Assembly: GCA_002731375.1 (NCBI GenBank)
Contig: PCBT01000057.1
Location: forward strand, 4,253-40,971
Direction: 5' to 3'
Origin: Rhodospirillaceae bacterium
GTDB taxonomy: Bacteria; Pseudomonadota; Alphaproteobacteria; GCA-2731375
DNA: 36,719 bases
Shown here: positions 1 through 36,719 of the stretch, piece after piece
Numbering within the stretch: the stretch's first letter is position 1
Layout: the number at the start of each line of letters is the position of its first letter
Made by a program: the position numbers and the translations under genes
The notes under the pieces: generated by a model
What the model was told of the DNA's origin: nothing
What the model saw: the letters and a program-made list of their open reading frames with translations, nothing else
The model's database searches: none

Positions 1-306
1 GTCTACGCCCTTGAACATCATGTGGAGCGCCTGGCCGAGGATCACGAGAATGCCCGCAACTTCAGCCGCGCCATCGCGCAAATTCCCGGCATCAAGTTGA
101 TTTTTGACCGTTGCGAAACAAATCTGGTGTTCTTCGATGTGGAGGAGACCGGCATGGACGCCGCCACGGTGGCCAAAAAACTACTAGCCCACAACGTCCG
201 CATCGGCGCTATGGGACCATATCGTATGCGGGCGGTAACACACCTGAACATTGACGCCGGACAGTTGGACGAAGCCGCCGACGCCCTGCGCAAGGTCGTT
301 TCCTAA
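1..306 (+). CDS. ltaE: Low-specificity L-threonine aldolase, C-terminal part (5' end outside window)
   Basis: The reading frame is open from base 1 and ends at TAA 304-306, so only about the last 101 residues are present. The opening residues (ALEHHVERLAEDHENAR) and the later pattern ETNLVFFDV...HNVRIGAMGPYRMRAVTHLNID match the C-terminal small domain of PLP-dependent threonine aldolases, which cleave L-threonine or L-allo-threonine to glycine and acetaldehyde in the cytoplasm. The PLP lysine would lie upstream of the window. The stop codon overlaps the stop of the convergent SelW-like gene by two bases. Family assignment is firm; substrate preference between threonine isomers cannot be seen. 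Confidence 0.85.
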   Translation, partial: VYALEHHVERLAEDHENARNFSRAIAQIPGIKLIFDRCETNLVFFDVEETGMDAATVAKKLLAHNVRIGAMGPYRMRAVTHLNIDAGQLDEAADALRKVVS

Positions 307-515
307 GCAATCGCGTCTAGTTCCTCATCCGTAGGGAAGCGGCCCTCGGCCTTTTTGGAATAGGCCAACCGACCATCCACTGTAATCTCGAACTTGCCAC
401 CGCTGGATGCGATCAGGCTGACGTCGGCGCCGAATTTGCCCAGAATCCGGTCCCTCGCACGGAGGGCTGTGGGTTCATAGTTTCACATTTGGCAGTATTC
501 GATATCGATCTTCAT
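303..515 (-). CDS. SelW/Rdx-family thioredoxin-fold selenoprotein (CxxU; in-frame TGA = Sec11)
   Basis: Reading from ATG 515 gives a 70-residue protein only if the TGA at 485-483 is read through. The TGA is codon 11 in the context YCQM-TGA-NY, exactly the second redox position of the CxxC/CxxU motif of the Rdx (SelW/SelT/SelH) family. Downstream the frame stays open for 59 codons and keeps the family pattern: SSGGKFEITVDGRL, then AYSKKAEGRFPTDEEL, and stop TAG 305-303. A Shine-Dalgarno (GGGAGAG) precedes the ATG. A 5-bp hairpin 16 nt after the TGA fits bacterial SECIS rules (separate entry). Rdx proteins are small thiol/selenol oxidoreductases of the cytoplasm. The gene starts 14 nt after the TerB/J-domain gene, so the two are probably co-transcribed. 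The alternative is a Cys-to-stop pseudogene, which the hairpin and intact downstream frame argue against. Confidence 0.83.
452..466 (-). promoter_or_regulatory. Putative bacterial SECIS hairpin after the Sec TGA
   Basis: On the minus strand, CCCTC (466-462), loop CGTGC (461-457) and GAGGG (456-452) form a perfect 5-bp stem with a 5-nt loop. It begins 16 nt after the TGA, so the apical loop is 21 nt from the Sec codon. Bacterial SECIS elements, which bind SelB, lie in the coding region just after UGA, with a short stem, a small loop with G in its first two bases, and a UGA-to-loop distance of about 16-37 nt. All three conditions hold here (G is the second loop base). CCCA/TGGG further out could extend the stem. 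Confidence 0.7.
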
Positions 516-529
516 CGCTCTCTCCCAAT

Positions 530-1267
530 CTAATATATTCCGCGCTGGCGGCAGATTCGGTCGTAGGCGTCGTTGATTGTGGCCAGCTTTTCCGTCGCCA
601 GGTCAACGAATTCCTGGGGCAAGCCGCCCGCGATGGCGCGGTCGGGGTGGTTCTCCTGGATTAGGGCCCTCCAGGTCCGTTTTACTTCTTCATCGTCCAC
701 ATCCGCCTCAATGCCCAGAATGGTGTAGGGATCGCCCAGGTCGGGACCCAGATGATAGGCCCGGATGCGGGAAAAGCCGGATTCGTCAAAGCCGAATATT
801 TCCGCCACCTTGCCCAGGTATTCCAACTCCACCAGATGCACCACCTGATCCGCCTTGGCGATCTGAAACAGGCCGTGCAGCAGATCTTCCAGCACCTGGG
901 AGGCCGGCTCGAACAGATCGGCGATCTGTCCAGCATAGGCCTCGAACCCGGCGACATCCTTGCGCGCCAGGTTAAAGACGCGGGAGACGCTTTTCATATC
1001 CTCGGGCGAAATCTTAAAGACCTGTTTGAAGGCCTCTACTTCGTCCCGGGTCACCTGGCCGTCGGCCTTGGCCATTTTCGCGCCCAGGGCGATGACGCCG
1101 ATGGTAAAGGCGATCTGCCGGGTACCATCACCGCTTTCACCGGAGAATTCGCCCGCGATATTGCGCAACTTGTCCGTGGCTTGCTCCGCCATGCCGCCGA
1201 GCAGAGCGCCCAGCGGGCCATCGAGGGCGCCACCAACACCACGAACAATTCTATTCCATATACTCAT
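530..1267 (-). CDS. TerB domain plus J-domain protein (DjlA-like co-chaperone)
   Basis: 245 residues. A glycine-rich N-terminus (1-45) is followed by an all-helical TerB-like domain (about 50-165) with the acidic KADG signature seen twice (GAKMAKADGQVT near 65, FQIAKADQVV near 137). A C-terminal J-domain (about 178-245) carries the HPD tripeptide at 207-209 that stimulates DnaK ATPase activity. The order TerB then DnaJ is that of DjlA, but there is no clear N-terminal membrane segment, so this is the soluble DjlA-like form common in alphaproteobacteria. ATG 1267 is divergent from the oxoprolinase gene across 129 bp. The SelW-like selenoprotein gene follows after 14 nt. Client proteins are unknown. 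Confidence 0.85.
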   Translation of the reverse strand: MSIWNRIVRGVGGALDGPLGALLGGMAEQATDKLRNIAGEFSGESGDGTRQIAFTIGVIALGAKMAKADGQVTRDEVEAFKQVFKISPEDMKSVSRVFNLARKDVAGFEAYAGQIADLFEPASQVLEDLLHGLFQIAKADQVVHLVELEYLGKVAEIFGFDESGFSRIRAYHLGPDLGDPYTILGIEADVDDEEVKRTWRALIQENHPDRAIAGGLPQEFVDLATEKLATINDAYDRICRQRGIY

Positions 1268-1340
1268 GCCGCCGATCGTCCCTCAAATGCGGTCGTTCAT
1301 CCTTAGGCTGCTGGTCTGGAATTGGCAAGTGGCGGTTGTC

Positions 1341-1383
1341 ATAACGATAATTTACATGTATTTTATCGATAAATTATCATTAT
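1341..1383. promoter_or_regulatory. Large AT-rich inverted repeat, likely operator of the oxoprolinase operon
   Basis: Arms ATAACGATAATTTA (1341-1354) and TAAATTATCATTAT (1370-1383) are inverted repeats with 13 of 14 positions matching, separated by 15 nt. The spacer contains two further perfect palindromes, TACATGTA (1353-1360) and TTTATCGATAAA (1362-1373). The block is strikingly AT-rich in a GC-rich genome. It ends 13 nt before the oxoprolinase ATG and lies in the divergent spacer with the TerB/J gene. A repressor bound here would cover the promoter. The winged-helix protein at the end of the same operon is the natural candidate, by inference. Confidence 0.6.
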
Positions 1384-1396
1384 TGGGATCGGCAAT

Positions 1397-4300
1397 ATGC
1401 CTGAAAAATGGGATTTTTGGATCGACCGTGGCGGCACTTTCACGGATGTGGTAGCTAGGCGGCCCGAAGGCGGCTATCTCAGTCACAAGCTGTTGTCGGA
1501 GAATCCTGAGCAATACCCAGATGCCGCCCTGCAAGGTATCCGCGACCTTTTAGGCGTGGCCAAGGCCGATCCCATCCCCACCGAACGCATTGCCGCGGTC
1601 AAGATGGGCACCACGGTGGGCACCAACGCTTTGTTGGAACGCAAGGGCGACCGTACCCTGTTGGTCATCAATGACGGCTTTCATGACGCCTTGCGAATCG
1701 GTTATCAGACCCGCCCGCATTTGTTCGAGCTGAATATCCAGTTGCCCGAAATGTTGTACGAGCGGGTCTTGGAGGTCACGGGGCGGTACACGGCGCACGG
1801 CGAAGAACGCGCGCCGCTGGATCTGGACAGCGCCCGCGCCGGTTTGCAGGCGGCCTTCGATGCCGGCATCCGCGCTTGCGCCATCGTTTTCATGCATGGC
1901 TATCGCTTTCCCGCGCACGAAAAAGCGGTGGCGGAAGCCGCCAGGGAAATCGGCTTCACACAGATTTCCACCTCGCACCAAGTCAGCCCCCTGATGAAGC
2001 TGGTGGGCCGGGGCGACACCACAGTCGTGGACGCCTATCTGTCACCGATCCTGCGCCGCTATGTGGACCAGGTCGCCGCCGAACTTGGCGATACCCGCCT
2101 GATGTTCATGCAATCCAACGGCGGTTTGACCGACGCCAGCCTGTTTCAGGGCAAGGACTGCATTCTGTCCGGGCCAGCGGGCGGCGTAGTCGGCGCCGTG
2201 CGCACCACCGCCATGGCCGGCTTCGAAAAGATTATCGGCTTTGACATGGGCGGGACGTCGACGGACGTATCGCATTATGCAGGCGATTTCGAACGGGCCT
2301 TCGAGAGCGAGGTCGCGGGCATCCGCATGCGGGCGCCGATGATGCATATCCACACCGTGGCCGCCGGCGGCGGGTCGATCCTGCACTACGACGGCAGCCG
2401 CTTTACCGTTGGTCCGGATTCCGCCGGCGCCAACCCGGGCCCGGCCTGCTACCGACGCGGCGGTCCCCTGGCGGTGACCGATTGCAACGTCATGCTGGGC
2501 AAGTTGAACCCGGACTATTTCCCCAAGGTGTTCGGCCCCAACGGTGACGAGCCTTTGAGCCGCGATGCGGTGGCCGAAAAATTCGCCGCCCTGGCAGCCG
2601 AGATAGAAGCCTCGGGCCGGGAGCCCATGACGGTGGAGGCCATCGCCGAAGGCTATCTGACCATCGCCGTTGAAAACATGGCCAATGCGATCAAAAAGAT
2701 CTCGATCCAGCGCGGCTATGACGTCTCGGAATATGTGTTGAGCTGCTTCGGCGGCGCCGGCGGGCAGCACGCCTGCCTGGTGGCCGATGCCCTGGGTATG
2801 AAGAAGGTCTTTATCCATCCCCTTGCGGGCGTGCTGTCGGCCTATGGTATGGGCCTGGCCGATGTCCGCGCCATGCGGGAGCGGGCGGTTGAAGCCATCC
2901 TGGATCAGGGTCAAATGTCCGCCCTGGCATCGTCCCTGGATGAGCTGGCGGCGGAAGGCCTGGAGGAGCTGCTGGGCCAGGATATCGACCCTGCCAGGAT
3001 TAGCGTGCTGCGCAAGGTGCATCTGCGCTATCAAGGCACCGATACCGCCCTGGTGGTCAATTTCACCGACCTCGCGGGCATTATCGCCACCTTCGAGGAG
3101 GCGCATCGCCAGCAGTTCGGCTTCATTGATCAAAGCAAGGCGCATGTAGTCGAGGCGGTCTCGATCGAGGCCGTGGGCGCCGGCGAACCGGCGGTGGATA
3201 CGCCCTTGGATACCGCGGGCGGTGGTCGCGTCGACAGCATTCCCCCCCTTGCCAGCGTGCAGACCTATATGGCGGGAGTCTACCATGACGCACCGGTCAT
3301 CGACCGCAACCACATGCGTCCCGGCGACAAGGTCAGCGGACCGGCGATTTTGCGCGAGGATACTGCCACCACGGTGATTGAACCCGGTTGGCAGGCCGCC
3401 ATGACCGATGTTGGCCATCTGGTCCTGACCCGCATCCAGCCGTTACCAAAACGGGTAGCGGTGGGCACGGACGTGGACCCTGTGATGTTGGAGATTTTCA
3501 ATAATCTGTTCATGTCCACGGCCGAGCAGATGGGCCTGGTGCTGCAAAAGACCACCAATTCGGTCAACATCAAGGAACGGCTTGATTTCTCCTGCGCCGT
3601 GTTCGACCGGGATGGCGAACTGATCGCCAACGCACCGCATATTCCGGTGCATCTAGGATCCATGGATGAATCCATCAAGGCGGTGATCCGCGTCCACGGT
3701 GCCGTCATGCGGCCCGGCGATGTCTTCGTGCTGAACGCGCCTTACAATGGCGGCACCCATCTGCCCGACGTCACCGTCATCACCCCGGTGTTCAATAACG
3801 ACGATGCCGGCGAGGCGGCCACGGTATTGTTCTATCTGGCATCGCGTGGCCACCACGCAGAAATCGGCGGCATCTCGCCCGGTTCCATGCCGCCGAACAG
3901 CCGCACCGTCGAGGAAGAGGGCATTCTGATCGACAACATCAAACTGGTCGATCAGGGCCGTTTCCTGGAAACGGAAATGCGGTATCTGTTGGCCTCCGGC
4001 CCCTATCCCTCGCGCAATCCCGACAGCAACATCGCCGATCTAAAGGCACAGATCGCGGCCTGTGAAAAGGGCGTGCAGGAGCTGCGCCGCGTGGTGGAGC
4101 ATTTCGGCCTCGACGTGGTCTATGCCTATATGGGCCATGTCCAGGACAATGCAGAGGAATCCGTCCGCCGGGTCATCGACGTGCTGCAAACTGGCAGCTT
4201 TGAAGTGCCGTTGGATAATGGCTCAAAGATACATGTGGACGTTTCCATCGATCATGGGGCGCGGGCGGCTAAAATCGACTTCACCGGCACCTCGGCGCAG

Positions 4301-5020
4301 CTAGATACGAATTTCAATGCGCCCACCGCCGTTTGTCGATCCGCCGTGCTGTACGTTTTCCGCACCCTGGTGGACGGCAACATTCCCTTGAACGCGGGCT
4401 GTCTGAAACCCATTCAGATCATCATCCCCGATGACTGCATGCTGAACCCGAAGTATCCGGCGGCTGTTGTCGCGGGCAATGTGGAGACCTCCCAGAACAT
4501 CGTCGATTGCCTGTACGGCGCCCTGGGCCGCCTGGCCGCCTGTCAGGGCACCATGAATAACTTCACCTTTGGCGATAACGAGCTGCAGTATTACGAAACC
4601 ATCTGCTCCGGCACGCCGGCGGGCCCTGGTTTTCACGGCACCGACGCCGTGCATGCCCACATGACCAACTCGCGGCTGACCGACCCGGAAGTATTGGAGT
4701 GGCGCTTCCCCGTCATGCTGGACAGTTTCGGCATCCGGTCCAATTCGGGGGGCAAGGGCGCATTCAACGGCGGCTCGGGCATTCTGCGCCGGGTTAGGTT
4801 CCTCGCGCCCATGACCGCCTCGATCCTGTCCTGCCGCCGCATTGTCCCACCCCACGGCATAGCCGGTGGCGGGGACGGCGAGCCTGGTCGCTGCTGGGTC
4901 GAAAGAGCCGACGGTGGTCAGGAGGAGTTGTCGGGCTGCGACAGCGCGGAGATGACCCCGGAAGATGTCTTTGTTATTCAGACACCCACGGGCGGTGCCT
5001 ACGGGGAAGCCGGGTCATGA
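1397..5020 (+). CDS. Fused 5-oxoprolinase / N-methylhydantoinase (HyuA-HyuB type), ATP-dependent
   Basis: 1207 residues, the usual length of single-chain 5-oxoprolinases. The N-terminal half (about 1-690) is HyuA-like, with the actin-fold phosphate loop DRGGTFTDVVA at 10-20, a second ATP-binding stretch GFDMGGTSTDVSHY near 295, and SGPAGGVVGA. The C-terminal half (from about 695, MLEIFNNLFMSTAEQMG) is HyuB-like, with NAPYNGGTHLPDVTVI and the terminal glycine-rich GGGDGEPGR. Such enzymes hydrolyse 5-oxo-L-proline or hydantoin-type cyclic amides using ATP in the cytoplasm. ATG 1397 is chosen because it starts directly at the domain. The stop overlaps the regulator start (ATGA). Two transporters follow. 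The exact cyclic-amide substrate is not determinable. Confidence 0.88.
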   Translation: MPEKWDFWIDRGGTFTDVVARRPEGGYLSHKLLSENPEQYPDAALQGIRDLLGVAKADPIPTERIAAVKMGTTVGTNALLERKGDRTLLVINDGFHDALRIGYQTRPHLFELNIQLPEMLYERVLEVTGRYTAHGEERAPLDLDSARAGLQAAFDAGIRACAIVFMHGYRFPAHEKAVAEAAREIGFTQISTSHQVSPLMKLVGRGDTTVVDAYLSPILRRYVDQVAAELGDTRLMFMQSNGGLTDASLFQGKDCILSGPAGGVVGAVRTTAMAGFEKIIGFDMGGTSTDVSHYAGDFERAFESEVAGIRMRAPMMHIHTVAAGGGSILHYDGSRFTVGPDSAGANPGPACYRRGGPLAVTDCNVMLGKLNPDYFPKVFGPNGDEPLSRDAVAEKFAALAAEIEASGREPMTVEAIAEGYLTIAVENMANAIKKISIQRGYDVSEYVLSCFGGAGGQHACLVADALGMKKVFIHPLAGVLSAYGMGLADVRAMRERAVEAILDQGQMSALASSLDELAAEGLEELLGQDIDPARISVLRKVHLRYQGTDTALVVNFTDLAGIIATFEEAHRQQFGFIDQSKAHVVEAVSIEAVGAGEPAVDTPLDTAGGGRVDSIPPLASVQTYMAGVYHDAPVIDRNHMRPGDKVSGPAILREDTATTVIEPGWQAAMTDVGHLVLTRIQPLPKRVAVGTDVDPVMLEIFNNLFMSTAEQMGLVLQKTTNSVNIKERLDFSCAVFDRDGELIANAPHIPVHLGSMDESIKAVIRVHGAVMRPGDVFVLNAPYNGGTHLPDVTVITPVFNNDDAGEAATVLFYLASRGHHAEIGGISPGSMPPNSRTVEEEGILIDNIKLVDQGRFLETEMRYLLASGPYPSRNPDSNIADLKAQIAACEKGVQELRRVVEHFGLDVVYAYMGHVQDNAEESVRRVIDVLQTGSFEVPLDNGSKIHVDVSIDHGARAAKIDFTGTSAQLDTNFNAPTAVCRSAVLYVFRTLVDGNIPLNAGCLKPIQIIIPDDCMLNPKYPAAVVAGNVETSQNIVDCLYGALGRLAACQGTMNNFTFGDNELQYYETICSGTPAGPGFHGTDAVHAHMTNSRLTDPEVLEWRFPVMLDSFGIRSNSGGKGAFNGGSGILRRVRFLAPMTASILSCRRIVPPHGIAGGGDGEPGRCWVERADGGQEELSGCDSAEMTPEDVFVIQTPTGGAYGEAGS

Positions 5021-5523
5021 GCAGCAAACGCATAGTTTCTTCCTCCCATCTGGTCTCGGAACAGGCGGCGGAACTCAGCGAGTTTGAATTTGGTTTAAAC
5101 ATGGCGGTCAACGCTTATCACCGCTGGATCGTGCGCTGCATGGCCGCTGCCGGGCAGGACGGGTTGAGTGCCCTGGACGTCCTGGTTCTGCATTTGGTCA
5201 ACCACCGGGAGCGGGAGAAGCGCCTGTCCGATCTGTGTTTTCTGCTGAATATAGAGGACAGCCATGTGGTTAATTACGCCCTGAAAAAACTGACCAAGCA
5301 GGATCTGGTCGCCGCCGAGCGCCGGGGCAAGGAGACCTTTTACGCCACGACGGACGAAGGCCAGGCCGCCTGCCGGCGCTACCGGGATATCCGCGAAGAC
5401 TGCCTGATTGCCAGTCATGCCGCCCTGGGCCATGATAACCCCGAAATCGGCGAAGCAGCGCGCATGCTCCGCGTCCTCTCGGGCCTGTACGATCAGGCCG
5501 CCCGCGCCGCGGCCTCGCTGTAG
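5017..5523 (+). CDS. Winged-helix DNA-binding protein, MarR-like
   Basis: 168 residues. The central part (about 50-115) reads as a winged helix-turn-helix: LSALDVLVLHLVNHRE, then LSDLCFLLNIEDSHVVNYALKKLTKQDLV (recognition helix), then the wing ERRGKETFYATTDEGQ. This is the MarR pattern, with flanking helices for dimerisation. It overlaps the oxoprolinase gene by 4 nt (ATGA), so it is translationally coupled to it. The likely role is local transcriptional control, plausibly through the inverted repeat at 1341-1383. No effector-binding residue can be named. Confidence 0.75.
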   Translation: MSSKRIVSSSHLVSEQAAELSEFEFGLNMAVNAYHRWIVRCMAAAGQDGLSALDVLVLHLVNHREREKRLSDLCFLLNIEDSHVVNYALKKLTKQDLVAAERRGKETFYATTDEGQAACRRYRDIREDCLIASHAALGHDNPEIGEAARMLRVLSGLYDQAARAAASL

Positions 5524-5544
5524 CGCCTATCAGAAAGCAGTTTT

Positions 5545-6432
5545 TTGCAGCAACTGGCGCCCATTCTGCTGTCCTTGATATCGGCTGGCCTGTTTTCGGT
5601 TTCCATTCTGGTTCTACATCAAGGCTTGCGCCATGCGGATTCAGAATCCGGCTCCCTGATACAGATCAGCGCCACGGCTCTATGCTATTGGCTGTTCGCG
5701 CCCTGGCTGGTGGACAGCTGGATGTGGCTGACCACGGCGGCGGTGATCTTTGCCGCCGTTGGCCTGATCAAGCCGTTCCTATCTGCCAATGCCGCGTTGT
5801 TAAGCGTACATTATCTGGGGCCGACACCAACCGCCACCCTGGCCGCGACTTCACCCCTGTTCGCCGCTGTCTTCGGTGTGTTCTTTCTCGACGAACATCT
5901 GACCATGCCGATCATCCTGGGCACCGCCGCAATCATGGGCGGTTCGATCCTGCTGGCGCAACAGGGCCGAGGACAGGGCGCCGCCGCACGCCGGGCCGCA
6001 TGGCCCCTTTGGGCGCTGTTGTTGCCATTGGCTGCCGCATTCATTCGCGCCGCCGCCGATAGCTTCACCAAGTTCGGCATGCTCGAACTACCCAGCCCTT
6101 ATTTCGCCGGACTGGTCAGTTTCTCCGTGTCAACTGTCATCGCCCTGACATTTTATACCGCCAGGCGCCGCCGCCTCCCGCAGATGGGCCGGGGCCACGG
6201 CAACGGCTGGTTCGTGGCGGCAGGCGTCATCAATGCCGTGGCGGTTTACTGCATGAACAGCGCCTTGCAGCTGGGCGACATTATCATCGTGATCCCACTG
6301 GTTTCGGCCTCGCCTCTGCTAACCCTTCTGTTGAGCGTATTCGTGGTTCGGCGCGAGACAATTACCCGCCATAGCCTGTTGGCGGTGCTACTGGTCGTTC
6401 CCGGGGTCATCGTCATCGCGCTCGGCCGATAG
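5545..6432 (+). CDS. EamA-family (DMT superfamily) membrane transporter
   Basis: 295 residues with about ten hydrophobic segments arranged as two EamA repeats (about 5-135 and 150-293). The end of each repeat carries a recognisable stretch: PTPTATLAATSPLFAAVFGVFFLDEHL in the first and ALQLGDIIIVIPLVSASPLL in the second. The start is TTG 5545 (MQQLAPILL), 21 nt after the regulator stop; no upstream ATG fits. DMT proteins export or import small metabolites in the inner membrane. Its place between oxoprolinase/regulator and a BASS-like transporter suggests traffic of the cyclic amide or an amino acid product, by inference. Confidence 0.78.
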   Translation: MQQLAPILLSLISAGLFSVSILVLHQGLRHADSESGSLIQISATALCYWLFAPWLVDSWMWLTTAAVIFAAVGLIKPFLSANAALLSVHYLGPTPTATLAATSPLFAAVFGVFFLDEHLTMPIILGTAAIMGGSILLAQQGRGQGAAARRAAWPLWALLLPLAAAFIRAAADSFTKFGMLELPSPYFAGLVSFSVSTVIALTFYTARRRRLPQMGRGHGNGWFVAAGVINAVAVYCMNSALQLGDIIIVIPLVSASPLLTLLLSVFVVRRETITRHSLLAVLLVVPGVIVIALGR

Positions 6433-6446
6433 AGCGGGATGAACAA

Positions 6447-7379
6447 ATGAACTTACCCTCTATTTTTCTCGGCTTTCTGGCCCGTCACGCCACCAAGTTT
6501 TTGGCCATTGGCGTTCTGACCGGGTTGTTTCTGCCGCCCCTGGCGGAATTTATGCGGCCGGCCCTGGTGCCGGCGATCTTTGTCAATCTGATGCTGGCCC
6601 TGGTCCGATTGGATTTTGGCGATTTCGCCGGCTTCCTGCGCCGACCCGTTCTGTTGCTCCTCTTTACCGGCTTCGCCCTATTCGTTTCGCCGGTATTGAT
6701 GGCTGGCATGGCCTGGACCATCGGCCTGCCTGCGGGCCTGGCGACCGGTTTGATCCTGATGGCGGCATCGGCGCCGATTACGACGGCCGCTACATTTGCC
6801 TTGATCCTTGGCCTTGATGCCGCCTTCGCTATCGCTGTGACGATCCTGACCCACCTGCTATTGCCCTTCACCCTGCCAGCCATGGCCTTGTGGCTGCTGG
6901 ACCTGGAGTTACAAATCAGCCTGGTGGAATTCATGGGCCGGCTGGCCTTCATGATCGGCGGAAGCTTTACCCTGGCCGTTGTCGTCAAGCGCTGGCTCCT
7001 CCCGCCGGCACGGTTGCGGCATCACGCCCGTCATATTGACGGCTTGCTGGTGGTCGGCCTGATGGTTGTCGCTATCGCCATCATGGACGAGGTAACGGAT
7101 TTCTTCTTTGACAGGCCTGGTTTCGTCGTACTGACCATCGCCGCCGCCTTTATCGCCAACGCGGTGCTACAGGTAATCGGCGCCGTGGCGTTCCTGCCCG
7201 CCGGGCGCAAGCTTGCCTTCACCGCCGGGCACATGGCGGGGAATTGCAACATGGCCCTGATCCTGGCTGTCCTGGCCAACCGGGCGGAGATGGAAGTGAT
7301 TATCTTCTTCGCCCTGGCACAGCTGCCCATGTACATGCTGCCCGTGATCGCCACCCGGATCTACCGCCGGTTTCTCTAG
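6447..7379 (+). CDS. BASS-like (bile acid:Na+ symporter fold) membrane transporter
   Basis: 310 residues with about nine or ten hydrophobic helices. The stretches NLMLALVRLDFGDF, MAASAPITTAATFALILGLD (about 110-130) and GHMAGNCNMALILAVLAN (about 265-285) resemble the two broken-helix crossover regions of the bile acid/sodium symporter and ACR3-type fold. ATG 6447 lies 14 nt after the EamA gene, so the two are probably one transcript. The substrate is unknown; organic anions are typical of the family. Assignment to the fold is likely, but to a specific subfamily it is weak. Confidence 0.6.
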   Translation: MNLPSIFLGFLARHATKFLAIGVLTGLFLPPLAEFMRPALVPAIFVNLMLALVRLDFGDFAGFLRRPVLLLLFTGFALFVSPVLMAGMAWTIGLPAGLATGLILMAASAPITTAATFALILGLDAAFAIAVTILTHLLLPFTLPAMALWLLDLELQISLVEFMGRLAFMIGGSFTLAVVVKRWLLPPARLRHHARHIDGLLVVGLMVVAIAIMDEVTDFFFDRPGFVVLTIAAAFIANAVLQVIGAVAFLPAGRKLAFTAGHMAGNCNMALILAVLANRAEMEVIIFFALAQLPMYMLPVIATRIYRRFL

Positions 7380-7410
7380 CGGAGGCCGCGGCAATAATCT
7401 AAGCTGCGGC

Positions 7411-8106
7411 GTGCAAAACATATTGGTCACAGGCGCCTCAAGGGGCATTGGGCTGGAATTCGTTCGCCAGTACGATGCCGATGGCTGGCGCATCTTCGCC
7501 TGTTGCCGCACGCCTGGGCAAGCAGCCGAACTCAACGACATCGCCGCAGCCTCCGCCGGACGTGTTTCCGTTCATCAATTGGATGTAGACCAAACCGAAT
7601 CCGTCCTCACCCTGAAAGCGGAAATCGGCGACCAACCCCTGGATGTTCTTTTGAACAATGCCGGTGTCATGGGGCAGCGCAACGCCGCCCGTGGCGATAT
7701 CGACTATAATGCTTGGCAGGGTGCAATGGTGACCAACGTCATGGGTCCCATGCGTATGGTCGAGGCCTTCGCCGATAACGTCGTGGCCTCCGCGCAGAAA
7801 AAGCTGATTACCATATCGTCACGCATGGGCTCCATCGGTGAAGCCGCGGCCACGAATTCCATTGTCTACCGCTCCTCCAAGGCGGCAGTGAACATGGTGA
7901 TGAAGATCGTCGCCAATGATCTAGGCGCCCAGGGCGTCATCGTGACCTCCTTCCACCCAGGTTGGGTACGTACGGACATGGGGGGCTCCGCCGCTGATAT
8001 CTCAGTTGAGGAAAGCGCCGGCGGCATCCGCCAGGTGATTGCGGAATTATCCACCGCCGACAACGGCGCCTTCCGCAACTATGATGGCGGTGTCATTCAG
8101 TGGTAG
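7411..8106 (+). CDS. Short-chain dehydrogenase/reductase (SDR)
   Basis: 231 residues starting at GTG 7411. Classical SDR motifs are all present: the cofactor loop TGASRGIG (7-14), NNAG (82-85), catalytic Ser in ITISSRMGS (about 136-137) and YRSSK (Tyr153, Lys157). The short length and the ending FRNYDGGVIQW resemble the C-factor/CsgA-like SDR subgroup. It is a cytoplasmic NAD(P)(H)-dependent oxidoreductase; its substrate cannot be inferred. It starts 31 nt after the BASS-like gene, and the HAD gene follows after 9 nt, so it may link both groups in one transcript. Confidence 0.83.
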   Translation: MQNILVTGASRGIGLEFVRQYDADGWRIFACCRTPGQAAELNDIAAASAGRVSVHQLDVDQTESVLTLKAEIGDQPLDVLLNNAGVMGQRNAARGDIDYNAWQGAMVTNVMGPMRMVEAFADNVVASAQKKLITISSRMGSIGEAAATNSIVYRSSKAAVNMVMKIVANDLGAQGVIVTSFHPGWVRTDMGGSAADISVEESAGGIRQVIAELSTADNGAFRNYDGGVIQW

Positions 8107-8115
8107 CGTAAGCGG

Positions 8116-8790
8116 ATGCCCGAAACAGCACAACTGAACCCCGAAGACATCGCCGACTGGATCTTCGATCTGGACAATACCCTCTATCCCGCCGCCTCCG
8201 ACCTGGGCAGCCAGTTGGGCCTGCGCATGGGGGAATTCGTGGCGCGGTACCTCGGCCTGCCCCTGGACGAGGCGCGCAAGGTACAAAAAAAATACTTCCA
8301 CGACCACGGCACTACCTTGCGCGGCATGATGATGGAGCATGATCTGCAGCCGGATGAATATCTGGACTATGTCCACGACCTGGATCTATCAGGCATTCCC
8401 CTGGACAGCCGCCTGGGCCAGGCCCTGGAAGCCTTGCCGGGACGCAAGTTGATCTATACCAATGCCACGACCAAGCATGCCGACCGCATCCTTGGTCATC
8501 TGGGCATAGAGCATCATTTTAAGGGCTCCTTCGATATCATTGACGGCGAGTTCCTGCCCAAGCCCAATCAACGCCCCTATGATGTCATGGTGACGCGTTA
8601 CGGCATTGATCCGGCCAAGGCGGTCATGGTGGAGGACATCGCACAGAACCTGGTGCCCGCCTCCGGCCTCGGCATGGCCACGGTCTGGGTCCGGGGCGGT
8701 CGCAATATGGAGCTGGCGGCAGAGCATACAGCCCATGTGCACTATATCACCGATGATCTACCCGATTGGTTGCTGGATTTGACAAGATAA
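8116..8790 (+). CDS. HAD-family pyrimidine 5'-nucleotidase
   Basis: 224 residues. HAD motif I is FDLDNTLYP (Asp18, Asp20). Motif II is IYTNATTKHA (near 112-120). The lysine of motif III lies in FLPKPNQRPYD, and motif IV is VMVEDIAQNL. Spacing, the alpha-helical cap after motif I and the DNTLYP variant match the SDT1/Phm8-like pyrimidine 5'-nucleotidases, which dephosphorylate UMP/CMP. The gene sits directly upstream of dapD. In my recollection this order recurs in alphaproteobacteria, so it is likely a neighbourhood rather than a pathway link. Confidence 0.83.
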   Translation: MPETAQLNPEDIADWIFDLDNTLYPAASDLGSQLGLRMGEFVARYLGLPLDEARKVQKKYFHDHGTTLRGMMMEHDLQPDEYLDYVHDLDLSGIPLDSRLGQALEALPGRKLIYTNATTKHADRILGHLGIEHHFKGSFDIIDGEFLPKPNQRPYDVMVTRYGIDPAKAVMVEDIAQNLVPASGLGMATVWVRGGRNMELAAEHTAHVHYITDDLPDWLLDLTR

Positions 8791-8811
8791 CGCGCAAACG
8801 TCGCTATTCGG

Positions 8812-8839
8812 TTGACAGAATGGTGGACCGGGGTAGTTT
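8812..8839 (+). promoter_or_regulatory. Possible sigma70 promoter of dapD-dapE
   Basis: TTGACA (8812-8817) is a perfect -35 box. After 16 nt comes TAGTTT (8834-8839), a weak -10. A start point near 8846 would leave a leader of about 23 nt with the Shine-Dalgarno GGGGAGAG (8857-8864) before ATG 8869. This also argues against the longer in-frame dapD start at 8812, which would lie inside the promoter. Confidence 0.4.
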
Positions 8840-8868
8840 GCCCAGCGTTTGTAGCGGGGAGAGAGATT

Positions 8869-9699
8869 ATGAATACCAGCAGCCTAGAGACCAGTATCGA
8901 CAACGCCTGGGAACAGCGCGATAGCATCAACGTCAACACCAAGGGCGAGGCAAGGGATGCGGTCAATGCCGCATTGGAGGCCATGGACAAGGGCGAACAG
9001 CGGGTCGCTGAAAAACGCCCAGAAGGGTGGCATGTCAATCAATGGCTGAAGCGCGCGGTTCTGCTGTCTTTCCGCCTGAACGACATGACCGCGATCCCGG
9101 GCGGGCCGGGCCAGGCCGGGACATGGTATGACAAGGTCGTATCAAAATTCGAAGGCTGGGGCGATAATCAATTCCGCGCCGCCGGCTTTCGCGCCGTGCC
9201 CAATTGCATCGTCCGCCGCTCCGCTTACATTGCGCCCAACGTGGTCCTGATGCCCAGTTTCGTCAATTTGGGCGCGTATGTGGACAGCGGCACCATGATC
9301 GATACCTGGGCCACGGTGGGCAGCTGCGCCCAGATCGGCAAGGATTGCCATATCTCGGGCGGCGCCGGGATCGCTGGCGTGCTGGAGCCATTACAGGCCG
9401 AACCAGTGATCATCGAGGATAATTGCTTCATCGGCGCCCGTTCGGAAGTAGCCGAAGGGGTGATCGTCGAGGAAGGCTCGGTTCTTTCCATGGGAGTTTA
9501 CATTGGCGCCTCCACCAAGATCGTCAACCGTGCCACGGGCGAAGTGACCTACGGCCGGATCCCGGCCTATTCCGTGGTCGTGCCAGGTTCGATCCCTTCC
9601 GAGAGCGGCAACGTCAGCCTGTATTGCGCGGTGATCGTCAAACAGGTCGATGCCGGCACCCGTGCCAAGACCTCGATCAACGAACTGCTGCGCGACTGA
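8869..9699 (+). CDS. dapD: 2,3,4,5-tetrahydropyridine-2,6-dicarboxylate N-succinyltransferase
   Basis: 276 residues from ATG 8869, the usual DapD length. The N-terminal helical part ([14 protein letters not shown]...[18 protein letters not shown]) is followed by a left-handed beta-helix of hexapeptide repeats (about 100-250: [42 protein letters not shown]...). [15 protein letters not shown] closes the C-terminus. The enzyme transfers succinyl from succinyl-CoA to tetrahydrodipicolinate in the succinylase branch of lysine and meso-diaminopimelate synthesis. The downstream dapE performs the desuccinylation two steps later. The Shine-Dalgarno lies 5-12 nt upstream of the ATG; an in-frame extension to 8812 has none. 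Confidence 0.96.
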
Positions 9700-9721
9700 G
9701 GCTGGGAAACAAGCCAAAAAA

Positions 9722-10903
9722 ATGGCGGATAACAAGCCCACTGATGCAGTCCAACTGACCCGCGCCCTGATCCGTTGCGCCTCCGTCACGCCCAACGACG
9801 GCGGTGCCCTTGGCGTTACCGGCGCGGCGTTGGAGCACTTGGGCTTTACCTGTAACCATATGACGTTTTCCGCGCCCGATACGCCGGATGTGGACAATCT
9901 TTATGCCCGCCTGGGCGATAGCGGCCCCAATTTCTGCTTTGCCGGACACACCGACGTGGTGCCCGTGGGCGATGCCGACGCCTGGAGCCTGGAGCCATTC
10001 GCGGCCGATATCCGCGACGGCATCCTCTATGGCCGGGGCGCGACGGACATGAAAGGCGCTGTCGCCGCCTTTATCGCCGCCGTCGATATATTCCTGGCCA
10101 AGTGCGGCGGCAGCTTTGAAGGCTCGATCTCGCTACTGATCACCGGGGACGAGGAAGGCCCCTCCATCAACGGCACCCGCAAGGTTCTGGACTGGCTTGA
10201 TAAAAGGGGCGAGCGCCTGGATCATTGCCTAGTGGGAGAGCCGACAAACCCCGATGCCCTAGGCGACATGGTCAAGATCGGGCGGCGAGGCTCTATCACC
10301 GGCACCCTGGCGGTACACGGTGTACAAGGCCATGTGGCCTACCCGCATCTGGCGGACAATCCCCTGCCCCGCCTGGTACGGATGCTGGACCGCATCTGCC
10401 AGCATACCTTCGATGAAGGTACCGAGCATTTTTCGCCAACAAATCTGGAACTAGCGACCATCGACGTGGGCAACAGCGCCGCCAATGTCATACCGTCCCA
10501 GGCCAAGGCAGTCTTCAACATCCGCTTCAACACGGAGCAAACGTCCGACGGCCTGCAGGAATGGCTGCACCGGCAATGCGCGGCGGTGGGCGGCGAATAC
10601 GAGCTGGACTTTCATCTCTCCGCCCAGCCGTTTCTGACCGAACCGGGGCCGTTCACCGAGCTGATCGCAAGGGCGGTCACGGATATCACCGGGCAGCGCC
10701 CCGCCCTGACCACCACCGGGGGCACCTCGGATGCACGCTTTATCCATCATCATTGCCCGGTAGCTGAATTCGGCCTAATATCGGAAAGCATGCACAAGGT
10801 GGACGAGCAGGCCTCGGTAAGTGACATCGAGAACCTGGCCGGGATCTATGCCCGGATTCTGGAGCTGTATTTCTCCCCAAGTGGTATTGGTGATGCTGCT
10901 TGA
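9722..10903 (+). CDS. dapE: Succinyl-diaminopimelate desuccinylase
   Basis: 393 residues from ATG 9722, 22 nt after dapD. This is an M20-family metallopeptidase fold. FAGHTDVVPVGD holds the first zinc ligand (His76) and the catalytic Asp78. YGRGATDMKG provides the bridging Asp109. ITGDEEGPSINGT provides the catalytic Glu144-Glu145 pair. TTGGTSDARFIHHHCPVAEFG near the C-terminus is the DapE-specific substrate/metal segment. It hydrolyses N-succinyl-LL-diaminopimelate to succinate and LL-DAP. The longer in-frame ORF running back into dapD is not used. The end overlaps the next gene. Confidence 0.95.
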   Translation: MADNKPTDAVQLTRALIRCASVTPNDGGALGVTGAALEHLGFTCNHMTFSAPDTPDVDNLYARLGDSGPNFCFAGHTDVVPVGDADAWSLEPFAADIRDGILYGRGATDMKGAVAAFIAAVDIFLAKCGGSFEGSISLLITGDEEGPSINGTRKVLDWLDKRGERLDHCLVGEPTNPDALGDMVKIGRRGSITGTLAVHGVQGHVAYPHLADNPLPRLVRMLDRICQHTFDEGTEHFSPTNLELATIDVGNSAANVIPSQAKAVFNIRFNTEQTSDGLQEWLHRQCAAVGGEYELDFHLSAQPFLTEPGPFTELIARAVTDITGQRPALTTTGGTSDARFIHHHCPVAEFGLISESMHKVDEQASVSDIENLAGIYARILELYFSPSGIGDAA

Positions 10904-11474
10904 GGCGACCCGTTCAATCCACGGTGCCTGGCGCATTGCCCTGCTGGATAGGGATGCGCTGCTCTATTTTAATCTGACGATTAATGGCTTTTGGCGTTCG
11001 TTCGTGGCGCTTGGAATCGTACTGCCGCTCTATCTCGCATTCCTGATCGCCGGCCATGGCAAAAGCCCGGGGCCGGGGCTGGCGTCTGGACCCGTGCCCG
11101 CCCTGGAATGGTATGTCGTCTTAAAAATGGCGACTTTCTCCACGACCTGGCTGCTGTTTCCCCTCATCATGGTGCCCATATCTCGTCTGCTGGACCTGTC
11201 CGCCACCTATGTCCAATATATCATCGTCTGGAACTGGTCGAATGTGCTGGCCATGGCCGTGGTCCTGCCGGCGGTGCTGTTGTTTCTATCCGGCGTCCTG
11301 TCGGGCCAATTGGGCGCGATGATCCCCATGGCGGCACAAATCACCATGCTTTTCTACGGTTACATGGTGGCCCGTACCGGTTTGCTCTGCAAGCCGGTCA
11401 CCGCCGTCGGCATCGTCGCCCTGGATTTTCTCATGACCCTGCTGTTCAACGGCCTCGCCAGCCGCCTGCTGTGA
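10893..11474 (+). CDS. Hypothetical integral membrane protein
   Basis: 193 residues from ATG 10893; GTG 10881 or 10890 in the same frame are alternatives. It overlaps the end of dapE by 11 nt, indicating coupling. There are about five hydrophobic helices: around 28-48 (SFVALGIVLPLYLAFLIAG), 74-95, 107-130 (NVLAMAVVLPAVLLFLSGVL), 140-158 and 165-188. There are no enzymatic motifs and no cysteine pair. The stop and the GST start overlap as TGATG. I do not recognise a characterised family; the position in the dapD-dapE run does not define a role. Confidence 0.7.
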   Translation: MLLEATRSIHGAWRIALLDRDALLYFNLTINGFWRSFVALGIVLPLYLAFLIAGHGKSPGPGLASGPVPALEWYVVLKMATFSTTWLLFPLIMVPISRLLDLSATYVQYIIVWNWSNVLAMAVVLPAVLLFLSGVLSGQLGAMIPMAAQITMLFYGYMVARTGLLCKPVTAVGIVALDFLMTLLFNGLASRLL

Positions 11475-12253
11475 TGACCGGATCGCGGCAGACTTCCCTG
11501 ACCTTCTATCATGCCTGGAGTTCGTCAGCCTCGCGTAAGGTGCGGCTCTGCCTGGCCGAGAAAGGCCTGACCTACGTAGGCAAAGCGCTTGACTTGGGCC
11601 GTTTTCAACATCATAGCGCCTGGTACAAGGCACTGAATCCTAGCGGCATTGTCCCCTGTTTACTGGTGGACGGCCTTGCGCTGGTCGAAAGCAATCTGAT
11701 CGACGAATATCTGGACGAAGCCTTCCCCGAACCGGCTCTGATGCCCGACGATCCGGCTGCCCGGTACGAAGTGCGGCGATGGTCGAAATATGTCGACGAC
11801 GTCTGCCTGCCGGCGGTGCAAAAGCCTAACTGGACCCGGAGCATGTATCCCATCGCCAAGCTGTGGTCGGATGCGGAGCTGGAACAGCGTCTGGCCGCGA
11901 TCCCAACACAGGAGCGGCGCGATTTGTGGCGGCGCATGGCGCGGAATCCTTTCTCAGAAGCTGAAATCGATGCCGCGCTGGATATCCTTGAGGACATGAC
12001 GCTGCGGATCGAAGCCTATCTGGAAAACAGCAGCGGGCCCTGGCTGTTCGGCCATCGCTTGACCCTGGCCGATCTGCATGCAGCGCCTTATGTCATCCGG
12101 TTCGAGGAAGAACGGCCGGGCCGGCTGCGCCCTTTGACCGCCCGCTGGTGGGATGCATTGAGGGCTAGACCCAGCTGGTCGACAGCCGAGATCGGCAGCT
12201 ACGAAGACGACAGTGCCCGAACAGCAGCCGAGGCGATCAAAGACCCCGCTTAA
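11474..12253 (+). CDS. Glutathione S-transferase family protein
   Basis: 259 residues from ATG 11474, overlapping the membrane-protein stop. The N-terminal thioredoxin-like domain (about 8-85) has [22 protein letters not shown], where the Ser stretch sits at the GST catalytic position. It continues with the cis-Pro segment [10 protein letters not shown] and [12 protein letters not shown], which binds the glutathione gamma-glutamyl group. The helical C-terminal domain (about 95-235) includes [20 protein letters not shown], whose LADL Asp is the N-capping residue of the fold. It probably conjugates or isomerises a small electrophile with glutathione; the substrate is unknown. The stop overlaps the truA stop. 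Confidence 0.85.
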
Positions 12254-13011
12254 AGCATGTCGCGGCTAATCGGATAGTCCACACCCGTCAGGTACAGCCC
12301 TTCCGCCGGTGCCACCTGCCCGCAGCGGGTGCGGTCGCAGGCGGCCAAGGCATCGGCCAGATCGGCAGCGTTCCATTTTCCTACGCCCACCATGTGCAGA
12401 CTGCCGACGATGGAGCGAACCTGATGGTGCAGGAATGAGCGGGCCGTCGCCCGCAGGTGAATTTCATCATTGCCCGCGCGCGCCACCTGTAGGACATCCA
12501 TGGTGCGGACGGGCGTTTCAGCCTGGCAGTGGGCAGCCCGAAAAGTGGTGAAATCATGCTTGCCCAGCAGGCATTGCGCCGCCGCATGCATGGCGCCCGC
12601 GTCCAGTGGTCCGCGCGCATGCCAGACCCGGCCACGGCGCAGGGCCAGGGGTGGACGCTGATCGTAGATACGATAGAGATAATGGCGCGCGGTGGCCGAA
12701 AAGCGGGCATCGAAGTCTTCACTGGCCAGCGCCGCCGCCGTCACCACCACCGCATGCGGCCTGACATGAAAATTCAGCGCATCGCGCACCTTGTCTGGGG
12801 AAAAGCCCCGGCTTAGGTCAAAATGTGCCACCTGACCTAGGGCATGGACACCTGAATCCGTCCGCCCGGCGCCAAACAAGGTGACGGCTTTGCCGGAAAA
12901 CGCCTGAACGGCATCCTCCAGGGTTTGTTGTACGGAAACTCCGTTCGCCTGGCGCTGCCAACCGACAAAGCCGCTGCCGTCATATTCGATATTCAGTCTG
13001 TATCGGGGCAT
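12250..13011 (-). CDS. truA: tRNA pseudouridine(38-40) synthase TruA
   Basis: 253 residues from ATG 13011 ([21 protein letters not shown]), the standard TruA start; the frame stays open 63 codons further up into the neighbour, but that is not coding. [19 protein letters not shown] holds the catalytic Asp52. RHYLYRIYD and [22 protein letters not shown] are the C-terminal tRNA/active-site signatures. It isomerises uridines 38-40 of tRNA anticodon stems. The aldo-keto reductase gene lies 7 nt upstream on the same strand, so the two are likely co-transcribed. Confidence 0.95.
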
Positions 13012-13018
13012 GACCAGT

Positions 13019-14026
13019 TCAAGAACGCGGGATGCGCCCCTCAATCGGGTAGGCCGGGTCACTGTAGCCGGGCGTCGAGGGATGGCCCAAGGGCACCAGG
13101 CTGTCGACCAGGGCCTCATCCTCCACTGTGAAGCGATACCCCAGGGCGCTGATATTCTCCGCCCACTGTTCGAAGGTTCTGGGCCCAGCCACGGCGCCAT
13201 GCACCAATTCGTTGTTTAAGACCCAGGCCAGGGCGAATTGCCCGGCGGTGATGCCGCGGGCTTCGGCATGCTGGCGCAGCGTTTGTGCGATTTTCAGGGA
13301 TTCCGGCCGCCATTCCGACTGCATCATACGAGGATCGGCACGCCCGGCGCGGCTGTCTTCGGGGGGCGTAGCACCTGGAGGGTATTTGCCCGTCAAGACG
13401 CCACGGGCCAGGGGACTGTAGGGCACCACGCCCAGGCCAAAATATCCGCAGGCCGGCAGATGCTCGACCTCGGGCATGCGGTTCATGGCGTTGTAGTAGG
13501 GTTGACTGACAATGGGCCGGTCAAGGCCCAGGCCGTCACAAATCCGGCAGATCTCAGCCACCCGCCAGGAGCGGTAATTGGACAGCCCGAAGTAGCGCAC
13601 CTTGCCCTGCCGAACCAGGTCGGCCATGGCGCCCACGGTTTCCGCCAACCGCGTGTTGGGGTCTTCCTTATGCAGATAATAGATATCGATATAGTCGGTA
13701 CCTAGTCGCCCCAGGCTATCCTCGCAGGCCTGCAGCAGCCATTTTCGCGACAGGCCGCGCTGGTTCGGACCATCCCCCTTGGCGCCCGCAACCTTGGTCG
13801 CCAAGACCCAATAGTCCCGCGCGCCCGCGACCGCCGCGCCGACGATCTGCTCCGAACGGCCAGCGGTATAGACGTCCGCCGTATCGATGAAATTCACCCC
13901 CATCTCCCGCCCATGGTCGATGATCCGCCCGGCCACATCGGCCTCCGTGCGGCCGCCGAACATCATGGTGCCGAGGCATAATGGCGAAATTTTCAGGCCG
14001 CTGCGGCCGATGCTTTGATAGTTCAT
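13019..14026 (-). CDS. Aldo/keto reductase
   Basis: 335 residues. The (beta/alpha)8 AKR fold shows its catalytic tetrad: Asp48 in FIDTADVY, Tyr53, Lys78 in LATKVAG and His119 in [14 protein letters not shown]-binding segments follow ([27 protein letters not shown], and the C-terminal [12 protein letters not shown]). Start ATG 14026 gives the family opening [20 protein letters not shown]. It reduces carbonyl substrates with NADPH in the cytoplasm; substrate unknown. truA follows after 7 nt, a chance neighbour rather than a pathway partner. Confidence 0.9.
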
Positions 14027-14359
14027 CGTGAAATCCGATGCTCCCTTACGGCAAACCGCCGTGCCTACTTTTTAGGTTCGGCAATGCCAAGCGCTTTGTA
14101 CGGTCCGCGCCCTTGGTTAGCAATTTATTAAAATTGTTGCCGTATCTGCTGATGCCGTGGAGTAGAGGGAACATGGCGAAGGGTAGATTGAATAAAAGGT
14201 TGCCGTATTCGCTGCGGACACTGTTCGTGATACTGGGCGACGTAATCGGGCGGAATTATCGTCATGGCGAGCGCAACCTGATGGCGGTCAGTGTTTGCGT
14301 GGCGTTCGGCATGCCGAAGCATTGGCTACCTGATCGAGCCAATCTTGGCGGCGGCGTCT
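14027..14359. other. 333-bp intergenic stretch without a supported gene; contains palindromes
   Basis: The gap separates the aldo-keto reductase start from the end of the triple-RidA gene, both on the minus strand. Frames of 124 codons (plus) and 64 codons (minus) cross it, but neither shows a family pattern or a ribosome site. It is somewhat AT-richer than its surroundings. Near the RidA end lie a 14-bp perfect palindrome TTCGGCATGCCGAA (14305-14318) and an inverted repeat ATTGGCT/AGCCAAT (14321-14327 / 14337-14343), which could end the RidA transcript although no T-run follows. The remainder presumably holds the promoter of the AKR-truA pair. Confidence 0.4.
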
Positions 14360-15574
14360 CTATTCGGCGCTATCCGGTCCCAGCCATTCGATATCCTTGT
14401 GTGCACCCTTGATGGCCCAGGCGTCTATTTCGACCAGCATCTCGGACAACCGAAGGCCGGAGATCCGGCAGCCCATGGAGACCGGACGGCTGTCGGCAAA
14501 CCAGGCCGGCCCTTCACCGTAGGGACGGTTCTGCTCCGCCCCCGCCACGGTGAAAGAGCGCCGGCGCACCACATCATCAAGCGTGGCACCGGCCTGCGTC
14601 AAGGCGGCGGCGACCGCTTCGTGGCAAATGTCGAATTGCGCCGCCCAGTCGCCCGGCGCTTGCACATTGCCATTGCCATCCAGCGAAGTGCAGCCGCTGA
14701 CATGAACCACGTCGCCCACGGCCACGGCCCTGGCAAAACCACGCGATTTCTCGTCTCCATCGCCGGTATAAAAATCCTGGCGGCTTGACGTCGCGCCGAT
14801 GATTGCCTCGGCTTCAATTTCCACCAGCATCTCCGGCTCAATCAGCGCCGGAATTCCCAGCAGCGTCCCGGTCGGACGCACCTCGCCCAAGGCATCCAGC
14901 CTGGCCTGGGTCTGCCCGGCCGCCTGCGCCATATCGGTCACGAAGGATTTGGTATAGACCAGATCGCCGGGCCTGCCACCGGCTTGATCCAATGCCTCCA
15001 GAATCGTGTCATAAATCTGCCGAGCCTGACGCCGGAGATCACCCGCATCGTCAAAACCGGGATCACCAAAGCTGGCCGTGCCTGAGATGAAGACTCGGTC
15101 ATCAACCCGCACGGCGCGGGAATAGGCGTAAAGCTCTTCCGTCGGGCTGCCCGACGAAATCCGTTGCGCCGATTGTTTGGCGCCGTCAACGGCGTCCAGC
15201 TCTATCTCGATCAGTTGCGTTGGCCGCGCCAGGCGGCTGACCTGAACCAGCGTCGCCGCCGGGCGCACGTCCTTGAAATACTTCGCCATGGCCCGGCCCG
15301 CCTGATCCGCTAGGGCGATATCGGTGACATAAACCCGGGTCCGGACCACATCGTCCAGCATGCCGCCGGCCTGCCCCATGGTACCTTCCGCGATTGCCAT
15401 GATGGCATCAACCTGCTTGGCGATATCGCCTTCGCCAATGACATTGCCCAACTTATCGATTGCCGTCGTGCCCGACTGCAAGACCATGTCGCCGACACGC
15501 ATGGCACGGGAATAGTTTGCCAAAGGCTCCAGAGGCCGTCCCGAGTCAACATTGATACGGCGATAGTCTGCCAT
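14360..15574 (-). CDS. Triple RidA (YjgF/YER057c/UK114) domain fusion protein
   Basis: 404 residues made of three consecutive RidA-like units: about 1-133, 134-262 and 263-395. Each shows the family cadence YSRA-V-GD-V--SGT... and ends with LVEIEA-like strands (LIEIELDAV, LVEIEAEAI, LVEIDAWAI). RidA trimers deaminate reactive imines/enamines with an Arg in the segment before the last strand. By alignment this is Arg114 in unit 1 (VSRLARP), but Ala243 in unit 2 and Gly373 in unit 3. One chain could form a whole pseudo-trimer with fewer active sites. It starts 3 nt after hyuB, so it belongs to the hydantoinase operon. Confidence 0.8.
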   Translation of the reverse strand: MADYRRINVDSGRPLEPLANYSRAMRVGDMVLQSGTTAIDKLGNVIGEGDIAKQVDAIMAIAEGTMGQAGGMLDDVVRTRVYVTDIALADQAGRAMAKYFKDVRPAATLVQVSRLARPTQLIEIELDAVDGAKQSAQRISSGSPTEELYAYSRAVRVDDRVFISGTASFGDPGFDDAGDLRRQARQIYDTILEALDQAGGRPGDLVYTKSFVTDMAQAAGQTQARLDALGEVRPTGTLLGIPALIEPEMLVEIEAEAIIGATSSRQDFYTGDGDEKSRGFARAVAVGDVVHVSGCTSLDGNGNVQAPGDWAAQFDICHEAVAAALTQAGATLDDVVRRRSFTVAGAEQNRPYGEGPAWFADSRPVSMGCRISGLRLSEMLVEIDAWAIKGAHKDIEWLGPDSAE

Positions 15575-15577
15575 GCC

Positions 15578-17266
15578 TTAACCCTCCAATAGTCCATAGA
15601 CGCGGCTTGCCGCGCCCGCGCTAATCCGGTCTTCATGCAGGTCGCGGCGCACCAAATCGCGATCACGGCTTTTGGGATCGCCATAGCCGCCGCCGCCCGA
15701 TATCTCTATCACGACCTGATCACCGGCCCGCAATGCCATGTTGGTGGCGGCGGGAAACGGCGTCGTCTGGCCGTCACGCACCAGGGCGAACATGGCACGG
15801 CTGCCTTCCTCGGCGCCCGCCAAGGCCCAAGGCCCGGTCATATGGCGGTCGCCATTAGTCGAGAGCAAAATACCATCCGCCAAAACATCATAGGTCCGCC
15901 GTACCCCGAGACCGCCCCGAAAGGCACCAGCGCCACCAGAGTCCCGGATCAGCTCATAGCTCCGGATACGAACGAAATCATGGTCCATTTCCAGGGCCTC
16001 GATGGGCGTATTGGCCGTGTTTGAGAGCATTTGCGCGACCACATCAGCGCCATCAATGGTTCGCCCGGCGCCGTTACCGCCCGAGATGGATTCGGCGAAC
16101 ATTTCGTATCCCGCACCCTGTTTCCGGCTCATAGTGACGATGTTCGTGCAATCGCTACCCGCCGCCGACAGGCGTTCCGGAATAACCGCCCCCAGCGCGC
16201 GCTTCACGGCCGATGCCGTGCGGTAGGCCGACGCCATGCGTCCGCGCACCGGCGCGGGATGCAATGGATCAAGGATCGAGCCCTTGCGCGTCCGTATCTC
16301 AATCGGGCGGTAAGTGCCATCGTTAGTCGGCACATTGCTGCCGGCAATCTGGCCGAACACGGTCATCGCCGCCGAATGTGTTGATGCGACCGGGCAATTG
16401 ACCGGCCAGGAAACCTGGTCATCGCTTTCAGACAGATCAACCACGGCCTCATCACCCTTAATGGTCACGCGGGCACGGACCATGGGCTGCGGGCCATCCA
16501 AGGTTTGCCCATCCAAGGCATCCTCGCCATGGTAATCGCCGTCCGGCAGATTGGCGATGGTGGCGCGCAGCATACGCTCGGAATAATCCTGCAGCTCGGC
16601 CATGCAGGTGCTGACCAACTCGACACCGTGTTTTTGTATTAATTCCTGAACCATAGCGCGTCCGCGCATGGCCGCTGACAGCTGGGCATGGAAGTCGCCC
16701 AGAACAATATCGGGCAACCGGCAGTTGGCGCGCAGCATGGCCTCGACCGGACCATCATAAAGATCACGTTCATTGATCTTCATGGAGGGAATGATGATGC
16801 CTTCATGAAAAATTTCTGTGGCATTAGCGTTGGAGCCGGCAACCGCACCGCCAAGCTCCAGATGATGGCAAATGCTCCCCGTGAAGGCCACCAGCTGCTC
16901 CTCATGAAAGACCGGCATCAGCACGATGATATCGTTCAAGTGCTGGCCGTTTTCATAGGGGTTGTTGGTGATGTACATCTCGTCGGGCTTGGTTTGGGAG
17001 ATGTCATAACGTTGGCGAAAATAGGGCACGGCGGCGGCCAAAGAATTCATGTGTACCGCGATGGCCTCGGCCTGGGCCACGGTGCGGGCGTCGGCGTCCA
17101 TCAGGCAGGTTGAGCAATCCTTGGCTTCGCGCACAATGGTGGAATAGGCGGCGCGCAGCATGATCTCGCTCATTTCCTCGGCAATGGAGCGAAAACAGCC
17201 CGAGAGCACATTGAAATCGGCTGGGTCCATAGTGGTTTTTGGGGCGCTTACGGCTGCTTTATTCAT
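15578..17266 (-). CDS. hyuB: Hydantoinase B/oxoprolinase family protein (beta subunit)
   Basis: 562 residues, typical for a stand-alone HyuB. Recognisable stretches are LRAAYSTIVREAKDCSTCLMDADAR near 38-62, ITNNPYENGQHLNDIIVLMPVF near 100 and HLELGGAVAGSNA near 136. VSWPVNCPVASTHSAAMTVFGQI lies in the middle, and the C-terminal glycine-rich GGGGYGDPKSRD is typical. With HyuA it makes the ATP-dependent enzyme that opens hydantoin, N-methylhydantoin, oxoproline or related rings. ATG 17266 overlaps the hyuA stop (ATGA), indicating coupled translation of subunits. It is the split counterpart of the fused enzyme at 1397. Confidence 0.88.
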   Translation of the reverse strand: MNKAAVSAPKTTMDPADFNVLSGCFRSIAEEMSEIMLRAAYSTIVREAKDCSTCLMDADARTVAQAEAIAVHMNSLAAAVPYFRQRYDISQTKPDEMYITNNPYENGQHLNDIIVLMPVFHEEQLVAFTGSICHHLELGGAVAGSNANATEIFHEGIIIPSMKINERDLYDGPVEAMLRANCRLPDIVLGDFHAQLSAAMRGRAMVQELIQKHGVELVSTCMAELQDYSERMLRATIANLPDGDYHGEDALDGQTLDGPQPMVRARVTIKGDEAVVDLSESDDQVSWPVNCPVASTHSAAMTVFGQIAGSNVPTNDGTYRPIEIRTRKGSILDPLHPAPVRGRMASAYRTASAVKRALGAVIPERLSAAGSDCTNIVTMSRKQGAGYEMFAESISGGNGAGRTIDGADVVAQMLSNTANTPIEALEMDHDFVRIRSYELIRDSGGAGAFRGGLGVRRTYDVLADGILLSTNGDRHMTGPWALAGAEEGSRAMFALVRDGQTTPFPAATNMALRAGDQVVIEISGGGGYGDPKSRDRDLVRRDLHEDRISAGAASRVYGLLEG

Positions 17267-19323
17267 GATCCGTCATCCTGGATATTTCGACGCAGCCGCA
17301 AGACACCGGAGGGTTCACAGCCGAGGCGCCAGTTCGGCGGCACCACGGTAGAGGTCGAAGCCTCGACGACGATGAGCGGCCCGTCGGCCTCGAAACCCGG
17401 CGCCAGGCCCTCGCGCCGCATCATTGGGCAGCTGAAACTTTTGCTGCCAATGGTTACATCGCGGCTGATCCCTTGCCCGGCTTCAGGCGCGTGCGAAATC
17501 CCGGCAACGGTTCCGCCGCGCCCGTGGGAGGCGCTCAATCGAAACGAGACCGCCTCGACCTGACGCTCCCGAAAAGCATGGCCGTATTGCCGCGCGTGTT
17601 CAGAATGGAAGCATTCGGCCAAATATGCGGCACCGCCGCTCAACAGTTTTTCCTCCATCAAAGGCACTCTGAGTTCATAGCCTTGGCCCCGGTAGCGGGC
17701 ATCGACGGCAAAGGCATGCTTCAGCTCCGAGACGTCATAACCGACATCGGCGAATGACCGGGCCGCCTCCGCCCGCAACTGGCCGAGTTTCGTCTGCAGT
17801 ATTTCGGGCGTCATAGCGGCGACGGCCTGGGCGCCCTCGGCCAGGACATAATCCATCTTGACATTGGAGAGCGAAAGCCCGACGGCGGAAAAGACGCCCG
17901 GATTGGGCGGGATCAAGACCTCGGCGATATCGACCTCGTCAGCCACCGCCGCTGCGATCAGGGGCCCAGCTCCGCCACAGGCAAAAAGTGCGTAACGGCG
18001 CGGGTCCAGGCCGCGCTTGACCGAAACCCGGCGCAGCGCCTGGGCCATGTTCGCGGCGGCGATTCGATAGACGCGTTCCGACAGCTCAATCTCGGACAGG
18101 CCAAGACTTTCACACAACGGTGCCGCCACGGCGCGGCTTAACCCTGGGTCGAGAACGATGCCGCCGGGCAGCTCGGTGGCTGGATCCAGCAAACCAAGCA
18201 GCAGCATGGCATCAGTCAAACAAAACCGTTCGCCGCCACGGTTGTAACAGGCCGGCCCCGGCACCGCGCCGGACGACTGCGGCCCGACCTGCAGCATGCC
18301 GCCGGCATCAATCGTCGCCATGCTGCCGCCGCCGGCGCCAATGGAGATGATGTCGGTCATGGCGATGTTGAGGGGCAGGCCCTCGATATTGAACTCTGAC
18401 GTCCCCTTGACCGTGGTTTCGGGACTGCCGTTGGTGATCAGACAGACGTCGGAACTGGTGCCGCCGACATCGATGGTGATGATATCCGGAGTACCAGCCA
18501 GCACTGCCGTTTCCGCCGCGCCCGTGACGGCGGCGGCGGGACCGGAATGAAACATCTGTGCCACCAGCCGCCGGGCCGCCGCCACCGGCGCGACACCGCC
18601 ATTGGAAAGCATGATCAAAGGCGTGCCAAGGAAGCCGACACCGCGCACGTCAGCCTCGAATTTCGACAGATAGCGTTCCACCACCGGGCGCATAAAGGCA
18701 GAGATAACCACGGTGCTGGCGCGTTCGTACTCGCGGTGTTCCGGCGCCACCTCGGACGATAGCGAGACATGGATATCTGGATGCCGGACCGCGATCAGAT
18801 CGCCGATGGCGCGTTCATGGGCCGGATTGGCATAGGCATGCAGCAGACAGACGGCGATGGAATCGACGCCTTTTTCAGCCACCAAGCGATCGACATGTTC
18901 GATCACCACAGCCTCGTCCAGCGGGCTGACAATATCGCCGTTCGCGGCCATGCGCTCGGGCACATCGAAAACCATGTCGCGGGAAATCAGCGGCGTCGGC
19001 TTCTGGTAGAACATGTCATAGACGACCGACTTGTCTTGGCGCTGAATGAACAGCACATCGCGAAAACCGGCCGTGGTCAGCAGGGCCACCTTGGCGCCCC
19101 GGCGCTGGATCAGGGAATTGGCGACAATGGTTGAGCCGTGCAGCAATTCGGTTACATCGCCACCCTTGGCGCCGAGGCGTTGCAATAATTCCTTAAGGCC
19201 AGAAATCGCGGCCCGGCTCGGGTCATCCGGCGTCGAGGGCGTCTTGTGTATCACCGCGCGGCCATCGTCTAGGACCGCGATCAGATCCGTGAAGGTTCCG
19301 CCGACCTCGATACCTACAATCAC
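17263..19323 (-). CDS. hyuA: Hydantoinase/oxoprolinase family protein, HyuA (ATP-binding alpha subunit)
   Basis: 686 residues. The actin-like ATP fold opens with MIVGIEVGGTFTDLIAVL (phosphate loop near 7-13). A second nucleotide segment is IITIDVGGTSSDVCLI near 278-290, joined by FHSGPAAAVTGA and SIGAGGGSMATID. ACGGAGPLIAAAVADEV near 450 is the third family signature. The usual HyuA length is about 680-700, so it is complete. Downstream it overlaps hyuB by 4 nt; upstream the ThuA-like gene ends 20 nt before its start. It couples ATP hydrolysis to cyclic amide opening; substrate unknown. Confidence 0.9.
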   Translation of the reverse strand: MIVGIEVGGTFTDLIAVLDDGRAVIHKTPSTPDDPSRAAISGLKELLQRLGAKGGDVTELLHGSTIVANSLIQRRGAKVALLTTAGFRDVLFIQRQDKSVVYDMFYQKPTPLISRDMVFDVPERMAANGDIVSPLDEAVVIEHVDRLVAEKGVDSIAVCLLHAYANPAHERAIGDLIAVRHPDIHVSLSSEVAPEHREYERASTVVISAFMRPVVERYLSKFEADVRGVGFLGTPLIMLSNGGVAPVAAARRLVAQMFHSGPAAAVTGAAETAVLAGTPDIITIDVGGTSSDVCLITNGSPETTVKGTSEFNIEGLPLNIAMTDIISIGAGGGSMATIDAGGMLQVGPQSSGAVPGPACYNRGGERFCLTDAMLLLGLLDPATELPGGIVLDPGLSRAVAAPLCESLGLSEIELSERVYRIAAANMAQALRRVSVKRGLDPRRYALFACGGAGPLIAAAVADEVDIAEVLIPPNPGVFSAVGLSLSNVKMDYVLAEGAQAVAAMTPEILQTKLGQLRAEAARSFADVGYDVSELKHAFAVDARYRGQGYELRVPLMEEKLLSGGAAYLAECFHSEHARQYGHAFRERQVEAVSFRLSASHGRGGTVAGISHAPEAGQGISRDVTIGSKSFSCPMMRREGLAPGFEADGPLIVVEASTSTVVPPNWRLGCEPSGVLRLRRNIQDDGS

Positions 19324-19343
19324 CTTACGCTCCTACATTCCGT

Positions 19344-20168
19344 CTAAGGCCTATCCGTTCCCCAGGCGATAGCGTTTCGCAACAAGTGCCCGAATGTGTC
19401 CGTCTCCCAGACACCATGGAATTCGGACGGCACGGCACCCATCGGATCAATGCTGGCATCCACTTTCGACTGAGTATTGGTCCGGCCCGTATGGCAATGG
19501 CCCAAACCGACATATACGACCTCTCCCCGCCCCACATCGCGGGCGTAGCCGAGCACCCGTGTTTTCCCGTCCGCTTGCACGGAGGTATCCTCGTCATAGA
19601 CAAAGCCGAAACCGGGCGGCGAGGGATCTTCCGCCAACTCGGTCGTCAAAAGAACACGGCTGGCACCTGTGTCCTGTAATTCGATCAGGTAGAGTTCATC
19701 TTGGGCCAAGAATGTTTTGGGCAGCCCCCGAGTAACGGGATGATCGGCGGTGACGGAGACTTGAAACTCACACAGCGGTGGGTGGTTGAGGAAAAAGCAG
19801 CCCAAGATCCGGTGATGCTCGGCCTTGACCATCTTCTTGACGGTCAGGCCATCACGTTCCCCTTTGACTGCCTTGCCGCCAGACGTCCCGTGCAGGGCGA
19901 ACCAACGGCCGCCCTTCGCCAACCAGTCCAACAGCGCCGCATTGCCCGTGCCCACCGGATACGGCCCGGCCACATAGGTTATGAGAAAGTCCGTTCCCGG
20001 CAGCCAACGTTCGATGTCCTGGAAATCATTTGCAACGGTGACCGCAAGATGCTCCCTGGCTTGCAGCTGTTGCAACAACTGCAGGCGGGCATAATCCATA
20101 TCGTGGCCCGCGGCGGAGCCAGGCGGGAACCCCCCGGTGATAAGATGGGCGCGCTGGGTCGTGGTCAC
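19344..20168 (-). CDS. ThuA-like domain protein
   Basis: 274 residues. AHLITGGFPPGSAAGHDMDYARLQLLQQL opens a class I glutamine-amidotransferase-like (ThuA) fold. It continues with DIERWLPGTDFLITYVAGPYP, WLAKGGRWFALHGTSGG, the H-rich segment KAEHHRILGCFFLNHPP, VTADHPVTRGLP and GEVVYVGLGHCHTGRTN. ThuA proteins are tied to sugar (trehalose) use in rhizobia, but the family is broad. Here it is the first gene of the hyuA-hyuB-RidA operon, 20 nt upstream of hyuA. The usual catalytic Cys of amidotransferases is not apparent. Its biochemical role here is unknown. Confidence 0.75.
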   Translation of the reverse strand: MTTTQRAHLITGGFPPGSAAGHDMDYARLQLLQQLQAREHLAVTVANDFQDIERWLPGTDFLITYVAGPYPVGTGNAALLDWLAKGGRWFALHGTSGGKAVKGERDGLTVKKMVKAEHHRILGCFFLNHPPLCEFQVSVTADHPVTRGLPKTFLAQDELYLIELQDTGASRVLLTTELAEDPSPPGFGFVYDEDTSVQADGKTRVLGYARDVGRGEVVYVGLGHCHTGRTNTQSKVDASIDPMGAVPSEFHGVWETDTFGHLLRNAIAWGTDRP

Positions 20169-20312
20169 GTCTGCTCCTCCGGTTCCATTGCTTCTTCGTT
20201 GGCTGCCATCATTCTCACGGCTCGGCTATGGTGGTCAGGGTCCGGGGTCATGTCTAGCGTTTTGTTATCGTGCCGCCCTGGGTTTAGGGAACACAAAAAG
20301 AGGAATTACGCC

Positions 20313-21065
20313 ATGCCGTTCTACGAAAATGGACCTGTCAGCATTCATTACGAAGAGGCCGGCGCCGGCTTTCCGCTGCTGCTTATTCCCGGCGGGGGAT
20401 TGAATGCGACGATCGCCAACTTCACCGGTAATGCGCCCTTTGATCCGATGGCGGAGTTCAAGGGCGAGTTCCGCTGCATAACCATGGACCTGCGCAATGC
20501 TAACGGCGGCCAGTCCTCCGGCCCGCTGGAGATCGAACGGCCCTGGGACGCCTACGCCGATGACCAGCTTGGTCTAATGGATCATTTGGGCGTCGACAGG
20601 TTTCTGGTGCTGGGCTTTTGCATCGGCGGCCCCTTCATCTGGAACCTGTTGCAACGGGCGCCGGCGCGCATAGCCGCCGCGGTACTGGCCCAGCCCAGCG
20701 GCTTTAATCCGGAGGCGCCGGACATTTTCTACCAGAACAACATTGAAGCCTGGGGTCCGCCACTGTGCGAACGCCAGCCCGAGATCACCATGGAGATGAT
20801 CGACGCCTTCCTGACCAAAATGTACCGGGACAAGGGAGATTTTGTCTTTACCGTGAGCCGTGATTTCGTACGCTCCTGTGATACACCCATACTGGTGATG
20901 CCGGACGATATTCCGCCACATCCCTACGCCGTGGCCATGGAATCGGCACTTCTCGCACCTAATGCCCAGATCAGCATGTTTCCGTGGAAAGAGCCCAAGG
21001 AGCGGGTACCTTTTGCCGTGCGCCACGCGCGCAGCTTCCTCCGCGCCCATCGACCGGCGGAATAA
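20313..21065 (+). CDS. Alpha/beta hydrolase with Cys in the nucleophile elbow
   Basis: 250 residues from ATG 20313, preceded by AAGAGGAA. Alpha/beta-hydrolase features: PLLLIPGGGLNAT (oxyanion hole, 21-33), ITMDLRNANGGQS, the elbow LVLGFCIGGPFIW (Cys103 in G-F-C-I-G where most members have Ser), and the acid candidate Asp198/Asp199 in ILVMPDDIPPHP. The usual catalytic His after the last strand is not visible: the expected place reads FPWKEPKERVPF. It may therefore be a dienelactone-hydrolase-like Cys enzyme or a non-classical member. It stands alone, divergent from the thuA-led operon and convergent with the AhpD-like gene 2 nt away. Confidence 0.82.
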   Translation: MPFYENGPVSIHYEEAGAGFPLLLIPGGGLNATIANFTGNAPFDPMAEFKGEFRCITMDLRNANGGQSSGPLEIERPWDAYADDQLGLMDHLGVDRFLVLGFCIGGPFIWNLLQRAPARIAAAVLAQPSGFNPEAPDIFYQNNIEAWGPPLCERQPEITMEMIDAFLTKMYRDKGDFVFTVSRDFVRSCDTPILVMPDDIPPHPYAVAMESALLAPNAQISMFPWKEPKERVPFAVRHARSFLRAHRPAE

Positions 21066-21067
21066 TC

Positions 21068-21619
21068 CTAGCGTGGCGTTAGATGCCGCGCGTCCGCCGC
21101 CGCTTCGTGATCCATCACCCGCAAGATGCTTGCGTTCATTATGTACACGCTTATCACCGCCGTTAGCTCCAACAGGCCTTGCTCGCCATAGCGCGCCCGC
21201 ACGGCATCGAACGTATCGTCACTGACCCGTGGCGCCTCCAGAAGTTCTCGCCCGAAACCGATTATCAGCGCCTCGTCCGCCGTTAAACCGTCCAGCGGCG
21301 CGTAGGTATCGACGGCATGGATTGCCTCTTCCCGCGTGCCGGCCTGCAGGCCCAGCCTGACGTGTGCGCCCCAGATGAAATCCGCGTTGGCCGCCCGCGC
21401 GGCGGTGCAGATGGCCAGCTCGGACTCCGCATCGCTCAACGATGTATGGTAGCGCAGATGTTCGACCAGATCCGACAGCCGCGCCCCCGCCTGCCCGGCG
21501 TAGGTAAGATAGCTGCTCGGCGGTGGCATGCTTCCACGTGTTTCGAAAATGTGGCGCACGGCGGCGCGGGTTTCTCCGGTAAACGTCTCCGTGTCGGAGG
21601 GGATCGGCAGTCGCGGCAT
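21068..21619 (-). CDS. Carboxymuconolactone decarboxylase (AhpD-fold) family protein
   Basis: 183 residues, all-helical. The core is SDLVEHLRYHTSLSDAESELAICTAARAANADFIWGAHVRLGLQAG (about 48-95), as in the CMD/AhpD fold. It keeps the His of the signature (GAHVRLG) but has no CxxC, so it is not a redox-active alkylhydroperoxidase. It is more like 4-carboxymuconolactone decarboxylase-type members, in which the function is often unknown. ATG 21619 points away from copA across 169 bp. Confidence 0.8.
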   Translation of the reverse strand: MPRLPIPSDTETFTGETRAAVRHIFETRGSMPPPSSYLTYAGQAGARLSDLVEHLRYHTSLSDAESELAICTAARAANADFIWGAHVRLGLQAGTREEAIHAVDTYAPLDGLTADEALIIGFGRELLEAPRVSDDTFDAVRARYGEQGLLELTAVISVYIMNASILRVMDHEAAADARHLTPR

Positions 21620-21713
21620 CGTCTTACTCCTTCATTGGGCTCAAAGCAGCCATACCAGTCAACGATGCCTTAAGAGATGCCGTCAAAGGAAATAGTTTAT
21701 GATGATCCAGTCC

Positions 21714-21744
21714 TTGACCTTCCAGTAACTAGAATCTTTATATG
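21714..21744 (+). promoter_or_regulatory. CueR/MerR-type promoter-operator of copA
   Basis: TTGACC (21714-21719) is the -35. A TATATG/TTATAT-like -10 lies at about 21738-21744, giving the long 18-19 nt spacer typical of MerR-activated promoters. Inside the spacer an imperfect dyad ACCTTCCAG (21717-21725) / CTAGAATCT (21729-21737) matches the CueR half-site pattern ACCTTCC...GGAAGGT in the left arm and 6 of 9 positions in the right arm. The regulator gene lies directly after copA. Transcription would start near 21750, so the ATG at 21789 with its own GGGAG is preferred over that at 21756. Confidence 0.65.
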
Positions 21745-21788
21745 AACAAATATGAATGGGCGGTACGGCTGGATGTTGGGAGTATAGA

Positions 21789-24155
21789 ATGGCGGAAGCG
21801 GCGGAACAGCACGGCGAACATGCGATCGACCCGGTCTGCGGCATGACGGTCTCGTTACCCACCGAAAAACCCTCCTTCGAACATGCGGGCGAGGTCTATT
21901 ATTTCTGCTGTGCCGGTTGTGCCGGCAAGTTCGAAGGTAATCCCCAAGGCTATCTTGACGGCACCGCCCAGGCGGCGGCCCAGGTTGCCAAGGAGGCCGC
22001 GAAAGCCTTGGCCGCGCAAGAAGAGGGCGGCGACAGCCGAGGCGGCTATATCTGTCCCATGTGCCCCGACGCCTGGAGCGCCACGCCGGCGGCTTGCCCC
22101 GAATGCGGCATGGCGCTGGAAGCGGCCACGGTATCGATGGAGGCCGGGCCCAATGCCGAACTGATCGATATGACACGGCGCTTTTGGATCGGCGGCGCCC
22201 TTGCCCTGCCTGTATTGATCCTGGCCATGGGGGAGATGATACCGGGCCTTGCCAGCCTTGTCGGCGGTGCGTGGAACCCATGGGCGCAGCTGGCCCTGAG
22301 CAGCCCCGTGGTGCTGTGGGCGGGCTGGCCATTCTTCCAACGGGGTTGGAAATCCCTGGCAACCATGAAGCTGAACATGTTCACCCTGATCGCCATCGGT
22401 ACCGGTGCGGCCTACGGCTACAGCGCTATCGCCGTTTTGCTGCCCGGCGTCTTTCCCGAAGGTTTCCACGGCGCGGATGGGCGGGTTGCCATCTATCTGG
22501 AGTCCGCCGCGGCCATCATTACCCTGGTGTTGCTGGGGCAGGTGATGGAGCTGCGCGCCCGTGAGCACACCTCGGGTGCCTTGCGGACCTTGCTGGATCT
22601 GGCGCCCAAGACCGCCTGGCGTCTGAACGACGATGGCGGGGAGGAAGAAGTCAGCCTGACCGAAGTGCGGGTGGGCGATCGGTTGCGGATCAGGCCCGGC
22701 GAAGGCATTCCGGTAGATGGCGAGATCGTGAACGGCCACAGCGCGGTCGATGAAGCGATGATTACGGGCGAGCCCCTGCCGGTAGAGAAAATCACCAGCG
22801 ACGGCGTCATCGGCGGCACGCTTAATGGCACCGGTGCCCTGGTCATACGGGCCGACAAGGTGGGCGCGGAGACCATGCTGGCCCGAATTGTCCAGATGGT
22901 AGCGGAGGCACAGCGCAGCCGGGCGCCGATCCAGCGCATCGCCGATACGGTGGCCGGCTATTTCGTCCCCATCGTTGTCGCCTGCGCCATTGCTGCTTTC
23001 GCCGCCTGGGCCATTTGGGGGCCCAGCCCCGCCCTGGCATATGCATTGCTGGCCGCCGTGTCCGTGTTGATCATTGCCTGTCCCTGCGCCCTGGGCCTGG
23101 CCACGCCCATGGCGATCATGGTGGGCACCGGGCGCGGTGCCCAGGCCGGCGTCTTGATCAAGAGCGCCGAGGCGTTGGAGCGTTTCGAAAAAGTCGATAT
23201 GCTGGTCGTCGATAAGACCGGTACCCTAACCATGGGCAAACCGGCCTTGCAAAAAGTCATCGCCGCGCCCGGTTTCCAGGAGAACGAGGTTTTGGCCCTA
23301 GTGGCGAGCCTGGAGCGGGCCAGCGAACATCCCCTGGCCGCTGCTGTCGTTGCTGGCGCCCAGGCGCGGGAGCTGACGTTGGTCGAGCCAACCGGATTTC
23401 AGGCAACCATTGGCAAAGGTGTTGCAGGAGAGGTCGATGGCCGCGCGGTGGCTTTCGGCAACGCCGCCATGATGGCCGCGCGGGGCGCGGATATATCCGG
23501 TCTAGAGGCGGACGATTTGCGCAATCAGGGTGCCACCGCCATGTTCGCGGCGATCGACGGCAAGGCCGCTGGTCTGATCGCCGTCGCCGACCCGATCAAG
23601 GAGACCACGCCCAGCGCCATCCAGGCCCTACATGGGGAAGGTTTGCGCATCGTGATGCTGACCGGCGACAACCGCGCAACGGCGGAGGCGGTGGCGGCGC
23701 GGCTGAATATCGATGAGATCATCGCCGATGTCCTGCCCGACGAGAAGAGCGCGGCGGTGCGCCGGCTGCAGGATCAGGGCCATGTGGTGGCCATGGCCGG
23801 CGACGGCGTCAACGATGCCCCCGCCCTGGCCCAGGCCAACATCGGCATCGCCATGGGAACCGGCACCGACGTTGCGATCGAAAGCGCCGGCGTTACCCTG
23901 GTCAAGGGCGATCTTTATGGCATCGTGCGGGCCCGGCGGATCAGCCGGGCGACCATGCGTAATATCCGGCAAAATCTATTTTTTGCCTTTTTCTACAACG
24001 CCCTTGGCGTACCCCTGGCGGCGGGCGTGTTGTATCCGTTCTTTGGCCTGTTGCTCAGCCCCATGATCGCCGCCGCCGCCATGAGTTTGAGCTCCGTTTC
24101 GGTGATCACGAACGCGCTGCGCCTGCGCACCATACACTTGGAGATCAAGTCATGA
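21789..24155 (+). CDS. copA: Copper-translocating P1B-type ATPase
   Basis: 788 residues from ATG 21789. An N-terminal YHS (TRASH-like) domain at 11-57 has Cys17, Cys40/41 and Cys44. A heavy-metal-binding module at 87-110 follows (CPMC...CPEC, Cys89/92/103/106). Then comes the P1B ATPase core: [15 protein letters not shown], the TGEPLPVEK actuator loop, the CPC metal site (Cys431-Pro-Cys433), DKTGTLT with phosphorylated Asp475, the SEHPLAAAV nucleotide loop, and [12 protein letters not shown]. There is no classical HMA (GMxCxxC) domain. CPC and CueR control indicate Cu(I) export across the inner membrane. Its end overlaps cueR by 4 nt. An upstream in-frame ATG at 21756 would be almost leaderless. 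Confidence 0.93.
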
Positions 24156-24574
24156 ATATCGGCGATGCCGCCAAGGCCACCGGCCTATCCTCGAAGACCA
24201 TTCGCTATTACGAAAGCATTGATCTGATCGCCGCCGCCCGCATGGAGAACGGTTACCGCAGCTATACGGAGGCCCATGTCCACAAGCTGCGCTTCGTGCA
24301 AAGGGCGCGCGGTCTGGGCTTCTCCATCGATGATTGCCGGGCGCTTCTGTCGCTTTATGAAGACAAGCACCGGGCCAGCGCCGAGGTTAAGAACATCGCG
24401 CAAAAGCACCTCGAAGACATCGAAGGCAAGATCAGCGAATTGCAGGATCTGCAGGAAACATTGTCACACCTGATCGAGCACTGCGCCGGCGATCACCGTC
24501 CCGACTGCCCCATCATGGATGGTCTGTCAGGCGAACAGCACGAAGTTTTCGGCAAGGCGCCGAAGCTGCAGTGA
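24152..24574 (+). CDS. cueR: MerR-family copper-responsive regulator
   Basis: 140 residues. The N-terminal winged helix [25 protein letters not shown]-type motif (1-70) is followed by the long dimerisation coiled coil (about 78-108). A C-terminal metal loop [12 protein letters not shown] has Cys111 and Cys119 in the C-x7-C spacing of CueR, which binds one Cu(I) linearly. It overlaps copA by ATGA and would activate the promoter at 21714-21744 by DNA distortion. The copA-cueR order on one transcript gives positive feedback. Confidence 0.9.
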
Positions 24575-24583
24575 TTTTACGAA

Positions 24584-24610
24584 GCGCCGATCAGTCGGCG
24601 CATTACTTTT
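24584..24610 (+). terminator. Hairpin after cueR, possible terminator
   Basis: GCGCCGA (24584-24590), loop TCAG, TCGGCGC (24595-24601) is a perfect 7-bp stem, followed by ATTACTTTT. The T-run is interrupted, so intrinsic termination would be modest. It sits 10 nt after the cueR stop and separates copA-cueR from the decayed cytochrome gene. Confidence 0.5.
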
Positions 24611-24632
24611 GTGAAAACGAGCACGGCATATC

Positions 24633-25061
24633 ATGAACAAAAAAACCTCGGAAAATACCAACCTGATGGTGCGCCTGAAGGCAAAGCTGCCGGCACTGGC
24701 GGTATTGGCCGTCGTGGCGGGCGGCGCCTGGGTGATGATCAATCAATCGATACAGCAAAGCAGTTCGGTGACCGTCGATGTAAAGGTGCCGAAACTATCG
24801 GCGATGGGGCTGCAAGGCGAGAATGCCGGCGGCGGACCGGGCGGGCCGCCGCTGGCACACAAGATCTATCAACCCGGACATCACGCCGACGGCGCCTTTT
24901 CGTTTGCCTTGAAAAAAGGCGTCGGCTAGCATCATTGGCGTTTCGGCAGCATGCTGCCCCAGCCCCAAGTCAGCGCAACGGATACCAAGGCCTTCATCGG
25001 CTATGTCCACGAGCTGCAAGTGGCGAACGGTATCTCCCATGAACCCCACCGCATGCGCTAA
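24633..25061 (+). pseudogene. Decayed c-type cytochrome gene (internal deletion and amber stop)
   Basis: The first open part (ATG 24633 to TAG 24927) gives 98 residues: a Lys-rich N-terminus, a membrane/signal segment (LPALAVLAVVAGGAWVMI), then VPKLSAMGLQGENAGGGPGG and GPPLAHKIYQPGHHADGAF. In the same frame directly after TAG, 43 codons continue with HHWRFGSMLPQPQVSATD and AFIGYVHELQVANGIS, ending at TAA 25059-25061. From memory of related cytochromes, the two parts are one c-type cytochrome domain: the Met ligand region is FGSMLPQP, and the CxxCH segment should precede GENAGG. Here about 13-18 residues including CxxCH seem deleted, and a Gln codon (CAG) became TAG. A short expressed remnant remains possible. 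Confidence 0.7.
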
Positions 25062-25066
25062 AAGGC

Positions 25067-26122
25067 CTAGCTCGCAGGCAGGAATACGCCCTTGCCGGTT
25101 TTCTGCTGATCGAACAGTTGGTAGGCCTCTTCCGCCTGGTCCAACTTCCAGCGGTGGGTGAACAGGCGGTCCACATCGACGCCACGGTCGGCGACAAAGC
25201 GGGCACAATCGGCCAAACCGACATTGGAAAAAGTCCACGACCCGATCAAGGTGACTTGCCGGCGCAGCAGATCTGGGCTGACCTCCAAAGTCACCTCGCC
25301 GCCCTCGCCCACATAGCAGCACGCGCCCCAGGCCCGCGTCGCGCGCACCGCCTGGGCCCGCGCCTGGGCCGAGGATGAGGCGTCCAGGGTTTTCTCGGCG
25401 CCCTCGCCGTGGGTCAGATCCCGGATCGCCTGTACCGGGTCATCGGCCATGGGGTCAAGGACGACATCCGCACCCAATTCAGCGGCAAGCTGACGGCGCT
25501 CGGGCGAGATATCCAGGGCAATCACGCGGGCACCCATGGCATGAGCAAGCTGGGTGACAGACAGGCCGACCGGTCCTTGGCCAAAGACGGCAATGGTCTC
25601 GTCGCCATGTAGGGACAACCGTTGCAGGGCGCCAAAGGCCGTTCCGGTGCCGCAGGCGATGGCCGCCCCGGTCTCGAACGATAGTTCATCAGGCAACGTC
25701 ACCAGGCTTTCGACTGGCACCTTCATATAAGGGGCATGGGCGCCATGGGCGACCGAGCCGAAGACCACCGCTCCATCCGCACACATTTGCCGCCAGCCCG
25801 CCATGCAGTGGCGGCAGACGCCGCAGCCATCATAGTGAAAGTCAATCACTCGCTGGCCGATCCGGGCCTCGCGCCCGGTCACCGCCGAACCAAGCTCGAC
25901 CACGATGCCACAGGGTTCGTGCCCGGCGATCACCGGTTCCATCGAGCGCTTGATGCCGCCGCGCACCACGCCGGGAATGAAGGGTTCGCGGTAGCCCTTG
26001 AGGTCGGTGCCACACATTCCGGAGGCCTTGATCTCCAGGATCACATCCCGCGGACCCGGTTGCGGATCGGGAAATTCGCGCAACTCGGTCCTGCTTTCGC
26101 CAATAAATACGACACCCTTCAT
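25067..26122 (-). CDS. Zinc-binding alcohol dehydrogenase (MDR family)
   Basis: 351 residues. The catalytic zinc site has Cys in SGMCGTDLKGY and His in IAGHEPCGIV. The structural zinc loop is CGVCRHCMAGWRQMC (four Cys). The Rossmann NAD(P) motif AVFGQGPVGLSVTQLAHAMGA lies near 180-200, followed by the acidic residue region VIALDISPERRQ, which favours NAD. The length is standard. It oxidises an alcohol, polyol or amino alcohol, as in the sorbitol/threonine dehydrogenase branch; the substrate is unknown. It diverges from the lyase gene across a 145-bp operator-rich spacer, so the two may act on one catabolite. Confidence 0.88.
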   Translation of the reverse strand: MKGVVFIGESRTELREFPDPQPGPRDVILEIKASGMCGTDLKGYREPFIPGVVRGGIKRSMEPVIAGHEPCGIVVELGSAVTGREARIGQRVIDFHYDGCGVCRHCMAGWRQMCADGAVVFGSVAHGAHAPYMKVPVESLVTLPDELSFETGAAIACGTGTAFGALQRLSLHGDETIAVFGQGPVGLSVTQLAHAMGARVIALDISPERRQLAAELGADVVLDPMADDPVQAIRDLTHGEGAEKTLDASSSAQARAQAVRATRAWGACCYVGEGGEVTLEVSPDLLRRQVTLIGSWTFSNVGLADCARFVADRGVDVDRLFTHRWKLDQAEEAYQLFDQQKTGKGVFLPAS

Positions 26123-26149
26123 TTCGCTGACCTCCCAAGCACTGATTAC

Positions 26150-26220
26150 GGAACTAAATAGCTAGATTAAGGCACTAAATTTCCAGACTAGCTATCGCCA
26201 TTGTGCGCGAAGGTGCACAA
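26150..26220. promoter_or_regulatory. Operator-like repeats between the divergent ADH and lyase genes
   Basis: Three elements lie in the 145-bp spacer. A direct repeat GGAACTAAAT (26150-26159) / GGCACTAAAT (26171-26180) matches 9 of 10 bases with a 21-bp period, two DNA turns. A perfect inverted repeat ATAGCTAG (26158-26165) / CTAGCTAT (26188-26195) overlaps it. A second inverted repeat TTGTGC (26201-26206) / GCACAA (26215-26220) has an 8-nt gap. Such sites suit a dimeric repressor (GntR-, LacI- or IclR-type) controlling both genes; no regulator gene is adjacent. Confidence 0.5.
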
Positions 26221-26267
26221 TCGAAGCAACAAACGCGCGAAGAACTTGCATACAGGGAGACAACGTC

Positions 26268-27626
26268 ATGCAGCAGGACAATCCCACATCACTACGTGTT
26301 CCTGATCCAGGTGTCGCGGACCTGTTGGCGCAGGACGCGCGTTGGCAGGCCTGGTTGGATGTGGAGGCGGCGCTGGCCAGGGCAGAGGCCGAGTTGGACA
26401 TGATACCGGCGGCGGCGGCAACCGAAATCACCCGAAAATGCGACCTTGCGTTGTTTGACCGCGCGCGCCTTACGGAAGGCTTTCAGCGCACCGGGCACAG
26501 CCTGGTGCCACTGATCTGGGAGTTGTCGCGACTATGTGATGGCGATGCCGGCAACTACGTGCATTGGGGTGCGACGACACAGAACATCACCCAGACCGGC
26601 GATCTATTGCAGTTGCGCAAGGTGCATCGGGTCTTCCTGCGCCAGCTGGGCGCGATCCTTGCCGCCCTGGCCGATCTGGCTGAACGGTCGAAGGACATGG
26701 CGCTGCCAGGCCGCACTCATGGGCAACACGCGGTACCCGCAACCTACGGCCTCAAGGTCGCGGTCTGGATCGACGAGTTCGCCCGCCATGTGGAGCGCCT
26801 TGAACAGTGCGGGCCGCGGGTCTTTCAGACCATGCTAGGCGGGGCGGCGGGAACCGCCGCCTCCTTCGGCGCTCAGGGCCTGGAAGTACAGGCACGGCTG
26901 GCCGCCCATCTGGATATGCCGCCAATGCCGGTGCCAGCCCGCACCATCATGGATCATTTGGCCGAACACATCATGGCGTTGGCCTTGTTGGCGGCCAGTT
27001 GCGGCAAATTCGCCAACGAGATCTATACCGGCATGAAGCAGGAGTTTGGCGAGGTCGAGGAGCCGATTTCCGCCGGCACCGTCGGCAGTTCCACCATGCC
27101 GCAAAAGCGCAATCCGTTTACCTCGCAAGACATCATGGCCTATGCGGCGCAAATCCGTACCATGGTGCCCCTGGCCCTGGAAGCGGTGATGACCGAGCAT
27201 GAGGCAAACCGGCAGACCTCGTTGATGATGCGACAGGCGCAAAATCAGGTCTGCGTTCTCATGGGGGATACGCTGGAGCGGGTGCGGATCCTGGCCGAGG
27301 GCATTGTGCTGAAGCCGGAGCGCATGCGCGCCAACCTCGACCTGACCAAGGGCTTGATCATGGCGGAGCCGATCATGCTGGCCCTGGGCGAGTTCGTGGG
27401 CCGGCAGGAGGCGCATGATATCGTTTACGACGCGGCCCAAGCGGTTGCGGTCGGCGAAAGCAGCTTTAGCGAACTGCTAGGCGCCGACCCGCGCTTCAAC
27501 CAATATTTGTCGCCAGAACAGATGGTGCGCATGCTGGACCCAACCAGATACACCGGCCTAAGCAGCCAGATCGCCCAGGAACAGGCGCAGCGCGCCCGCA
27601 TCATGGCAAAAGGGCTTGCTGACTAA
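26268..27626 (+). CDS. Fumarase/aspartase-superfamily lyase (adenylosuccinate lyase or carboxymuconate cycloisomerase type)
   Basis: 452 residues. The superfamily signature GTVGSSTMPQKRNPF lies near 270-284 and holds the flexible catalytic Ser loop. The first conserved region is NYVHWGATTQNITQTGDLLQL, with Thr/Asn substrate contacts; the second is PGRTHGQHAVPATYGLKVAVW, with the His that often acts in catalysis. This order matches adenylosuccinate lyase and 3-carboxy-cis,cis-muconate cycloisomerase. The catabolic context (divergent ADH, operator repeats) and the absence of purine genes point away from purB. It eliminates or adds across a C-N or C-C bond with fumarate-like products. Confidence 0.85.
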   Translation: MQQDNPTSLRVPDPGVADLLAQDARWQAWLDVEAALARAEAELDMIPAAAATEITRKCDLALFDRARLTEGFQRTGHSLVPLIWELSRLCDGDAGNYVHWGATTQNITQTGDLLQLRKVHRVFLRQLGAILAALADLAERSKDMALPGRTHGQHAVPATYGLKVAVWIDEFARHVERLEQCGPRVFQTMLGGAAGTAASFGAQGLEVQARLAAHLDMPPMPVPARTIMDHLAEHIMALALLAASCGKFANEIYTGMKQEFGEVEEPISAGTVGSSTMPQKRNPFTSQDIMAYAAQIRTMVPLALEAVMTEHEANRQTSLMMRQAQNQVCVLMGDTLERVRILAEGIVLKPERMRANLDLTKGLIMAEPIMLALGEFVGRQEAHDIVYDAAQAVAVGESSFSELLGADPRFNQYLSPEQMVRMLDPTRYTGLSSQIAQEQAQRARIMAKGLAD

Positions 27627-27645
27627 GGTTGCATGGGCATTTCGG

Positions 27646-28317
27646 CTATTTTTTGGCCCTGTCCAAGGCTTCTTGAATGTTAATGAAATGGCGCATGCGG
27701 TCGACCATGACCTCGGCCGAGGTCGTCGCCATGCCGAAGTTGAAAACAGCCAGCCCCCGGCCATCGACACCGACCAGATAGATCGAGGTCGTGTGGCCCA
27801 TGGAATAGTCTTCCTCGGCATCGGCGCTTTTATCCTCGCCGTCGTCCTTGGGCAGCACGGTCTTGTTGTAATAAACGCGGTAGCCTTTTGCCGCCTTGGC
27901 GATTTGCTTCGCCGTGCCAGTCAGGCCAACGAGCCTGGGATGGAACGCTTCCACATAGTCCTTCATCACGTCGGCATCATCGCGCGCAGGATCAATTGTG
28001 ATGAAAATCGGCTGTACCCAATCTGCCTGCTCGCCCAGCATGTCCATGGATGTGCTCATGGCCTGCAAACCGGTCGGACAGACATCGGGACAATAAGTAT
28101 AACCAAAGGCGATCAGCATGAGTTTGCCCCGGTAAGTCTCGTCCGTGACCTGCCGCCCCGTATGATCGGCCAAGGTGAACGGACCGCTGGGCGGATTCAT
28201 GGTTATGGGATCGATCTTCTCCGCCACCGGGTCGGAATACAGCAAATAGCCCACCGCGCCGCCGGCAAGGCCGGTGCCGAAGACGATCGCCAGGATGGCC
28301 ATGGCCATTTTGCTCAT
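27646..28317 (-). CDS. SCO1/SenC-family copper chaperone/thiol reductase
   Basis: 223 residues. An N-terminal membrane anchor (about 5-27) is followed by a periplasmic thioredoxin fold. The copper site is the CxxxC motif YCPDVC (Cys76, Cys80) plus His175 in YSMGHTTSIYLV, the complete SCO triad. SCO proteins deliver or reduce the CuA centre of cytochrome oxidases and, in some bacteria, of nitrous oxide reductase. It follows the TlpA gene by 31 nt on the same strand and faces the end of the lyase gene 19 nt away. An acidic insertion (PKDDGEDKSADAEED, 157-170) precedes the ligand His. Confidence 0.93.
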   Translation of the reverse strand: MSKMAMAILAIVFGTGLAGGAVGYLLYSDPVAEKIDPITMNPPSGPFTLADHTGRQVTDETYRGKLMLIAFGYTYCPDVCPTGLQAMSTSMDMLGEQADWVQPIFITIDPARDDADVMKDYVEAFHPRLVGLTGTAKQIAKAAKGYRVYYNKTVLPKDDGEDKSADAEEDYSMGHTTSIYLVGVDGRGLAVFNFGMATTSAEVMVDRMRHFINIQEALDRAKK

Positions 28318-28348
28318 TGAGAGATCCCTTGTTTTTCCGCCGCCTGGG

Positions 28349-28876
28349 TCATAGTAGTTTCTCCAGTTCGTACTTCAACAACGTCTCGGTAACGGCGCCG
28401 GAGTGGACGTAGGTGATGTAGCCTTCGCGGTCGACGAAGAATGTATAGGGCAAGCCATGCAGGCCGTAATCCCGTTTTATGCTACCGGTCAGATCTAGGC
28501 CGGAAGGATAAGTAATGCTGTTCTTCGCCAGGAACTGTCGCGCCATGATTTCGGTGTCGTCGATGCCGACGCCGACGAACATCGCTCCCTTCGCGACGTA
28601 TTCCTGGTAAACCTTTTCAAGACCATTGGCCTCGATGCCGCAGGTAGTGCACCACGAGGCGAAGAAATTGATCACCACGGGACCACCCCTATGATCGCCC
28701 AGGCGAAATTCGCCGCCGCCGTCAAACCGCGTTATCGTGAAATCGGGCGCCAGGCTTCTTCCCGCCGTGGCGCCGCCGTCCTCGTCCTGGCAGCCCTGCA
28801 GAAAAAATGGGATGAACAGGAGCAGGACGACACCTAAAAATCGAATTCGCCCCGAATTTCGCCGCCACTTCCGCAT
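28349..28876 (-). CDS. TlpA/ResA-like thioredoxin-fold lipoprotein
   Basis: 175 residues from ATG 28876; an in-frame ATG at 28924 adds 16 residues with no signal-like character. A basic N-terminus (RKWRRNSGRIR) and hydrophobic stretch end in the lipobox FLQGC (Cys29). The thioredoxin-like domain has FFASWCTTCGIE (Cys76, Cys79) and the cis-Pro loop GLPYTFFVD. TlpA/ResA/CcmG proteins reduce disulfides in the periplasm, often of apocytochromes c or of SCO/CuA targets. Being first in a pair with SCO1, it likely keeps the SCO cysteines or an oxidase site reduced, and it diverges from the cytochrome operon over the FNR-type box. Confidence 0.85.
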   Translation of the reverse strand: MRKWRRNSGRIRFLGVVLLLFIPFFLQGCQDEDGGATAGRSLAPDFTITRFDGGGEFRLGDHRGGPVVINFFASWCTTCGIEANGLEKVYQEYVAKGAMFVGVGIDDTEIMARQFLAKNSITYPSGLDLTGSIKRDYGLHGLPYTFFVDREGYITYVHSGAVTETLLKYELEKLL

Positions 28877-28991
28877 CAAATATACCGCCTTGGCCTCATC
28901 CTTGATCGATGCCCTTCGCCGCATTTTTCTGTTTCTTTCCGGGCGGTTCGCGAAAGCGCAAAAGCTAACATTTTCAATAATTTAGGCATTC

Positions 28992-29006
28992 TAGACTGAC
29001 AGTCTA
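28992..29006. promoter_or_regulatory. Perfect palindrome TAGACTG-A-CAGTCTA, operator candidate
   Basis: Seven-base arms (28992-28998 and 29000-29006) are exact reverse complements around a single A. It lies in the 225-bp divergent spacer between the TlpA-SCO1 pair and the cytochrome operon, 14 nt from the FNR-type box on its TlpA side. The arrangement suggests a second regulator; the family is not identifiable from the sequence. Confidence 0.45.
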
Positions 29007-29020
29007 TATCCCCACGGTCC

Positions 29021-29034
29021 TTGACCTGTATCAA
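29021..29034. promoter_or_regulatory. FNR/FixK/Dnr-type box TTGACCTGTATCAA
   Basis: Nine of ten defined positions match the consensus TTGAT-N4-ATCAA of CRP/FNR-family oxygen or NO regulators. The box centre (29027.5) would put a class II start (+1) near 29069, with TAGGGT (29057-29062) as a weak -10. This leaves a leader of about 33 nt and the Shine-Dalgarno AGGAAAAAAGG before ATG 29102. It therefore probably activates the plus-strand cytochrome operon under low oxygen or nitrogen oxides, and may also influence the divergent TlpA-SCO1 pair. Confidence 0.65.
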
Positions 29035-29101
29035 ACGCCATGGCCTTGATCCAAGGTAGGGTTCGGGGCTGTTGTGAAGCTTGAAGGCGTAGGAAAAAAG
29101 G

Positions 29102-29524
29102 ATGAAAAAAATCAGCTCCTTATTGCTTGTTGGCGCCCTGTTGGGAGCCGGATTTTTCGCCGCCGGCCAGGCCGTTGGCGGACAGCAATCCGACCCGACA
29201 GCCGCGTCCGCTTGGAAGGCGGGAAATGAAGACGGGGGCGGCAATTTTCTGAGCTATTGCATGCCGTGCCATGGCGACACCGGCAAGGGCGACGGCATGC
29301 TGTCGGAAGACCTTGATGTCAAGCCAAGGAACCTTTCGAGCCCCAAGTTCCTTTCTTCGAAATCGGACAAATATCTTTTCAAGGTCATCAAGGATGGCGG
29401 CGCCTCCGTCGGCCTGACCGAGAACATGACACCGTTCGCAGAGCAACTTAGCGACAAGGAAATCCGCAACATTATTGCCTACCTCAGGAAGGAAATTTGC
29501 AAGTGCGAGTTCAAGGAGGACTAG
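29102..29524 (+). CDS. Periplasmic monoheme cytochrome c
   Basis: 140 residues. A Sec signal (KKISSLLLVGALLGAGFFAAGQAVG, 2-26) precedes the heme site FLSYCMPCHGDTGKGDG (Cys53, Cys56, His57). The likely axial Met is Met109 in ENMTPFAEQLSDKEIRNIIAYLR, the usual class I C-terminal helix region. It ends in an additional CKC (Cys133, Cys135), unusual for a small cytochrome. It is the first gene after the FNR-type box and heads an eight-gene plus-strand operon. It likely shuttles electrons in the periplasm, perhaps from the cytochrome b protein encoded downstream on the other strand (inference). Confidence 0.9.
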   Translation: MKKISSLLLVGALLGAGFFAAGQAVGGQQSDPTAASAWKAGNEDGGGNFLSYCMPCHGDTGKGDGMLSEDLDVKPRNLSSPKFLSSKSDKYLFKVIKDGGASVGLTENMTPFAEQLSDKEIRNIIAYLRKEICKCEFKED

Positions 29525-29554
29525 TCCAGCCTTGAACCACGGCGGATAAATGTG

Positions 29555-30331
29555 ATGCGATCAAGGATCCTGATACCCTGGCTGTCTTTGGTCCTGCTGC
29601 TGTCCCCATTCCTGGCGGCGGAAACGCGGGCCGATGATGAGCTGACAATTGGCCGGATGCGGGTCATGATATGGCCCGAATATGACGATCCTTCAATCCT
29701 GGTGGTCTACGACGGCCGTTTTGCCGATGACTCGAAATTCCCCACCGTCACGGATTTCCTCATCCCCAAGGATGCCATTATCAATGACATCTGCAGCCTG
29801 TCGCCGGGCGGACAGCATTTCTGCCAGTTATACGATATCAGCGAGGGGGAACACTACAATCGGGTCCGCCTCTCGCTGCCGTTCTCGAATTTCTATGTCA
29901 GCTTTCATCTTGCCCCGATCGACCTTGATAGCGCGAATAGGCAAATTGAATACGCCATCAAGGCCAATCATCCGATCGACAACATGGAAGTGGATATTCA
30001 GCAGCCCTTGCGCACGACATCGTTCGCCATTTCTCCACCGGGGGGCAAGGCAAGCACTGATAAAGACTTCAATCATTTCAACTATGTCCTGGAAGACATC
30101 GCCAAAGGCGAGGATCGGGTATTCAAGATTGCCTACACGAAAGAAACCAGGGAACCGTCGGTGGATGTAAAATACGCCTCCATGACCGGACGACGGGTCT
30201 GGGGCTCGCCCTATCAGACCCAGCGCAACGTTCGCACCATTGTCTATGCCGTCTTCGGCACCGGCATGGTTTTGGTGGTAGCCGCGCTGTTCTGGATCGT
30301 CCGGACAAGACGGCGGCGGGCATCGCCATGA
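29555..30331 (+). CDS. Membrane-anchored periplasmic protein of unknown function
   Basis: 258 residues from ATG 29555; GTG 29552 is immediately before it. There is a signal sequence (ILIPWLSLVLLLSPFLAAETRA, about 5-26), a beta-rich periplasmic region (about 28-225), and a C-terminal membrane helix (IVYAVFGTGMVLVVAALFWIV, about 228-249) followed by a basic tail RTRRRRASP. Two cysteines (about Cys79 and Cys89, in ICSLSPGGQHFC) could form a disulfide. No family recognised. It overlaps the CcmH-like gene by ATGA and lies between a cytochrome c gene and CcmH, so a role in cytochrome assembly or presentation is plausible only by position. Confidence 0.75.
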   Translation: MRSRILIPWLSLVLLLSPFLAAETRADDELTIGRMRVMIWPEYDDPSILVVYDGRFADDSKFPTVTDFLIPKDAIINDICSLSPGGQHFCQLYDISEGEHYNRVRLSLPFSNFYVSFHLAPIDLDSANRQIEYAIKANHPIDNMEVDIQQPLRTTSFAISPPGGKASTDKDFNHFNYVLEDIAKGEDRVFKIAYTKETREPSVDVKYASMTGRRVWGSPYQTQRNVRTIVYAVFGTGMVLVVAALFWIVRTRRRRASP

Positions 30332-30774
30332 TGGCCGGCGCAATCAGCTCGACCGGACAACGGTGCGGCCTGTTCAGGGTGTTGCTGTTCGCGGTTCTGC
30401 TGATTTTGCCGAAAGCCGCCCTGGCCCTGACGGTCGGCGAGGTGGCCAGGGATCTGGCCTGTCCTTGTGAATGCCCGCTTATCCTGGAAGATTGCAATAT
30501 GACCTGCGGTCTCGACTGGAAGGCGGAAATTGGCGAAATGATCAAGAATGGGAAAACCAAGCAGCAGATCATGGACTACTTCATCGCCTCGTACGGCGAA
30601 GAGGCGCGGCTGACCACGATGCAAAAGATCAACGGCAAGGTCTACCAATACACCAGAGGTTTTGGCACCATGGATTGGATATTATTGTGGTCTGGTGTCG
30701 GGCTCTGGGCTTTGGTTCTAATAGGCGGTATCTATTTTGGCGTTAGACAAGCCTTCACCCGAGCTGCCGTCTAG
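30328..30774 (+). CDS. CcmH/CycL/NrfF-like cytochrome c maturation protein with expanded Cys cluster
   Basis: 148 residues: signal/membrane segment (17-34), CcmH-like three-helix domain (36-95) and C-terminal membrane helix (about 116-139). In canonical CcmH the first helix carries LRCxxC. Here the same place reads DLACPCECPLILEDCNMTCG, with Cys45, 47, 49, 56 and 60. The continuation DWKAEIGEMIKNGKTKQQIMDYFIASYGE is typical CcmH. CcmH reduces or holds apocytochrome CxxCH thiols for heme ligation. The cluster may instead bind metal or relay electrons. No ccmF is in the window. It is coupled to the gene before by ATGA. Confidence 0.8.
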   Translation: MMAGAISSTGQRCGLFRVLLFAVLLILPKAALALTVGEVARDLACPCECPLILEDCNMTCGLDWKAEIGEMIKNGKTKQQIMDYFIASYGEEARLTTMQKINGKVYQYTRGFGTMDWILLWSGVGLWALVLIGGIYFGVRQAFTRAAV

Positions 30775-30787
30775 AGTGAGGCATTTC

Positions 30788-31633
30788 ATGCTGAGCCTCA
30801 CCCTCTTCACGCTGATTCTGGCAATGGTCTCGTTTCTGGCGTTTGTCTACTTGATCGAGCCCGGTCCCGGCGGCCGGGTGCAATATCTGACAACCAAAGC
30901 CGCGCTGTTGGCACACAAATACGATCTGGTCGACCACCTCGACCCGGCCCAAACCCGACAGCTCTATCTATCCACCTGTACCAGACAATGCCACGGCAAG
31001 GATGTCATCGAGCTGACGCCGCGTACTGCTCTTGAGTGGGAGCAGATCGTCACCCGCATGGGCAAGCAGGAAAAGGCCAGCATCGGCAGGACCGAGGCCA
31101 AGACGATTATCGAATACCTGCAGCGGAACCATCTATCAAACGTGCCGACAATCCTGCCGGAGGCGACCATGCGCTTTCTGAAGAAGCGTTTATGGCGGTT
31201 GGATTTCGGCGAAAGCGACCTTTACTTCGATATCATCTATCTACCGCGCGGTTACCGGCACCTGATGCCGTACCTGGCCTTCAAGAGCAAGCCTGTGGAC
31301 AGTGACGAGGCCTTGTTCATCGTCTATGTCAACACCCATACCGGCATCCTGCCGCCCTGGGATCTGGCCAAATACACCGCCATCCGGATCGATGGCGGCG
31401 AAGAGGCAAAAGCCGCGAACTGGCAGGTCCTCTATGAAGACGGCCAACTGCATCACAGGCAAGGGGTCCTAACCTTTCCCGACATTGATCAAGGCGCCGG
31501 CGCACGGGCCGGTTCCCTGGAAATGCTGATCCGGCCACCGGCCATGCGCGAGCGGATTTTCCACTGGCGCCTGCCGATCCCGGATGCCGGGCTGCGCTCC
31601 ACCAAGACAAAACAGGGAGGGGACAAACAGTGA
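30788..31633 (+). CDS. Membrane-anchored cytochrome with atypical CX3CH heme motif
   Basis: 281 residues from ATG 30788 (GAGG 6 nt upstream). TTG 30737 or GTG 30776 would add a basic cytoplasmic tail and are possible. An N-terminal membrane helix (about 2-23) precedes a cytochrome-c-like domain with YLSTCTRQCHGKD: Cys64, Cys68, His69, i.e. C-x3-C-H rather than CxxCH. The following EWEQIVTRMGK...TIIEYLQ resembles the helix pattern of c-type domains, with Met in TRM as a possible ligand. Residues about 120-281 form a second, unrecognised domain (DLYFDIIYLPRGYRHLMPYLAF...). It lies among dedicated maturation genes, which would suit a heme site needing special handling. Confidence 0.75.
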   Translation: MLSLTLFTLILAMVSFLAFVYLIEPGPGGRVQYLTTKAALLAHKYDLVDHLDPAQTRQLYLSTCTRQCHGKDVIELTPRTALEWEQIVTRMGKQEKASIGRTEAKTIIEYLQRNHLSNVPTILPEATMRFLKKRLWRLDFGESDLYFDIIYLPRGYRHLMPYLAFKSKPVDSDEALFIVYVNTHTGILPPWDLAKYTAIRIDGGEEAKAANWQVLYEDGQLHHRQGVLTFPDIDQGAGARAGSLEMLIRPPAMRERIFHWRLPIPDAGLRSTKTKQGGDKQ

Positions 31634-32115
31634 TACGGCGCGCGCTCATCGCTTCGCTTCTCTTGCTTCTGCTGCCTCTTATGCAGGGCTGCGACGAGAC
31701 GCCCAAAAAGGTTTATGCTGCCGACTTCACACTGAAACTGTTTAACGGCCAAACCTTCACCTTGTCTAAACACAAGGGCGAAGCGGTGGTCGTCAATTTT
31801 TTCGCGTCATGGTGCATCCCCTGCCGGACCGAGGCGCCAGCCTTGGAGGCTGTACATCTGGAATATCTACAAAAAAAGGTGATCTTCCTTGGTATAGCCA
31901 TCAAGGATACTGACATTGCCGCCAGGGACTTCGTCAAGAAATACGGCCTGACTTTTCCCGCCGGCCTGGACAAGGATCAAAAGGCCAAGGATGCCTTGGG
32001 CGTCTATGGCCTGCCAACGACCTTCTTCATCAATGCCACTGGCTTGGTTACCTATACCCACTCCGGCGCCGTGACAGAGGAGCTGATCAAACATGAACTG
32101 GACAAGATACTTTAG
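31630..32115 (+). CDS. TlpA/CcmG-like thioredoxin lipoprotein (CIPC)
   Basis: 161 residues starting at GTG 31630, overlapping the previous stop. A lipoprotein signal ends in LMQGC (Cys21). The thioredoxin core has FFASWCIPCRTEAP (Cys62, Cys65) and the cis-Pro loop GLPTTFFIN. It closely resembles the minus-strand TlpA at 28349 (shared HSGAVTE...KHEL/KYEL endings), so the two may be duplicates on either side of the promoter. It probably reduces the apocytochrome or CcmH thiols in the periplasm, with electrons from the CcdA-like protein two genes on. It overlaps the next gene by 23 nt. Confidence 0.88.
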   Translation: MIRRALIASLLLLLLPLMQGCDETPKKVYAADFTLKLFNGQTFTLSKHKGEAVVVNFFASWCIPCRTEAPALEAVHLEYLQKKVIFLGIAIKDTDIAARDFVKKYGLTFPAGLDKDQKAKDALGVYGLPTTFFINATGLVTYTHSGAVTEELIKHELDKIL

Positions 32116-32623
32116 CTTGCCGGCCACCGTGCTCCCCGCCGTGCTCTTGGCCCTCCTGGTCACGGGCTGTATCGAGGAAAACGTGACCCCGCTCGAAATT
32201 GGCGCCATGGCACCGCCGTCCACCTTGACCCTGCTGAATGGCGAGACCAGGGAGGTTGCCGCGCACCCCGGACAGGCCCAGGTCATCACCTTTATGTCGT
32301 CGTGGTGCCCCTGTTCCAACGATTCCATACCGATGATGAAAAAGGCGTTCGAGCTTCACAACAGCGGCGGCGAAGGCAAGATCGCTTTCCTGATGATCGG
32401 CTTCCAAAGCCCCGAAGGCAAGTTCAGGGACAAGGCGGGCAAATGGCAGGTCCCCTTCCCGGTTGGTTTCGATGACGGTGACGAAATCGCGCGCGTCTAT
32501 GGCATAACGGCACCGCCGACGACGGTCTTCATTGATGCCCAAGGCAAGGTCAAAAGGGTCTTCTACGGCAATATCAAGGACGTGGAGGAAGACTTCTTCA
32601 AGTGGACGAGCGAGTTGTTGTGA
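32093..32623 (+). CDS. Thioredoxin-fold lipoprotein with C-x-C (CPC) site
   Basis: 176 residues. A lipoprotein signal ends in LVTGC (Cys26). The thioredoxin/redoxin core follows: MSSWCPCSNDSIPMMKKAF (Cys72, Cys74), then IAFLMIGFQSPEGKFRDKAG and the cis-Pro loop ITAPPTTVFIDAQGKV. The active site is C-P-C instead of C-x-x-C, so its redox potential or role (isomerase-like, peroxidatic, or metal-binding) may differ from the neighbouring TlpA. Its start lies 23 nt inside the upstream gene, and its stop overlaps the CcdA-like start (TGATG), which points to tight co-translation of the thiol pathway. Confidence 0.82.
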   Translation: MNWTRYFSLPATVLPAVLLALLVTGCIEENVTPLEIGAMAPPSTLTLLNGETREVAAHPGQAQVITFMSSWCPCSNDSIPMMKKAFELHNSGGEGKIAFLMIGFQSPEGKFRDKAGKWQVPFPVGFDDGDEIARVYGITAPPTTVFIDAQGKVKRVFYGNIKDVEEDFFKWTSELL

Positions 32624-33324
32624 TGGCTTATATTGGCGCCATCGGCGACGGTTTTGCCTCCTTCTTTTCGATCTGGCAGGTCTGCATTCTACAGATCTCG
32701 CCCTTTTTCCTCGCCTATGTTACCGGACTATATTTTGCCGCCGGCGCACTCAAAAGCGAAGCCAGTCTCGGCGGCAGGGTGCTGCTGCCGGCGCTGTCCT
32801 TCGCGCCGGGCTTCACCGTCATGTACGGCCTTCTGACCATGACCGGGCAGCCCATCGGCCGTGCCCTAGTCTATAATCTTGGCACATTGGAGTTCATCGC
32901 CGGCGGCTATATTCTGCTGGTCTCTCTTGCCTTGCTGCTCGCTAGCTGGATCACGCTACTGGAACATCTATGCCGGCCGGTGCTTCTGGCCGCCGTCTCA
33001 TTGTTGCTAGGCATCTCGTTTGCGCTGATCTATTCGCCCTGTATCACGCCCGCCCTGTCGAGAATTCTGGGCCTGGCCGGGCGGCCCGAAAACGCGGTTT
33101 ACGGCGGCACACTGGCGATTTTTTATGCCACGGGGATTTGCCTGGCCTTGACGCTGACCGCACTTGTATTGGTCTTTCTGGCAGCCAAGGCCGGCGCGGT
33201 CAGGCGGCGGGCGGGCGCGGTCAGGATAGCCTGTGGCCTGATTCTTGCCATTCTGGCCGGACTTAATCTCAGTAACACCATGATCTACTACAAAGCGTTC
33301 TTCCTGGGCTTTCTGGCCGGATGA
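32623..33324 (+). CDS. CcdA/DsbD-like transmembrane thiol-disulfide transporter
   Basis: 233 residues from ATG 32623, with about six hydrophobic helices. Two conserved membrane cysteines form the expected redox pair: Cys21 in WQVCILQISPFFLAYVTGL and Cys140 in LIYSPCITPALSRIL, the latter with the typical PC-x-TP of the fourth helix. The first site departs from the usual SPC-x-LP by having C-x4-SP. CcdA moves reducing equivalents from cytoplasmic thioredoxin to periplasmic TlpA/CcmG proteins. Here the two TlpA-like lipoproteins just upstream are the natural acceptors. It overlaps the next gene (ATGA). Confidence 0.82.
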   Translation: MAYIGAIGDGFASFFSIWQVCILQISPFFLAYVTGLYFAAGALKSEASLGGRVLLPALSFAPGFTVMYGLLTMTGQPIGRALVYNLGTLEFIAGGYILLVSLALLLASWITLLEHLCRPVLLAAVSLLLGISFALIYSPCITPALSRILGLAGRPENAVYGGTLAIFYATGICLALTLTALVLVFLAAKAGAVRRRAGAVRIACGLILAILAGLNLSNTMIYYKAFFLGFLAG

Positions 33325-33536
33325 GCGGGAAACTGGAAAAACTTCCCGCCGGATTCAAGAAACAGGCATTCGGCGCCACCCTCGCCGCCTTTGGCATCAT
33401 CGATACGGTCATGAACTTACTAACCGGGATCGCGCTTGACGGCTTTTTCCTGTTCCTGATCGGTGCCGGTAGCGCTCTATTCATTGCCGGCGCCAGGCAA
33501 AGACGAAAACAGAACTACCAGGCCACCTGCGGATAG
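33321..33536 (+). CDS. Small membrane protein, unknown
   Basis: 71 residues. It is coupled to the CcdA-like gene by ATGA. A basic N-terminus (SGKLEKLPAGFKKQ) precedes two hydrophobic helices (about 16-36 and 41-58) and a basic tail (RQRRKQNYQATCG), so both ends probably face the cytoplasm. No family recognised. The last 22 nt overlap the 3' end of the convergent cytochrome b gene. The tight coupling supports its being real despite its size. Confidence 0.6.
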   Translation: MSGKLEKLPAGFKKQAFGATLAAFGIIDTVMNLLTGIALDGFFLFLIGAGSALFIAGARQRRKQNYQATCG

Positions 33537-34648
33537 AACCAGTGTTCAACCATCCAGTGGTTGTCATCCAGCAGGGGGTTGATTTTTCGGTCCTTGAAGG
33601 CTTTTGGCGGAATGCCCATTCGAGTACCCATCATGACGTTGTGGCACGAGTTGCAGCCCAGGGTCGGTGAGACATGGGTTTCCGAATAAAGTAATCCAAA
33701 CGGTACCGCCGTAGGGAAGATGACGATCAGGAAAGATACCGCCACGCCAATCAGACCTGCCTTTCCAAACTTGCCGATAGGCCGCAACGGGGCGGGCTGT
33801 TGCCAGTTGGTTCTGCCTTTAAGGACCAAAGGTAGAGAAATCAGGATCAGAAACAAGGCCACGGGTAGGTAAATACCCAGAAACCGCGCCAGGAAGCCCT
33901 CGAAATCCAGGAACGGCTTAAAGAAGAACAGAATGAACCACTCAGGCGTCGGCACATCGGCGCCTTCCAGTGGCATAGGGATGATATCCGGGTCTTCGGT
34001 CGGGGTCGGGATATTGACCGCCAACACGGCAATGGCGATAAAAAATGGAATGCTCAACAGGGCATGCTTGGCCAGGTAGGCACCGATCCCCAGCCGTTTC
34101 CGGCGCAACAGCGCCAGAACGTGAAAATCAATCAGAACGTAGGCGACGATAGGCAGGATTACCACATGTGTGATAAAATTTCGGCTTAGGCTAAAAGATT
34201 CGATCAGATAGGCCTTCAACCCCGGTCCAACCAACGGCAAGGCGCCCAAATAGTTCGGCACCATCTCCATGAACCAATAGGCTCGCCATTCCCACGGCAG
34301 AATGAAACCGGTCACCAACAGGGCCAGCAACGGCAGGATCAGCAGCCCACCGGTTAGCCAGGACGTGCTACGCAGATAGTTGAGAAACTCGCGTCTGAGC
34401 AGGCTTCGCACCACATGCACGACAATCGCGGCGAAAATGAACAGCGCGATCCAACGGTGGCTGTCCCTGATCCAGGCGCCAAGTGCGAAGTCCTTATAAA
34501 GGCCTTGCACGGAGGCATAGGCGGTCTGCAGATCGGCCTGATAAAATAGACCCAGGAATATGCCGGTGAAAAGCTGCACGATCAGAAGCACAACGGCGAG
34601 GCCGCCAAAATAGTGCAGCCAGTGGCCGTGCTCTATCTCGATTTTCAT
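33515..34648 (-). CDS. Cytochrome b (b6/subunit IV fusion) with C-terminal c-type heme motif
   Basis: 377 residues, about eight membrane helices. The heme b ligands are His64/His78 (spacing x13) and His161/His176 (x14, as in cytochrome b6). The Qo-site motif PEWF lies at 235-238 in the subunit-IV-like part. After the last helix (about 297-321) a periplasmic tail holds LGCNSCHNVMMG (Cys332, Cys335, His336), a covalent heme c site fused to the quinol-oxidising subunit. No Rieske protein gene is in view. It would oxidise quinol and pass electrons to a heme c, possibly on to the small cytochrome c at 29102. ATG 34648 overlaps the upstream gene (ATGA). Confidence 0.88.
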   Translation of the reverse strand: MKIEIEHGHWLHYFGGLAVVLLIVQLFTGIFLGLFYQADLQTAYASVQGLYKDFALGAWIRDSHRWIALFIFAAIVVHVVRSLLRREFLNYLRSTSWLTGGLLILPLLALLVTGFILPWEWRAYWFMEMVPNYLGALPLVGPGLKAYLIESFSLSRNFITHVVILPIVAYVLIDFHVLALLRRKRLGIGAYLAKHALLSIPFFIAIAVLAVNIPTPTEDPDIIPMPLEGADVPTPEWFILFFFKPFLDFEGFLARFLGIYLPVALFLILISLPLVLKGRTNWQQPAPLRPIGKFGKAGLIGVAVSFLIVIFPTAVPFGLLYSETHVSPTLGCNSCHNVMMGTRMGIPPKAFKDRKINPLLDDNHWMVEHWFYPQVAW

Positions 34649-35934
34649 TGTTTACGCGCCTTCGTTGATACCAACGCAAACCTTGGACCGGTTTGACTGT
34701 CTTCAACGCGATAAAGATGCGACTGTTTGATGGGCGTACCATTCGCCGCCCACCGGCCTGGCCCGCTCACGCCTTCCGCTTCGCCTAGGTTAACCAGGGC
34801 CTCCCTGACCGCGCCGCCCCGCAACGACGGGGCCGCCGTGAGCGCCTGGGTCAAAAGGCCAAAGGCATCGTAGGCCAGGGCGGCAAATCTATCGGGAACG
34901 GAATTCTTCCGGACCTTGTGCGCCGCCACGAAATCCGCCACCAGGGGTGAGGGGTGGTCGGGCGCGAATGTGGCATAGACCAGGGCACCGCGCACCGCCG
35001 GCCCGCCCTGTTCCAAGAATGCCGGACTGAATAGATCCTCGCCGCCGATCAAGGGCAGCCTGGGGCCGCCATCGGCCGCCAGCGTCGCCAGGGATTGGGT
35101 CAGACGCGCGGCTTCTTGTGCACCGCCCGTGAAGATAATCGCCTGTACGCGATCTGGACCGGCCTGCTGGGCCTTCAGGGCCGCCGCCACCTTTGTGATA
35201 TCGGTCTTGCCGGAAAAGCTGTCGTAGGTGTCGGCCTCAAGCACGATCTTGCCGCCCCGCCGTGGCACCGCCTGCTTGAAGACCGAGGCGATGGACAGGG
35301 AATAGTCATAGGATGACGAGGTGATCAGGGCGAAATTCCCATGGCCCAGTTCCTCGACCGCATAACCCAGCATTTCATCGATGGCGGTTTCATCAGGCAG
35401 TGCAAAGTGAAATATGTACTCGCCGCTTCTGGCAATTTTCCGCCGCGTCCCAATGGAAATGAACACCGTGCGCGCGTTGTTGACCAGATGGGTCGGCGCG
35501 AAGGTCGACCAACCCGTCGGGGCCGAGAATATGGCCACGACATTCTTCGCGATCAGCGCCTCGGCAATATCCATGGCCTGGCCCGAACCGCCGCTGTCAT
35601 CGTGATGAATGACTTTGATTTTCTCGCCCCGCAAGCCGCCCTGGGCATTGAAGCGCTCCGCCGCCATTTCAATGCCGGTAAGCACGGCAAGGCCGTATTC
35701 CGCCTCCGGCCCGGTTTCAGGGCCGATCACGCCAACGATCAGCGCGCGGGGTTTTTCTTCCTTTTTCTTGGCTGCTGGCGCTACTTGTGGCGCGGCCATC
35801 CATTCGGGACGTTCCGTTTTCACTGCGACAGGCGCCTCGCCGCCATCACCGGCAAGCCAAAAAAACACGGCCGCCGCCAGGACGCCGCCAAGCGTGATGC
35901 CGCCCAGAAAAATCGCTATGGTTCCAAAACGCAT
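34645..35934 (-). CDS. Membrane-anchored type I periplasmic binding protein (LivK/ABC substrate-binding like)
   Basis: 429 residues. An N-terminal helix (about 5-28, FGTIAIFLGGITLGGVLAAAVFFWLAG) without a clear cleavage site leads into a charged linker (30-62). A two-lobe binding domain follows: ALIVGVIGPETGPEAEYGLAVLTGIEMAAERFNAQGGLRG opens the fold, continued by IKVIHHDDSGGSGQAMDIAEALIAKNVVAIFSAPTG and RFAALAYDAFGLLTQAL. This is the branched-chain amino acid/amide-binding family. It lacks neighbouring ABC permease or ATPase genes in the window and is translationally coupled to cytochrome b instead. It may act as a sensor or scaffold rather than for uptake (inference). Confidence 0.82.
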   Translation of the reverse strand: MRFGTIAIFLGGITLGGVLAAAVFFWLAGDGGEAPVAVKTERPEWMAAPQVAPAAKKKEEKPRALIVGVIGPETGPEAEYGLAVLTGIEMAAERFNAQGGLRGEKIKVIHHDDSGGSGQAMDIAEALIAKNVVAIFSAPTGWSTFAPTHLVNNARTVFISIGTRRKIARSGEYIFHFALPDETAIDEMLGYAVEELGHGNFALITSSSYDYSLSIASVFKQAVPRRGGKIVLEADTYDSFSGKTDITKVAAALKAQQAGPDRVQAIIFTGGAQEAARLTQSLATLAADGGPRLPLIGGEDLFSPAFLEQGGPAVRGALVYATFAPDHPSPLVADFVAAHKVRKNSVPDRFAALAYDAFGLLTQALTAAPSLRGGAVREALVNLGEAEGVSGPGRWAANGTPIKQSHLYRVEDSQTGPRFALVSTKARKQ

Positions 35935-35953
35935 CTAAGGCACCATCGCTTCG

Positions 35954-36719
35954 CTAGCCCGCTTCCTTCCAGCGCTCATTGCCGGCGAGCAGGCTCTTGA
36001 CCAAATTCTCTTCCAGCAGAATGACGTTTCGGGCGCTGTTAAAGTTGGCGTAATAGCCCCGCCGCTGCCGGTCCCTGCCGCCAATACGCAGCATCTGGGC
36101 GCCTTTCTGGCCCTGCTCCCATATGGACACGGTAATGTTCGGGGTTAGCAGGCCATAGGGAGCCAGATCGGTGGGCGCCTCGTCGATGAACGCCTTCAAA
36201 TCCGTGTCCTTGATCTCGTATAGGGTCTCCAGCACTTTCGCCTGATCGGCCTGGGCCCGGCGCGGCTGCAGCATATCCCAACGGCCCCGGTCGTGGACGA
36301 TCGCCACCGTATCCTTGGCCCGGCGCGCGATCTCCAACCGGCTTAGCTTCAATGGATCGAAATCGAGCGTCGATTTATCGCGCAACGCATAGACGGAGGT
36401 ATCCGCCTCCTGCTTGACATCGGAATGGACCCGGTAGACCGCCGCCTCGCCCTTGAACCTGCCGTAGGTCACGTTCAGGGTCGGCCCCTTATCGCCGAAT
36501 TCCATGGTGGTAACGCCACTGGTGGTCTTGAAACTGATCTCGATCTCGGGCTTGTCCAGACCCAGTTCGGCGAGCTTGGCCGCATCAGGATTCTCGAACA
36601 ATATCGCGTCCTTGCGCGAGCCCGTGATATTGTTCAACAAGTTGGTGACATCCTCGTCATCACCCCGCGCCCGCAGGGGCTGGGACAGCCACCAACCGTC
36701 CGCTTCCTTTGCCAGACGG
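35954..36719 (-). CDS. DUF4340 domain protein, partial (5' end beyond window)
   Basis: About 254 residues are visible in an open frame running off the right edge; the reading starts ...RLAKEADGWWLSQPLRARGDDEDVTNLLNNI. The alternating pattern fits the periplasmic DUF4340 family: WWLSQP and SSLL/NLLNNI-like repeats, then a beta-rich domain LELGLDKPEIEISFKTTSGVTTMEFG, then a second repeat GRWDMLQPRRAQADQAKVLETLYEI. Members often sit beside GldG-like/ABC-2 transporter genes, which may lie upstream off-window. The gap to the binding-protein gene is 19 nt, so all three minus-strand genes form one operon. No catalytic residues are evident. Confidence 0.75.
   Translation of the reverse strand, partial: RLAKEADGWWLSQPLRARGDDEDVTNLLNNITGSRKDAILFENPDAAKLAELGLDKPEIEISFKTTSGVTTMEFGDKGPTLNVTYGRFKGEAAVYRVHSDVKQEADTSVYALRDKSTLDFDPLKLSRLEIARRAKDTVAIVHDRGRWDMLQPRRAQADQAKVLETLYEIKDTDLKAFIDEAPTDLAPYGLLTPNITVSIWEQGQKGAQMLRIGGRDRQRRGYYANFNSARNVILLEENLVKSLLAGNERWKEAG

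Follow-up and report, generated by a model that had tools for sequence, protein, structure and literature searches.

A SelW-like selenoprotein gene with an in-frame UGA and a covarying SECIS-type hairpin in a Rhodospirillaceae genome

The window analysed here is a stretch of 36,719 nucleotides from the draft genome of a Rhodospirillaceae bacterium (4.55 Mb, 115 contigs, 96.2% complete, 6.66% estimated contamination). It opens with the tail of a gene for a PLP enzyme of the threonine-aldolase type (1–306, plus strand), a C-terminal fragment for which all matches are below the curated cut-offs. Converging on this fragment is a short gene of the SelW-like (Rdx) family (303–515, minus strand), termed selW below, and the stop codons of the two genes overlap (304–306 on the plus strand, 303–305 on the minus strand). 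The selW frame runs from an ATG at 515–513 to a TAG at 305–303 and is composed of 70 codons plus the stop. Translation confirms the reading of the original prediction: a single TGA as codon 11, in the context YCQM-U-NY, followed by 59 sense codons. The product, 70 residues including selenocysteine (Sec), reads MKIDIEYCQM-U-NYEPTALRARDRILGKFGADVSLIASSGGKFEITVDGRLAYSKKAEGRFPTDEELDAIA, in which the UGA (483–485, minus strand) would supply the Sec of a CxxU motif whose Cys is codon 8.

Directly upstream on the same strand lies a TerB-DnaJ (DjlA-like) gene (530–1267, minus strand), assigned from profile matches. The 14-nt gap between its end and the selW ATG (516–529, minus strand) contains, by direct reading, a Shine-Dalgarno-like GGGAGAG, and the two genes are possibly co-transcribed. 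The TerB-DnaJ gene adjoins selW in all ten same-genus loci examined, own included. In L033 the distance is roughly 0.96 kb, and in the flanks examined of L034–L037 (26 bases before the ATG in L035) the gene was not detected. On this distribution a functional link between the two genes is weak. Farther along, the window carries two hydantoinase/oxoprolinase-type genes (1397–5020, plus strand, encoding an A+B fusion 1207 residues long; 17263–19323, minus strand) and a gene for a P-type ATPase that begins with a YHS domain (21756–24155, plus strand).

The protein matches the Pfam family Rdx (PF10262; E 1.1e-18, 67.6 bits, cut-off 22.6) with residues 2–66, covering profile positions 1–68 of 74. 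It also matches NCBIfam NF041051 (SelT/SelW/SelH family (seleno)protein; E 1.4e-25, 89.3 bits, barely above the cut-off of 88), a model whose short name, SelTWH_Campy, points to Campylobacter, and TIGR02174 (CXXU_selWTH; E 5.9e-14, 52.1 bits, cut-off 34.2). All three matches span the TGA and are above cut-off, indicating that the frame is more than a chance opening and that its proposed membership of the Rdx/SelW family was correct. The closest solved structure is Atu0228 (PDB 2fa8; E 2.1e-10), a Cys-type alphaproteobacterial Rdx protein that has the same Pfam-type domain, with CxxC where the window has CxxU. Animal selenoprotein W (PDB 2npb) is matched over residues 3–63 with an E value of 0.0026. 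In an alignment of ten sequences, with Sec written as C, both positions of the CxxC/CxxU motif are invariant. The SelW fold is thioredoxin-like, and the sequence matches suggest a fold of this kind for the window's protein.

A match to selW is present in 17 of 61 related genomes, and in 15 of the 17 the frame has exactly one in-frame TGA, at codon 11. The 15 genomes are the window's own, nine of the ten others of the genus, all four others of the family, and G025; a contig-end fragment in G014, also with TGA, is excluded from the counts. Cys8 and TGA11 are present in all 15 near orthologues. The remaining two matches (G030 and G051) show 39% identity, are free of stops, and carry TGC at the codon 11 position. 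Across ten same-genus loci, pN/pS is 0.142 before the TGA and 0.174 for codons 12–68, summed over all pairs and therefore not as independent values; the frame past the TGA is thus under purifying selection.

A class-wide search of 385 genomes returned 45 with a match: 28 with one TGA, 16 free of stops, and one with TAA. In the three distinct stop-free rows checked (L038, identical to L112; L039; L113), the codon is TGC. A second collection (genome_contigs) was searched with two patterns, one of them written for Cys at the codon 11 site, so that Cys forms should be within its reach. All 39 loci returned have TGA, 11 of them being repeats of sequences already counted, and no Cys form of the NYEP/GYEP-type SelW subfamily was seen among them. 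Their titles name mostly alphaproteobacterial MAGs, with a few Gammaproteobacteria and others; the cultured organisms are Rhodopila globiformis DSM 161 and Desertibaculum subflavum. A plasmid search gave 27 records, all below 60% identity; among the best 20 of the 27, five are annotated SelT/SelW/SelH and one Rdx, and the rest have another name or no annotation at the matching position.

The 16 stop-free class genomes of the 45, the one with TAA, and the draft state of the assembly would suit a pseudogene or a sequencing error, the TGA being a nonsense mutation or a misread TGC or TGT Cys codon. Against this stand the identical TGA in 15/15 near orthologues and 39/39 loci of the second collection (repeats included), the purifying selection beyond it and the covariation of the hairpin described below. 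Since close relatives retain both the frame and the TGA, selW is not a pseudogene, and the conserved TGA together with the downstream selection in practice refutes pseudogene and error alike, to which we attach almost no probability.

The original prediction implied that the genome encodes SelA, SelB, SelC and SelD, and named their absence, or decay of the frame in close strains, as evidence that would count against it. The frame and TGA are kept, as described above, and the whole machinery was found, so an objection from missing machinery fails. The selA gene (579.7 bits) adjoins selB (426.5 bits) on contig C63. The selD gene (L020, C46:47029–47955) itself has an in-frame TGA (HGGG-U-GCK). 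The tRNA-Sec (73.1 bits; anticodon tca by ARAGORN) is on a different contig from selB. The tRNA-Sec family search is a loose one, as its default limits matched 14/14 control genomes, five of them over the cut-off; a second over-cut-off match in the host genome (C47) is a tRNA-Ser according to ARAGORN.

Two features of the selD genes may be recorded here. After the UGA of L020, the minimum-energy fold contains a 5-bp hairpin with a CGUGUU loop. A second SelD (L021, C53:73670–74587) is of the Cys type (GGCGAK) and sits in a 756-residue frame behind a part that, judged by eye, is oxidoreductase-like; the arrangement resembles the Ndh-SelD fusions of marine bacteria that are mentioned in PMC2398784.

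SelA is over the cut-off in 13/15 genomes with the TGA-type gene versus 5/46 others (Fisher p 1.1e-7, kinship ignored). SelB is over the cut-off in 19/61 genomes, comprising 14 of the 15 with the TGA-type gene (G003, which is without SelA, among them) and five of the 46 others. The tRNA-Sec search took in 15 genomes, leaving out G010–G014 and G025, and found the tRNA in nine: nine of the ten of the genus (none in G002) and none of the five distant ones. Two genomes depart from the pattern. G007, of the same genus and 84% complete, has SelA, SelB and tRNA-Sec, and selW was not detected in it; G025, 77% complete, has the TGA-type gene and no SelA or SelB over the cut-off.

The machinery also bears on whether the TGA is read as some amino acid other than Sec, through suppression or a code of the TGA=Trp type. 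Nothing was found in favour of this reading, and we consider it highly improbable: tRNA-Sec, SelA, SelB and SelD are all present, the stop-free Rdx sequences checked (three distinct rows, and 2fa8) have Cys at the position, and other genes of this genome use TGA to terminate normally, for example EF-Tu (L012), whose frame it closes.

Beyond what was originally proposed, the UGA is followed by a covarying hairpin of the bacterial SECIS type, CCCUC-CGUGC-GAGGG (452–466, minus strand; bases 17–31 past the UGA). It consists of a 5-bp stem, which starts 16 nt past the UGA, and a 5-nt loop, CGUGC, which is 21 nt past the UGA and has GU at its second and third positions. According to PMC13188914, a bacterial SECIS has a loop of 3–9 nt, a stem of 4–16 bp, a G among the first two bases of the loop, a distance of 16–37 nt from the UGA, and an energy of -7.5 kcal/mol or lower. 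The selW hairpin is within all of these limits, and the centroid structure is the hairpin alone, at -7.8 kcal/mol. The 66 nt tested fold with an energy no better than that of dinucleotide shuffles (z 0.57; 148/200 shuffles at least as good), and Rfam gives a single chance-level snoRNA-like match (E 0.56). In four of the 15 near orthologues (L029, L030, L031 and L037) the minimum-energy fold of 60 nt omits the hairpin, the sequence of which is unchanged there.

Within the near orthologues, codons 17, 18, 19 and 21 (GCC CTC CGT, AGG) are identical in 15/15 and codon 20 in 14/15; most other codons among 12–40 vary, synonymously or more. For covariation we used 82 loci (L001, L024–L039, L049–L113), 78 with TGA and four with TGC. 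Once rows that agree over all 60 bases counted from the TGA are collapsed, 64 distinct TGA rows are left, the window's own included. All five pairs form in 49 of the 64 and at least four in 59; the misfits are 15 loci in which not all five pairs form in the same register, five of which have fewer than four. Both sides of a pair change together at three positions: pair 2 from C-G to U-A in six rows and to G-C in four, pair 3 to G-C in two and to A-U in one, and pair 4 from U-A to G-C in 12 and to C-G in one. The rows are related, and the counts are therefore not independent events. With codons randomised synonymously (1000 times), complete stems average 2.7 with a maximum of 8, versus the 49 observed.

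Sliding the 3' arm by 1–3 bases either way gives complete stems in 0/64 rows, as does shifting both arms by -1, -2 or +1 to +6. Shifts of both arms by -3, -4, -5 and -6 give complete stems in 6, 13, 11 and 3 of the 64 rows, respectively. Among the 15 misfits, the minimum-energy folds of L072, L079 and L084 contain a hairpin that is displaced by one codon towards the UGA and has CGUGC or CGUGU as its loop. The first CGTG is likewise one codon nearer the UGA in the TGA-type SelW genes L067, L071, L072, L077, L078, L079, L082 and L084, most of which have GYEPRAR after the Sec. L085, L086 and L087, titled Paenibacillaceae, Desulfuromonadales and Chloroflexi, likewise form all five pairs, in stems that differ in some of their letters. 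In Cys-type alphaproteobacterial Rdx genes, by contrast, the context is YCTQC(R/N)WLLRA, with Cys for Sec, and the five-pair stem is not formed in the three distinct TGC rows checked.

Termination and Sec insertion compete at a UGA. From this one could argue that the locus is real and its product a 10-codon peptide, with the downstream frame made from a separate start. The pN/pS values reported above, however, show constraint both before and after the TGA, and the Rdx match starts at residue 2, ahead of the TGA; we regard such a product as extremely unlikely.

The conserved TGA, the family match, the machinery, the downstream selection and the covarying hairpin together support a Sec-decoded SelW-like protein. 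The in-frame UGA of selW, as judged from these sequence data, is almost certainly read as Sec, as the original prediction held, and we have very high confidence that 303–515 on the minus strand is a functional SelW-like selenoprotein gene.

In the established bacterial mechanism, as outlined in PMC13188914, SelB with GTP and Sec-tRNA-Sec binds a hairpin and the UGA is decoded. Applied to selW, ribosomes would start at the ATG at 515 and reach the UGA at codon 11. SelA, with selenophosphate from SelD, would produce Sec-tRNA-Sec, and SelB-GTP carrying it is predicted to bind the CCCUC-CGUGC-GAGGG hairpin just downstream of the UGA. Sec would then be inserted at codon 11 in place of termination, yielding a protein of 70 residues that belongs with the thioredoxin-like SelW proteins and in which the CxxU pair would act as the redox centre. 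By analogy with its family, the product is probably a CxxU redox protein in glutathione- or thioredoxin-linked thiol-disulfide chemistry; PMC1088965 cites earlier studies that connect SelW with glutathione.

A pattern derived from the selW hairpin has 22 matches over the genome, some of them overlapping, versus six in a reversed control; one of the 22 is selW. Four further places were read out, of which two are convincing genes and two are not, and the others were scanned by eye for stem pairing. The first gene (L132; C26:12700–15700, plus strand; TGA at locus position 1466) is deiodinase-like, with FGSYT-U-PPFRKQ and a match to Pfam T4_deiodinase (E 1.9e-23), and its TGA is followed by a 5-bp hairpin with a CGUGC loop (pairing by eye). 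The second (L134; C25:9700–12200, minus strand) is PrdB-like, with an in-frame TGA in VPL-U-PVCHQ and a TIGR04483 match of 138.6 bits, below the cut-off of 300; here the TGA is followed by a 5-bp hairpin with a CGUGU loop (pairing by eye). The marine surveys PMC2398784 and PMC1088965 mention both families. The two genes are candidates for two more Sec proteins of this genome. A TGA flagged inside an EF-Tu match (contig C111) is the ordinary EF-Tu stop.

Sec-type formate dehydrogenase was not detected in the draft contigs, in which 13 PF00384 molybdopterin-oxidoreductase matches have no in-frame stop within the matched span. The Sec trait in Alphaproteobacteria is described in the literature examined as serving formate dehydrogenase. 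It is mildly notable that one genome with no Sec-type formate dehydrogenase detected nevertheless has a Sec-type SelW, a Sec-type SelD and two further Sec candidates.

SelW-like proteins are the most abundant selenoprotein family of the Sargasso Sea study, with 48 genes and bacterial SECIS elements (PMC1088965). The GOS survey reports 427 SelW-like selenoproteins with the motif CxxU versus 56 Cys homologues, and finds no families more widely distributed than SelW-like and SelD (PMC2398784). The window's gene resembles these in its SelW family, its CxxU motif and its bacterial SECIS inside the coding region, a likeness judged at the level of the family; eukaryotic SECIS elements, in contrast, are in the 3' UTR (PMC1088965). 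To describe selW as overlooked is justified only in part: these two studies have made the family well known, and the protein passes an NCBIfam model that already carries "(seleno)protein" in its name. In general, standard gene calling readily misses or shortens genes this small. A 2006 survey gives one selenoprotein family for the Alphaproteobacteria then sequenced and remarks that organisms containing Sec have hardly any Cys homologues of SelW-like proteins, or none (PMC1794560). In the open-licence library searched, this survey was the only paper found on SelW-like selenoproteins in Alphaproteobacteria, and none was found on a SelW selenoprotein in Rhodospirillaceae; PMC4607533 is related selenoprotein literature on Epsilonproteobacteria, and the papers found on selenoproteins and the Rdx family in bacteria deal, by title, with selenoproteins generally or in health.

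The selW of the window belongs to a selenoprotein kind already known as common in the sea. The sequences of the Sargasso Sea and GOS studies are metagenomic; here a member of that abundant marine family is placed in a genome alongside its decoding machinery. The family also gains a compact SECIS hairpin that stays paired despite altered bases in loci whose titles name other phyla, and a pattern made from this hairpin led to two further in-frame TGA genes in the same genome. Tentatively, and with somewhat less than even confidence, we suggest that the lineage may keep the Sec trait not for formate dehydrogenase but for redox selenoproteins (SelW, SelD, deiodinase-like and PrdB-like) that have in common a SECIS hairpin whose loop is of the CGUG[CU] type, and that SelW of the NYEP/GYEP type may be obligately Sec-dependent, with no surviving Cys form.
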